Shown here: piece after piece, positions 1 to 64,000 of the stretch | Layout: the number at the start of each line of letters is the position of its first letter | How positions within the stretch are numbered: the stretch's first letter is position 1 | Assembly (NCBI RefSeq): GCF_029263665.1 | Contig: NZ_JAJUFQ010000001.1 | Coordinates: forward strand, 124,001-188,000 | Source: Halomonas sp. | Lineage (GTDB): Bacteria; Pseudomonadota; Gammaproteobacteria; Pseudomonadales; Halomonadaceae | DNA: 64,000 bases | Direction of reading: 5' to 3' | Position numbers and translations under genes: made by a program | Notes under the pieces: generated by a model | Database searches by the model: none | What the model was told of the DNA's origin: nothing | The model's input: the letters and a program-made list of their open reading frames with translations, nothing else

Positions 1-30
1 CGACTGGTCGGCTGTCTACCCGGAGGCACC

Positions 31-1059
31 ATGACGACTCGTGACGATATCCGCACCGATATTCAAAGCCTGGAAGCTGCCGTTGGCGAATCCATCATCG
101 GCCAACGCGATGTCATCCGGCGCCTGATCATTGGATTGCTGGCCAATGGCAACCTGTTGATCGAAGGCCTTCCAGGGTTGGCCAAGACACGTGCCATCAA
201 GGCCCTGTCGAGACACCTGGAAGCTGATTTCAGCCGCATTCAGTTCACCCCCGATCTGCTTCCTTCGGATGTCACTGGCAGTGAAATCTATCATCAGGGA
301 GAAGGCGGCCCTCAATTCCGTTTCCAGCCCGGCCCGCTGTTCGCCAACCTGGTATTGGCCGACGAGATCAATCGGGCCCCCGCCAAGGTGCAATCGGCAC
401 TGCTCGAAGCCATGGAAGAACGCCAGGTGACGGTTGCCGGGACAACACACCCCATGCCGGAGCTGTTCATGGTGCTGGCGACCCAGAACCCCATTGAGCA
501 GGAAGGCACCTACCCGCTACCTGAAGCCCAGATGGACCGTTTCCTGATGCACGTACTGATCCACTACCCCAGCGTGGAGGAGGAAGTGGAAGTGATTCGC
601 CTGGTGCGGCGCGAGGAAGTGACCAATGCAATGCGCGCAGCTCAATCCATGGATGCTGCGGTACAAGATAGTGAAACACCACCACCGCAGCCGGTAAGAA
701 TTTCCCAGGCATCGGTCTTTGCTGCACGTCGGGAAATTGCCAACTTGCATGTCAGTGACCCGGTCGAGCGCTACATGGCCGATCTGATCGAAGCGACACG
801 CACCCCGGCAGCGCTGTCCGAGGATCTGGGACGCTGGATCGAGCTGGGCGCCAGCCCTCGTGCCTCCCTGGCGTTGGATCGCTGCGGACGCACCCATGCC
901 TGGCTCGCCGGTCGTGATTATCTGGATCCTGAGGATGTTCAGGCCATTGCCCATGATGTGTTGCGCCATCGCATCGGTCTGAGCTTCGAAGCTCAGGGAG
1001 ACGGTGTCAGTGCCGATGATGCCATCGAGGAACTGATCCGCCTGGTTGCTCTCCCCTGA
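31..1059 (+). CDS. MoxR-family AAA+ ATPase
   Basis: ORF with Walker A-like GLPGLAKT, Walker B LVLADEINRAPAK and ATQNPIEQEGTYPLPEAQ(M/L)DRF, typical of MoxR; first gene of a bat-type operon. Confidence 0.95.
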   Translation: MTTRDDIRTDIQSLEAAVGESIIGQRDVIRRLIIGLLANGNLLIEGLPGLAKTRAIKALSRHLEADFSRIQFTPDLLPSDVTGSEIYHQGEGGPQFRFQPGPLFANLVLADEINRAPAKVQSALLEAMEERQVTVAGTTHPMPELFMVLATQNPIEQEGTYPLPEAQMDRFLMHVLIHYPSVEEEVEVIRLVRREEVTNAMRAAQSMDAAVQDSETPPPQPVRISQASVFAARREIANLHVSDPVERYMADLIEATRTPAALSEDLGRWIELGASPRASLALDRCGRTHAWLAGRDYLDPEDVQAIAHDVLRHRIGLSFEAQGDGVSADDAIEELIRLVALP

Positions 1060-1083
1060 AGAACCGGACACAGGATACATCTG

Positions 1084-2100
1084 ATGCATGCCGCCACCGC
1101 TCGTCTGCGTACAGCAACCCTGAGCCATGGACGGGTGCAGGGAAGCCAGACCAGTGCGCCTTCCCCAGACCACAGGGTGCATGTGGATCTTGCCTACCTG
1201 CAGTCGCTGGAACCGCAGGGCTCCAAGCTGAGACTGCTACCGCGTCAGCCTGCCCGTAGTGTGCTCAATGGCCGCCATGGCTCGCGCCTGCGTGGGCGGG
1301 GTCTCGATTTTCTCGAGCTGCGCAATTACTTGCCATCGGATGACGTGCGCAGCATCGACTGGCATGTCACCGCGCGCACCGGTGTCCCGCATGTGCGGGT
1401 ATTCACTGAAGAACGCGACCGCCCCACTCTGCTGGTCGTCGACCAGCGCATGTCGATGTTCTTTGGCTCTCGACATGCCATGAAGTCTGTCACGGCGGCG
1501 GAAACCGCTGCTCTACTGGGCTTCGCTGTCCTCGCCCAGAATGATCGCATCGGTGGCATCGTCATTCGTGATGACGGCCTCGACGAAGTTCGCCCCAAGC
1601 GTTCCCGTGCCACACTGATGCGCTTGTTCAGGCACCTCGCCGAGGCCAATAGTGCATTGCATGCCAAACGCCCAGCGCCTGCTCCTACTTCGCTGGATGC
1701 CATACTCACGTCGGTTTCACGCCTTGCCAAGCGTGATCACCTGATCGTGATATTGAGCGATTTCGATGTCATAGGGCCACGCAGCGAAGCCTTGCTCAGC
1801 GTGCTGTGTCGTCACAACAACGTGGTGCTGGCACCGGTCAGCGATCCCTTGTCCGAGTCGCTGCCCCATGACTGGCGTCGGGTAGTCAGTGATGGACAGC
1901 TACAGGCCACTCTGGACACATCCGACAAGCAGGTTCACCGCGCTCTGCAAGCCGTCTCCGATCAACGTCGGGAGATATTGGCTGACTGGCAGCGCCGATT
2001 CGGCATGATCCTGGCGCCACTTTCTGCAGGCGAGCCTGCGCTTCCACAGCTGCGCAAGCTGCTCGGCCTGGCAAGCCGGGACAGGAGGCCATCGTCATGA
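1084..2100 (+). CDS. DUF58 domain protein
   Basis: GSRLRGRGLDFLELRNYLPSDDVRSIDWHVTARTG motif typical of DUF58; follows moxR. Confidence 0.92.
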   Translation: MHAATARLRTATLSHGRVQGSQTSAPSPDHRVHVDLAYLQSLEPQGSKLRLLPRQPARSVLNGRHGSRLRGRGLDFLELRNYLPSDDVRSIDWHVTARTGVPHVRVFTEERDRPTLLVVDQRMSMFFGSRHAMKSVTAAETAALLGFAVLAQNDRIGGIVIRDDGLDEVRPKRSRATLMRLFRHLAEANSALHAKRPAPAPTSLDAILTSVSRLAKRDHLIVILSDFDVIGPRSEALLSVLCRHNNVVLAPVSDPLSESLPHDWRRVVSDGQLQATLDTSDKQVHRALQAVSDQRREILADWQRRFGMILAPLSAGEPALPQLRKLLGLASRDRRPSS

Positions 2101-2678
2101 GCATGGAAGCCGCTACCGATAATGCGCAGCGCGAAACCCCATTGATGCTGTCGCAACTGATCGACCAGTTGTCCCCACCACCAGAGCCCTCTCCGGTACC
2201 TTGGCTGCCCCAGACCTGGGGCTGGGCGGTACTGACCACTATCCTTACTCTGGTACTGCTGTGGTTTGTCCTGCGCCACTGGAAACGCTGGCGCAGCAAT
2301 ACGTATCGCCGCGAAGCCTTGCGCGAACTTGATCGACGCCTTGCACAAGGGGAAGGCCTGGCGGCAGTGGCCGATATACTGAGGCGGACAGCACTTGCCG
2401 CCTGGCCTCGGGATCAGGTGGCAGCATTACGCGGAGAGGCCTGGGTTGCCTTTCTGGATCGCCACTTCCCGACGTCCCGATACGGTCGTTTCAGCGGACC
2501 TCTCGGCATTGCCTTGATCAACGCCCCCTACCGCCCCGGCCATGACAGCGAGGCACTAGACCAACTCGCAAACCTGACCCGTCATTGGATTCGACATCAC
2601 ACCACCAATAGACAACCGTCAGCCATCGACAACCACAAGCCATCACCAGCAACCATCAGGAGCAGCGCCAATGATTGA
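2097..2678 (+). CDS. DUF4381 domain membrane protein
   Basis: Single TM helix, position between DUF58 and VWA genes, 4-bp overlap with the upstream gene. Confidence 0.8.
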   Translation: MSMEAATDNAQRETPLMLSQLIDQLSPPPEPSPVPWLPQTWGWAVLTTILTLVLLWFVLRHWKRWRSNTYRREALRELDRRLAQGEGLAAVADILRRTALAAWPRDQVAALRGEAWVAFLDRHFPTSRYGRFSGPLGIALINAPYRPGHDSEALDQLANLTRHWIRHHTTNRQPSAIDNHKPSPATIRSSAND

Positions 2679-3750
2679 ACTGGCGAGCCCCCTGGCATTG
2701 GTGTTGCTGCCACTTCCCTTGCTGGTCATGTGGCTGGTGCCTGCTCATCGTGAGCGGCTCACTGCCATGCGCCTGCCGTTCTTTGAACGCTTCGTCGAGG
2801 CTGCTGGCATCACGCCTGCTGCCGGGGCAACTGTCCCCCAGCGCAGCCGGATCATGCTGGTGGCTGGCGTACTGATATGGGGACTGATCGTGCTGGCACT
2901 GGCGCGTCCCGAACAGATCAGCCCCCCGATCCGCTGGGACAGTGCTGCTCGCGATCTGATCATGGCCGTGGATATTTCCGGTTCCATGGACGAGAAGGAC
3001 TTTCCTTCCGATAACGGCCAACCGATTCAGCGCCTGGCCGGAGTCAAGGAAGTCATTTCCGATTTCTTCGATACACGGGAAGGAGAACGCCTGGCCCTGA
3101 TCGTGTTCGGCACCAAGGCCTTTGTTCAGGCGCCACTGACGGAAGACCTCGACACGCTTCAGGCATTGCTGGATGGCACCGAGGTCGGCATGGCAGGCCC
3201 GCATACGGCCCTGGGCGATGCCGTCGGCCTGTCCATTCGTCAATTCGAGACCAGTCAGGTGGAACAGCGCCTGTTGATTCTGCTCAGTGACGGTTCCGAT
3301 ACCGGAAGTCGCATGAGCCCGATCAATGCCGCAGAAATTGCGGCACAACGCGGTGTTCGCATCATCACCATCGGCGTAGGCGACCCTCAGGGAGAAGGTG
3401 AGAATCGCGTTGACCTCAATACCCTGAAGGCTATCGCGCAGCGCACTGGCGGCGCCTTCTTTACGGCCTCTGACCAGAACGCCCTGGCCCAGGTCTACGC
3501 ACGTATCGATGAACTGGCCCCGCGCAAGACAGCCAGCCAGAGCTATCGCCAGCACCGCTCCCTGGCTCACTGGCCCATGGGTGCCGCCGCCATCCTTGCT
3601 TTGTTGATGTTGTCATTCCAGATATGGCGCCCTCGTTCTCTCCAGCGCTCTCTTCAAACTGCGAGCCAACGCACAGGCCAGGCTACGGAGCAACATACAG
3701 AACAACGTACAGAACAACGTAATGAGCAACGAAGGAGGGCCGCATCATGA
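2671..3750 (+). CDS. VWA domain membrane protein (BatA-like)
   Basis: MIDAS DISGSMDEKDF, VWA fold, TM helices at both ends; overlaps the upstream gene. Confidence 0.92.
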   Translation: MIELASPLALVLLPLPLLVMWLVPAHRERLTAMRLPFFERFVEAAGITPAAGATVPQRSRIMLVAGVLIWGLIVLALARPEQISPPIRWDSAARDLIMAVDISGSMDEKDFPSDNGQPIQRLAGVKEVISDFFDTREGERLALIVFGTKAFVQAPLTEDLDTLQALLDGTEVGMAGPHTALGDAVGLSIRQFETSQVEQRLLILLSDGSDTGSRMSPINAAEIAAQRGVRIITIGVGDPQGEGENRVDLNTLKAIAQRTGGAFFTASDQNALAQVYARIDELAPRKTASQSYRQHRSLAHWPMGAAAILALLMLSFQIWRPRSLQRSLQTASQRTGQATEQHTEQRTEQRNEQRRRAAS

Positions 3751-5339
3751 ATACCTCCTTCGATGCCTTTTTCGATGCACTTTCCGCCCTGCATTTCCTG
3801 CGCCCTGCGTGGCTGCTGCTGTTGCCGATCATTGTGGTCTTCTGGTGGTGGTGGCGCCGCCATCAACAAGCTGGCACAGGACAGACACCACATATCGCCG
3901 CACATCTCGAAAAGGCCATGCGCATCGGGACCCAACAGCGCCGCTGGATCACTCCGGTAGATACCCTCAGCTTGATGTTGATACTGCTGGTGACAGGAGC
4001 CGCCGGACCGAGCTGGAGCCGCATGCCCAATCCACTGATCGCCCAGACGGCTCCCTTGGTGGTGGTGGTCGAAGTCGACCAGGGCATGCTGGCCCAGGAT
4101 GTGCCACCCAACCGCCTGGAACGGGCCAAGCACAAGATCTCCGACCTCCTGGCTACCCGTAGCGGCGCCGATACAGCCCTGGTCGCCTACTCAGGGTCCG
4201 CTCATCTGGTGGTACCACTGACCAATGACCCTGAACTGATCAAGCCCTATCTCGAAGGCCTGACGCCAGACGTCATGCCTCAGGCTGGTGACGGTGCGGC
4301 AAGTGATGCGCTGACACTCGCCCAGGAGCAATTGGCCAAGCGAGAAGAACCTGGCGCCATCCTGTTCGTGACCGATGGACTGAGTACCACTGACCGCGAC
4401 GCCTTCAGTCAACAGGATGACACCACTCTAGCCTTTCTGGTCATGGCACCAGGCAATGTCGCCACACCGGTGATCGATGCCGTGGATGCAGAACGAGTCG
4501 CGGTCAGTGCCGATGAGCGGGATATTCAGCACCTGGAACGCCTGCTGGCTGCCGCTCACCGCCGTGCACTGCTCAATGATGATCGACTGGCCTGGGAAGA
4601 CCGAGGCATGTGGCTGGCCTGGCCCGCCGCACTGCTGGCACTGCTGTGGTTCCGACGCGGTTGGGGGCTTGGGACGTCATCGTTGCTGGCATGCTTCCTG
4701 TTGCTGCCCTGGCCTGCCACCGTTCCCCAGGCCATGGCTCAGAATCAGGTCACGATCAGGGCCCAAGACAGCGACGAGTCTCACGGCAGCTTCAAGCAGT
4801 GGTTGGCCGATGCTTTTCTCACCCCTGATCAGCAAGGCCGCTGGTGGGTGGAACATCGCAGCTACAAGCGTGCTGCAGAGCACTTTCAAGATCCCAACTG
4901 GCAGGGCTATGCCCTGTACCGGGATGGCCAGTATGACGCGGCCGCCGAACTGCTCGGTCGACTGGACAGCGCAGATGCTGCCTTTACTCAGGGCCTGGCG
5001 CTAATCAGAGGACATCAGTATCGCCCTGCTGTACAGGCTTTCGAGAAGGTGCTCAGCATCGACCCCGATTACCCTCAAGGCGAACGCAATCTTGAACTGG
5101 CCAAACGCATCCTCACTTATGTGGAAGAGTCCAGAGAACAATCAGACACCGGACAGGACGATGCCGACGATGTCACCTTCGACAACGAGGAAAACCGTGG
5201 GCAGGATACACAGGTCACCCCCAAGGATGGAGAAGGCATGCTGACGGCCGAGCAATGGATATCAACCCTGAACAGCAACACTTCCGACTATCTGCGCCAA
5301 CGTTTTGCTGTGGAAGCCCGCCAGGGAGCAACGCCATGA
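3747..5339 (+). CDS. VWA plus TPR protein (BatB/BatC-like)
   Basis: N-terminal VWA-like domain, TM helices, C-terminal TPR segment (LGRLDSADAAFTQGLALIRGHQYRPAVQAFEKVLSIDPDYPQGERNLELA). Confidence 0.88.
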   Translation: MNTSFDAFFDALSALHFLRPAWLLLLPIIVVFWWWWRRHQQAGTGQTPHIAAHLEKAMRIGTQQRRWITPVDTLSLMLILLVTGAAGPSWSRMPNPLIAQTAPLVVVVEVDQGMLAQDVPPNRLERAKHKISDLLATRSGADTALVAYSGSAHLVVPLTNDPELIKPYLEGLTPDVMPQAGDGAASDALTLAQEQLAKREEPGAILFVTDGLSTTDRDAFSQQDDTTLAFLVMAPGNVATPVIDAVDAERVAVSADERDIQHLERLLAAAHRRALLNDDRLAWEDRGMWLAWPAALLALLWFRRGWGLGTSSLLACFLLLPWPATVPQAMAQNQVTIRAQDSDESHGSFKQWLADAFLTPDQQGRWWVEHRSYKRAAEHFQDPNWQGYALYRDGQYDAAAELLGRLDSADAAFTQGLALIRGHQYRPAVQAFEKVLSIDPDYPQGERNLELAKRILTYVEESREQSDTGQDDADDVTFDNEENRGQDTQVTPKDGEGMLTAEQWISTLNSNTSDYLRQRFAVEARQGATP

Positions 5340-8300
5340 GGCTGTTGAGTGGTTTCCTGATTACCCTGCTGTGCAGCTGCCCGTTGCTCTTTCCCGCGAC
5401 AGCCATGGCCCAAGCCGACTCGCCATCCCGGCCAGACAATACAGCAGAGCCTACACCACAGGTCAGCGCTAGCGTGACCCCGCAACAGGTCGCTCCAGGA
5501 CAAAGCGCCCGTTTGCGCATCACCGTATTGGTGCCGACCTATATGCCCAAACCGGTCGTGTTTCCTTCACTGGATATGGCCAACCTGCAAGTGGCATTAC
5601 CCGAACGCTCCACAACCCCCACCAGCGAGCGAATCGATGGTCAGACCTGGTCTGGCGTTACCCGTAGTTATCAGTTGACGCCACTCGCCCCCGGAAACTT
5701 TGCCTTGAACCATGAGCCGCTTGAAGTGACCTACAGCAATCCAGAAGATGCCACCTCGCCCATTGTCAGCAAGCTGAAACTGCCCACCTTGTCATTGGCT
5801 TCTGTGGTGCCGCAGGCCGCCCAAGGGCTTGATCCTTATGTCGCCGCCACTTCCCTGCACATGGAGCAGGCCTTGCATGTCGTGCATGCGAACACAGACC
5901 AGGACGAAGCCAGGACAGATGGCCCTGCCTCTTCCGCCGGTGCCGCGTCAGCCTCTACTCCCGATGACAAGCAGCCTATTGCATTGCAAAGCGGCGACAG
6001 TTTGCGCCGGGAAATCAGCATCACCCTGGAAGGAGGCAGTGCGCTCTTGATCCCTGCTCTGTTGGATGACACAGCTCCCATGGGCCTGGGAGTCTACCCT
6101 GAGTCGCCCAAGGTCGACATGAATGCCAATGGCGGCACGCGCCAGGAAGCCATCACCTATGTGGCTGAAGGAGTTTCCAATGGACAGCTCCCTGCCATCC
6201 ATCTGCGCTGGTTCAACCTTCAGAGCGGTACGATCGAAGAAGCCTCTGTTCCTTCTGTGCATGTCAGTGCCGAAGGCTCTCCACTGGACCAACTGCGTCA
6301 TCAGGGTGTTGCGTGGAAAAGCATCATACTGAGCACGATCGCGGGTCTGGCTGCTCTATCACTGAGCCTGTGGATCCTCATTCGGGCATGGCGATATTGG
6401 GGACGCGCCTATTGGCATACTTTGCTCAGAAGCTGGCAGAAGACCCACCTCCCGCCCCTCAATCCTGCTGGTCGCACTTCCCTGTTTCTGCTGGCGATCG
6501 CCCTGGCATTCAGCATGCTGGTCCAGAGCCCTGGCGCCATGGCACAGGACAGCACCAAGAAGGAGGAAAGCGCTCAGGCTGAAAAAAGTGCCCAGCCAGA
6601 GGAAATGACCAGGCCCCCCCATGGCCAGCTACCTGGATATGCTGCCGATGCCGCGAACTACGCGCCGGATGGCAGCTGCGCTGGCTGTCACCAGGCCGAA
6701 TCCGAAGCCTGGAAGGACTCCGACCACGGTTGGTCCATGCGTGAGGCAACAGAGGACAATGTGCTTGGTGACTTCGAAGATGCCACTTTCGAAGATGGCC
6801 CGGTCAAGGCACGCTTTTTCCATGATGATGAAGGCTACAAGGCGACTCTTGAAGGACCGGACGATCCCGCAAAGACCTATCGCATCCGCTATACCTTTGG
6901 CTATTCTCCCCTTCAGCAATACCTGGTCGCGCTGCCCGGCGGCAAGTTGCAGGGATTGACCATCGCCTGGGATTCACGCCCAGAGGAGCAAGGTGGGCAA
7001 CGCTGGTTTTCGCTCTACCCGGGACAGGCCTTCACCCCGGATGATCCGCTGCACTGGCGTGGGCGTTACCAGAACTGGAACGCCATGTGCGCCGATTGCC
7101 ATTCGACCAACCTGCAGAAGAACTACGACGAAGCCTCAGATACCTTCGCGACGACCTGGCACGAACAGAACGTCGGCTGCCAAAGCTGTCATGGACCTGC
7201 TCAATCCCATCTCGACTGGGCCAATGGTGAGAAGCACAATCCAGCCGGAGAAGCTGGGACAAAAGAAGCTGAAACAGGAAAAGCCGGGATAGGAGAAGAC
7301 GAACCAAGCACTGAAGACATGGGGCTGGCGGTGGACCTGAAAAATACCAAGGGGCCAGCGCTGGTCGAGCAATGTGCCACCTGTCATAGCCGCCGTCAGA
7401 TGCTCGGCGTTGGCCCGGGGCCAGGTCATGGCAAGCCGCTGACCGATACCGCACTGCCCAGCCTGCTGAGCGAAGGGCTCTACCATGCCGACGGTCAGAT
7501 CCAGGGCGAAGTCTATGTCTACGGTTCCTTTGTCCAGAGCCGGATGTATGAAGCAGGTGTCGCTTGCAGCGATTGTCACGATCCCCACACCACCAAGATA
7601 CGTATTCAGGGCAACGGTCTATGTACCCAATGCCATAACCTGGCACCTCCAGCGCGCTTCCCAACACTGAAGCCAGGAGACTACGACAATCCGGACCACT
7701 ATCATCACGAGCGAGGCTCCGAGGGAGCCCAATGCGTCAATTGCCATATGCCGGAAACCACCTACATGGTGGTGGACCCGCGTCGCGATCACAGCTTCCG
7801 TGTGCCACGCCCGGATCTTGATGGCAAGACCGATAGCCCGGATGCCTGCACTGGCTGCCATCAGGACCAGTCACCGGCTCAGGCTGCCAGTTCCATTCAG
7901 CAATGGTTCGGAGAACTGTCCCGTGCCAACACCACGTCGCATTACGGGGTCACTCTCCAGGCTGCCCGTCAGGGAGACCCCGAGGCACTGGATGGGCTCG
8001 TTGCCCTGAGCCAGGACACCGACACACCTGACATCGTCCGAGCCACTGCTGTCGATGCTCTGGCCGCTTATGGCACTCCAGCTATCCCAACGCTGGAACA
8101 GGCATTGAAGGATGATTCCAGCCTGGTACGTGCCGCAGCGATTCCCCCTTTCGCCCAGGCACCGGATGAAGCGCGTATCGAGCTGCTATTGCCATTGGTC
8201 GATGACCCTCGCCTGGCCGTACGCGACGAAGCGATCAAGGCCCTGGCAGGTACGTCGATGATGCTGATTCCCGAAGCACAGCGCGAAATGGTCGTCGAAG

Positions 8301-8908
8301 CACGCAATGACTATGAGCGTCGTCTGCGTGAAAACGCCGATCTGCCTGGCAATCGACTCAACCTGGCGGTATTGCTGGAACGTACACGCCGCAAGGACGA
8401 GGCCGCAGAACAATACCGTGCGGCACTCAAGCTCGACCCCTACTTCCTTCCTGCGCGAGTCAACCTGGCCACATTGCTGAGCCGCAGCGGTGATATTGAA
8501 GGCGCTCAGGAAACGCTCCGCGCAGGTGTCGCTCTTGATGAAATGCCCAAGCCGGACCGTGGTCATCTGGCCTATCTATTGGCATTGGGCCTGGCGGAAC
8601 AGGGCCAACGCGAAGAGGCGCTGGAATGGTTGGACAACGCTGCAAAGTGGCGCCCCAACCATGCACGAACCTACTACAATCAAGGACTACTGCTGGATCG
8701 ACTGGGGCGCAAGGACGAAGCACTGACCTCCTTGGAAACCGGGTTGACTCATGCCCCTGATGACCCGGACCTGCTTTATGCCCTGGTCTATCTGCACGCC
8801 ACCCTGGGCCATGTTCCACAGGCGCTGGAAGCCTTGTCCCAGCTACGCCAGCTGCGTCCTGACGACCCTCGCCTTCAGCGTCTGGAAGGCCAGCTTCGTG
8901 GGCAATGA
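5336..8908 (+). CDS. BatD-like domain fused to multiheme cytochrome c with HEAT/TPR-like repeats
   Basis: ATG at 5336 overlaps the preceding stop; signal peptide; BatD-like N-terminus (SASVTPQQVAPGQSARLRITV); two TM segments in the middle; then CAGCH, CADCH, CQSCH, CATCH, CSDCH, CTQCH, CVNCH, CTGCH; then HEAT-like and TPR repeats. One uninterrupted frame. Confidence 0.85.
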   Translation: MRLLSGFLITLLCSCPLLFPATAMAQADSPSRPDNTAEPTPQVSASVTPQQVAPGQSARLRITVLVPTYMPKPVVFPSLDMANLQVALPERSTTPTSERIDGQTWSGVTRSYQLTPLAPGNFALNHEPLEVTYSNPEDATSPIVSKLKLPTLSLASVVPQAAQGLDPYVAATSLHMEQALHVVHANTDQDEARTDGPASSAGAASASTPDDKQPIALQSGDSLRREISITLEGGSALLIPALLDDTAPMGLGVYPESPKVDMNANGGTRQEAITYVAEGVSNGQLPAIHLRWFNLQSGTIEEASVPSVHVSAEGSPLDQLRHQGVAWKSIILSTIAGLAALSLSLWILIRAWRYWGRAYWHTLLRSWQKTHLPPLNPAGRTSLFLLAIALAFSMLVQSPGAMAQDSTKKEESAQAEKSAQPEEMTRPPHGQLPGYAADAANYAPDGSCAGCHQAESEAWKDSDHGWSMREATEDNVLGDFEDATFEDGPVKARFFHDDEGYKATLEGPDDPAKTYRIRYTFGYSPLQQYLVALPGGKLQGLTIAWDSRPEEQGGQRWFSLYPGQAFTPDDPLHWRGRYQNWNAMCADCHSTNLQKNYDEASDTFATTWHEQNVGCQSCHGPAQSHLDWANGEKHNPAGEAGTKEAETGKAGIGEDEPSTEDMGLAVDLKNTKGPALVEQCATCHSRRQMLGVGPGPGHGKPLTDTALPSLLSEGLYHADGQIQGEVYVYGSFVQSRMYEAGVACSDCHDPHTTKIRIQGNGLCTQCHNLAPPARFPTLKPGDYDNPDHYHHERGSEGAQCVNCHMPETTYMVVDPRRDHSFRVPRPDLDGKTDSPDACTGCHQDQSPAQAASSIQQWFGELSRANTTSHYGVTLQAARQGDPEALDGLVALSQDTDTPDIVRATAVDALAAYGTPAIPTLEQALKDDSSLVRAAAIPPFAQAPDEARIELLLPLVDDPRLAVRDEAIKALAGTSMMLIPEAQREMVVEARNDYERRLRENADLPGNRLNLAVLLERTRRKDEAAEQYRAALKLDPYFLPARVNLATLLSRSGDIEGAQETLRAGVALDEMPKPDRGHLAYLLALGLAEQGQREEALEWLDNAAKWRPNHARTYYNQGLLLDRLGRKDEALTSLETGLTHAPDDPDLLYALVYLHATLGHVPQALEALSQLRQLRPDDPRLQRLEGQLRGQ

Positions 8909-8952
8909 GACAGGGCTCATCAGACGAATGCCTCTCATGGCATGAACAACAA

Positions 8953-8987
8953 GGCTTCTCTTGAAGAAAGGAATCTTCAGGAGAGCC
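8953..8987 (+). terminator. Imperfect hairpin downstream of the bat-type operon
   Basis: ggcttctcttgaaga / tcttcaggagagcc stem; no U tract, so termination is uncertain. Confidence 0.3.
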
Positions 8988-8998
8988 GATCCATCCAG

Positions 8999-9036
8999 AT
9001 AGATACTTGTCTATAAGAGAGATAGGCAGGATCCAT
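8999..9036 (+). promoter_or_regulatory. Candidate OxyR binding site upstream of katG
   Basis: ATAG-N8-CTAT-N7-ATAG-N7-CCAT, close to the OxyR consensus ATAG-N7-CTAT-N7-ATAG-N7-CTAT; 77 bp before the katG ATG. Confidence 0.6.
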
Positions 9037-9088
9037 TGTCGTTCGTTCTGATGCCGAACTATGTTGTTCATACCAGCAGTCTTCTTAG

Positions 9089-11311
<2,223 letters not shown>

Positions 11312-11368
11312 CAGCCTCAACCCGGCTGCATGTGAGAGAAGTGAGAGAAGACAGTAACCACAAAAGAC

Positions 11369-11394
11369 AAGGGCCGCCCATCAGGGCGGCCCTT
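11369..11394. terminator. Bidirectional terminator between katG and the convergent gene
   Basis: aagggccgccc-atca-gggcggccctt perfect hairpin. Confidence 0.75.
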
Positions 11395-11433
11395 GCTCAT
11401 GGACAAACAGTATGCGTTCAGGAAGCCCTTCCC

Positions 11434-12627
11434 TTACTGGTCCAGCACCACCTTCAGCTCATAATTGTTCGGGCCACTATGGGAACTACCGAACTTCTGA
11501 CCATAACCCTGGATCTTGTAACGTCCGGGAGCCAGTTGAGTGCGGATTTCCGCATTGCCATTACCCGCCTTGCCGGCACCCTCCGCCACGACCTGGCCTG
11601 ACTCATCGACCACTTCCAGAACCAGACGGTAGGTATCTTCGTCCCCCCCCGGATAGGTGGAGGTGGTAATCGCCACCTGGCTTGGCTGTGCCACATTAAA
11701 GGTCAGGAATTCGCCACGGGCACGAATCTTCACATCCGTAGTGATGCTCTGCACCTGTTCCGGTGCGGCACTGGCGGCCGGGGCCGCTGCCTGGGCATCG
11801 GTGGTAGCCGCTTGAGGTGCAGTCTCGGTAGCAGCATTAGAACCGGAAGACGCTACCGCGACACCTGCAGCAGTGCCCGCCGCCACACCACCGGCTACCG
11901 CAGTACCAGTGGAAACGCCAGCAGCAGAGGAAGCGGAAGTCCCGGCAGCCGAAGCAGCCGTTCCTGCACTGGTTGCACTCGCGCCCGTAGTCGCGGTACT
12001 GCTTGCCGTCGTGCTACCGGCAGTAGCCCCCGCGGCAGTGCCGCTACCCAGGGTAGCAACCGCCCCACCACGCACGAAGGCGTTGGTGTTGCCTTCACGA
12101 TCAGTGCCCACGAACTGAATGCCATCGCCATCATTGACCGCACCCTTCACCGCGTTGCCCTGGGCATCCAGGCCAGTAATGGCAATGGAGTAACCGTCAC
12201 CAGCCCTTCCACGTGTACCGAAACGGTTGGCCTGAACCTGCAGCGTGTAGTCACCGGGCTCCAGGGGCTGCTCGAGTTTCAGGCCACCGCTATTACCATT
12301 GCCTTCATCACGGGAAATGACCTGTCCCTGAGCATCCATCAGCACCGCTTCAATGCGATAGTTATCGGAATAGCCCGGCGCGATCTTGCTCTCGAAACGA
12401 TAGACTCCGGCACTCTTGACGGTGAAATCATGTGCATGGGGAGATCCGAAAGTGAAGCTGCGGCTCCGGGCATCATTTTCACCCTGCAAAAACTTCGACA
12501 AATCGAATGCTTTCCCCTGCTCGCGGAATCGCTGCTGCATTACGCTGTCATCCTCGGCGAGGGCAACTGCACTAAAGCAGGTGGCACCAAGCGCCAGCAA
12601 CGCCACAGGAACGGTGAACTTATTCAT
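11434..12627 (-). CDS. Secreted protein with two beta-sandwich-like domains and a long Ala/Ser/Thr/Gly linker
   Basis: Signal peptide; two related segments (GxYRFESKIAPGYSDNYRIEAVLMD... and ...DEDTYRLVLEVVDESGQVVAEGAGKAGNGNAEIRTQLAPGRYKIQGYGQKFG) separated by about 110 low-complexity residues. Confidence 0.7.
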   Translation of the reverse strand: MNKFTVPVALLALGATCFSAVALAEDDSVMQQRFREQGKAFDLSKFLQGENDARSRSFTFGSPHAHDFTVKSAGVYRFESKIAPGYSDNYRIEAVLMDAQGQVISRDEGNGNSGGLKLEQPLEPGDYTLQVQANRFGTRGRAGDGYSIAITGLDAQGNAVKGAVNDGDGIQFVGTDREGNTNAFVRGGAVATLGSGTAAGATAGSTTASSTATTGASATSAGTAASAAGTSASSAAGVSTGTAVAGGVAAGTAAGVAVASSGSNAATETAPQAATTDAQAAAPAASAAPEQVQSITTDVKIRARGEFLTFNVAQPSQVAITTSTYPGGDEDTYRLVLEVVDESGQVVAEGAGKAGNGNAEIRTQLAPGRYKIQGYGQKFGSSHSGPNNYELKVVLDQ

Positions 12628-12670
12628 GGATCCTCACTTGCTTGGCTGGGGTAAACAAAACATGGAACAG

Positions 12671-12698
12671 AAAAAGCCGACCCCGGAGGATCGGCTTT
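12671..12698 (-). terminator. Rho-independent terminator of the porin gene
   Basis: Minus strand aaagccgatcctccggggtcggctttttc. Confidence 0.8.
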
Positions 12699-12777
12699 CG
12701 TTTATAGCTTTCCGAAGCTATGAGGTCAAACCCGTCATGACAAAATGAACCAGTGACGAGCTTGCATGCCGCAAGGC

Positions 12778-13920
12778 TTAGAACAGGTAGGTAACACCCA
12801 CTGCGTAGCCGTCGCCAGCATTGTTCTCGCGGTCGTACCATGCACCTTCGACCCAGGTGTACATGGCGTCGGAGATGTTGTAGGTCATACCGGCAACGAT
12901 TTCGTTGCGGCTGTCGTTGTCATCGCATCCGTCGCGGTCACGCACATCGCAGTTGATGGTGCTGACGCGATCAGCGATGCCGGAACCGCCGTAATCGACA
13001 TACTGGTAGGAACCGTAGATGTCACCCATGCCGTTGCCGTAGCCGTAGCGGGCACCGATGCCGTAGTAGTCGGCATCCAGATACAGGTCGCTATCAGACT
13101 CGAAACGCTCGTACTTGACGGCCACTACCAGGGAATCCCACTGGTAGGACATGGACACACCATACTGGTCACCCAGGTCCTGGTCGCTATCTAAGACGTA
13201 GTCATCGCCGCCAGTGCTATACGTGCCAGCATCGACGTCATAGATGCCCAAGTCGTCATAGACACCAGCGATGGTGAAGCCACCAACGGTGTACTTCATA
13301 CCGCCGAAGAAGGAAGCCTGGCCGGAATCAGACAGGTTCTCGCTCTCGGCATCGCCCTTGTACTGGGTACCGATGGCGAACTGGAAGCCACCCCACACCG
13401 GAGAGGTGTAAGTCAGCTTGTCGCCTTCCGGATCACCATAGCTTTCCGGGTAATCTACGTCATCATCGTCCGGGAAGCCCTTGAAGGCGTTGGAGTCGGA
13501 CGGATCGAAGTATTCGTTGTTACCCAGCGGATCCTGAACCCAGTCATCCAGCAGGGAGTCGTATGAACCCAGACGAGCGTCACCGAAGTTGCCCTTCAGA
13601 CCGAGGTAGGCAGTGTCGCCCTTGTCGCGGCCGGCAATCTTCATCTCGTCAGCACTGAAGTCGTCGAATTCGATCTTGGCGTAGCCGATCAGACCGTTGT
13701 AGATCTCGTGCTCGGCAGCAAAGCCAAAGGTAGAACCGTTATCGGCGATCTCATCCTTACGCTCGCCCGTGATATCTTTCTCGGAGAGATACATCAACTG
13801 GACGTTGCCGTAGATGTCGAGTTTGGTGCCGTCCTGGTTGTAGACGGTAGCAGCCTGGGCGCCAGCGGCAGCGAAGGCAGCAGCACCAGCGATGGCAGTC
13901 GCTAACAGTGTCTTTTTCAT
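12778..13920 (-). CDS. Gram-negative porin
   Basis: MKKTLLATAIAGAAAFAAAGAQAATVYNQDGTKLDIYGNVQLMYLSE, beta-barrel pattern, C-terminal aromatic (GVTYLF); very acidic loops. Confidence 0.95.
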   Translation of the reverse strand: MKKTLLATAIAGAAAFAAAGAQAATVYNQDGTKLDIYGNVQLMYLSEKDITGERKDEIADNGSTFGFAAEHEIYNGLIGYAKIEFDDFSADEMKIAGRDKGDTAYLGLKGNFGDARLGSYDSLLDDWVQDPLGNNEYFDPSDSNAFKGFPDDDDVDYPESYGDPEGDKLTYTSPVWGGFQFAIGTQYKGDAESENLSDSGQASFFGGMKYTVGGFTIAGVYDDLGIYDVDAGTYSTGGDDYVLDSDQDLGDQYGVSMSYQWDSLVVAVKYERFESDSDLYLDADYYGIGARYGYGNGMGDIYGSYQYVDYGGSGIADRVSTINCDVRDRDGCDDNDSRNEIVAGMTYNISDAMYTWVEGAWYDRENNAGDGYAVGVTYLF

Positions 13921-14447
13921 TGCTGAGTTCCTTTATGACTAGCTTGCTGTTTCGATCGATGCTGCACTTGGCCGATGGCGGTGATTCCGCTTCATGCCCA
14001 GCCAGGGCAGCTTTGGCTTGCCGATCTCGTGTCGGCTCGTTCTGGCCCGAGTCCCTCACGGGAGTCGAGGCGCGAGCCTGACAACGGCGAAGCCTTGTTA
14101 TAGTCCAATGCTCGCAAGGGCAACCATATACCGGGATTTCCGGGAGCGCAACAAGAAAAAAACACTGTTTTCCTTCATGCAGCTCCTGAACTTGGTACCA
14201 AATCCCCGCGAAAACCGAGCTGATGCGGTTTCAGCGATGGCAGCAGCGGCAAACATACGCGAACATCGTTCGTTTACGTCCCCAGCATCCAGAGCAGGCT
14301 GGCAGGCCTTCTTCTGAATGCCCAAGCACAATGAGCGCTTACATCATGCCCCGGCTACATGACGCTTTCAAGTCGACAAAGTATGACAATTGTCATTCCA
14401 TTATCAAAACCAAAATAAGCTGAATCCACACCGATAGGAACGGCTCA

Positions 14448-14674
14448 TTTGATGGCCTCTTTATTGAAGATCATGTTCTTGATTGAAGGTCATGCTTGTG
14501 AGGGCAAAGTTCCAGACACCATGTTTTGAGGCTATGACTTTGAGAACTTTGATCTTGAAAACGACGCTTTTGAAAAGCATGCGCTTTGAGGGCTCTGATT
14601 TTGAGAGCTCCGTTTTTGAAAACCAGGATGTTGAGAATCATGTTCTTGCGAACCATGCTTTCAGTGGTCGCTTT
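14448..14674 (+). pseudogene. Degenerate pentapeptide-repeat-like coding array (15-bp periodicity), probably a decayed remnant
   Basis: In-frame units FEAMT LRTLI LKTTL LKSMR FEGSD FESSV FENQD VENHV LANHA FSGRF; upstream units FDGLF IEDHV lie in another frame, separated by a frameshift and stop. Confidence 0.5.
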
Positions 14675-14747
14675 TCCAGAGATCATTGAAAGCATGGCCT
14701 GAGCAGATTTCAGCCGACAAAGGTCAATACCTGACAATGCTGCTGGT

Positions 14748-16250
14748 TCAACGAGCGTTATGCCGTGCCATCAAGGCATCCAGCTTCAGTTGCATGCGCT
14801 GCTCGGGAGACAGATCCTGCTCCGATACATTCTGTGCTGGATCACTGTAGGGCAAGGATTTGGGCGACTTGCTGCTGCCTTGTTTTTGAGCTGATTGCTG
14901 GGATGATGACGTCTTGTGGACTCTGGATTCATCCTTGGCATGCTGTCGGGATGCCCCCTGCCCTTTTTCGGGTTGCGCCTGTTGCTTATTCTCAGATTGC
15001 GCTTGCTGGGCGGGCTTCTCTCCCCGGCGACGGGAAGCATGGTGGGAAGAGCTGTTCTTGCGACGCTCTGACTGGAGGCGGTCGAGCTTGCGCTTTGCAT
15101 GCTCGGCAGCCTGAGCATCCACTTTGCCATCCACTGCGCCATCAAGGTCGATGCGATCAGCACCTTCTCGCACGGACTTGAGATAACGCGGCAGGTTCAC
15201 GTAACAGGCCAGTGCCCTGCGTACCAGTTTCTCCGGCCAGGGCTCGCGCTGTGCCAGATCCTCGTGAATACCAATCTTCAAAGGACGCGTGTGCCCCTTG
15301 AAGAACGTCTGGTCGTAACGCTTGTACCATTCTTCAAGCAATGACTGGGGAGATGGAGCCTTGTCGATAGGCAGGTCCGCCTGGCTTCCGGCTTCCTTGT
15401 CGCCTTGTTCTTCTGTTGCGCTCTGGACTTCCACCCCACCTGGCGCTTCTCCTTTGCCTTGCGCTTCCATGTCGCTTTGCGCTGCGGCTGAAGAAACTTC
15501 AGCACTGCTGGATGGCATGGCGGGTTGGGGAGAGGAAAATGCAGCCTGTACTGGAGACGATACGTCTTCCTGCCGGGATTCCACCTGCGGGGCTTTTTCT
15601 CTCTGGTCTTCCAGGCGCGTATCGTCAGCGTGATGACGCGGACGATGCTGCATCAATGCCGCCAGTCCCTGAGCCCGACGCACGGGTGGAGAAAACAGCG
15701 GTGTTCCTGACGAAGCAGTTTCAGGGTGCTCTGCCCGCTCACGCAGGCGAGCATTATGAGCTTCGAGTTCACGATTCTGCTCGTCGAGCTCTCTGTTCTC
15801 TTCAGCCAGCTCACTGTTTTCCTCGAACAGCGCCTGACGTTGTGCCTGAGTTTCAGCCAGTTCGGCCTCAAGTTCGGCAATCCGTACCGAGACTGCATCC
15901 TGACTCTGCCTCAACTCAGCCATCTGAGCCTGGAGAGACACTTGTTGGCGAGACAGTGCGTCACGCTCCAGGACCAGTGCATCACGCTCGACCACCAGCG
16001 TATCTCGTCCAGCAGCCAGTGCATCGCGCTCCTGAACCAGGCCATCACGTTCAGCAGTCAATGCATCGCATTCAACGACCAGTGCGTCGCGCTCCTGGGC
16101 AAGACCATCACGCTCCGCTTCGAGTCGGGATTGCCGCTTACGCCCTTCACGCAGTCCGTCCAGTAGCGTCGCCGTGCGTTGCTCGAGCGCATCCAACGGG
16201 TGCTCTGCGTGTGTCTGGATCACGTCGTCTCCCTCCTGGCTCACTGCCAT
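14748..16250 (-). CDS. ProQ/FinO-domain protein with long N-terminal coiled coil
   Basis: C-terminal SLLEEWYKRYDQTFFKGHTRPLKIGIHEDLAQREPWPEKLVRRALACYVNLPRYLKSVREGADRIDLDG matches the ProQ/FinO core pattern; N-terminal heptads ERDALxx. Confidence 0.85.
   Translation of the reverse strand: MAVSQEGDDVIQTHAEHPLDALEQRTATLLDGLREGRKRQSRLEAERDGLAQERDALVVECDALTAERDGLVQERDALAAGRDTLVVERDALVLERDALSRQQVSLQAQMAELRQSQDAVSVRIAELEAELAETQAQRQALFEENSELAEENRELDEQNRELEAHNARLRERAEHPETASSGTPLFSPPVRRAQGLAALMQHRPRHHADDTRLEDQREKAPQVESRQEDVSSPVQAAFSSPQPAMPSSSAEVSSAAAQSDMEAQGKGEAPGGVEVQSATEEQGDKEAGSQADLPIDKAPSPQSLLEEWYKRYDQTFFKGHTRPLKIGIHEDLAQREPWPEKLVRRALACYVNLPRYLKSVREGADRIDLDGAVDGKVDAQAAEHAKRKLDRLQSERRKNSSSHHASRRRGEKPAQQAQSENKQQAQPEKGQGASRQHAKDESRVHKTSSSQQSAQKQGSSKSPKSLPYSDPAQNVSEQDLSPEQRMQLKLDALMARHNAR
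15951..16115 (-). repeat. 21-bp (7-aa) tandem repeat encoding coiled-coil heptads
   Basis: ERDGLAQ ERDALVV ECDALTA ERDGLVQ ERDALAA GRDTLVV ERDALVL ERDALSR. Confidence 0.85.
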
Positions 16251-16396
16251 CTCTTGGCAACCTTATCGCATCAGTCTGTGCCAGGCCGCGCGCCGTGGCA
16301 ATTGTCGCTACCCTGCGACGTCTATGTCAGTACGTTAACGACTGACTTTCAATGACTTTCTTCTTCTCTTGCCTGCGATCTACTAACGCTTGCCTA

Positions 16397-16939
16397 CTAG
16401 CGCTCTTCATTACGCTGATACTGAACGAAACGATAGTTCGGCTGGCCTGCTGTGGGCGAACCGGCATGGCTTTCCACCTCATGCCATACATCGGGCTCGA
16501 TTTCGGGGAAAGAGGCATCGCCTTCGATGTCCAGCTCCACTTCGGTGATATATAGCCGAGAAGCGATGGACATGGCCTGGGCATAGATCTGAGCCCCTCC
16601 CATGATCATGATTTCTTCAGCTCCATCCAGTATGGCCTGATGGTCCGCCAGTTCAATGGCACTGGCCAGATCATGGCAAACCCGCACACCGGGATGCTCG
16701 AACGACTCGTCACGCGTTACCACGATATTAAGCCGATTCGGCAACGGTCTGCCAATGGACTCGTAGGTCTTGCGCCCCATGACCAGAGGCTTGGCCTGAG
16801 TCATGCGCTTGAAGAACTTGAGATCCTCAGGCAAGTACCATGGCAACTGGTTATCCACACCGATGATACGGTTACGTGACATGGCCGCGATCATGGCCAC
16901 CGGCACGAAGGTGTCCAGTTCCTTCAAGTCACGGCTCAT
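16397..16939 (-). CDS. folA: Dihydrofolate reductase
   Basis: [34 protein letters not shown]...[16 protein letters not shown]; adjacent to thyA. Confidence 0.97.
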
Positions 16940-17790
16940 ACTGCCACCTCTGCCTTGATATGCGGATGCGGGTCATAATCCTCGATAGCAATATGCTCGA
17001 AACGGAAATCGAACAGGTTGTCGACCGCAGGATCGAGCACCAGGCGCGGAGCTGGACGAGGCTCTCGAGCCAACTGCAGTTCGGCCTGCTGCAAATGGTT
17101 CAGGTAGAGATGCGCATCCCCCAGAGTATGTACGAAGTCTCCTGGCTCGAGTCCTGCGACCTGGGCCACCATCATGGTAAGCAGTGCATAACTGGCAATG
17201 TTGAACGGCACACCGAGAAAGATATCGGCACTACGTTGATAGAGCTGGCAGGACAGCTTGCCGTTGGCCACGTAGAACTGAAACAGGCAATGACATGGCG
17301 GCAAGGCCATTTCATCCACCAGTGCCGGGTTCCAGGCAGAGACAATCAGACGCCGGGACTGGGGGTTGTTTTCCAACTGGTCGAGCAGTTTCTGGATTTG
17401 ATCCACCTGCCCACCTTTTGGATCCGGCCAACTGCGCCACTGATAGCCATAGACAGGTCCGAGATCGCCATTCTCGTCGGCCCACTCATCCCAGATCCTG
17501 ACACCATGTTCCTTGAGATAGGCGATATTGGTATCGCCTTTCAGGAACCACAACAGCTCATGGATGATGGAACGCAGATGAAGCTTCTTGGTGGTCAACA
17601 GGGGAAACCCCTGTGCCAGGTCAAAGCGCATCTGATGGCCGAAGATCGAGCGAGTGCCAACCCCAGTGCGATCATCACGCTCGACGCCATGCTCCAGCAC
17701 TTCACGCATCAGATCCAGATATGGCTGCTCCAGCGGGGGCAGCTCGGCTGGGTTGGGGGACGGTGCAGACGGCATAACATCAGACGGCAT
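16936..17790 (-). CDS. thyA: Thymidylate synthase
   Basis: [11 protein letters not shown] active site, [20 protein letters not shown]; start taken at MPSDVM, could be further downstream. Confidence 0.96.
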
Positions 17791-17868
17791 GGGCCAACTC
17801 TCGTTCAGACTCTCGAAAATGGGGCAGGATTCTACCATGCTCCACTCAACATGAATGTGAATGTCCTA

Positions 17869-18660
17869 TCAAACTACCTTGGCATCCACAGGTTTATTGC
17901 GCGACCAAAGGATCAGCGCAATACCTGCAACAATCATCGGCAAGCTCAACAGCATTCCCATGGTGACCCAGCCCAGAGCGATGAACCCTAGTTGTGGGTC
18001 CGGCTGACGCACGAATTCCACCGAGAAGCGAAATGCGCCATAACAGACCAGGAACAGGCCCGACACCACACCACGACGCCGGGGTGTGGCCGAAACGAAC
18101 CACAGGATCAGAAACAGGACCAGCCCCTCCAGTACCGCCTCGTACAGTGCCGATGGGTGACGCGGCTGACCATCCGTACCCGGGAACACCATCCCCCAGG
18201 GCAGATCCGTCGTCCGCCCCATCAGCTCATGGTTGATGAAGTTGCCGATACGGCCCGCACCTAGCCCCACCGGTACCAGCGGTGCCACGAAGTCCGTCAA
18301 GGTGAAGAAGGCCAACCCCTTGCGCCGGGCAAACAACAGCGACGCAATCAGCACACCGATCAGGCCACCATGGAAACTCATGCCGCCGTCCCACACCTTG
18401 AAGATCCAAAGAGGGTCGGACAGCCACTGCTCAAGACCATAGAACAGCGCATAACCCAGGCGTCCCCCACCGACGACACCGATGGCAGCGTAGAACAGCA
18501 AATCTCCCACATCGTCCCGCTTGAGCCCAATACGTTCTGCCCGACGCGTGCCCAACCACCAGGCAGCAAGGAAGCCGATCACATACATCAGTCCATACCA
18601 GTGGACCTTGAACGGGCCAATGGCAATGGCAACGGGGTCGATATTCGGATAAGCGAGCAT
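17869..18660 (-). CDS. lgt: Prolipoprotein diacylglyceryl transferase
   Basis: [46 protein letters not shown] motifs. Confidence 0.97.
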
Positions 18661-18688
18661 ATAAAACGTTTCCCTGAATCAATCAGTT

Positions 18689-19477
18689 CTAGACCAAGAA
18701 CCCCAGCCCCACCACTGTAAGCAGAACGGCAAAGGAAAGCTTGAGCACTCGTGAAGGCAGCCGGTGAGCGAGCATCACTCCGACCCGAGCACTGGGCACA
18801 CTGGTCACGACGATGCCAATGAAGGCAGGCAACATGACAAAGCCTATCGCCCCCGGCGGCAATTGCGCATTGCCCCAGCCGGTAATGATGAAGGTCACAG
18901 CTCCAACCACCGCAATAGGAAGCCCGCAGGCAGAAGAAGTTCCCACAGCCTGGGTCATGCTGGCACCGCAACGCAGCAACCAGGGGACATTCAGCGTTCC
19001 GCCGCCGATACCGAACAATGCCGATACACTACCGATCACCACCCCGGCAGTGATCATTTTCGGTGAGCTGGGTGAAGTGCGGTTGGCCGGTGTGGCACGA
19101 CCAAGCACCAGGCGCAGCGCTACCAACAGAAGGAAGATGCCGAACAGCATGCCCAGCCGCCCACCGGACAGTGCTCCAGCAACGAACACACCAAGGACGG
19201 CACCGATGACCAGGCCTGGCAGCAAGGCCATCAGCCAGTCACGGCGCACACTTCCACGACGCACATGGCCCCAGGTCGATGAAATCCCGGTAATGCTGAT
19301 GGTCGCCAGGGAAGTGCCCACTGCCAGATGCATGGCGACGTCAGGAGACACTTGTTGAACGGCAAAGACGGCCATCAAGCTGGGGACAATGACCATCCCT
19401 CCGCCTATGCCATAAAGCCCGGCCAGAATGCCGCCAGCGATACCCACCCCAAAATAGCTGAGCCACATTTCAATCAT
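18689..19477 (-). CDS. TauE/SafE family sulfite/organic anion exporter
   Basis: Polytopic; GILAGLYGIGGGMVIVPSL and GSVSALFGIGGGTLNVPWLL duplicated motifs. Confidence 0.93.
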   Translation of the reverse strand: MIEMWLSYFGVGIAGGILAGLYGIGGGMVIVPSLMAVFAVQQVSPDVAMHLAVGTSLATISITGISSTWGHVRRGSVRRDWLMALLPGLVIGAVLGVFVAGALSGGRLGMLFGIFLLLVALRLVLGRATPANRTSPSSPKMITAGVVIGSVSALFGIGGGTLNVPWLLRCGASMTQAVGTSSACGLPIAVVGAVTFIITGWGNAQLPPGAIGFVMLPAFIGIVVTSVPSARVGVMLAHRLPSRVLKLSFAVLLTVVGLGFLV

Positions 19478-20721
19478 CAGTGCTCTCCAGGCTGGGGACC
19501 AGAGTCCGGAAGCCAGGTATCAAGGGTTTCAAGCAACTCCTGGGGCTTGTAGGGCTTGGCCAGGAAGTCATCCATGCCTGCCTGGCGAAAACGCGTTTGA
19601 TCCAGCTCACCAACGTTTGCCGTCAAGGCTATGACGACCGCACGCTCACGCTGGGGGGTGGCTGCTTCCATGGCTCTGAGTCGTCGACATATCTCCACCC
19701 CATCGATATCGGGCAGCACGATATCCATCAGAATCAGGTCCACGCTGTGCGCTTCCAGTTGATCAAGGGCTTGCTGTCCGGAGGTGGCCGTCAGTACATC
19801 GAACCCTTCCCGTTCGAGTACTTGGCGAGCCAGCATAAGGTTGACCGGGCCATCATCGACAATCAGCACGCGTGGACCTGCGACACGGAAGCCGGCCTTG
19901 CCTGGTTCACGGTCATCCAGATTTTCCACCAACAGAAGAATTTCCGACAGACGACGATAAAGTGCCTCACGCTCAACATCGGCACTATCATCCCCGGCCC
20001 TGGTGTCCATAGTGTTGGAGTCGATAGTTCTGGAGTCGATAGTTCTGGAGTCGATAGTCCTGGCATCACTTGCCTTGGAGCCAGCCGGTGTTGCTCGCTC
20101 GTTAACTGCTCCGCGCCGCTCGATCAGAGTACGATTTTCCAGCATCTCGATGATGACAGACAGGGACTTGGATACATGCGCCAGATAGCCGGACTTGAGG
20201 CGAGATTCATCACGGGCGCGGATCAGAGCAGAAGCCAGGCGGTCGTTCTCCTTGCCCAGCTTCAACAGTTCCTCACCGGGTGACAAGGCACCTTCCACAG
20301 GAGGGGCAGGCTTCTCTTCAGCTGACAAGGACAGAGACTCTACCGCATCCAGTAATTGCTGGACCCGCTCGGCACTGAGCTGATCTTCCCCGCCAGGAGC
20401 CTCCACCCCTGCTTGTTCCAGGCGCTGTTCCAGTTGCGTGGCGACTCGTACCAGCAAGCTGTCGTCATCACGCTGGACACGACGCAAGCGGTGCTTGAGC
20501 AACATCAGAAAGACGGCAACATTAAGGGTAGAGCCGCAAAGCAGCCCCAGCACCAGCCATAGCGTAGTGCTCCAGCTCGCGGTCTCCGGCATCAGCCAGC
20601 GCAGACTCCCCCCTAATACCAGCACCAGAGCGAGCAGCACCAATTGCGCTACCCCTACAGGCCACAGTATGGGAATAACCAGCCTACGCCAGAGGCGATC
20701 CCTGCATGCATTGGCCGACAT
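19477..20721 (-). CDS. Membrane protein with degenerate DHp-like segment and C-terminal receiver (REC) domain
   Basis: Two N-terminal TM helices; REC motifs RVLIVDDGPVN, DLILMDIVLPDIDGVEICRRLR, VVIALTANV, DDFLAKPYKP; no HATPase domain. Confidence 0.88.
   Translation of the reverse strand: MSANACRDRLWRRLVIPILWPVGVAQLVLLALVLVLGGSLRWLMPETASWSTTLWLVLGLLCGSTLNVAVFLMLLKHRLRRVQRDDDSLLVRVATQLEQRLEQAGVEAPGGEDQLSAERVQQLLDAVESLSLSAEEKPAPPVEGALSPGEELLKLGKENDRLASALIRARDESRLKSGYLAHVSKSLSVIIEMLENRTLIERRGAVNERATPAGSKASDARTIDSRTIDSRTIDSNTMDTRAGDDSADVEREALYRRLSEILLLVENLDDREPGKAGFRVAGPRVLIVDDGPVNLMLARQVLEREGFDVLTATSGQQALDQLEAHSVDLILMDIVLPDIDGVEICRRLRAMEAATPQRERAVVIALTANVGELDQTRFRQAGMDDFLAKPYKPQELLETLDTWLPDSGPQPGEH
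20002..20061 (-). repeat. 15-bp tandem repeat, 4 copies, in-frame
   Basis: ggagtcgatagttct units encoding TIDSR repeats (DSRTIDSRTIDSRTIDSNTMD). Confidence 0.9.
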
Positions 20722-20858
20722 GTTCAGTCCTGTTGAACGTATGAGCGATGAGGAACGTGAGTGCGATGAGTGTACGTTGCATTAAGTAAACTGTCATGGT
20801 CATGAAATTCCCGGGGCACAAAATTCCTTGGGCGAAAAATGCGGAGTACTCTGGCCCG

Positions 20859-21677
20859 ATGTGTCTAATCGCCTTTCAATACGACCCAGCCAGTACCATG
20901 CCACTGGTACTTGTCGCCAATCGGGATGAGTACCATCAACGTCCGACGCTGCCCCTGGCAGAGTGGCCGGACGCACCAGGACTCTTCGCTGGCCGCGACC
21001 TGCAGGCTGGCGGCACTTGGCTGGCCGTACATCGAAATGGACGGATAGCCGCCATCACCAATGTGCGTGCCCCTGGAATGGAAGCTCCTGCCCAAGCGCC
21101 AAGTCGTGGCCATCTGGTGCGTGCCGCTCTCGAGGCCCCGGACCTGGAAGCCTGGCTGCGTCAGGCACGAGACGAAGCACAAGCTTATGCCGGCTTCAAT
21201 CTTCTGGTGGGCTCCCCCTCCGGGCTCTGGCACCTGACACGCAATCATCGGGAAGTATGCCTGTCAGCGGTCACGCCAGGCATCCACGGATTGTCCAATG
21301 CCAGTCTCGACACCCCCTGGCCCAAGGTGAGACATGCCACTCAGGCATTGGCTCAGGATCTCGCGCAGGCAGAGACATCCCTTCCCATGGCGACCAAGGC
21401 CTTTCTCGATCCCCTCCAGGCCGAGGATAACGAATTACCCGATACAGGCATCAGCCTGGACAAGGAACGCTTTCTATCATCGTCCTTTATCGTCAGTGAA
21501 GAATATGGCACGCGAGCGATGACCCGCCTGATACTCCACCGCACACACCACCAAGCTTGGTTCAACCTGCATGAAAAGGCCTTCGCCAGCGACGGTCGTA
21601 TCGTCAGGGAAACACAACGCCAAGTCATGATCGATAACGCCCACTGGCATGCCAAGCTCGTAGCTCGTAGCTCGTAG
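20859..21677 (+). CDS. NRDE family protein
   Basis: MCLIAFQYD...LVLVANRDEYHQRPTLPLAEW...GGTWLAVHRNGRIAAITNVR. Confidence 0.93.
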   Translation: MCLIAFQYDPASTMPLVLVANRDEYHQRPTLPLAEWPDAPGLFAGRDLQAGGTWLAVHRNGRIAAITNVRAPGMEAPAQAPSRGHLVRAALEAPDLEAWLRQARDEAQAYAGFNLLVGSPSGLWHLTRNHREVCLSAVTPGIHGLSNASLDTPWPKVRHATQALAQDLAQAETSLPMATKAFLDPLQAEDNELPDTGISLDKERFLSSSFIVSEEYGTRAMTRLILHRTHHQAWFNLHEKAFASDGRIVRETQRQVMIDNAHWHAKLVARSS

Positions 21678-21717
21678 CTCGTAGCTCGTAGCTCGTAGCT
21701 CGTAGCTCGTAGCTCGT
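21655..21717. repeat. Nine perfect tandem copies of the heptamer AGCTCGT
   Basis: Direct count; overlaps the 3' end and stop codon of the NRDE gene. Confidence 0.98.
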
Positions 21718-21725
21718 GAACAGTA

Positions 21726-23987
21726 TCAATCTCTCGGCGGAAGCAGGTGCGCCAGTTTCCAGCCTTTCAAGCGCATATTGAGGTGATGACGAACCTCTTT
21801 GGGAGAATCCAGTGCCAGGGTTTCCGTCAACAGTTCTGTCGCCGCCTTGGCAGACACTCGACGAATGGCAGCCCGTACACGAGGGAGACTTGGGACATTC
21901 ATCGACAAGGTCTGGAAACCCATTCCCATCAGCAACAAGGCGCCAGCCGGATCTCCTGCCAGCTCACCGCAAACAGAGGTCGGCACCCCCAGGCGTTGGG
22001 ACTCTGTCGCCAAGCGATACAAGGCCAGCAACACTGCCGGGTGGCAAGAATCGTACAGTTCCGCCACACGAGGATTGTTGCGATCCACGGCCAGTAGATA
22101 TTGCGTCAAGTCATTGCTGCCTACCGAGAAGAAATCGACTCTCCGTGACAGCGCCTCAAGCTGATACAGCGTAGCGGGTACTTCGATCATCACCCCGATG
22201 AGCGGCCTGGAGACATCCAGACCTTCCTCGCCCAACTCGTCAATGGCCCGGTCGATCAGCCGCAGAGCATCATCTACCTCTTCGACATTGCTCACCATGG
22301 GCAACAGAATCTGTAGATTATCCAGCCCCAGAGAAGCCCGCAGCATGGCTCTGACCTGCACCATCAACACCTCTGGATGGTCAAGGGTCACGCGGATACC
22401 CCGCCAGCCAAGAAAAGGGTTGGCCTCTTCGATGGGGAAGTACGGCAGGTCTTTATCCCCACCAATATCCAGCGTTCGCATCACGACCGGCAACGGAGCA
22501 AAACTCTCGAGCTGTTCCCGGTACATGCGCATCTGTTCCTGCTCGCCCGGAAAACGCTCCGTGATCATGAAAGGCACTTCAGTGCGATACAGCCCCACCC
22601 CTCCAATGCGAGACTTCAGTGAGGCACCGGTATCCACAGCCAGGCCTGTATTCACCATCAATGTCATGGAGTGATTGTCGGGAGTGACACTCGGCAGATC
22701 CTGTTCATTCTCAAGCAATGCACTCAAGGCACGCTCTTCATTGATCTGGCTCTGGTAGTGGCTGATCAGTTCCGGGGCGGGACGCACAAACAAGCGCCCA
22801 CGGTGCCCATCCACGATCAGCTTTGCTCCCCCAAGGCGTGGCAATGGTAGATCAACCATGCCGGAAACAAGGGGGATCCCCATCGCTCGAGCAATGATGG
22901 CAACATGGGAGTTGCTTGACCCCCGCACCGATACCAGGCCACCAAGACGCTCCCTGGGCACTTCGCCAAGCAGAGCGACGCTGATCTCATCGCCGATCAG
23001 CACAGTACCATGGGGATATTCATCTGGCGTGCGCGGGGACTCCTCCTGCAGATGCGCCAGCACTCGGCGCCCGAGATCACGAACATCCGCAGCCCGTTCC
23101 CGCAGGTAGTCGTCATCGACTCGCTCCAGATACTGCACATGTCGGCGCACCACATCGGCCAACGCTCCCGGTGCCCATTGACCTTCACGGATGCGTTTTT
23201 CCACTTCCTGAGACAACGCCGCCTCACCCAGCATCTGCTGGTATACCTCGAACAGCGCCAGTTCCTGTGCGGAAATCCGGTTAGCCAGGCGCTCGCCCGC
23301 AGCACGGATATCTTCCTTGACCTGGCCTATGGCCTCCTTGAGCCGGGCAATCTCGTATTCCACATCGGAGGGAACCAGATCTGGCACGCTGTCCAGGTCT
23401 GCCGGTGGCGCCAACACCACCGCCTCGCCGATCGCCATACCCGGGGATGCTGCTACCCCTATGAAAGTTGCCTGACCGTCGGGGCGTGCCAGCTGGCTCA
23501 GGCTTCCAGTGGCTATCGCATGAGCCAGTACACCGGCCAGCTGTGCCGCCATGGTCACAAGGAAGGCTTCTTCTTCCTCGTCATAGCGACGCCGCTCGGC
23601 CTGCTGCACGACCAGTACCCCCAGCATGCGGCGCTGGTGAATGATCGGAACACCAAGAAAACTGCTGTAACGCTCTTCTCCGGTGGCTTCGAAGTAGCGA
23701 AAGTTGGGATGCGACTGAGCATCTTCCAGGTTGAGAGGCTCCTCCCGCCTGGCCACAGTCCCCACCAGCCCTTCACCAATAGGTAGAGCGACATGTCCCA
23801 CGGCCTGCGTACGCAGGCCGATAGTTTCCATCAGCACCAGAGCTTTCTGGTCGGCGTCATACAGGTAAAAGGAACACACATCCGCGCGCATGGCCTTGCG
23901 GATACGCCGCACCATGGTGGCCAACGCTGCATCAAGACTACGCGCGCCATTGACTTCCTGAATGATTCTACGAAGGATCTCGAGCAT
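21726..23987 (-). CDS. ptsP: Phosphoenolpyruvate-protein phosphotransferase, nitrogen PTS EI
   Basis: N-terminal GAF domain, then EI motifs GSSNSHVAIIARAMGIPLV, YRTEVPFM, SVGSNDLTQYLLAVDRNNP; followed on the genome by rppH. Confidence 0.96.
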   Translation of the reverse strand: MLEILRRIIQEVNGARSLDAALATMVRRIRKAMRADVCSFYLYDADQKALVLMETIGLRTQAVGHVALPIGEGLVGTVARREEPLNLEDAQSHPNFRYFEATGEERYSSFLGVPIIHQRRMLGVLVVQQAERRRYDEEEEAFLVTMAAQLAGVLAHAIATGSLSQLARPDGQATFIGVAASPGMAIGEAVVLAPPADLDSVPDLVPSDVEYEIARLKEAIGQVKEDIRAAGERLANRISAQELALFEVYQQMLGEAALSQEVEKRIREGQWAPGALADVVRRHVQYLERVDDDYLRERAADVRDLGRRVLAHLQEESPRTPDEYPHGTVLIGDEISVALLGEVPRERLGGLVSVRGSSNSHVAIIARAMGIPLVSGMVDLPLPRLGGAKLIVDGHRGRLFVRPAPELISHYQSQINEERALSALLENEQDLPSVTPDNHSMTLMVNTGLAVDTGASLKSRIGGVGLYRTEVPFMITERFPGEQEQMRMYREQLESFAPLPVVMRTLDIGGDKDLPYFPIEEANPFLGWRGIRVTLDHPEVLMVQVRAMLRASLGLDNLQILLPMVSNVEEVDDALRLIDRAIDELGEEGLDVSRPLIGVMIEVPATLYQLEALSRRVDFFSVGSNDLTQYLLAVDRNNPRVAELYDSCHPAVLLALYRLATESQRLGVPTSVCGELAGDPAGALLLMGMGFQTLSMNVPSLPRVRAAIRRVSAKAATELLTETLALDSPKEVRHHLNMRLKGWKLAHLLPPRD

Positions 23988-24018
23988 GGTCGGAAGCCTT
24001 ATTGTTTAACTACCCCTG

Positions 24019-24510
24019 TCAACCATTCTCCAGCGCCAGACTTTGAGCGCGGGGTAATAGCTCACGAAGTGCACGGCGGTACACTTCCCGCTTGAACGGC
24101 ACCACCTGCCCCAGCGGATACCAATAGCTGACCCAACGCCAACCATCGAATTCCGGTTTCGGTGTGCCATCTACACATATGCGGCCTTCCTGGCACCGCA
24201 TGCGCAATAAAAACCATTTCTGCTTCTGTCCGATACACACCGGACGTGAGTGTGTCCGTACCATGCGTCGCGGCAAGCGATAGCGCAGCCAACCCCGTGT
24301 ACAGGCAAGAATCTCTACATCATCGGCTGTCAAACCGATTTCTTCTTCAAGTTCTCTGAACAACGCCTGTTGAGGTGTCTCATCCGACTTGATGCCTCCC
24401 TGAGGAAACTGCCACGCATTCTGCCCTACCCGACGCGCCCAAAGCAGCTGCCCATGGTCGTTGACAATGATAATGCCAACGTTGGGGCGAAAGCCGTCTA
24501 CGTCGATCAC
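24019..24510 (-). CDS. rppH: RNA pyrophosphohydrolase (Nudix)
   Basis: [40 protein letters not shown], Nudix box; GTG start. Confidence 0.95.
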
Positions 24511-24851
24511 GGGCTTCACCTTTGAAGTCAGTATTAGGCTCATTCTTCCACAAGGGCTTCGAGCGCATCAATATGGCCTTGGTTCTACGCTTCTATTTCT
24601 GACCATTCTTTTCTGGCCAAACTTGCCAGTCAGGCTTTCTCCACTGGCTATCGAACCTCGACAAGGCATCTGCGATAATCTTGGCCCTTTGTTGCTCCCG
24701 CGACTGGCTTTCTCGACACTGTCAGCAGTGATGCTGCCGGAGGATGTTCGACAAACCCAGGCCTCATCGACAACGTCAAAAACGTGTCAGTAAACACTTG
24801 TTCACAGAAGCAAGGATGGGAGCGACCTTCTTTTCAGCACGAGGACACAAC

Positions 24852-25508
24852 GTGAGCTTGGCCATTTTCGATCTGGACAACACCCTTCTCTCTATTGACA
24901 GCGATCATGCCTGGGGAGAGTTCCTGCTGGAACAAGGCGCCGTGGACCCGGTGGCCTACCGTGAGGCCAACGATCGCTTCAAGGCTGACTATGATGCCGG
25001 GTGTCTGGACATGATGGCATTTCTCGAAGTCGCGCTGAAACCATTGGCAGATAACTCCATGGAACAGCTGGCTGCCTGGCACCAGCAATTCATGATCAGC
25101 AAGATTGAGCCCAGTATCCTTCCCCGGGCGGAAGACCTGATCGCACGTCACCGCTCGCGTGGCGATACGTTGTTGATCATCACCGCAACCAACCGGTTCA
25201 TTACCGCTCCCATTGCTGCACGCCTGGGTATCAACGAACTGATTGCTGTGGAACCGGAGATCATGCACGGACGCTACACCGGCAAGGTCAGCGGTACTCC
25301 GAGCTTCCAGCAAGGCAAGGTGACACGCCTGAATGAATGGCTGGAAGATCGCGACGACACTCTTGATGGTGCCTGGTTCTATAGTGACTCTCATAACGAT
25401 CTCCCACTGCTGGAGCTGGTCGAGCACCCAGTGGCCGTGGACCCAGACATGAAACTGCGTGAAGTGGCCGAACAGCGCAGTTGGAAGATCATTTCCCTAC
25501 GAGACTGA
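24852..25508 (+). CDS. HAD-IB family hydrolase (SerB-like)
   Basis: GTG start; LAIFDLDNTLLSIDSDHAWGEFL, YSDSHNDLPLLELV. Confidence 0.9.
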   Translation: MSLAIFDLDNTLLSIDSDHAWGEFLLEQGAVDPVAYREANDRFKADYDAGCLDMMAFLEVALKPLADNSMEQLAAWHQQFMISKIEPSILPRAEDLIARHRSRGDTLLIITATNRFITAPIAARLGINELIAVEPEIMHGRYTGKVSGTPSFQQGKVTRLNEWLEDRDDTLDGAWFYSDSHNDLPLLELVEHPVAVDPDMKLREVAEQRSWKIISLRD

Positions 25509-25565
25509 TACCGGCGTCGAGGCGCTTCGCAAGAAACGGCCTACAAAGACGATTGGCAAGAAACG

Positions 25566-25603
25566 ACGAGGCCCCGCCCATCCTAGGATGGGCGGGGCCT
25601 CGT
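25566..25603. terminator. Bidirectional terminator: 38-bp perfect palindrome
   Basis: acgaggccccgcccatccta/ggatgggcggggcctcgt centred on CCTAGG, between convergent HAD and mdh genes. Confidence 0.85.
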
Positions 25604-25658
25604 TTCATATCCATCTCCATGGCCTGCCGGCCCTGCGACCGGCAGAAGGGAACGGATA

Positions 25659-26636
25659 TCAGCCCAGCAAGTGCTCGACGGCTGCGCGCTCTTCACGCAG
25701 TTCCTGCTCGGTGGCCTTCATCCGGTCCTGACTGAATGCATCGACAGCCAGCCCCTGGACGATTTCATACTTGCCGTCCTTGCAGATGACCGGGTAGGAG
25801 AACATGATGCCCGGCTCGACGCCGTAGCTACCATCGGACGGGATACCCATGCTGACGATACCGTCGCTACCCAGCGCCCAGTCACGCATGTGGTCGATGG
25901 CAGCAGAAGCCGCAGAAGCCGCAGAAGAAGCACCACGAGCCTTGATGATAGCGGCACCGCGCTGCTGAACGGTCGGAATGAAGTCATTCTCGTACCAGTC
26001 ACGCTCTACCAGATCGAAGGCCGGAGTGCCTGCCACAGTGCAGTGAGCCAGATCCGGATACTGAGTGGCGCTGTGGTTGCCCCACACAATCATCTTCTCG
26101 ACATCAGTGACATGCTTTCCAGTTTTCTCGGCCAACTGAGACTTGGCACGGTTATGGTCCAGACGCATCATCGCGGTGAACTGGCCTGGATCCAGATCCG
26201 GGGCATTGCAGGAAGCGATCAGCGCATTGGTGTTGGCCGGGTTGCCAACGACCAGGACGCGAATGTCGCGGCTGGCGTGATCGTTGATGGCCTTGCCCTG
26301 AACGGAGAAGATGGCCGCATTGGCTTCGAGCAGATCCTTGCGCTCCATGCCTGGACCACGCGGACGGGCACCGACCAACAGAGCAAAGTCAGCGTCCTTG
26401 AAAGCCACATTGGGGTCATCGGTAGCGACGATATCCTGCACCAGCGGGAAGGCGCAGTCATTGAGTTCCATCACTACACCCTGAAGGGCATCCATCGCCG
26501 GAGTGATTTCCAGCAGCTGCAGAATGACCGGCTGATCCGGGCCCAGCATATCGCCGGCAGCGATACGGAAAGCGAGGGAATAGCTGATCTGACCGGCTGC
26601 ACCGGTGATGGCAATACGTACGGGATCTTTCATCAT
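25659..26636 (-). CDS. mdh: Malate dehydrogenase
   Basis: [50 protein letters not shown]. Confidence 0.97.
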
Positions 26637-26968
26637 GGCTCCTTCGGATTGTCGCCGTGAGGGAGGCCCCGGAAGTGACTGAGCATTGTCCAGGCAGTGC
26701 CTGCTCGACCGCACTCCACGACGGGGCTACGTTCAGGACGCGAGGAATCTTATGCCTGCAGTGCACAAAACTCAATTCTACATAGGTAATTACCTGGATA
26801 TTTGGCACTCGGCTGCCTTGCCGACGCAACACCATGTTGCATTGCCCAGGACACCAAACGCCCATGATGAGCATGTGATAGCGCCCCACCGCCAGCTCCC
26901 TCGGAACACAGCAGTTCCGACATCAGGAGTGAAGCAATGAGGCTCGATGCATGTTCATGACCGCCGGG

Positions 26969-27445
26969 CTAGGAGACAGCTGGCGCATGCACCTCATGCA
27001 AGCGCTGGATCAACTGATCTTCCAGGCTGAAGCGCTCGCGCAGACCTCGCTCGAGGCGATCGATCCAGGCAGGCAAGCGATGCAGGTTCCTGTCACAGCT
27101 TGCTCCATCGACATAGTCCTGATCGAAGGCCAACACCAGTTCGGTGGACATTTCCAGACGCTCGAGCAGACGATCGGCTAGCGCCAGGGCCTCGTCGTCG
27201 TCAAACGACCTGGCCTCCTCACGTAGCTGTGGATAGACCTCGAAATGACCGGCACTGATGTAGTCCATCAAGGTCTCACTGAATGTATCGAGACGCTCCT
27301 TGGTGATGGTCTCCAGTTCTGCATCACAGGAGCCATCCAACGTCGAGAACACCTCAAGCAGCTGATGACGCTGTTCTAGCCAACGGTCGATGAGTTGGTG
27401 AACACCGCCCCAGCGTTCGCGGGCGGACTTGCAATCTTCCAACAT
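26969..27445 (-). CDS. rsd: Rsd/AlgQ family anti-sigma-70 regulator
   Basis: MLEDCKSARERWGGVHQLIDRWLEQRHQLL pattern and size typical of Rsd/AlgQ; next to dsbB. Confidence 0.88.
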   Translation of the reverse strand: MLEDCKSARERWGGVHQLIDRWLEQRHQLLEVFSTLDGSCDAELETITKERLDTFSETLMDYISAGHFEVYPQLREEARSFDDDEALALADRLLERLEMSTELVLAFDQDYVDGASCDRNLHRLPAWIDRLERGLRERFSLEDQLIQRLHEVHAPAVS

Positions 27446-27594
27446 GGGGGCCTCCGTTGCGCTACTGATCCATGGGACTTTCGCTCGCATACCGGCCAAG
27501 CCCATGCGTCTTGAACGGTATCCTGCGAACCCTGGGGAAGATCAGAGTCCTCCCTGTAGCGCTCCCTGTCAACGGGTATGTAGCAAGTATTTGA

Positions 27595-28119
27595 TTAGCC
27601 GTTCCAACGGTAGGCAGTACCACGACCACGGGCACTGAACAGCATGCCGAAAGCACATACCAACAGCGCCAAGAAGCCGATCAAGGTCCAGCCAGGAATC
27701 GACAGACCAAGGAAACGCGCACCGACCTCGGCGCACTCTCCTGAGCCGGAAAGCACATTGTTCAACACCTGCTGGAACGGCATCACATCCAGCATATAGT
27801 CCAGCCCGGGACCACAGCTTGGCACCTGGTCAGCGGGGAGTGACTGCAGCCACAGATGACGTCCGGCAATTCCTGCTCCTGCCAGTACTGCCAGGCTGGC
27901 CAGGCCGCCATAGACGATGGCTCCTGCCCTGCCACGCGGACCGTGCAAAGCGGCTACCAGGAACACCACACCGGCGGCAATCACCGCGACCCGTTGAAAG
28001 ACACATAATGGGCATGGCTCAAGACCATACACATGCTCCATCACCAGTGCGGCGGCCATCATCGCCACACACAGGACAAAGCCCGCCAGACTCCATTGAC
28101 GTAAGGTCCAGTCACCCAT
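27595..28119 (-). CDS. dsbB: Disulfide bond formation protein B
   Basis: GLEPCPLCVFQRVAV with four TM helices. Confidence 0.95.
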   Translation of the reverse strand: MGDWTLRQWSLAGFVLCVAMMAAALVMEHVYGLEPCPLCVFQRVAVIAAGVVFLVAALHGPRGRAGAIVYGGLASLAVLAGAGIAGRHLWLQSLPADQVPSCGPGLDYMLDVMPFQQVLNNVLSGSGECAEVGARFLGLSIPGWTLIGFLALLVCAFGMLFSARGRGTAYRWNG

Positions 28120-29807
28120 CAGTAATGCTCTCCATGCTTGGCCGAACCATCGGCTGGTGGTCTATCCATCAGGCTGCTTACAAAGGACAAGGCACGTGAT
28201 TCTCGTGCACGCTCAAAATAATCGGCAAGGAAGGTCGGGAAATCACATTGATCACTTTCCTCGATCTGTACCTGCTGTTGATGAGAAGCTTCCACCAGTT
28301 GTTCGAGTTGCTCTTCCCGAGAACGATCCATGGGAGCAGCCTGCAGACTCTCGGCCTGCTTCCGGGCGATATCCTGCATGACATCGATGAAATCCTCGCC
28401 ACTTTCCAGTAGCAGCGCCATTACGCGCCCGGAAGGCGTCAGAGCGGGATCTGCCATGCGAGGACTCATTTCGGCCAGGGCATCACCATGCGGGGTGCCG
28501 GTTTCCAGACGATCCAGCAATGCGGCCACGCCTGTCATCTCATCAAGAATCGCACTGCCCCATTCCTGCAGGGAGCGACGCTGGTTGCCATCGAACAGTT
28601 CCAGTCCTGGCTCACGACCGCGCTCCACCACCAGACGACGATTGTCATCGAGGTGATCACACTCCGTATCGGTGATCCAGGGACTCTCGTGCAGTAGACA
28701 CCACATCAGGAAAGTATCCACCACCCGCGTTTCGGTGACATCGATACCGACACTGGCAAAGGGGTTGATGTCGAGACAGCGGACTTCGATATATTCCACC
28801 CCGCGCGCTTCCAGTGCCTGGCTCGGGGTTTCATCATGGCGAGCGACACGCTTGGGACGTATGTCGCTGTAGTACTCGTTCTCGATCTGCAGGATGTTGG
28901 CATTGAGCTGCTGCCACTCATCTCCCTGCCTGACGCCAAGAGCTTCATAGTCAGGCCAGGGCGAAGAAATCGCATGACGCAACGTATTGACGTAGTTGGA
29001 CAGCGAGTTGAAGCAGATTCGCAGTTGATCCTGGACCTTGTTCTGGTAACCCAGGTCGGACATGCGCAGGCTGGTGGCATAAGGCGACAGCAAAGTGCGC
29101 TTGGCATGGCGCTGCAAACCTTCCGGCACCTTTCCATCGGGCAGGAAACTGGTATCCAGGGCCGGCGAGGCGCCAAACAGATACAACAATAACCAGCTAT
29201 GGCGGCGGAAATTGCGGATCAGATCGAAATAACGTGATGAGCGATATTCGTCCAGCGACAGCTCTTCCTGGCCATCCAGGGTCTTGAGCAGGTTCCAGAG
29301 ATCGTCCGGCAGGGAAACGTTATAGTGCACCCCGGCAATCGACTGCATGATACGCCCATAGCGCACATCCAGTCCCTTGCGGTAGACATGTTTCATGATG
29401 CCGACGTTGGAGTTTCCGTAGTCAGCGATCGGAATGCTGTCGTTACCATTCAGGCGCGATGGCATGCTGGCCGGCCAGACCCACTCGCCCTCCAGGTGGC
29501 GATAGGTGTAGCGATGCAGATCAGCCAGAAACTCCAGGGCTTGCTCCGGTCGACTGTATACCGGCGTAATGTACTCGAGCAATGCTTCAGAGTAATCCGT
29601 CGTGATATGCGGATGGGTCAACTTGGACCCCAATGCCCAAGGATGCGGAAGAGGGGAAATTGCACCCTGATCATCGACCCTGAGCCCTTCCTTCTCGATA
29701 CCGCGCCGTAGGCGACCAAAGCGTCGTGCCGCAGCCGGGCCACGCAGGCGTTCGAGGAGCAATGAAAGCGATGTGGACAAGAATGAGCCCCCTGTTTTGG
29801 AGAACAC
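28119..29807 (-). CDS. gshA: Glutamate-cysteine ligase
   Basis: GIEKEGLRV, HPHITTDYSEALLEYITPV, YGNSNVGIMKHVYRKGL, EVRCLDINPF. Confidence 0.96.
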   Translation of the reverse strand: MFSKTGGSFLSTSLSLLLERLRGPAAARRFGRLRRGIEKEGLRVDDQGAISPLPHPWALGSKLTHPHITTDYSEALLEYITPVYSRPEQALEFLADLHRYTYRHLEGEWVWPASMPSRLNGNDSIPIADYGNSNVGIMKHVYRKGLDVRYGRIMQSIAGVHYNVSLPDDLWNLLKTLDGQEELSLDEYRSSRYFDLIRNFRRHSWLLLYLFGASPALDTSFLPDGKVPEGLQRHAKRTLLSPYATSLRMSDLGYQNKVQDQLRICFNSLSNYVNTLRHAISSPWPDYEALGVRQGDEWQQLNANILQIENEYYSDIRPKRVARHDETPSQALEARGVEYIEVRCLDINPFASVGIDVTETRVVDTFLMWCLLHESPWITDTECDHLDDNRRLVVERGREPGLELFDGNQRRSLQEWGSAILDEMTGVAALLDRLETGTPHGDALAEMSPRMADPALTPSGRVMALLLESGEDFIDVMQDIARKQAESLQAAPMDRSREEQLEQLVEASHQQQVQIEESDQCDFPTFLADYFERARESRALSFVSSLMDRPPADGSAKHGEHY

Positions 29808-29926
29808 GGTCGTGGCTGGCCCCAGGGGCCGGCTTCAATCGGCGTGAATCACAGGCACGTCTGCACCCGAAGTCGTCAGATTATGGCGTCCTCGAGCGAG
29901 GATTCAAGGACGCCATCATTAACACG

Positions 29927-32284
29927 CTAGCTTTTTTGTCGAGCCTTCAGCAATGCAGCCCCAAGTGCGCCCATGGGAGCCGCTTCCTCGCGACGTCCCT
30001 GCTGACCGCCCTTGTTGCCGCCGCGCTCTCCTTGGCGTCGCTGCGCTGGGCGCTCACCGCCGCGTTTATTGCTGCCGCCGCCTTCGGCCTGGGACGGATC
30101 GTCACTCAGACGCATCGACAGAGCGATACGTGAACGCTCCAGATCGACGCTCATGACCTTGACCTTGACGATATCTCCCGCCTTGACCACAGAGCGAGGA
30201 TCTTCGACAAAACGGTCGGAAAGCGCAGAAATATGCACCAGACCATCCTGATGAACACCGATATCCACAAAGGCGCCAAAGTGAGTGACATTGGTCACAG
30301 TGCCTTCGAGAATCATGCCCGGCTCCAGGTCCTTGAGCGTTTCGACACCCTCCCGGAACTCCGCCGCACGGAACTCAGGGCGCGGATCACGTCCGGGCTT
30401 GTCCAGTTCCTTGATGATGTCAGTCACGGTGGGCACACCGAAACGCTCATCGGCAAACTCAGCAGGCTTGAGCTGCTTGAGCGTGGCGCTATCGCCTATC
30501 AGTGCTGACAGCTCACGACCGTTCTTCTGAGCGATGCGCTCTACCACCGGATAGGCTTCCGGATGCACGGCACTGGCATCCAGAGGATTGTCTCCATTCA
30601 TGATGCGCAGGAAACCGGCACATTGCTCGAAGGTCTTGGGCCCTAGGCGCGAAACGTCGAGCAAGTCACGACGGTCACGGAAGGCTCCCTGGGCATTGCG
30701 CCGCGAAACGATGTTTTCGGCCAGAGCCGGGTTGAGCCCGGCGACCCGGGACAGCAGTGCCGAGGAAGCCGTATTGAGGTCCACCCCGACGGCGTTGACG
30801 CAGTCCTCTATCACGACTTCCAGGCTCCTGGACAACTGCACCTGGGAGACATCGTGCTGATACTGCCCCACACCAATGGACTTGGGTTCGATCTTGACCA
30901 ACTCGGCCAGAGGATCCTGCAGACGGCGAGCAATGGATACGGCCCCACGAATGGTGACATCCAGATCCGGCAGTTCCTTGGCAGCATATTCCGAAGCCGA
31001 GTACACCGAAGCCCCAGCCTCGGAAACCATGACCTTGGACAGACGGCGACCACTCATGGCCTTGAGCAGATCGGCAGCCAGCTTATCGGTCTCACGACTG
31101 GCCGTACCGTTCCCCACGGCGATCAGTTCGACATCATACTTGTCGACCAGGCGTGCCAATTCCGCCAGCGAGGCATCCCATTGATTGCGCGGGGCATGGG
31201 GGAAGATAGTGGCCTGTTCGAGAAACTGGCCAGTGGCATCGACAACTGCGATCTTGCAGCCGGTACGCAAGCCCGGGTCAATGGCCAGCGTCGCCCGCGG
31301 GCCCGCCGGGGCCGACAGCAGCAAATCTTTCAGGTTGGCAGCGAAGACATCGATGGCATCTCCTTCTGCACGCTCGCGCAGACGGCCCATCAGCTCAGTT
31401 TCAAGGTGAGTGTAGAGCTTTACCCGCCAGGTCCAGCGCACCACCTCGGCCAGCCAACGGTCGGCAGCACGTCCCTCATCGACAACCCCCGCGTGGCGGG
31501 CAATCGCCACCTGCGCGGGATGCACGGGAGCTTCATCCTCCCCAGGGAAGCGCAGACTCAGCGCCAGCACGCCCTCGTTGCGCCCGCGGAACATGGCCAG
31601 GGCTCGGTGGGATGGCACCTTGGCGAGGGGCTCATCGTGCTCAAAGTAGTCAGAGAACTTGGCGCCTTCCTGTTCCTTGCCGGCAATCAACTGGCTGACC
31701 AGCTCGCCTTCCTGCCACAGACGTTCGCGCAGCGAACCCACCAGTTCCGGGTCTTCAGCAAAACGTTCCATCAGGATCTGCTTGGCCCCGTCCAGAGCCG
31801 CCTTGGCATCTTCGATGGCGGGGATATCGCCCTCGGCTTCGCGCAGATACCCCTGGGCTTGCTTTTCGGGATCCAGTGTCGGATCAGCCAGCAGCGCATC
31901 GGCCAGAGGCGCAAGCCCCGCTTCACGGGCAATCTGGGCCTTGGTACGACGCTTCTTGCGGTACGGAAGATAAAGGTCTTCCAGGCGTTGCTTGGTGTCG
32001 GCGGCGTGAACGCTGGCAGCCAGCTCATCGGTGAGCTTGCCTTGTTCTTCAATCGCGGCCAACACCGATACGCGGCGCTCTTCCAGCTCTCTCAGGTAGC
32101 CAAGGCGCTCTTCCAGGGTGCGCAGCTGTGTATCGTCCAGCCCACCGGTGACTTCCTTGCGATAGCGCGCGATAAAAGGAACGGTAGCGCCGCCATCGAG
32201 CAGTTCGACAGTCGCCGCTACTTGAGAAACCTTGACCGCCAGTTCGTCGGCCAGGCGAGAAATGATCTTGGCGTGTGCGTCCAT
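29927..32284 (-). CDS. tex: Tex-family RNA-binding transcription accessory protein
   Basis: [22 protein letters not shown], YqgF-like region, HhH, C-terminal S1 domain. Confidence 0.96.
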
Positions 32285-32403
32285 GTAATCCTTGGCATGA
32301 CAACATCTATGGGTCGCGCCAAGGTATCACAAAGCTTCCTCAGGCGGGACCTGCAGTACCCGCATGGCGCGTCGATTCACCGCACGGGCACTCATGCATG
32401 TAT

Positions 32404-32901
32404 TCAGGCAGGCACAAACTTCAGCGCCACACCATTGTTACACCAGCGTAACCCCGTAGGATCTGGCCCATCTTCGAACACATGCCCCTGATGGCTACCA
32501 CAACGAGCACAGTGATATTCCGTACGCGGCCATATCAACTTGTAATCGCTCTCGGTCAGCAAGTGCCCCGTCACATGATCGAAGAAACTCGGCCACCCCG
32601 TACCCGAATCATATTTCATGGCACTGGTGAACAGCACCAGATCGCAGGCAGCGCATCGGTACTCTCCATCACGCTTCTCAGCATTGAGTGGACTGGATCC
32701 CGATGGCTCCGTACCGGCATCACGCATCACCTCGTACTGCTCCGGAGTCAGGCGCTCGCGCCACTCTTCGTCGCTCAGTTCCAGGCGCTCCAGCCCCTCG
32801 GCCGGACTCAGGTCCAGTTTGGGGCGCGCCTGCCCCACTGAAGGAACCACCGATGCCACCCCGGCCAGGCCCAGCACAGCCAAAAAATCACGTCGTTTCA
32901 T
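32404..32901 (-). CDS. msrB: Peptide-methionine (R)-S-oxide reductase with Tat-type signal
   Basis: GEYRCAACDLVLFTSAMKYDSGTGWPSFFD, YHCARCGSHQGHVFEDGPDPTGLRWCNNGVAL; N-terminus MKRRDFLAVLGLAGVASVV. Confidence 0.94.
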   Translation of the reverse strand: MKRRDFLAVLGLAGVASVVPSVGQARPKLDLSPAEGLERLELSDEEWRERLTPEQYEVMRDAGTEPSGSSPLNAEKRDGEYRCAACDLVLFTSAMKYDSGTGWPSFFDHVTGHLLTESDYKLIWPRTEYHCARCGSHQGHVFEDGPDPTGLRWCNNGVALKFVPA

Positions 32902-33010
32902 GTTCGACCCCCTCTCTGCAGGTACCAGGTATCAGGTTTTGTCGAGTACCTCGACGAATCCTTGCACTGCGCCAGAAACGCACGACATAAGCAAAGAACA
33001 CGACATGAGC

Positions 33011-33048
33011 AAAAAAAGAGGAGCAGGCCTTGTGGCCCACTCCTCTTT
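33011..33048 (-). terminator. Rho-independent terminator of pckA
   Basis: Minus strand aaagaggagtgggccacaaggcctgctcctctttttttg. Confidence 0.85.
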
Positions 33049-33114
33049 CGACCTCACTGGGTTACCAGGGTTCTGCTGGCTTCCCAGTAAGTGCTGGAGA
33101 TATGGAACGTGGTA

Positions 33115-34671
33115 TCAGGTACGTGCGGGACCAGCGTTGACAATAGCCTCACTGACACCGTCAAACTTCTTGAAGTTGTCCACGAACATGGCTGCCAGGT
33201 CATCGCGCTTGCGATCGTAGGCCGCCTTGTCTTCCCAGGTTTCGCGCGGATCGAGCAGCTTGCTGTCGACCCCTGGTACGGCAACCGGTACCGACAGGTT
33301 CAGGCCTTCGAGGCGCTTGGTTTCCACTGTACGCAGCACACCTGACTGGATTGCGCTGATGATGGCACGCGTGGTGGGAATGGAGAAACGCTCGCCACCT
33401 TCGCCGTAGGCACCACCGGTCCAGCCGGTATTGACCAGGTAGACCTGGGCATCTTTCTCTTCCACACGCTTGATCAGCAGGTCGGCGTAGACGCGAGCCG
33501 GACGGGGGAAGAAAGGTGCACCAAAGCAGGTGGAGAAGGTGGCAGAGAGGCCTTCAGCCGCCCCCATTTCGGTGGAACCCACCTTGGCAGTGTAACCGGA
33601 CAGAAAATGATAGGCCGCAGCTTCCTTGGACAGCACCGAAACGGGCGGCAGCACACCTGACATGTCGCAGGTCAGGAAGACGATGGCATTGGGCTCGCCA
33701 GCGCGATTCTCGGGCACACGCTTTTCGATGTGTTCCAGAGGATAGGCAGCACGAGAGTTCTGAGTCAGGCTGTCATCGGCATAGTCAGGGTTGCCGTGCT
33801 CATCGAGGACCACATTCTCGAGCACGGTCCCGAACTTGATGGCCTGCCAGATGACCGGCTCATTCTTGGCGGACAGATCGATGCACTTGGCATAGCAACC
33901 GCCCTCAATGTTGAACACGGTACCCGGCCCCCAGGCATGCTCGTCATCACCAATCAGGAAACGGGCCGGATCAGCCGACAAGGTGGTCTTGCCAGTCCCG
34001 GAAAGGCCGAAGAACAACGTGGTCTCGCCATCTTCCCCGACGTTGGCACTGCAGTGCATCGGCAGCACATCGGAGGCCGGCAGCAGGAAGTTCTGTACCG
34101 AGAACATGGCCTTCTTCATTTCGCCGGCATAACGCATTCCAGCGATCAGCACTTTCTTCTGGGCGAAGTTGAGAATGACGCAACCGTCGGAATGGGTGCC
34201 GTCACGCTCGGGATCACACTGGAAGCCAGCGGCATTGAGAATGGTCCACTCATCCTTGGCGGAAGGATTGTAGCTTTCAGGACGCACGAACAGATTCTTG
34301 CCGAACAGGTTCTGCCAGGCAGTCTCGGTATGCACGCGAACCGGCAGGTAATAGGTCGGATCACTACCTACATGCAGTTGTGCAACATAGTGCTCGCGCC
34401 CCAGCAGGTAATCCTCGACACGCGCCCACAGGGCATCGAACTTGTCGCTGGCAAACGGCTGGTTGACGTTGCCCCATTCGATATCAGCACTGGTGGACGG
34501 CTCATCGACAATGAAGCGGTCCTTGGGGGAACGGCCGGTACGTGCGCCAGTTTCCACCACCAGGGCACCGTTGGCAGCCAGGCGACCTTCACCGCTGGCC
34601 AGGGCACGCTCCACCAGATTGGCAGAACTGAGATTGGTATGGACGACAGAAGTCTGCTGAGTTTGGGTCAT
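33115..34671 (-). CDS. pckA: ATP-dependent phosphoenolpyruvate carboxykinase
   Basis: [29 protein letters not shown]. Confidence 0.97.
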
Positions 34672-34847
34672 TTGCTTTCCTGGGCCAGAAGGCCGCTCTC
34701 TCTCGGTTGCCGGGCGTGTTCAACGCTCGAGTCTGCCCAGGTCGCTGTGCGGTTGTGCCGTCTTGTTGAAAGCGACCGGACCGTGAACAGGCGGCGATTA
34801 TGACAAAAATCCAGCCAACAAGAAATGTCCGTTTTTCAAGACATTAG

Positions 34848-34862
34848 TGTAGTTTCACTACA
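34848..34862. promoter_or_regulatory. Candidate HexR operator (perfect palindrome) upstream of pckA
   Basis: TGTAGTTTCACTACA matches TGTARTnnnAYTACA. Confidence 0.6.
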
Positions 34863-34889
34863 AAAACATGGGCTTTTTACGCACATTTC

Positions 34890-34904
34890 TGTCATTTCAC
34901 TACA
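34890..34904. promoter_or_regulatory. Second, weaker HexR-like operator upstream of pckA
   Basis: TGTCATTTCACTACA, two left-half changes, 42 bp from the first site. Confidence 0.45.
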
Positions 34905-34950
34905 AGTGATTCGACGACTGGTTGATAGCAGACAAGGCCAGGAACCAATC

Positions 34951-35826
34951 TCAGTGGATCGTAGGACTCCCCCCTTCAGGATCATCCAGCAAGGCTTCAA
35001 CTTCCGCTGCAGAGAAGTGGTAATGCGTGTGGCAAAAATGACACTGGGTCTCGATGTGGCCCTGTTCAGCGACGATCTGGCGTAATTCTTCTTCCCCCAG
35101 GCTCAGCAGCGCCCCGGAGATGCGAGGCCGAGAACAAGTGCATCCAAAGCGCAATGCCTTGGGGTCGAAGACGCGCACGTCCTCTTCGTGGAACAACCGG
35201 GTCAGCAGTGTGCCTGCGTCAAGGCTGACCAGTTCTTCCTGACTGAGCGTTGCCGCCAGATGCGTCGCCCGATCCCAGGCATCGTCATCCTGGTTGAGCG
35301 ATTCATCGGGAAGGCGCTGCAGCAACATCCCTCCTGCACGCAGACCATCGGCAGCCAGCCACAGGCGCGTCGGAAGCTGCTCGGACTGGGTGAAATAGTC
35401 TTCCAGACATGCGGCCAGGCTCGATTCATCGATCGCCACGATACCCTGATAGCGCCGCCCTTCCCGCGGGTCCAGCGTAATCACGATCTGGCCATCCCCC
35501 ACCAGGGTACGGAAATCTGCGCCATCGGCTGGCAGGGCAGCGTCTTCATCCATGCGAGCAATGGCACGCAGCTCACCGCCGGGGTTGGATTCGGCCATCA
35601 TCAAGGCAACGGAAGCATTACCCCGGACCTCCAGGCTGAGCGTGCCATCGAGCTTGACCGTATCGGTAAGCAAGGCCACCGCCGCCAGAAGCTCTCCCAA
35701 TTGACGATTGATGGCCGCAGGATACTGGTGGCGATCCAATACCTCGGCATAGGCCTGTTCAAGGAGAGTGACCTCGCCACGCACATTGGTATTCTCAAGA
35801 ATAAAACGCTGAATCTTGTCGCTCAT
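34951..35826 (-). CDS. hslO: Redox-regulated chaperone Hsp33
   Basis: C-terminal CxC...CxxC ([18 protein letters not shown]); neighbours hslR and yrfG. Confidence 0.96.
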
Positions 35827-35830
35827 AAGG

Positions 35831-35875
35831 GCTCACAAAACAGGGACTCACAAAATAGAGGCTCGCAGAACGTGC
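35831..35875. repeat. Degenerate 15-bp tandem repeat, 3 copies
   Basis: gctcacaaaacaggg / actcacaaaatagag / gctcgcagaacgtgc, just upstream of hslO. Confidence 0.75.
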
Positions 35876-35920
35876 TCGCGAAAGATCATTCATCATCGGC
35901 AGACACAGGCCGAATGAAAC

Positions 35921-36328
35921 CTAGTCATGCTGTTCTCGCTGGAATCGCTTGATCTCGCGCCGATCACGCCTGTCAGGGCGCTTGAGAGGATGTTGGAAGG
36001 TCTCGCGAGCCTGACGCCGGCTCTCGGCTTCCCTCTCCCGGCGCTGGCGGCTTTCATCCGTTTCCTGATACAACGCTTGAGCTTCCGGAGCACCTCGTCG
36101 CTTTTCCGTCACGGCCAGCACTTCCACTTCCCAGGTGTCCCAGCCTTGGGGCAAACGGACTTTCATCCCCGGGCTGATCAGCTTGCTGGTCTTGGCCTTG
36201 CTGCCATCGACGTCGACCTTGCCGCCATCGATGGCCTTCTTGGCCAGCGCCCGGGTCTTGAAGAAGCGGGCAGCCCACAACCACTTGTCCAGACGAACGC
36301 TATCCACGATCACTCTCCTCACGTGCAT
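35921..36328 (-). CDS. hslR: S4-domain ribosome-associated heat shock protein
   Basis: SVRLDKWLWAARFFKTRALAKKAIDGGKVDVDG; overlaps the upstream HAD gene. Confidence 0.93.
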   Translation of the reverse strand: MHVRRVIVDSVRLDKWLWAARFFKTRALAKKAIDGGKVDVDGSKAKTSKLISPGMKVRLPQGWDTWEVEVLAVTEKRRGAPEAQALYQETDESRQRREREAESRRQARETFQHPLKRPDRRDRREIKRFQREQHD

Positions 36329-36986
36329 CCTGTGCCGTTGATGGAAGTATCTCAGCGAACCGCTCCAGTGTGGTGAAGCCTTCCAGCACACGTCCTGGTC
36401 GCTGACTATCCGGCTGATGAATACCGAGCAGATGGCGAATGCCATACTCGCGTGCACTGGCCAGCACTCGGGGATTGTCATCAACGAACAGCGTACGCTC
36501 AGGATCAAAGGGCTCACGTTCACTCAGCCCCACCCAGAACGCTTGTTCTTCCTTGGGAACCCCGAGATCCTCCGAAGACACGATGGCATCCAGGTATTCG
36601 TCGATGCCGGTCAAGGGAAGCTTCAGTGCCAGACTGGCACGATCAGCATTGGTTGCCAGCACTACTCGAGGGTGGGCCGACTTCAGCCATTGCAGGAAGT
36701 CCAGCGCATCGCTGCGCACGCTGATCAGATGCTGTACTTCACGCTTGAGCGCCACGACATCCACGTCAAGTTCCTGGCTCCAGTAGCCCAGGCTATACCA
36801 GCTCAAGGTGCCCTGCTCGCCAACGATACGCTCGCATAATGCCAGCCGATGCGTATCATCGAGCTTGTGCAATTCCACATATCGGCGTGGCAGATGTTCC
36901 AGCCAGAAATGGCTGTCGAAATGTAAATCCAGCAGCGTACCGTCCATATCGAGCAGAACGGTATCTATGGCCCGCCAATCGATCAT
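36300..36986 (-). CDS. yrfG: HAD-family GMP/IMP nucleotidase (YrfG-like)
   Basis: VLLDMDGTLLDLHFDSHFWLEHLPRRY; gene order with hslR, hslO and nudE as in enterobacteria. Confidence 0.88.
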   Translation of the reverse strand: MIDWRAIDTVLLDMDGTLLDLHFDSHFWLEHLPRRYVELHKLDDTHRLALCERIVGEQGTLSWYSLGYWSQELDVDVVALKREVQHLISVRSDALDFLQWLKSAHPRVVLATNADRASLALKLPLTGIDEYLDAIVSSEDLGVPKEEQAFWVGLSEREPFDPERTLFVDDNPRVLASAREYGIRHLLGIHQPDSQRPGRVLEGFTTLERFAEILPSTAQDAREESDRG

Positions 36987-37100
36987 CTCTCAGCTTAGCC
37001 TCAATTCAATCCCACCCTATCTCAGCGAGAGTGGGTGACAGGGAAAAACGTGGTAGTTTAACCGAAATCAGGTTCAGATTGCTGCATATTCGGAGACTCA

Positions 37101-37676
37101 ATGGCCCATCGCAAGCCCCACATCCTGGCCCGACGCAGCGTGGCCAAAAGTCGGTTGTTCCATGTCGAGGAGCTCGACCTGGAATTCTCCAATGGCGAGA
37201 AACGTACATTCGAGCGGCTGGGCAGCACCGGTCGCGGCTACGGGGCAGTCATGATCGTAGCCATGCCAGACCCGGAGCATGTACTGCTGATTCGTGAGTA
37301 TGCCGCCGGATTTGAAGACTACGTCCTGACACTACCCAAGGGGCTGGTCGATGAAGGAGAAGACATCGTCAACGCCGCCAACCGAGAACTGATGGAAGAG
37401 TGTGGCATGGGTGCCAGACGCATCGAGCCATTGACCGAACTGTCCTTGTCTCCTAACTACATGAGCCAAAGCATGCAGGTCATGCTGGCCTGGGACCTTT
37501 ACCCCCAACGTCTGGAAGGCGATGAGCCAGAACCGCTGATCGTCGAAACCCATGCGCTCGACGAGATCTCTGCCCTGCTCACACGGAGCGATTTTCACGA
37601 AGCTCGAGCCATCGCTGCCCTATATATCGCCAGGGATAAACTACGCCAGGAAGCCAGCGAGACCAATTTCTGGTGA
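37101..37676 (+). CDS. nudE: ADP compounds hydrolase (Nudix)
   Basis: Nudix box LPKGLVDEGEDIVNAANRELMEECGMGA; divergent from yrfG. Confidence 0.92.
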   Translation: MAHRKPHILARRSVAKSRLFHVEELDLEFSNGEKRTFERLGSTGRGYGAVMIVAMPDPEHVLLIREYAAGFEDYVLTLPKGLVDEGEDIVNAANRELMEECGMGARRIEPLTELSLSPNYMSQSMQVMLAWDLYPQRLEGDEPEPLIVETHALDEISALLTRSDFHEARAIAALYIARDKLRQEASETNFW

Positions 37677-37760
37677 CGCCTTCCCGGGACAAGAACATCA
37701 TCAGCAACAACGTAAAGATCAGCGCTCCACGTTCTTTCCGAGCCAAGAACGACATGGCCC

Positions 37761-37802
37761 AGACATCATGAATCAGAAGCCATGACTCAGGAACCATGAC
37801 TC
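37761..37802. repeat. Degenerate 14-bp tandem repeat, 3 copies
   Basis: agacatcatgaatc / agaagccatgactc / aggaaccatgactc between convergent genes. Confidence 0.75.
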
Positions 37803-37841
37803 CGACTCTGCGGGGCGCTGTATCTATCTCCAGGCACCGTA

Positions 37842-38939
37842 TCAGCGACGAGTGCCGTGCAATCGGCGCATGTTGCCATTGCCTTCCTTCAAGCGCACCC
37901 AACGTCCCTGGCGATAGCTATCAAGCCCTGCTTCGAGCAGTGTCATGATTTCCACGCCTTCTTCTCCTGTCACCGGTGGCTGCCCACCCTTGAGCAGCAA
38001 CGCTTCACGTACGGCTGCGTAATAGGCAGGATAATTACCTGGCTCGGAGGGAACGTCGTGGACGACGAGGTGGGGCTCCTCATCACTACCTTCATTGATC
38101 GTGGCAACACCCGGCTGAGGATCGATGCCCCAGTCTTCGCTGGGCACCTGCCCTTCCTTGAGCCAGGCTTCCTGCGGATCGAGCCCATAGATCGAATAGC
38201 TGCCCTTGGTACCATGCAGCACAAAACGTGGGCTGGGCTCCGCGACCAGTGTACTGGCTTCCAGCGTGACCCTTATGCCTTCGTACTCGAGCATGCACAC
38301 GAACTCATCATCCACTTCCGCACCATCTCGCGATGTTGACAACTCCAGCAGAATGGCACGAGGCATGCCGAACAGCACTCGGGCCTGATCAAGCAGATGA
38401 GGGCCGAGGTCATACCAGATCCCCCCACCTGGCTTGGACTTCTCGCGCCAGCGGTCCGGCACATGGGGACGGAAGCGGTCGAAGCGCGAAGTGAAGGACA
38501 CCAGGCGGCCAAGACGCTGCTCTTCGATCAGACGACACACCGTGAGAAAATCGCTATCCCAGCGGCGGTTGTGAAACACGCTGAGCATCAGATCCGAACG
38601 ATCCGCCTGAGCGCGCAGATTACGCGCCTCGGACAATGACACCGTCATCGGCTTATCGATCACGACATGCTTGCCGGCAGTCAACGCTGCCTTGGCCATG
38701 GGAAAGTGATGTTCATTGGGAGTGGCAATGACGACAAGGTCGATCATGCGATCGGCAAGCAGGTCATTGAGGTTATCGACAACCTCTACATCCGGCCAGT
38801 CAGCCTTCACCTTGGCAGCATCGGAACTGACGATGGACAACAGCTCAAGGCCGGTTGCCGCATGAATCAATGGTGCATGAAACGTCTTGGCGGCCATGCC
38901 GTAGCCGACCAGGCCCACGTTCAGGGTCTGTGTCTTCAT
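37842..38939 (-). CDS. Gfo/Idh/MocA family oxidoreductase
   Basis: VGLVGYGMAAKTFHAPLI, VVIATPNEHHFPMAKAALTAGKHVVIDKPMTVS. Confidence 0.94.
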   Translation of the reverse strand: MKTQTLNVGLVGYGMAAKTFHAPLIHAATGLELLSIVSSDAAKVKADWPDVEVVDNLNDLLADRMIDLVVIATPNEHHFPMAKAALTAGKHVVIDKPMTVSLSEARNLRAQADRSDLMLSVFHNRRWDSDFLTVCRLIEEQRLGRLVSFTSRFDRFRPHVPDRWREKSKPGGGIWYDLGPHLLDQARVLFGMPRAILLELSTSRDGAEVDDEFVCMLEYEGIRVTLEASTLVAEPSPRFVLHGTKGSYSIYGLDPQEAWLKEGQVPSEDWGIDPQPGVATINEGSDEEPHLVVHDVPSEPGNYPAYYAAVREALLLKGGQPPVTGEEGVEIMTLLEAGLDSYRQGRWVRLKEGNGNMRRLHGTRR

Positions 38940-39005
38940 AATGATTCGTCTTCCTTACAACAACAATAGATCCAGAGGCCATCCAAGGATGACCTCTGAA
39001 CCATT

Positions 39006-39039
39006 TCTCATAAGCACTTCTTTCTCATAAGCACTTCTA
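39006..39039. repeat. 17-bp direct repeat, two copies
   Basis: tctcataagcacttctt / tctcataagcacttcta. Confidence 0.8.
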
Positions 39040-39220
39040 TGAGTACTAGGATGACGAAATCTGCACAATTAATCGAGTCCCTCTTACCTCTTGGACTCAG
39101 ACCCACAACCCCCTCCAGCCCTTGGTTTGCGCACTATCAGTCGGCAAATACAGACAGTTTTCGTATATCACCAAGCAAGTACTGACCGCCATAAAGGGGG
39201 GCATGACCGTGTAGCGATGT

Positions 39221-41065
39221 TCAGCCAAGCTTTTCAAGATCCCGTACCGCCCCCTTGTCGGCCGAAGTGGCCAGCAGAGCGTAAGCCTTGAGTGCCGCTG
39301 TCACCTTGCGTTCACGAGGCGCACTCGGCGTCCAGGCCTGCTCTCCTCGAGCCTGCTGCTTCTGGCGGCGGGCTTCAAGCTCTGCATCGTCAAGCAGCAC
39401 ATTGATGGTGCGGTTGGGGATGTCGATGCGAATCAGATCACCATCCTCGACCAGACCGATAGCTCCACCCGCTGCAGCTTCAGGTGATACATGGCCAATG
39501 GACAGGCCAGAGGTTCCGCCGGAGAAACGGCCATCCGTCAACAGGGCACACGCCTTGCCCAGTCCTTTGGACTTCAGATAGGAGGTCGGATACAGCATCT
39601 CCTGCATGCCAGGACCACCGCGCGGGCCTTCGTAGCGGATCACCACCACATCGCCTTCCTTGACCTTGTCGCCAAGGATGTGTTCCACCGCCTGATCCTG
39701 CGACTCGACTACATGGGCCGGACCTTCGAACACCAGGATGCTGTCATCGACACCGGCAGTCTTCACCACACAACCATTCTCGGCAATGTTGCCTTGCAGT
39801 ACGGCCAGGCCGCCTTCCTTGGAGAAAGCGTGCTCGTAATCGCGAATGCAACCGGTGGCACGATCGCCGTCCAGGCTCGGCCAGCGCGCGCTTTGGGAGA
39901 AAGCCACCTGAGTCGGCACGCCGCCAGGACCTGCCTTGAAGAAATTGACCACATCAGCGCTGGGATTACGCATGATGTCCCAAGCGTCCAGCGCCTCCTT
40001 GAGGGAATCGGCATGTACGGTGGGTACACTGGTATCCAGTACGCCGGCCCGGTCGAGCTCACCGAGAATGGCCATGATACCGCCTGCGCGGTGAACATCT
40101 TCGATATGGTATTTCTGGGTGTTCGGCGCCACCTTGCACAACTGTGGCACTTCACGGCTGAGGCGATCGATGTCGGGCATGGTGAAGTCCACGCCAGCTT
40201 CCTGAGCCGCCGCCAGCAAGTGCAGGATGGTGTTGGTGGAGCCACCCATGGCAATGTCCAGCGTCATGGCATTCTTGAACGCCGCCTTGGAGGCAATGGC
40301 ACGAGGCAGAAGGTGCGCTTCATCGCCTTCGTAGTAACGCTTGGCCAGCTCGACGATCTGTGCACCGGCACGCTCGAACAGGGCCTTGCGATCGCCATGG
40401 GTGGCCAGCACCGTGCCATTGCCGGGCAATGACAGGCCGAGGGCTTCGGTCAGGCAGTTCATGGAGTTGGCTGTGAACATCCCTGAGCAGCTGCCACAGG
40501 TCGGACAGGCACTGCGCTCAACCTCATTGAGGGTGGCTTCATCCACTGAGTCGTCAGCCGCCATGACCATGGCATCGACCAGGTCCAGGCCATGATCGAG
40601 CAGCTTGGTCTTGCCCGCCTCCATGGGGCCACCGGAGACAAAGACCACCGGAATATTGAGACGCATGGCAGCCATCAGCATGCCTGGTGTGATCTTGTCA
40701 CAGTTGGAAATGCATACCATGGCATCGGCACAGTGAGCATTGACCATGTACTCGACACTGTCGGCAATCAGGTCACGACTCGGCAGGGAATACAGCATGC
40801 CGTCATGCCCCATGGCAATACCATCATCTACCGCGATGGTATTGAATTCCTTGGCCACCCCACCGGCTTTCTCAATTTCACGAGCTACCAGCTGGCCCAG
40901 GTCCTTGAGGTGCACATGGCCAGGCACAAACTGGGTGAAAGAGTTGGCCACCGCGATAATCGGCTTGTGGAAGTCGTCATCCTTCATGCCGGTGGCGCGC
41001 CACAGAGCGCGGGCACCAGCCATGTTGCGGCCAGCGGTTGTAGTACGGGAACGATACTCGGGCAT
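39221..41065 (-). CDS. ilvD: Dihydroxy-acid dehydratase
   Basis: [57 protein letters not shown]. Confidence 0.97.
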
Positions 41066-41287
41066 GGGATCCTCATCATTTTTTATCCCGGCAATACCTG
41101 GAGCCAAGCGCTACGGTGCACGTCATTCCTGCCTGGCCTAGTCGCAGCCAGCGGGTAACGTGAAGCATGAACGCTTCGTCCTTCTCGGGTATTCGAGCAG
41201 CTTCAGCTGCTTTCCGGGTGGTGTCGCGTGTCCAGACTCTTGATTTTGTCATGCCCACGGGTTGCATGCCAGCCAGCCATGAGGCAC

Positions 41288-41490
41288 TAGGGTTTATCTC
41301 AAAAGTCGGCGAGCGATAGTCAGACAAGGCAAAAATTGGTGAAAAGGCGCAGTTTACGAGGGGTAAATGAGCACTTTGAATCAATTTGACTCGCTTCTCT
41401 CGCCCTCCGGGCCAGCCTTTGGTTGTTGTCTCCGCTTCGCTCCGGCTAACGCCGTATGGCTGAGCGTAGACACTTTTTAGACAGAGCCTA
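41288..41490. mobile_element. MITE-like intergenic repeat element with imperfect terminal inverted repeats
   Basis: Ends tagggtttatctcaaaagt and (reverse complement) taggctctgtctaaaaagt match at 15 of 19 positions; internal hairpins; no ORF. Confidence 0.5.
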
Positions 41491-42144
41491 AACGACGGCT
41501 TCCTTAAGCCGACCATCAACCAGCAACAGCCGACGGTCCGCCAGAGCCGTGATGTCTTCCGTGTCATGACTGACCAGCATTACCGCAACTCCACGTTCCT
41601 TGAGGCGTTGCACCTGCTGCCATAGCAGCTCACGATTGGCCCGGTCCAGGCCACTGAAAGGTTCATCCAGCAGCAACAATCGAGTCTGGCGCAGCAATGC
41701 TCGAATCAGAGCCACGCGTTGACGTTGGCCACCGGAAAGCTCTGTGGGAAACCGCTCTGCCAATCCTTCCAGTCCGACTTGGGCCAACCCTTCGCCAATC
41801 CTCTGGTGCTGTTCCTGGCTGAGACGCAGGTTCGGAGCCAGCCCCAGCCCGACATTGGCCCACACCGGCAAATGATCGAACAGATTGTGATCCTGGAAGA
41901 CCGTCGTGATGTCTCTTTCCCAGGGCGGCAGCGCTGTCAGCTCCTGATCGTTCCACAATAATCGTCCTGATGCTGGCGTGAGAAATCCCGCCAGCAGGCT
42001 CAGCAGCGTGCTCTTGCCAGCCCCAGAAGGACCGTCCACGGCCAGGCACTCCCCTGGTGCAAGTTGCAGGTCAAAGCAGAAATCCAAGGTTTCCCCTGGT
42101 TGAGCCAGGGCATAATGAAAACTCAGTGCATCAGCTATCAGCAT
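41488..42144 (-). CDS. thiQ: Thiamine ABC transporter ATP-binding protein
   Basis: GPSGAGKSTLLSLLAGF, ELSGGQRQRVALIRALLRQTRLLLLDEPFSGLD; next to thiP and thiB. Confidence 0.92.
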   Translation of the reverse strand: MLIADALSFHYALAQPGETLDFCFDLQLAPGECLAVDGPSGAGKSTLLSLLAGFLTPASGRLLWNDQELTALPPWERDITTVFQDHNLFDHLPVWANVGLGLAPNLRLSQEQHQRIGEGLAQVGLEGLAERFPTELSGGQRQRVALIRALLRQTRLLLLDEPFSGLDRANRELLWQQVQRLKERGVAVMLVSHDTEDITALADRRLLLVDGRLKEAVV

Positions 42145-43838
42145 TGCGGCCTCGACACGGTAGGCAGACGGCCTGACCTTTTCCAGGAGTAACGGGGCAG
42201 ACGGAGAGTCAGGGCAGATAGCAGAGCGAATATCAGCACGATCAATGCCAGCAGCATGAGAGCCGTTGCCGCTGCGCTCTGCCATCGATATCCGCCAAGC
42301 TGCTGATACAGCAGCATCGGCAATGTCGGTGATGCAGGCGATCCAAACAGTGCAATGACGCTGAAATCCCCTAGCGAAAGCGTCATGGCATAAGCCAGTG
42401 ACAATGCCATGGGACGCCTCAAACGCGGCCAAAACAGCCAGCGCAATCGAGACCAGCCGTGAATACCGAGCTGATCGGCCAGCCGGCGCTGGGGAGCAGC
42501 AAGCTCCACCGCACCGCTGCGCAAAACCTGCATGGAGAAAGGTAACGCCATCAACGCATTGACCAGCACCACCAGCGCATAGGCCTGCATGGCGCCACCC
42601 AAGGCAGGTCGCAACAGGACGAACAGTCCTGTTCCCAGAACCAGTGCCGGCAATACCAGTATCAGTTGACCACTACCTTCCATCACTGCAGCCAACCCGC
42701 GCCGGCCCGCATTACGCAACACGCCAGTACCCGCCAGCAGGAGCAGCGCCAGACTGACAGCACCGATACCGGCACATGAAGCCATCAACAGACTACGCCG
42801 GGCAGCCGCCCATACAGTCCCGTCCGCAACGATCTGCGGTACTCCCGCCAGCCCGGCAATCACGATAGCCACCAAAGGTGGTACCAGTAGAAGAACCAAG
42901 GCCGACAAGGTCACCCCATCGCCCAGGCGGCGCCACCCTCGGGCATCACGACGCTGAGCACCCCGGAGCTGCCCGGCACTGTGTTCGGAACCACCCTGCA
43001 ACAAGGAGGCATTGGCCCCACTCGCCAGCGCCATGCCCCACAATGCCAGGCAGATGGTCAATTGCGTCAACGCCAGAAGTGCTGCCAGGGCCAGATCATT
43101 GTCGTACTTGAGCGCCTGATACAGAGCGACTTCCAGCGTACTGCTGCCAGGGCCTCCTCCGAGCGTCATGACAATGGCAAAGCTGGTGAAGCACAGAGTG
43201 AAGACCAGGGCGGCAAGGCGCGGCAACAGTGGCTTGATAGCTGGCCACTCCAACACCTGCCAGATCGCCCACCGCGACAGCCCAAACTGAGCCACCAGGC
43301 GCCAGTGGGTGCCTGGCGCACGTTCTACTGCCTGCAGCATGATCCGCGCCGACAGCGGCAGATTGAAGAAGACATGCGCCAGCACGATGCCCGACAGACC
43401 ATAGAGATACCCTGGCGCATTCCGCGAGGAAAACGGCATCGCCTCGATCAGCGGCGCCACCCAACCTTGGCGGCCGTGCACCGCAACCAGGCCAAACAGT
43501 GCCAGTAGGCTCGGGATCACCAACGACATTTCCATGATACGCAGCAACAAGCCTCGCCCGGGAAATCGGGGACGGCGCGCCAGTGCCACTGCCACCAACA
43601 TGCCAAGCCCAAGAGAAATCAACGTGGACAACGTGGCCTGCCACAAGCTGAATGTCAGGATTGCCAGCAGGTACGGTTCCTGCCAGAGCTGGGCAATGTG
43701 AAGATCACTGGCTTCATGGATCAAGGCAGCAAGACTGCCTAGCCCAACAGAGACAATACCCAACATCACCAACCCGGCGGCCGGAAGTGGCAACCGATTG
43801 GTGGCAGGCCCGCTTAGCGGCTGGAAGCGTTGAGCCAT
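42138..43838 (-). CDS. thiP: Thiamine ABC transporter permease
   Basis: Long duplicated permease with two BPD inner membrane segments; between thiB and thiQ. Confidence 0.92.
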   Translation of the reverse strand: MAQRFQPLSGPATNRLPLPAAGLVMLGIVSVGLGSLAALIHEASDLHIAQLWQEPYLLAILTFSLWQATLSTLISLGLGMLVAVALARRPRFPGRGLLLRIMEMSLVIPSLLALFGLVAVHGRQGWVAPLIEAMPFSSRNAPGYLYGLSGIVLAHVFFNLPLSARIMLQAVERAPGTHWRLVAQFGLSRWAIWQVLEWPAIKPLLPRLAALVFTLCFTSFAIVMTLGGGPGSSTLEVALYQALKYDNDLALAALLALTQLTICLALWGMALASGANASLLQGGSEHSAGQLRGAQRRDARGWRRLGDGVTLSALVLLLVPPLVAIVIAGLAGVPQIVADGTVWAAARRSLLMASCAGIGAVSLALLLLAGTGVLRNAGRRGLAAVMEGSGQLILVLPALVLGTGLFVLLRPALGGAMQAYALVVLVNALMALPFSMQVLRSGAVELAAPQRRLADQLGIHGWSRLRWLFWPRLRRPMALSLAYAMTLSLGDFSVIALFGSPASPTLPMLLYQQLGGYRWQSAAATALMLLALIVLIFALLSALTLRLPRYSWKRSGRLPTVSRPQC

Positions 43839-44869
43839 TCCCGGATCCACTCACGACGATGCTGGCTGACCTCTGCGGGGCTGAAGGTATAGCTTTCGGG
43901 TTCGATCAGGCGGTCGAACACATCGGGCAATTCATCACCCAGATCGATGGCCGGGTACATCACATTGCCAAGGGGAATGTGGCGCTGGAAATCCTCGTTC
44001 AGAATAAAGTCCATGAACGCATGCACCAGTTCAGGCTCATCGGTACCGGCCACCATCGCCGCCGTTTCCACCTGCAGGTAGTGCCCTTCCTTGAACTCGG
44101 CAGCCTGATAGCGATCCGTCTTGTCGAATGCCATGTGATAGGCCGGAGAGGTACTGTAGGACAACACCATGGGAGCTTCGCCATTCATGAACAGCGAGAA
44201 GTAGGCCTGACTCCAGCCACTGGCCACCGTGAGAATATGCGGCGACAGGCGCTCCCAGGCTTCATCTGCCTTGTCGCCATAGACATGCTTGATCCACAGC
44301 AGCAGACCAAGCCCCGGCACACTGGTTCTTGGATCACTGATGATCACCTTCAGGTCTTCGGGAGCATCCATCAGCGCTTCAAGGCTGTCAGGCGGATTGG
44401 GCAGCGCCTCACTGTCATAGACGAAGGCAAAGCGCCCCCAGTCATAAGGCAGGAAGACATCGTCATCCCATTCAATAGGCAATTTAAGTGCGGACATGTC
44501 CGCCTCGTGCGGCACAAGCAACTCCAGTGCCCTAGCATCTTCCATCAGGTTCATGTCCAGGCCGAGGATCACATCCGCTTCGGTAGATGCTCCTTCCAGG
44601 CGCAGGCGCTGCAGGATATCGACACCTCCCTCGAGAGCGACAAACTGCAGGTCGCAACCGCAACGGGCTTCAAAGGCCTTCTCGATGGCAGGGCCTGGGC
44701 CCCACTCGGCCACGAAGGCGTCATAGGTATAGACCGTAAGCTGCGGCTTTTCGCCGTCCTGTGCCAACGCCTGGGAGGCGCTGAATGTCGTGATAGCGGC
44801 CAATGCCGTCAACATTGAAAGACCCGGATGCGCTAACGCCATCCGGGTCTTGGTCAGGAAGTCTTTCAT
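43814..44869 (-). CDS. thiB: Thiamine-binding periplasmic protein
   Basis: LTVYTYDAFVAEWGPGPAIEKAFEARCGCDLQFV; signal peptide. Confidence 0.93.
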   Translation of the reverse strand: MKDFLTKTRMALAHPGLSMLTALAAITTFSASQALAQDGEKPQLTVYTYDAFVAEWGPGPAIEKAFEARCGCDLQFVALEGGVDILQRLRLEGASTEADVILGLDMNLMEDARALELLVPHEADMSALKLPIEWDDDVFLPYDWGRFAFVYDSEALPNPPDSLEALMDAPEDLKVIISDPRTSVPGLGLLLWIKHVYGDKADEAWERLSPHILTVASGWSQAYFSLFMNGEAPMVLSYSTSPAYHMAFDKTDRYQAAEFKEGHYLQVETAAMVAGTDEPELVHAFMDFILNEDFQRHIPLGNVMYPAIDLGDELPDVFDRLIEPESYTFSPAEVSQHRREWIREWLNASSR

Positions 44870-44932
44870 TGGCGGTGATGCTCGGCAATCCGTGATGAAT
44901 GCCTCACAGCTTACCCGAAGACTCGCCCGCCC

Positions 44933-47380
44933 TCACCCTCGGTCTTCAAACACCACCCGGGCAACGTCCTTGTACTGGGAAGCGAAATGCACCGTCATGC
45001 CGTCCTTGAGATAGTCGGGCAGTTCATCGTAGTCACGCCGATTGGCCTCGGGCAGGATGACTTCGAAGATATCACTGCGTCGCGCCGCAATGACTTTCTC
45101 GCGGATACCGCCCACGGGCAGCACATGGCCGGTCAGAGTCAGTTCCCCCGTCATCGCCAGGTTGCGCTTGATCGGTTCATTACGCGCCAGTGACAGTAAT
45201 GCTGTCGTCATGGTCACACCTGCAGAAGGACCATCCTTTGGTGTCGCACCTTCTGGTACGTGTACATGCACGAAAGACGATTCGAAGTAGCTGGGATCAG
45301 CGCCATACTCTGCCATGTGCCCCTGCACAAAGCTGTAGGCAATATTGGCAGACTCCTTCATCACATCACCAAGTTGCCCCGTGAGCTTGAAGCCACGATC
45401 CAGCCTGTGAACCCGCCCGGCTTCGATGGACAGTGTCGCCCCGCCCATGGACGTCCAGGCAAGACCGGTGACCACACCCGCTCCTTTCATCACCTTTTCC
45501 TTGCGGAAGATCGGTGCGCCGAGGAATTCTTCCAGGTTCTTCACTGTCACGCTGACCGAGGCCTGCTCGCTTTCCAGCAGCTTCACGGCAGCCTTGCGCA
45601 CAATGCGATGCAACTGCTTCTCCAGCTGACGCACTCCCGCTTCGCGGGCATAGCCTTCGATGACCTGGCGCAGGGCAGCATTGCTGAGCTGGATACGCTT
45701 GCGTGGAATCTTGTCGCGCTTGAGCAACTTGGGCCACAAGTGATTGCGGGCAATGGCCAGCTTCTCTTCGGCAATGTAGCCGGACAGGCGAATCTGCTCC
45801 ATGCGGTCGAGCAAAGGTCCCGGAATCGAGTCCAGGGTGTTGGCGGTACATACGAACAGCACCTTGGACAAGTCCAGGCGCACGTCCAGGTAATGATCGA
45901 GGAAGTCGACGTTCTGCTCCGGATCAAGCACCTCGAGCAGCGCCGAAGCCGGGTCTCCCTGAAAGGACTGTCCCATCTTGTCGATCTCGTCGAGCATGAT
46001 CACTGGGTTCTCGACTTCGACTTCCTTGAGTGCCTGCACCAGCTTGCCGGGCATGGCACCGATATAGGTGCGACGATGCCCCTTGATCTCTGCCTCGTCA
46101 CGCATCCCGCCGACCGAGAAACGATAGAACTTGCGCCCCAGCGCCTCAGCAATGGAACGACCGACGGAAGTCTTGCCGACACCGGGAGGACCAACCAGCA
46201 GCAGGATGGAGCCGCCGACATCACCCTTGAAGGTGCCTTCAGCCAGGAACTCGACAATGCGCTCCTTGACGTCCTTGAGGCCATCGTGATCCCGGTCGAG
46301 CACCTTGCGTGCATGCCCCAGGTCAAGATGGTCCGTGCTGGTCACTCCCCAAGGTACGTTGGTCAGCCAGTCGAGATAGTTGCGCGTAGTGCCGTATTCC
46401 GGAGAACCGGTCTCCAGCACCGAAAGCTTGTCCAGCTCCTCGTCAATGCGTTCCTTGACCCGCTGCGGGACTTCCTTCTCCTTGAGCCGGGCGCGGAAGG
46501 TATCGACATCGTTTTCGCGATCGTCCTTGGAAATACCCAGTTCACGCTGAATGACCTTGAGTTGCTCACGCAGGAAGAACTCACGCTGACGCTGCTCCAT
46601 CTGGGCATTGACCTGCTCACTGATCTCGCTCTGCAGCTGGGCAACTTCAATTTCCTTGCGCAGCAACGGCAATACCTTCTGCATGCGCAACACCACGGGC
46701 AGCGTGGTCAGGACATCCTGCAGCTCAGCCCCCTGGGCAGAAGTGATGGCCGCAGCAAAATCGGTCAGTGGGCTTGGCTCATGAGGGCTGAAGCGATTGA
46801 GGTAATGCTTGAGCTCTTCGCCATATAGCGGATTGATCGGCAGCAGTTCCTTGATGCCATTGATCAGCGCCATGGCATAAGCCCGGGTTTCGTCATCATT
46901 AGCGTCGACGGGCTCGCGAGGATAACTGACCTCGACCAGAAACGGAGCTTTCTTCGACAGCCAGCGCTCGATCTTGAAACGGCGCATGCCCTGGGCAATG
47001 AATTGCACTTGCTGAGGATCACGCTGCAGCTTGTGGACCATGACGGCAGTCCCCACTTCCGGGAAATCCTGCCAGCCCAAGGACTCGACGCCCGTTTCAC
47101 CGACGAAAGCCAGTCCGACGGTGTGATGTGGCGTGTTATCGACTCGTTCGATGGTCTCGTCCCAGCGCTCACGGTTGATCACCAGTGGCTGCACCTGGGC
47201 AGGGAAGAAGGGACGATTGTGAATCGGCAGAAGATACAAACGTTCGGGTAGCGAGGCTGCTGCCGGAATCACAGCATGTTCCTGCACCTGGTCGTCCGTG
47301 TCCTGGTGCTCGGAGGTGTCGTCACCTTCCAGGTCGACCCAATTCAGCTCATCATCCTGCGGATCGCGTTCGTCACTCAT
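44933..47380 (-). CDS. lon: ATP-dependent Lon-family protease
   Basis: GPPGVGKTSVGRSIAEALGRKF, PKDGPSAGVTM catalytic Ser motif, LonA N-terminal domain. Confidence 0.96.
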   Translation of the reverse strand: MSDERDPQDDELNWVDLEGDDTSEHQDTDDQVQEHAVIPAAASLPERLYLLPIHNRPFFPAQVQPLVINRERWDETIERVDNTPHHTVGLAFVGETGVESLGWQDFPEVGTAVMVHKLQRDPQQVQFIAQGMRRFKIERWLSKKAPFLVEVSYPREPVDANDDETRAYAMALINGIKELLPINPLYGEELKHYLNRFSPHEPSPLTDFAAAITSAQGAELQDVLTTLPVVLRMQKVLPLLRKEIEVAQLQSEISEQVNAQMEQRQREFFLREQLKVIQRELGISKDDRENDVDTFRARLKEKEVPQRVKERIDEELDKLSVLETGSPEYGTTRNYLDWLTNVPWGVTSTDHLDLGHARKVLDRDHDGLKDVKERIVEFLAEGTFKGDVGGSILLLVGPPGVGKTSVGRSIAEALGRKFYRFSVGGMRDEAEIKGHRRTYIGAMPGKLVQALKEVEVENPVIMLDEIDKMGQSFQGDPASALLEVLDPEQNVDFLDHYLDVRLDLSKVLFVCTANTLDSIPGPLLDRMEQIRLSGYIAEEKLAIARNHLWPKLLKRDKIPRKRIQLSNAALRQVIEGYAREAGVRQLEKQLHRIVRKAAVKLLESEQASVSVTVKNLEEFLGAPIFRKEKVMKGAGVVTGLAWTSMGGATLSIEAGRVHRLDRGFKLTGQLGDVMKESANIAYSFVQGHMAEYGADPSYFESSFVHVHVPEGATPKDGPSAGVTMTTALLSLARNEPIKRNLAMTGELTLTGHVLPVGGIREKVIAARRSDIFEVILPEANRRDYDELPDYLKDGMTVHFASQYKDVARVVFEDRG

Positions 47381-47535
47381 GCTTACCTCATCCTGATGTC
47401 TGGGCAATATGCCCTGTCTGATTCACAGGAATGTGGGCAACGAGCTCAGACTTCAAGTCATACATGCAGCAATGCATGTCTGAGTCGTCGATTCCACATC
47501 ACGCAAAGCCGTCTTTCTCGGCTGCGTGATGAATA

Positions 47536-48795
47536 TCACCGGGGTAGCTTGAAAGGAGGTGCAGGACGACCATTGATGCGAATCTGGCCCTTGACGAGAT
47601 CAAGCGTCAGAGACTGGGTATCCAACGGTTCATGCAACCACAAGGCCACCATGGCCGGCACATCCAGCCATTCGAAATCACCATCCAGGCGGCTTTGGAA
47701 ACGTCCACGCATCTGTGGTTCCTTCAACTGGACCGCGCTGAGCTGACCCAACTGCCGGGCATCGAAGATCGCGACACCACTCCCCTTCAGGGAAAGGCCC
47801 AGCATGGGGCTATCCAGGTCGACATCATGCACATCCAGACGAGGAGAGTCCTGCAGCAGGTTGATCAATGCAAGGTCAAGCTCAGAGCCGGGCTGGGCGG
47901 CCTGGGGCAACATTCCACCCTCTGCAGCCTTGCGCCTCAGCAGTACAATCAGCTCCTTGAGGGCATCAGCATTGATCCGCGACAGTTCCATGTTGGCAGT
48001 ACCAGCAAGCAGCAAGCGGTCACCGGAGCTCACTTCTCCCACACTGAGCTGACTGCCAATGCGCAACTCACTGTCATCCAGCAGGGTGCGTGTTTCCAGT
48101 TGCAGGTTGCTACCTTCCAGATTGACCCTGGGGTGCTGCAGGTTCAACGCATCGATGGTCAACTGGTCGTGCTGGCTGAATGATTGCGCGCCTGCAGTGT
48201 AGGTATATCGGCTATCCAGCCGGGATGGGCCGACTTCCAGCTCAGCATCCCCATCATGCAGGCTCCAGGGCTCGAGATACATCCCCAGGTGCCAGTCACC
48301 ATAGACACCGTTGAAGCTGATATTGCCTCCCCTGAAGTGCAGCTCACGAGTCGCTTCTCCGGGAGGAGACTGACTGATGACGAAGGAGGCCAGGCGCAGC
48401 TTGCCATTGAAGGTGCCACCCAGGCTGCGGTAGTGGGCTTCCCAGGTAGGCGATGCGGAATGCAGGGTATCACTGAACAGGCCACGATCGTCACGGCCAT
48501 GATGCAGCTCGATCTGGCCGGACACGCTGGTATCCAGCACGCCGTGATTGGCTTCATATGGCAGAGAAAGGTGCCAGTTATGGCTGAGCAAGGGGGACAA
48601 ATGAATCGTACCGGAAGAACTCAGCCAGCCGCGTTGTACATGACTACGGGAAACTCGCAGATCACCCCGGGCCTGAAGGTCTGCCATGGCACGTTCGAGT
48701 TCTCGTTCGAACAACAGGCTGGCAATGTACTGAGCGAGTGCCCAGGTCAGCGCCAGCACCACCACTACCGGGACGATCCATCGTTCCTTGCGCAT
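47536..48795 (-). CDS. DUF945 (YdgA-like) family protein
   Basis: N-terminal TM, GDLRVSRSHVQRGWLSSSGTIHL pattern typical of DUF945. Confidence 0.78.
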   Translation of the reverse strand: MRKERWIVPVVVVLALTWALAQYIASLLFERELERAMADLQARGDLRVSRSHVQRGWLSSSGTIHLSPLLSHNWHLSLPYEANHGVLDTSVSGQIELHHGRDDRGLFSDTLHSASPTWEAHYRSLGGTFNGKLRLASFVISQSPPGEATRELHFRGGNISFNGVYGDWHLGMYLEPWSLHDGDAELEVGPSRLDSRYTYTAGAQSFSQHDQLTIDALNLQHPRVNLEGSNLQLETRTLLDDSELRIGSQLSVGEVSSGDRLLLAGTANMELSRINADALKELIVLLRRKAAEGGMLPQAAQPGSELDLALINLLQDSPRLDVHDVDLDSPMLGLSLKGSGVAIFDARQLGQLSAVQLKEPQMRGRFQSRLDGDFEWLDVPAMVALWLHEPLDTQSLTLDLVKGQIRINGRPAPPFKLPR

Positions 48796-48875
48796 TCACT
48801 ACCCCTGAATTCGCCGTGGCTCCAACATGGCCCTGGCGCTCACTTCCCGGATGCCAGTCCACCCGGATACTCTGT

Positions 48876-49349
48876 TCAATGTAGCCATAACCACAGGTGC
48901 ATGGTGCTCCAGGCATATATCCCGGCCAGAATGTCATCGATCATGATGCCGAAACCTCCCGCTACGCGACGATCCGCCCAACGAATCGGCCAAGGCTTGA
49001 TCACATCGAAGATGCGGAAGGCCACGAACCCCCAGAGTGCCGCTTCCCAGGAAAAAGGCACCGCTGTCATGGTCAGCCAATATCCCACGAATTCATCCCA
49101 GACGATCCCGGAATGATCATGTACGCCAAGGTCGTTGGATGTCTTGTCACACAACCAGCAGCCCCAGACGAAGGTGATGGCAATTACCATCAGATACCAG
49201 CCAAGGGTCAGCTCGGACAATAACCAATAGAAGGGAATCGCAGCCAGGGTACCGAAGGTGCCAGGAGCAAAAGGGGCGGCACCACTGCCGAGGCCAAAAG
49301 CCAGGAAGTGGGTCGGGCGATGCCACACACTAGCGGGAGACTTGTTCAT
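48876..49349 (-). CDS. pgpA: Phosphatidylglycerophosphatase A
   Basis: FGLGSGAAPFAPGTFGTLAAIPFYWLL, HDHSGIVWDEFVGYW, FRIFDVIKPWPI; overlaps thiL. Confidence 0.95.
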   Translation of the reverse strand: MNKSPASVWHRPTHFLAFGLGSGAAPFAPGTFGTLAAIPFYWLLSELTLGWYLMVIAITFVWGCWLCDKTSNDLGVHDHSGIVWDEFVGYWLTMTAVPFSWEAALWGFVAFRIFDVIKPWPIRWADRRVAGGFGIMIDDILAGIYAWSTMHLWLWLH

Positions 49350-50302
49350 GGTTGACCTCCGCCAAAGTGCTGCCAGCCGGCCTTGGTCGGCATCTTCAGC
49401 CCATCAATGCCACTGCCTTCGACCAGCCGCCCGATTGCTGTCAGAGCGAGCCCGGACGACGCCAGTTCCGCCTGCGCTGCAGCCAGTTGCTCTGGTGCCA
49501 GGGTAACGAGCAGCTCATAGTCATCGCCACCGCTGAGTGCCGCCTGCATCGCGCCCTCCTCGCCCAGCATATCGACCAGCCCCTCTGCCAGAGGAATCGC
49601 TTGAGCATCAAGCTCAGCACCTACCTTGCTGGCTTCCAGCACATGCCCCAGATCAGCCAGAAGTCCATCGGAAATATCAATGGCTGACGAGGCCAGTTCT
49701 GCCAAAGCGATACCTGCCTCAAGACGCGGCTGCGGCAACAGATAACGCGATAGCAGCGGATGCTGAAGATCACGCTCTCCGGCCTGCCAGGCCGCCAGGC
49801 CGCCCGCGCCACCACCCAGGGCTCCTGTCACGGCCAGAATATCTCCCGCCCTGGCACCTGAACGCCTCAACGCTCGGGCAGGCTCTGCTTCTCCCATCAC
49901 CGTGACGCTCACGGCGCGCTCTCCCGCCGTGACATCGCCACCGACAAGATTGACCTTCACCGCGTCACACAAGGCATGGAACCCCTTGGCAAACTCGGCC
50001 ACCCAGGCAGCATCACTGACAGGCAGTGCCAATGACATCAGGCACCAGCGAGGGCGAGCTCCCATGGCGGCAAGATCACTGAGGCTCACGGCCAGGGCAC
50101 GATGCCCGACCGCAGAGGCAGGGGCTTCCGCAGGGAAATGGTGTCCTTCAACTGACGTATCGACACTGACCACCAGCTGCTGCCCGGCCGTGGGGCTGAG
50201 CAGGCAAGCATCATCGCCTGCCCCCAGGACAACACCAGTGTCCATGGTGGAGACATGCGCAGGGGCCAGCCAACGATTGATGAGCTCGAATTCTCCGTGC
50301 AT
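49346..50302 (-). CDS. thiL: Thiamine-monophosphate kinase
   Basis: GEFELINRW, GAGDDACLL, VVSVDTSVEGHHF, NLVGGDVT. Confidence 0.96.
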   Translation of the reverse strand: MHGEFELINRWLAPAHVSTMDTGVVLGAGDDACLLSPTAGQQLVVSVDTSVEGHHFPAEAPASAVGHRALAVSLSDLAAMGARPRWCLMSLALPVSDAAWVAEFAKGFHALCDAVKVNLVGGDVTAGERAVSVTVMGEAEPARALRRSGARAGDILAVTGALGGGAGGLAAWQAGERDLQHPLLSRYLLPQPRLEAGIALAELASSAIDISDGLLADLGHVLEASKVGAELDAQAIPLAEGLVDMLGEEGAMQAALSGGDDYELLVTLAPEQLAAAQAELASSGLALTAIGRLVEGSGIDGLKMPTKAGWQHFGGGQP

Positions 50303-50315
50303 GGGAGTGTGACCC

Positions 50316-50816
50316 TTAGCGGCGACGGGCGCTTACCTCAGCGCTACGCAGCTTGTTGGCCAGCTTGTCGAGAATTCCATTGACATACTTGTGTCCATCG
50401 GTGGCACCAAAGGACTTGGCCAGTTCAACGCCCTCGTTGATCACCACGCGATATGGCACCTCAAGACGGTGGGAGAGTTCATAAGCCCCCAGACGCAGAA
50501 TGGCCAGCTCGATGGGGTCCAGATCTTCCATGCGACGATCCAGCAACGGAGAAATGGAAGCATCCAGCTCAGCCTTGTAACGAGCCACGTTGTGCAGAAG
50601 CTCATGGAACAAGGCCAGATCAGCGATTCTCATCACCTCAAGCCAGTTTTCATGGTTTTCCAGGTCCTCGTCCGGAACCTGGCTGCGGAATTCAGCTTCC
50701 ACTGAGGTAACGGGCTTGCCTGTCATGTGCCATTGATACAGCCCCTGGACTGCCAGTTCACGGGCAGCTCGACGGGCTTGCTGGGCGAGGGATGGAGAAC
50801 GCTGATCCTGACTCAT
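50316..50816 (-). CDS. nusB: Transcription antitermination protein NusB
   Basis: [63 protein letters not shown]. Confidence 0.96.
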
Positions 50817-51331
50817 GAGAAAGCCTCCTCAGCACCTTCTTCATCAACACCATTTTCATCGCCAAAACAACGCAACAGCGACACCATTTCCATGGCGGCC
50901 ATGGCGGCTTCGGTGCCCTTGTTGCCCATCTTGGTACCAGAACGCTCGATAGCCTGCTCGATGGAGTTGACCGTCAGTACACCATTGGCAACCGGGGTGT
51001 CGAACTCAAGCTGCAGACGCGACAGCGCAGAATTGCACTCGCCAGCCACATGCTCGAAGTGCGGCGTACCACCACGAATCACGGCTCCCAGAGCAATGAC
51101 CGCGTCCGGACGTGCCACCTGCAGAACACGCTTGATCGCCAACGGCAGCTCCCAAGCACCGGGCACATGGACGATATCGATTGCTTCGGCATCCACACCG
51201 TGGCGCATCAGGCTGTCTACGGCACCTTCCACCAGACTGTCCACCACATGATGATTGAAACGGCCAACGACAATGACGTAGCGGCCTTCGACGTCGACGA
51301 AGCTACCTTCGACTTGGGAAATAGGATTCAT
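50813..51331 (-). CDS. ribH: 6,7-dimethyl-8-ribityllumazine synthase
   Basis: [50 protein letters not shown]. Confidence 0.97.
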
Positions 51332-51410
51332 GTCGGTCCTTCCTGAAAATACCGACCAAGGCCGGCATGGGGTGGCAGTATGCTTCACCTTCACCCTATT
51401 GAATACTAAA

Positions 51411-51457
51411 GCGCTGAGGCACTCATTGCCGTTTTGGCAATTCAGGACCTCAGCGCA
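51411..51457 (-). terminator. Compound hairpin between ribBA and ribH (attenuator or RNA-stability element)
   Basis: Outer stem gcgctgagg/cctcagcgc, inner stem attgcc-gtttt-ggcaat; weak U tract on the minus transcript. Confidence 0.45.
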
Positions 51458-51463
51458 AAAAAA

Positions 51464-52627
51464 TCAGTCGTCGAGAATATCACTCGACGATTCTCCCTGG
51501 GGAGACACCAGCTCGACCACTTCCAGATCAAACCCGGACAGCGCGGAAAATTTCCATGGTGAGCTGAGCAGGCGCATCTTCCCTACCCCCAGTTCGCGCA
51601 GAATCTGCGATCCGGTACCGATGGAAAGATAATTGCCTGCTCCATCGGATTCACTGCCTCGCACCACACGACGGCGTTCGAGAAACACCTGCAGCAGATC
51701 ATTGAGATCCTGGCTCGGGCGTAGATCATCCAGCAATACAAAAACACCATGCTCGACCCGAGCAACCTCCTCCAGTGCGGCGCTGGCACGCCAGGAGGAT
51801 TCCCCTTCACGTTCCAGACACAGCAGGTCACGCAGCTTGTTGCCCAGGTGCACCCTCACGGTCGTCAGCGCTTCCGGACTCGGCTCGCCCTTGACCAGCG
51901 CCATGTGGTGCGTGTTCTGGATACGGTCATGGAAGACATGCAGCATCAGCTCACCGAAATCGGTGTTCACTGACGTGCGCTCGACTTCTTCTACCGTGCG
52001 CTCATTGAGAATGCGATAGTGAATGAGGTCGGCAATGGTCCCCATCTTGATACCATGGGTCTTGGCGAACTCCTCGAGCTCAGGGCGGCGCGCCATGCTG
52101 CCATCTTCATTCATGATCTCGCAGATCACACCGCTGGGATCACAACCGGCCAGGGCCGCCAGGTCACAGGCCGCCTCGGTATGGCCTGCACGACGCAGCA
52201 CCCCACCGGGCTCAGCCATCAACGGAAAGATATGACCAGGCTGAACAATATCCGCACTCGAGGCATTGCGTGCACAGGCTGCCTGCACCGTACGCGCACG
52301 ATCGGCAGCGGAAATACCGGTCGTCACGCCTTCGGCTGCCTCGATGGACAACGTAAACTTGGTGCCGTATCCGGAACCGTTGTCCTGCACCATCAAGGGC
52401 AAGTTGAGCTGAGCACAGCGTTCGTGGGTCATGGGCATGCAGATCAGGCCACGAGCATGCACTGCCATGAAGTTGATATGCTGAGCCTCAACCTTTTCGG
52501 CAGCCATGATGATGTCGCCTTCGTTCTCACGATCTTCGTCATCCATCAGGATGACCATGCGCCCCTGGCGAATGTCTTCGATCAGCTCGGCGATGGGGGC
52601 GATTCCCCCATTGAAGGAGTGCGACAT
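51464..52627 (-). CDS. ribBA: 3,4-dihydroxy-2-butanone-4-phosphate synthase with degenerate GTP cyclohydrolase II-like domain
   Basis: MVILMDDEDRENEGDIIMAAEK, HTEAACDLAALAG; C-terminal domain lacks the Zn cysteines of RibA. Confidence 0.92.
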   Translation of the reverse strand: MSHSFNGGIAPIAELIEDIRQGRMVILMDDEDRENEGDIIMAAEKVEAQHINFMAVHARGLICMPMTHERCAQLNLPLMVQDNGSGYGTKFTLSIEAAEGVTTGISAADRARTVQAACARNASSADIVQPGHIFPLMAEPGGVLRRAGHTEAACDLAALAGCDPSGVICEIMNEDGSMARRPELEEFAKTHGIKMGTIADLIHYRILNERTVEEVERTSVNTDFGELMLHVFHDRIQNTHHMALVKGEPSPEALTTVRVHLGNKLRDLLCLEREGESSWRASAALEEVARVEHGVFVLLDDLRPSQDLNDLLQVFLERRRVVRGSESDGAGNYLSIGTGSQILRELGVGKMRLLSSPWKFSALSGFDLEVVELVSPQGESSSDILDD

Positions 52628-52797
52628 GACGTCTCCCTATAAATATCGGCTTGGCGCCGTCGCAGTCTAGCGACAACATCGTCGCTGACCTGCGTCGGAC
52701 ACCAGAATCGGCGTCAGGGTACCGTGACGCGGCATCTGGCGCCAGTAAGAAGCGTTGGAAGCTCTGCCCAACCCTGTATCAAATACGTCCTGACAGC

Positions 52798-53931
52798 CTA
52801 TCTGACAGGGCGGGCAAGAATTCGCCAATCCTTGCCAAATGCCCGAATATCAAGGATATCCAGTGGCCGCTGCTGGTCCATGCGCTCAAGGCCAAGGTTC
52901 AGCAAGGGACGAGCTTCGCTCCCCAGCAAGGTCGGTGCCAGATATAGCCGCAGCTCATCGACCAGACCAGCATCCATCATCGCGCCGGCCAATGTCGCTC
53001 CGGTTTCCACCAGCACATCATTGCATTGCTCGTGTTCCGCCAGCCAGGACAATAGAGCAGCCAGGTCCACACGGCCATTTTCCCCTGCAGGCAACTCAAG
53101 TATCTCGGCTCCCGCCTGTTCAAGCTTGGCCCTGCGCGCATTCTGAATGCCTGCCACCGTCACCACCAGGGTTCGTCCTGGCTCTACCAGGCAGGCTGCC
53201 GCCAATGGCATGCGCAAGGTGCTGTCCAGTATCACGCGCAGTGGCTGACGTGCCGCAATAGTCTCCGCAGATACGTCCTCGACATCACCCAATTGTTCAG
53301 GGCGCACCGTCAGACGCGCGTTATCAAAGATGATCGAGTCCACCCCTGTGAGGATGGCGCAACTCTCGGCGCGCAGGCGCTGGACATCTCGCCGGGCCTC
53401 AGGACCAGTGATCCACTGGGAGTCACCGGAAGGCATGGCAGTACGTCCATCCAGGCTCATTGCCATCTTCAAGCGCACTCTTGGCCTGCCCTGCACCATG
53501 CGCAGCAGGAAACCAGCATTCAGGGTCCAGGCATCCTCTTCAAGAATTCCGACATCAACCTGAATACCCGCTGCACGCATACGCTCGATCCCGCGCCCAG
53601 CAACCAGAGGATTGGGATCCTGCATGGCAACCACGACACGGGCAACACCGGCCTGAATCAGCGCTTCGCAGCAGGGGCCAGTACGCCCCTGGTGAGAACA
53701 GGGTTCCAGGGTCACGTAGGCAGTCGCACCCTCCGCCTTGTCTCCCGCCTCGGCCAAGGCATGAATTTCAGCATGCGCTTCTCCCGAGCGCATGTGGAAA
53801 CCTTCCCCAACGAGTTCTTCATCCTTGACCAGTACACAGCCGACTCTTGGATTGGGCATGGTGGTATAGCGACCATGCTCAGCCAGGCGCAAGGCTCTAG
53901 CCATCCAGGCTTCATCACTCATAGGCATCAA
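52798..53931 (-). CDS. ribD: Riboflavin biosynthesis deaminase/reductase
   Basis: [30 protein letters not shown], reductase domain. Confidence 0.97.
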
Positions 53932-54422
53932 CGCGTTTTCCCTCCATGGCCATTATCCGGGGAGAAATGGGGTTCCTGGGCCAGTCGATCAATTTCGGCC
54001 CGGAACTCATCGATATCCTGAAAACTGCGATATACCGAGGCAAAACGGATATATGCCACCTGGTCGAGGCGCTTGAGTGCACTCATGACTTCCTCACCCA
54101 CATCCCGGGCATGGATTTCACGTTCACCACGCGCTCGCAGTGACTGGCGAATGCGCTCTACCGCTGCCTCGATGGACTCGGCACTGACAGGACGCTTTTC
54201 CAAGGCACGCAGCATACCGCCACGCAACTTGGCTTCATCGAACACTTCACGAGTGCCATCTGACTTGATGATGCGTGGCATCAGCAACTCTGCCGTCTCA
54301 TAGGTGGTAAAGCGCTCACCGCAGTCGGCGCACTGCCGGCGCCGGCGTACCTGGTCGCCCTCGGCCACCAGGCGGGAGTCAGTCACGCGCGTATCCTGAG
54401 CGCCACAGAAAGGGCAGTGCAT
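53928..54422 (-). CDS. nrdR: Ribonucleotide reductase transcriptional repressor
   Basis: [42 protein letters not shown]. Confidence 0.98.
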
Positions 54423-54693
54423 AGCGGCATATCCAAGTAGACGAAAGTGTCGGCATAGTGTAACGGGTGGCAGCTTTCTCGCCCAGCTGTCGCTCCACCA
54501 TGGGGCAATTTGTTCCTGCTTTCTGTGCTTGCTTATATGGCATGAGAGCCCCTCCATATAAACACCCAGAGCCTGCTTATGCAGGTGCATGAGATATCGA
54601 TGAGCAAGCTTGGCATGCCATGTGCTTAAAGCTGGTATGAACCTGTATTCAGGACTGCGTCAACGACCTACGCTTCGTCACTGGAGGAATACC

Positions 54694-56511
54694 ATGACCC
54701 GCTCTCCAAGCTCCGTCCAGTCACTCTCGGCCGACGCTTTCATCACACGTGCGCGTCCCTTGATCGAACGGCTCTATGGACCTCGCTGCGACGAAGTCAT
54801 GCGTCGCCTGATGCGCCTCGTGGACGCCCATCGTGACATTCTGACGCCCCAGAATGGTGCAGAAACCGGAGATCTGTGGAGCGAACGGGACCAATGGGTG
54901 ATCCTCTATGGTGATTCCATCATCGAAGAAGGTCGCACACCGCTGGAAGCACTGGATGACTTTCTTGAGGCCCACCTTGGCGAAGTCATCAGCGGCGTTC
55001 ATGTGCTGCCGTTCTTTCCCTGGAGCAGCGACGATGGTTTCTCGGTCATCCATTATCGGGAAGTCAATCCAAGCCTGGGTGACTGGCAGGATATCCGCCG
55101 CCTGGCCAGCCATCGAGACTTGATGGTGGACCTGGTACTCAATCATGCGTCCCGGGAATCCTTGTGGTTTGCCGACTATCTGGGTGGCAACCTTCCCGGG
55201 CGCGACTTTTTCATTGAAATGGACCCTGACACAGACCTTTCCGATGTGGTGCGCCCACGCAGCTCTCCATTGCTGGTCCCCGTAGCAACCCGCCGCGGTG
55301 TACGTCACCTGTGGGCCACCTTTTCCGAGGACCAGATCGATCTCAACTTTGCCAACCCCGATGTATTACTGGAGTTCGTTGGCATTCTGCTGTTCTACCT
55401 GGAGCAAGGCGCCCGAGTTATCCGGCTGGATGCCATTGCCTATCTATGGAAACGCCCTGGTACCAGCTGCATTCACCTGCCCGAAACCCATGCAGTGGTG
55501 AAACTGCTACGCGCGCTGGTCGATCATCTGGCTCCAGGCACACTGATCATTACCGAAACCAATGTCCCTCACGCAGAGAACATCAGTTACTTTGGCTTAT
55601 CTGGAACCGGGCCTTCCTCCAAGGAACAACCACTGGTACCCGATGAGGCCCACCTTGTCTATCAGTTCACCTTGCCTCCCCTGCTGTTGCATACCTTGAC
55701 CAGCGGCGAGGCGGATACGCTGGCCAGATGGATCGATAGCCTGCCGTACTTGCCCCCGGGCTGCAGCTATCTCAACTTCACGGCCAGCCATGATGGCATC
55801 GGGGTACGTCCCCTGGAGGGCTGGCTAGAGCCTCACGACATCGATGCCTTGATGACCCTGATGCAACGCTTCGGCGGATTCATCAGCATGCGCAGCCAGG
55901 TTGATGGCAGCGACAGTCCTTACGAACTCAATATCACCTGGTTTGCTGCCATGAGCGGTACCCGTAAAGGCCCCGATCCGTGGCAAATGGAACGTTTTCT
56001 GCTCAGTCAGAACTTGATGCTGGCACTCAAGGGCATTCCAGCAATCTATCTTCACTGCCTCACCGCGACACAGAACGATCTGGAAGGGGTCGAGCATAGC
56101 GGTCGCTTGCGCTCCATCAATCGCAAACGCTGGCAACGCGAACAGCTCGAGGAACTACTGGCCAGCCGCCATACTCCCACCCGTGAAGTCTTTCATGCCT
56201 TGACCCGGCGCCTGTCGATTCGCAAGCAGGAGCCCTGTTTTCATCCGGATGCAGGACAACGTGTCATACCCAGTGATTCCGCATTACTGGTGATTGAACG
56301 TGGGCCCCTGGAAAATGGTCGACGGTTGCTGGCCATACACAACGTCACCGACCGACGTCAGCCACTGGACCTGGATGCTCTCTTGCCAGCTACCCCTGAC
56401 ACTCCCTGGGACGACCTTCTGGAGGGCGGGACCTGGGAACCTCAGGACAGTCTTGCACCTTACCGCACGCTATGGCTGGTGCAACAATCTTCATCCATAG
56501 CGAACCCATGA
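54694..56511 (+). CDS. GH13_18 sucrose phosphorylase-like enzyme, predicted glucosylglycerate phosphorylase
   Basis: HVLPFFPWSSDDGFSVIHYREVNPSLGDWQDI, DLVLNHAS, VIRLDAIAYLWKRPGTSCIHLPETH, ITETNVPH; substrate inferred from adjacent gpgS and phosphatase. Confidence 0.85.
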   Translation: MTRSPSSVQSLSADAFITRARPLIERLYGPRCDEVMRRLMRLVDAHRDILTPQNGAETGDLWSERDQWVILYGDSIIEEGRTPLEALDDFLEAHLGEVISGVHVLPFFPWSSDDGFSVIHYREVNPSLGDWQDIRRLASHRDLMVDLVLNHASRESLWFADYLGGNLPGRDFFIEMDPDTDLSDVVRPRSSPLLVPVATRRGVRHLWATFSEDQIDLNFANPDVLLEFVGILLFYLEQGARVIRLDAIAYLWKRPGTSCIHLPETHAVVKLLRALVDHLAPGTLIITETNVPHAENISYFGLSGTGPSSKEQPLVPDEAHLVYQFTLPPLLLHTLTSGEADTLARWIDSLPYLPPGCSYLNFTASHDGIGVRPLEGWLEPHDIDALMTLMQRFGGFISMRSQVDGSDSPYELNITWFAAMSGTRKGPDPWQMERFLLSQNLMLALKGIPAIYLHCLTATQNDLEGVEHSGRLRSINRKRWQREQLEELLASRHTPTREVFHALTRRLSIRKQEPCFHPDAGQRVIPSDSALLVIERGPLENGRRLLAIHNVTDRRQPLDLDALLPATPDTPWDDLLEGGTWEPQDSLAPYRTLWLVQQSSSIANP

Positions 56512-56569
56512 GAAGAGAAGATTGTCATACTGGGCACATCTCACGCCCTTGATGACTGGAGTCTGTCAT

Positions 56570-57358
56570 ATGTCTCGCTCTTCTCGCCCACTCACCTGGC
56601 GCCATCGTGTCTCGCATATCGCATTGGCATCAGCAGCCTTCGGCCTGTTGCCCACGGCCACCGCATTGGCCAAGGACTACCCAGCGCCACTGGAAGCCCT
56701 GGAACAGGAAGGACTGGAAATCTTCGGCGAGTTCGACGCCCCCGGCGGGCTCACAGGCTATGCGGCAAGCCATCAAGGCCAGCCCATGACCGTCTTCGTC
56801 ACACCTGATGGAGAACATGCCATCGTCGGCAACCTGATTGACAGCGAGGCCAACAACCTGTCTAACGAACCACTGGAAAGGCTGGTACAGGGTCCTCAGG
56901 ACAAGGCTACCTGGCAGCAATTGGAGAACAGTGCCTGGATAGCTGACGGAAACGAGAATGCCGAACGCATCGTGTATGTCTTTACCGACCCCAACTGTCC
57001 TTATTGCAAGAAATTCTGGGAAAAGGCCAGGCCCTGGGTCGAAAGCGGCAAGGTGCAGCTCCGTCATGTGATGGTAGGCATCCTCGACCCTCAGAGCCCA
57101 CGCCAGGCGGTGACCATGCTGGCTGCTGACGACCCTGCAGCAGTACTTGCCGCTCACGAATCCGGAGAGACAACCGTCAGTCCCATGGAGCAATTGCCAC
57201 GCGAGTGGGAAGTGAAGCTCCAGGGCAACCACGAGCTGTTCAACCGGCTCGGCATGATCGCCACACCGGGGCTGGTTTACCAGAACGAAGGCCACATGGA
57301 AATGGCACAGGGCATGCCCCAGGAAGACCTGTTCAACACCATCATGGGGCCACGCTGA
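56570..57358 (+). CDS. dsbG: DsbC/DsbG-type thiol:disulfide interchange protein
   Basis: Signal peptide, VFTDPNCPYCKKFWEKARPWVESGKVQLRHVMVGIL. Confidence 0.88.
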   Translation: MSRSSRPLTWRHRVSHIALASAAFGLLPTATALAKDYPAPLEALEQEGLEIFGEFDAPGGLTGYAASHQGQPMTVFVTPDGEHAIVGNLIDSEANNLSNEPLERLVQGPQDKATWQQLENSAWIADGNENAERIVYVFTDPNCPYCKKFWEKARPWVESGKVQLRHVMVGILDPQSPRQAVTMLAADDPAAVLAAHESGETTVSPMEQLPREWEVKLQGNHELFNRLGMIATPGLVYQNEGHMEMAQGMPQEDLFNTIMGPR

Positions 57359-57391
57359 GCACACAAGCAACGCCAAGGTGGAGCACCGCGT

Positions 57392-58612
57392 TCACACCTT
57401 GCCTTCATTGTCTTCCTCCACAGCGGCATAAAGGCATTCGGGCAGGTCCGGGAGAGCTGCCCGAACCCGGTTCCAGCTGGGAATGAAGGGTTTCTCTCTG
57501 GGATTTTCCAGAAAGGCGTTGCCTGCGGCCATCAGGTTGTCAGCAAACAGTTCCACCGCCTGCTCCTCGGCGTGCCGGTCGAGGCTCAGGCCATTCATGA
57601 TGGCATCGTGGTCATAGGTTTCGATCAGATCCAGTGCCAGACGATAATAGGTCGCCTTGAGCGTACGGAAGCCTTCGGCCGAGAACTGCACGCCCTGGGT
57701 TGCCAGCTTTCGGTAGAGCGCCTTGGCGATGTCCAGGCTCATGCGATTGAGCCCGGTGGTGGCATTGTCAGCAGACACGGGCTGGTGCTTGTGATCATAG
57801 TGATCGGCGATATCCACCTGACACAAGCGATTGGTGGAATGATCACGATGCACCTCCGACAACACGCCAATCTCCAACCCCCAATCTGCCGGGATACGAA
57901 TGCCGTCAAGCACTTCCGTGCGCATCGAGAACTCACCTGACAGCGGGTAGCGATAGCAATCCAGGTAATCGAGATAAGGCAATGGGCCGTGGATCATCTT
58001 CAATGCCCGCAGCAGAGGCGTAACCATCAATCTCGACACCCTGCCATTGAGCTTGCCCTCCGCAATACGCGGGTAATATCCCTTGCAGAAGGCATAGTTG
58101 AAACGCGGATGAGCGACCGGATAGATCAAGCGTGCCAACAGGCCACGATCGTAGGTGAGGATATCGCAGTCATGCAGCGCCACCGCTACCGTGCGATGCG
58201 AGGCCTGCACATAGCCTGAGCAGTACCAGACGTTCCTGCCTTTGCCAGGTTGCTGGGGAGACAGCCCCTTTTCTTCCAGCTCTGCATCCAGTGCACGCAG
58301 GCGAGGGCCATCGTTCCACAGGATACGATGGTGCTGTGGCAGGCGGGAAAAGAAGTCACGCGCATAAAGAAACTGGTCACGGTCGGCCTGGTCGAGGCCA
58401 ATCACGATCTCGGCCAGATAAGGCACTTTAGCCAGTTCGTCAATGATGGCGGATAAAGCTGGCCCTTCCAGCTCCGAGAACAGCGAAGGCAAGATCAATC
58501 CCAGGGGACGCCGACGAGCAAAGCGACACAGGTCAGCTTCCAATTCCTCGACAGAACGCCGCGTCAAGTTATGAAAGTCGGTAATGATGCCGTTCTGGTG
58601 AAAGTCACTCAT
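57392..58612 (-). CDS. gpgS: Glucosyl-3-phosphoglycerate synthase (GT81)
   Basis: LGLILPSLFSELEGPALSAIIDELAKVPYLAEIVIGLDQADRDQF, GKGRNVWYCSGY, HDCDILTYDRGLLARL. Confidence 0.9.
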   Translation of the reverse strand: MSDFHQNGIITDFHNLTRRSVEELEADLCRFARRRPLGLILPSLFSELEGPALSAIIDELAKVPYLAEIVIGLDQADRDQFLYARDFFSRLPQHHRILWNDGPRLRALDAELEEKGLSPQQPGKGRNVWYCSGYVQASHRTVAVALHDCDILTYDRGLLARLIYPVAHPRFNYAFCKGYYPRIAEGKLNGRVSRLMVTPLLRALKMIHGPLPYLDYLDCYRYPLSGEFSMRTEVLDGIRIPADWGLEIGVLSEVHRDHSTNRLCQVDIADHYDHKHQPVSADNATTGLNRMSLDIAKALYRKLATQGVQFSAEGFRTLKATYYRLALDLIETYDHDAIMNGLSLDRHAEEQAVELFADNLMAAGNAFLENPREKPFIPSWNRVRAALPDLPECLYAAVEEDNEGKV

Positions 58613-59490
58613 GCTTTGTCCTCCTCACCCCAGAAATAGGAAAGCCCCTCGGCCCAACCCTCGGGCCCAGAGGCTTGTGTACGGTACAGGCGTGGAGGAA
58701 AACCCAAACCGGAGCCTGCCTGACCAAGCACGATATCCAGGCCATGCTGCCCTCGGATGATCACAGCGGCCTCGACGGCTTCAAGCATGGCAATGTCATT
58801 TGGCCCATCACCTAATGCCAGGGTTTCCGGTGCCGTGCCACGCAGTGCTTCGAAACGGCTGCATAACCAGCTTACCGCCCGCCCCTTGTCGATATCGCCA
58901 GTGACATGCCAGAAACGACCACCGCGAGTCATGTGCAGGCCGTCACCGGCAAGTCCCTCGGCAAAGCGAGTAAGCCTGTCTTCCGTGTCCCGCCACACCA
59001 ACGGCTCACTACCTTCCCGAAGCCGGGCCAGGCGTGCGCTCTGCTCATCCAGGCCGGTCCAGGCTGACACCTCGCTGACCGACATCTCGCTCATGGTGAT
59101 GAAGTCGGCACCCAACCGCTCACGCCATATCATCACCCGCTGGCGGATCAGTCCGATGTCCACGGCCAGGTTCTTGACCACCAGACCATCGGCTCCCGAC
59201 ACAACTTCCCGCTTGGCATGACACCAGGCCGACGGCAGCGCAACAACGCCGCCGTTCTCGGCAATGAAAGGGGTATGGCTCAGCCCCAGAGCCTGGCGCA
59301 GAGGCATCAACTCGCTGCGTGTCTTGCTGGTCACGGGAATGACCGCAATGCCCGCTTCCTTCAACGCCCCGAGCCAGGGCACTGCAGGCGACCAGTCATA
59401 ACTGTGGTGATCAAGCAACGAGCCATCCAGGTCAGTAAAGACCAGGCGTGGTCGTGATCCGGGACGAAGCTGGGGAAAGACACCTGGCAT
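58609..59490 (-). CDS. Glucosyl/mannosyl-3-phosphoglycerate phosphatase (HAD-IIB)
   Basis: RLVFTDLDGSLLDHHSYDW, IPVTSKTRSEL, FIAENGGVVALP, LALGDGPNDIAMLEAV; overlaps gpgS. Confidence 0.9.
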   Translation of the reverse strand: MPGVFPQLRPGSRPRLVFTDLDGSLLDHHSYDWSPAVPWLGALKEAGIAVIPVTSKTRSELMPLRQALGLSHTPFIAENGGVVALPSAWCHAKREVVSGADGLVVKNLAVDIGLIRQRVMIWRERLGADFITMSEMSVSEVSAWTGLDEQSARLARLREGSEPLVWRDTEDRLTRFAEGLAGDGLHMTRGGRFWHVTGDIDKGRAVSWLCSRFEALRGTAPETLALGDGPNDIAMLEAVEAAVIIRGQHGLDIVLGQAGSGLGFPPRLYRTQASGPEGWAEGLSYFWGEEDKA

Positions 59491-59628
59491 GGCAGACCTG
59501 CTGGTATGGGGTGTTCATACCAGACCCCAAGCAGATGACATGCCAGTCGTGGAAAAAATGCAGAGAGATCAATGCATCAGCAGTGCATCATCAAACACCT
59601 TGCCACCGATGCACCGAAGCAAGACGAC

Positions 59629-59662
59629 AATGCCCCATTCTGGCGCACCAGAATGGGGCATT
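59629..59662. terminator. Perfect 15-bp stem, 4-nt loop hairpin upstream of the phosphatase gene
   Basis: aatgccccattctgg-cgca-ccagaatggggcatt. Confidence 0.6.
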
Positions 59663-59663
59663 G

Positions 59664-60014
59664 AGATTTGGCTAGCCAGAAACGGTTGATTTATACCGAA
59701 CACCGCAATAAATCAGCGTTTTCTCATCTGGCTAGCCAATCATGTACACCAGAAAACTGATGATTTATGTCGCGAGCGAAGAGAGATGGGTTGCCGCCGG
59801 CACACAGGAACCGGAGTGTAGCCTGCTACATGAGGATTCCGAGTACCGCCGGCAGCCAATATATCGAGCGCAGCAATAAATCAGCGTTTTCCTGTCTGGC
59901 TAGTCGAGCGGAATGAAGCACTAGGCGCCCGGAGCACAGATCCGGGAGCCTATGCGTTACTAGGTGACCGGATCGAGCACCGCGCAACAACGTGCTTCAT
60001 CCGCGCAGGCAGCC
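59664..60014. repeat. Cluster of tandem structured intergenic repeats (three hairpin units)
   Basis: caataaatcagcgttttc...tctggctag occurs twice directly and in inverted form; core ggaaccggagtgtagcctgctacatgaggattccgag and a variant tccgggagcctatgcgttactaggtgaccggatcgag. Confidence 0.75.
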
Positions 60015-60018
60015 AGAA

Positions 60019-61284
60019 TCAGCGATAGACCGGCAGGCGAGTACACACAGCTTCCACCTTACCCCGAATCTCCGCTTCAACAGCCGCGGTATCTTCTCCC
60101 TTGGCCATGACGTCCAGCAGATCGCAGATCCAGCCTGCCAGGTCGCGACATTCCGTTTCACCGAAACCACGTGTGGTCACTGCCGGAGTACCGATACGCA
60201 GACCGGAGGTGACGAAGGGGCTCTGGGGATCACCAGGCACGGCATTCTTGTTCACGGTGATATGGGCACGACCCAGAGCGGCATCTGCATCCTTGCCGGT
60301 CAGGCCTTGCTTGATCAGCGACAGCAGAAAGAGGTGATCTTCTGTGCCACCGGAAACCACGTCATAGCCACGTTCGATGAACACACCTGCCATGACCTGG
60401 GCGTTCTTGATGACCTGCTGCTGGTATTCCTTGAATTCAGGCGCCATGGCTTCCTTGAAGCACACCGCCTTGGCGGCGATGACGTGCTCCAGGGGACCGC
60501 CCTGACCACCGGGGAAGACCGCAGACTGCAGCTTCTTCTCGATGTCGGCATCGTTTTCGGCAGACAGGATCAGGCCACCACGCGGACCACGCAGGGTCTT
60601 GTGAGTGGTGGTGGTGACGACATGAGCATGAGGCAGCGGAGTCGGATACAGGCCTGCGGCAACCAGACCGGCGATATGAGCCATGTCGACCAGCAGGTAC
60701 GCACCGACTTCATCGGCGATTTCACGGAACTTGACCCAGTCGATGATCTGCGAATATGCAGAGAAACCTGCAATGATCATCTTCGGCTTGTGCTCGCGAG
60801 CCAGACGGGCAACTTCGTCATAGTCGATGCGGCCGCTTTCATCGATACCGTACTGAACGGCATTGTAGTGCTTGCCGGAAAAGTTCGGACGAGCGCCGTG
60901 AGTCAGGTGGCCACCTGCATCCAGGCTCATGCCGAGCACGGTATCGCCAGGACTGACCAGGGCCTGGAAGACAGCCCCATTGGCCTGGGAACCGGAATGA
61001 GGCTGAACATTGGCATATGTCGCACCAAACAGTTCATTGGCGTAATCGATGGCCAGCTGCTCAACGATATCAACGTATTCGCAACCACCGTAGTAACGCT
61101 TGCCCGGATAACCTTCCGCATACTTGTTGGTGAGCTGGCTGCCCTGAGCCTCCATGACACGGGGGCTGGCATAGTTTTCGGAAGCGATCAGCTCGATATG
61201 CGTTTCCTGACGAGCAACTTCTTTCTGCATTGCATCGAACAGGGCGTCATCGAAACCGGCAATCTTCATGTCGCGACTGAACAT
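60019..61284 (-). CDS. glyA: Serine hydroxymethyltransferase
   Basis: [55 protein letters not shown]. Confidence 0.98.
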
Positions 61285-61500
61285 CGGCGGGCAAACCTCG
61301 CAGCTGGGGAAAAAATTCGGGAGGCCATGATAGCGCAGGCCATGCCGGCTTTCACTTGAAAGACCGTCATGAACTACCTCATGTTTTCTCATCTTGGCTT
61401 CAGTGATACTGAAGCATCCCCGATGCATCCATTCCCCGGCATGCATTCCTTCATCAGGTTCTGTGCCATTTTCTCGACAATGCCTTCCTCCTGATAAAAG

Positions 61501-61530
61501 AACCCCCATGGTCTATCGACCATGGGGGTT
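61501..61530 (-). terminator. Rho-independent terminator
   Basis: aacccccatggtc-tatc-gaccatgggggtt followed on the minus strand by cttttatc. Confidence 0.85.
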
Positions 61531-61558
61531 CCGTTCTTCCGGGAAGCCGTTTGCCGAG

Positions 61559-62935
61559 TTACTTCACATTGACCTGCATCTGCATGGCGGCAGGCAGACC
61601 CAGCGGGTCCTGGGCCAACTTGGGTGCTTCAGCGCTCGGTGGCAGCGCCAGGCTGACGGTCATGTCCTTGGCCTTGCCGTCCATCATCTGCACCAGACCG
61701 GAAAGCACCGCGCCAATTTCTGGTCCCATCATGGTACTCATGCCCTTGGCCTGGGTGCGAATCTGCTCGAGCCATTCATTTTCCGACACCCCCATGAGGG
61801 TCGCGGCGACGGGTGCAATACGCTCGAAAGCCCCCAGGTTGCTCAATGTCAGCGTCATATCTCCGCCTTGAGTGTCGAGTTCGGTCCAGTCCTCCAGGCT
61901 GGCAAAATATTCAGCAGGTTCTGCTCCCTTCGGCAAGGTCAGAGGTATACCCGCATCCAGACCGAAGCGCAGGGCATCCGTGGCGGTCATTTCGAACTGG
62001 CTATCCAACTGACCATTGGCGCCTTGAGCTCGCCAGGAGCCATCCATCTTGGCATCCAGATCCAGTTGACCACTTCCTCCCGTCAGCACATTACTCAGCA
62101 TGCGCAGGTTGGTGCGCTCATCCACCGGGGCCAACTCGATCATCTTGCCCAGATTCAGGGACAGAGCTTCCATGTTGCCACTGAACTTGCCGTCGGCCAG
62201 GTCTCCCTCGCTGACCAGATGGCCCAGCGTCATGACTAGCTTGTCAGTCGCGATGTCCAGATCCTTGAGTTCGAGAGAATCAACAGTGGGCTTGTCTGTA
62301 TCTATCCCTGTCAATCCGGAGAATGAGAGCGATGGCAGCATGATCGTACCAGCGCCGATATCACCAAAATCATCGCTTGTCGCACTGAGGTTGGATAGTG
62401 TCAGGCTGCCAATCGCCTGCTCGCTGAGGTCACTTGCATTGAGCTCATCAAGTTCAATGCGCCCCCCAGCCACACCAAAGGGAAGGTCCAGATCCACTGC
62501 TCCCTGGCTCTGGTCAAGAACCAGGCCCTTCAGGCTCACGCCCTTGAGCGGATTCTCTGCGGTATAGGGCAGATCTTCCAGGTCCAGCACGGCCTGCCCA
62601 GGAGAAGTGAATGTCATGCGTTCCATGGTCAAGGTGGCCTGGTCCTGCACCATGTTGACCCCTTCCAGAATGACTTCATCAGGATCTTCGTAGTCACCTT
62701 TGACAATATATTTGCCAATGGTCGTGGTACCGCCTTCTTCGTCGACCAAGCGCACTTGCTCAGCCGTGGTTGTCCCGCCCAGGAAGCTGTCTGACACCTT
62801 GGCGACCTTAAGCTCTCCCTGGCTGGACAGTTGCGTGCGCAGATCCTGCTCGAGCTGCTCGGCATCTGCCTGAGCCAGGCCCGGCATCAGCGCCACGCCC
62901 AAGGCTGCCGCTGCGACAAAGTTCAATCTGGACAT
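61559..62935 (-). CDS. Secreted protein of unknown function (possibly DUF945-like)
   Basis: Signal peptide MSRLNFVAAAALGVALMPGLAQADA; repeated LEGVxM/LxxLSL patterns. Confidence 0.65.
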   Translation of the reverse strand: MSRLNFVAAAALGVALMPGLAQADAEQLEQDLRTQLSSQGELKVAKVSDSFLGGTTTAEQVRLVDEEGGTTTIGKYIVKGDYEDPDEVILEGVNMVQDQATLTMERMTFTSPGQAVLDLEDLPYTAENPLKGVSLKGLVLDQSQGAVDLDLPFGVAGGRIELDELNASDLSEQAIGSLTLSNLSATSDDFGDIGAGTIMLPSLSFSGLTGIDTDKPTVDSLELKDLDIATDKLVMTLGHLVSEGDLADGKFSGNMEALSLNLGKMIELAPVDERTNLRMLSNVLTGGSGQLDLDAKMDGSWRAQGANGQLDSQFEMTATDALRFGLDAGIPLTLPKGAEPAEYFASLEDWTELDTQGGDMTLTLSNLGAFERIAPVAATLMGVSENEWLEQIRTQAKGMSTMMGPEIGAVLSGLVQMMDGKAKDMTVSLALPPSAEAPKLAQDPLGLPAAMQMQVNVK

Positions 62936-63068
62936 GAAATTCAACCACCTCCCTTGTGAATGATGACAATCAACCAGCGCAAGCCGTAACGATGGTTTCA
63001 TCGCCTGCCTAATGAATAATGTCATGGTTTGGCGACACCGACCATTCCTCAATGAAGAGGCGTTGCTT

Positions 63069-64000
63069 TCAGTTGACTTGTAGCCGTTCGACGAGTCTCA
63101 TCGTCACTTCATGCAGCACCGCCAGTCGTGCCCGGCGCTTGTTGTTGGCATCAATCAGGCTCCAGGGCGCAGCGCTCTGGTGGGTGGCGGAAAACATGTC
63201 ATCAATGGCCCGTTGATAGTCATCCCAACGAGTTCGGTTGCGCCAGTCATCCTCGGTCAGCTTGTGCTGCTTGTGAGGGGTAACGGCCCGCGCCTTGAAG
63301 CGCTTCAGTTGCACGTCACTGTCGATAGCCAGGAACAGCTTGACCAGCACGGTACCGTGGCGCAGCAGTTGATCCTCGAAATCCAGGATTTGCTGATAGC
63401 CGAGCTGCCACTCGGGTTCATCAATCAACGCTTCGACACGCTCCACCAGCACTCGCCCATACCACGAGCGGTCGAAGACCGTGACCGAGCCATCCTTTGG
63501 CAGGCGTTGCCAGAACCGCCACTGCCAGGGGTAAAGGAGCTCCTGTTCGGAAGGAGCCGCTATCGAGCAGACCCGATAGGTACGGGCGTCTAGCGCCGAA
63601 GTCAGGCGGTGTATGCTGCCCCCCTTGCCCGCGGCATCGTGACCTTCAAATACCACGACCACCGGTATACCTCGCCACACGGCTCTACGCGCCAGTTCGG
63701 CCAGGCGCGCCTGGGCACAAGCCAGCTGCTCACGATACTCGGCCTTGTCGATGGCACTGTCATGCCCGGTAAGGTCGGATAGCTGGGGCACGGCAGGCGC
63801 TATCGAGACTCGGCCGCTCGATGGTGCAGCGACCGTGGCCGTTTTGCTCGTCCCTTGCATGGCGACGATCATATGTTCGACTACAGGTGTCAGCAGGTCG
63901 TTGCCGGGTGAGGCATCCAGACACAGCCATGGGCTGTCATCGGTTGCGGTAGCCTTACGCAGTTGTTTGCCCAACTGTTCGATTACTCGATGCTGACTGT
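63069..64000 (-). CDS. PPK2-family polyphosphate phosphotransferase, partial (5' end beyond window)
   Basis: IPVVVVFEGHDAAGKGGSIHRLTSALDARTYRV, FDRSWYGRVLVERVE; frame stays open to the window edge. Confidence 0.88.
   Translation of the reverse strand, partial: SQHRVIEQLGKQLRKATATDDSPWLCLDASPGNDLLTPVVEHMIVAMQGTSKTATVAAPSSGRVSIAPAVPQLSDLTGHDSAIDKAEYREQLACAQARLAELARRAVWRGIPVVVVFEGHDAAGKGGSIHRLTSALDARTYRVCSIAAPSEQELLYPWQWRFWQRLPKDGSVTVFDRSWYGRVLVERVEALIDEPEWQLGYQQILDFEDQLLRHGTVLVKLFLAIDSDVQLKRFKARAVTPHKQHKLTEDDWRNRTRWDDYQRAIDDMFSATHQSAAPWSLIDANNKRRARLAVLHEVTMRLVERLQVN

Follow-up and report, generated by a model that had tools for sequence, protein, structure and literature searches.

Our results suggest a third way of activating sulfatases in bacteria, since an octaheme cytochrome repeatedly takes the operon position that elsewhere belongs to one of the two known activators, FGE and anSME. 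Type I sulfatases need formylglycine and, to our knowledge, its only established makers are FGE, a copper oxidase, and anSME, a radical SAM enzyme. Judged from its genomic context, the cytochrome is probably a third, heme-based sulfatase-activating factor, functionally equivalent to FGE and anSME, and would here be tethered to the Bat complex. This reading builds on what we observed directly: a gene fusion, its conservation, its operon, the co-occurrence of cytochrome and sulfatase, and the exchange of the operon slot. In the open-access papers searched we found no link of sulfatases with MoxR, BatD, multiheme proteins or cytochrome c; heme-based sulfatase activation would apparently be a route so far unrecognised.

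A single gene joins BatD to an octaheme cytochrome

The genes analysed were first annotated as a MoxR/VWA (bat-type) operon closed by a BatD-cytochrome fusion. The gene order agrees with this (Table 1), but the true start of the operon lies outside the window, that is, the whole stretch of 64,000 nucleotides that was analysed. Upstream of it, in the same genome, genes for a Cys-type sulfatase (motif SCTAGR) and a HAD phosphatase run directly into the MoxR gene. Directly downstream of the fusion (9113-11311 of the window) lies a gene that, from the appearance of its sequence only, encodes a catalase-peroxidase (KatG-like).

Table 1. Features of the bat operon and of its terminal fusion gene (positions in the window; residues of the fusion protein; a slash marks the predicted cleavage site)
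Feature	Position	Strand	Basis
MoxR AAA+ ATPase	31..1059	+	Pfam AAA_3 3e-63, AAA_lid_2
DUF58 protein	1084..2100	+	PF01882 1e-38
DUF4381 protein	2097..2678	+	PF14316 1e-33
BatA-like VWA protein	2671..3750	+	PF00092 3e-18; NF047508 2e-40, under that model's cutoff
BatB-like VWA + TPR protein	3747..5339	+	PF13519 2e-13 and weak TPR
BatD::octaheme cytochrome fusion, 1190 aa	5336..8908	+	single ORF; same fusion in G206, dN/dS 0.11
BatD periplasmic part, two predicted beta-sandwich domains, about residues 42-313	5459..6274	+	AlphaFold from 30 BatDs; alignment A2
BatD transmembrane segment, about residues 328-349	6317..6382	+	sequence; model helix 316-371
Retained BatD C-terminal motif LPPLNP, residues 372-377	6449..6466	+	LxxLNP ends at least 90% of 30 BatDs
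Internal hydrophobic segment TSLFLLAIALAFSMLVQSPGAMA, residues 381-403, putatively derived from the signal peptide of the cytochrome; signal peptidase I predicted to cleave behind A403	6476..6544	+	signal peptide at start of relatives' cytochrome gene; AMA/QD here, VMA/QD in G206
Octaheme domain, eight CxxCH, residues 448-842	6677..7861	+	invariant in 81 homologues; AlphaFold mean pLDDT 90 (758-residue cytochrome part)
HEAT-like repeats, about residues 876-970	7961..8245	+	PF13646 5e-12
TPR repeats, about residues 1006-1187; part kept in FGE-bearing sister genus	8351..8896	+	PF14559 6e-19

As the initial annotation had stated, the fusion is one uninterrupted frame (5336-8908, 1190 aa), and this frame is open further 5' to an ATG at 5255, overlapping batB. 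Residues 1 to about 377 correspond to BatD and begin with a signal peptide. The match of the fusion to the Pfam BatD model (PF13584) is sub-threshold, at 22.7 bits against a cutoff of 24.1; the BatD orthologue L032, to which the BatD part of the fusion is 45% identical, scores above the cutoff (31 bits). The AlphaFold model of BatD has two beta-sandwich domains and a long membrane helix, and the gene stands after those for BatA and BatB in the MoxR operon. Judged by orthology, structure model and operon position together, the N-terminal part is BatD, as first annotated. The domain searches and structure prediction that had been recommended for the two halves found the TPR and HEAT repeats by Pfam and the BatD beta-sandwiches by AlphaFold.

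The fused BatD is a truncated variant, in which most of the C-terminal cytoplasmic domain is missing and the LPPLNP tail is kept. That BatDs share a cytoplasmic domain ending in LxxLNP is an observation from our own comparison rather than a criterion taken from the literature; the motif forms the C-terminus of almost every one of 30 BatDs, which come from Halomonas, Pseudomonas, Aeromonas, Marinobacter and Microbulbifer (alignment A2). In the fusion, the transmembrane segment is followed by a short basic stretch, by LPPLNP and then by a hydrophobic segment ending in SPGAMA/QD. In close relatives (L032, L033, L077, L058 and L003-L005) BatD and the cytochrome are encoded by two genes: the unfused BatDs have the cytoplasmic domain and end in LPPLNP or LNP, and the separate cytochrome gene begins with its own signal peptide. 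The fusion may have arisen in this genus when batD lost its stop codon and the region for the cytoplasmic domain, which would have joined BatD to the neighbouring cytochrome.

The comparison of relatives for fused versus separate genes, also recommended at the outset, recovered the same fusion in G206, a single-contig genome from a species other than that of the window, and two genes in the other relatives; only two species, both of the same genus, have the fusion. The G206 protein is 91% identical to that of the window, keeps all eight heme motifs and differs by an in-frame 6-codon indel in the linker. The overall dN/dS between the two is 0.11, with values of 0.22 for the BatD periplasmic part, 0.13 from the transmembrane segment to the tail, 0.07 for the heme domain and 0.04 for HEAT/TPR, and these low values across its parts argue that the fused gene is under selection. 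Note that the signal peptide and the linker evolve freely (dN/dS about 1.1-1.3, few sites) and that the cleavage motif stays acceptable. A fusion unique to two species, whose relatives carry two genes, could be a sequencing, assembly or pseudogene artefact. We regard this as barely credible, since an independent single-contig genome shares the fusion, with a frame-keeping indel, a low dN/dS and intact heme motifs; G206 already refutes the artefact, short of an identical error in both assemblies. An internal translation start, giving a separate cytochrome, was considered and rejected: between the BatD transmembrane segment and the second hydrophobic segment no start is conserved, no in-frame ATG or GTG occurs, and the sole candidate, TTG at 6422, is CTG in G206.

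With its helix breaker and A-x-A site, the second hydrophobic segment is best interpreted as the ancestral signal peptide of the cytochrome. It had been annotated as a second transmembrane segment that returns the chain to the periplasm; this topology is supported, but the segment itself looks like a cleavable signal peptide. Both species retain the signal-peptidase site, cleavage being assessed by visual inspection, and the product may therefore be split into two proteins. The fusion would insert with the BatD periplasmic domains and the cytochrome on one side of the membrane, and would then either stay tethered as a single chain or be cut by signal peptidase at AMA/Q into BatD and a soluble cytochrome.

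The octaheme TPR cytochrome family

The eight CxxCH motifs and the HEAT/TPR repeats of the first annotation were borne out by Pfam and by the invariance of the motifs in 81 homologues. We define here an octaheme TPR cytochrome family of sulfatase operons by eight CxxCH motifs, HEAT followed by TPR repeats, a length of about 750 aa and 40-74% identity, and the cytochrome part of the fusion has all of these features (homologue set, n=81; family alignment A1, 56 rows). The fusion contains neither an FGE (PF03781/SUMF1) domain nor a radical SAM/SPASM domain.

Among the 81 homologues, seven histidines outside the motifs show full or almost full conservation, and H717, as an eighth, is present in 88%. 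The sixth position of one heme may thus be open or variable, and such a heme is a possible reaction site. All eight heme motifs are CxxCH; the traits of HAO, NrfA or MccA would be a P460 cross-link, CxxCK or a comparable catalytic heme. The nearest solved multiheme sequence is OcwA, the Thermincola potens nonaheme cytochrome (PDB 6I5B; 2e-11, with similarity covering pieces only), and weak similarity was also seen to c554 and NrfA. An open-heme reaction site would need no CxxCK motif, since OcwA has five-coordinate hemes with histidine as proximal ligand (PMC6703420). A Foldseek search with the cytochrome gave no heme-domain fold among the matches listed, which were filled by TPR matches.

The cytochrome is linked to a Cys-type sulfatase

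Across 80 homologous loci, the cytochrome adjoins a bat operon in 29, in four arrangements (same-strand upstream, same-strand downstream, divergent and convergent), which supports the functional Bat-cytochrome link proposed in the initial annotation. In the same loci its neighbours often include a sulfatase and a HAD phosphatase, even where bat is absent. The linked sulfatases of the main clade have an invariant SCTAGR, the Cys-type activation motif. Of 90 genomes of the genus, 10 have both cytochrome and sulfatase and the other 80 have neither; in a class-wide sampling of 276 genomes, the two genes occur together in 6, where about 0.6 would be expected. At 49 of 82 cytochrome loci no sulfatase lay within the stretch covered, partly since flanks were incomplete. 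The initial annotation had proposed that the complex may act on or mature a partner, and this went in the right direction but missed the partner, a secreted Cys-type sulfatase of the same operon.

That annotation also suggested here a Bat complex serving oxygen tolerance or general protein maturation, together with a multiheme redox protein and no specific client. PMC3557215 cites work in which Bat mutants of Bacteroides fragilis lost aerotolerance, and the loci where the cytochrome lies next to bat would fit this reading. However, cytochrome-sulfatase pairs are found without a nearby bat operon, and such bat operons also pair with a sulfatase plus FGE or anSME, so the sulfatase is the common element. 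Nothing found here points specifically to aerotolerance, and we consider a Bat complex of this kind very unlikely to be the explanation.

Several other features were observed around these loci. In Pseudomonas (L048, L049, L052, L057, L060 and L107), genes for an MscS-like channel and an AspT-like transporter recur upstream of the cytochrome, and a FadL-like porin gene recurs in other loci (L079, L085, L095 and L101). In Microbulbifer (L108 and L111), cytochrome and bat operon are divergent and the sulfatase is convergent, downstream of the cytochrome. On a Vibrio plasmid (L223:12126-13313) the cytochrome gene is broken up and annotated as fragments; a sulfatase gene and IS5 elements lie next to it. 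The genome of the window also encodes a second, more distant sulfatase (L146, G000:C26:197085-198611; 36% identity, SCTPGR) which, in a genome without FGE and anSME, would need the same activator in trans.

The cytochrome exchanges its operon slot with FGE and anSME

No FGE-domain protein and no anSME was found in the genome of the window. The 10 sulfatase genomes of the genus have no recognisable FGE: eight are without any PF03781 domain, and the PF03781 members of the other two (G199 and G177) lack the FGE copper-site cysteines. No anSME scored above the cutoff in these 10 genomes. This absence does not alone implicate the cytochrome, because E. coli matures Cys-type sulfatases by another route, not yet identified (PMC6189696). 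The sulfatase could likewise be matured by a housekeeping route, as inferred for E. coli, or be active without modification, given that a choline sulfatase in its unmodified form retains slow turnover (PMC6189696), with the cytochrome present for other reasons. Such an explanation leaves unaccounted for both the perfect co-occurrence in the genus and the repeated exchange with FGE and anSME, and we consider it improbable.

In the sister genus g4 the same operon has, in four of four genomes, lost the heme domain and kept the TPR part, and a canonical FGE lies directly downstream of this heme-less remnant (L126:10674-12520, L127:10971-12815, L163 and L164). The g4 FGE matches PDB 6s07 (3e-66) and carries KGGSHLCAPEYCQRYRPA; a family-wide search gave no heme-domain match in the four g4 genomes. 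This swap prompted a test in an unrelated (plasmid) collection. The bat operon ends in FGE in Agrobacterium and R. leguminosarum and in the cytochrome in Alloyangia, and in Pantoea anSME lies inside the bat operon, in the same slot. The order sulfatase-HAD-FGE is seen in Skermanella and sulfatase-HAD-cytochrome in Rhodobacteraceae SC52 and Roseibium; Paraburkholderia has anSME-sulfatase, anSME also occupies the slot in Aureibacter, and FGE-sulfatase pairs were also seen among plasmid loci.

We then counted partners at 59 sulfatase loci, hand-picked from match tables for taxonomic spread and not phylogenetically independent: 16 have the cytochrome, 17 FGE, 3 anSME, 23 none and 0 two of them. 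The probability of no overlap by chance is 3e-4, and 4e-3 for the plasmid loci alone, ignoring relatedness. Neither FGE nor anSME was found in any of the 82 cytochrome-centred loci. Moreover, a tree of 47 partnered sulfatases has at least nine partner changes between cytochrome and FGE or anSME, all forced by well-supported branches, and a second sulfatase tree with more rows agrees.

Alternatively, the cytochrome could have another redox role for the sulfatase (to keep its cysteine reduced after export, to repair sulfatase that has been over-oxidised or to oxidise what the sulfatase releases) and make no formylglycine. The operon and genome-wide link to the sulfatase would be expected in that case too, and OcwA, the nearest solved structure, is a reductase. 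However, the slot is exchanged with FGE and anSME, two enzymes that have formylglycine formation as their common known function, and the cytochrome is never beside either of them, whereas a helper or catabolic enzyme should accompany FGE. For these reasons we think that a redox role of this other kind is unlikely.

Two further candidates were rejected. Azospirillum, where a TPR protein stands beside a sulfatase and FGE, is not a counter-example, the TPR protein having no heme motifs. Replacement of FGE as a genome-wide rule does not hold, as 28 of 36 sampled cytochrome-bearing genomes hold PF03781 proteins; these are also present in all 10 class-sampled genomes with the sulfatase. Because many cytochrome-bearing genomes outside the genus hold such proteins, the mutual exclusion applies to single loci and not always to whole genomes.

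A model for heme-based sulfatase activation

The cytochrome, rather than Bat, is the candidate activator, because FGE or anSME alone replaces it while the bat genes stay, and because it also pairs with the sulfatase where no bat operon adjoins. From genomic context we infer that Bat is an accessory working with any of the three activators; MoxR with BatA, BatB and BatD would form a client-handling ATPase complex compatible with each. The persistence of the TPR arm in g4 without hemes suggests that this arm serves the client or Bat.

In the mechanism that we propose, the sulfatase of the operon, once exported, would offer its unmodified SCTAGR cysteine in the periplasm, where the TPR/HEAT arm or the Bat complex may hold it. 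The octaheme unit would oxidise the cysteine thiol by two electrons to a thioaldehyde, hydrolysis of which would yield formylglycine, and the electrons would then pass towards the respiratory chain. Since they would leave through the hemes, the reaction may need no O2. We lean, by a little, towards the full version of this model: a heme-based, periplasmic third class of formylglycine-generating enzyme in many Proteobacteria, repeatedly exchanged with FGE and anSME, acting after export with electrons leaving via the hemes, maybe O2-independent, and in this genus built into Bat.

If this is true, the cytochrome would be a new kind of protein-modifying enzyme, and sulfatase-bearing genomes without both known activators would be explained. 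It would also give a client to an orphan family of multiheme cytochromes and a concrete client pathway to the poorly understood MoxR/Bat complexes, and provide another means of installing aldehyde tags in proteins.

Comparison with known systems

FGE (SUMF1, PF03781) and the cytochrome share the operon slot beside the same sulfatase clade and, as proposed here, the product, formylglycine from the core cysteine; they have no sequence relation, FGE being described in PMC12123546 as a copper oxidase that uses O2 and the cytochrome being an exported octaheme c-type protein with HEAT/TPR repeats. anSME (TIGR03942) likewise shares the slot, in Pantoea, Paraburkholderia and Aureibacter, and the proposed product, but is a radical SAM/SPASM protein without hemes and unrelated to the cytochrome. 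A third sulfatase maturation system has been inferred in E. coli from mutants (Benjdia 2007, as cited in PMC6189696); it and the cytochrome would both be formylglycine routes outside FGE and anSME, that of the cytochrome being only proposed, and we do not claim that the two are the same. OcwA differs from the cytochrome in being a cell-surface terminal reductase without a HEAT/TPR arm.

As in the MoxR/VWA Bat operons of Bacteroides and Leptospira, MoxR, VWA proteins and BatD are encoded here in one cluster; the present operon differs from those in adding DUF58, DUF4381, sulfatase, HAD phosphatase and activator genes, and in the fusion of BatD to the cytochrome. Finally, a lead for the layout of this fusion is FbcH, the cytochrome b/c1 polyprotein of Bradyrhizobium, in which a membrane protein is followed, in one chain, by a c-type cytochrome, with a cleavable signal peptide between them. 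The two are alike in this layout, but the proteins are unrelated and cleavage is only predicted for the fusion described here.
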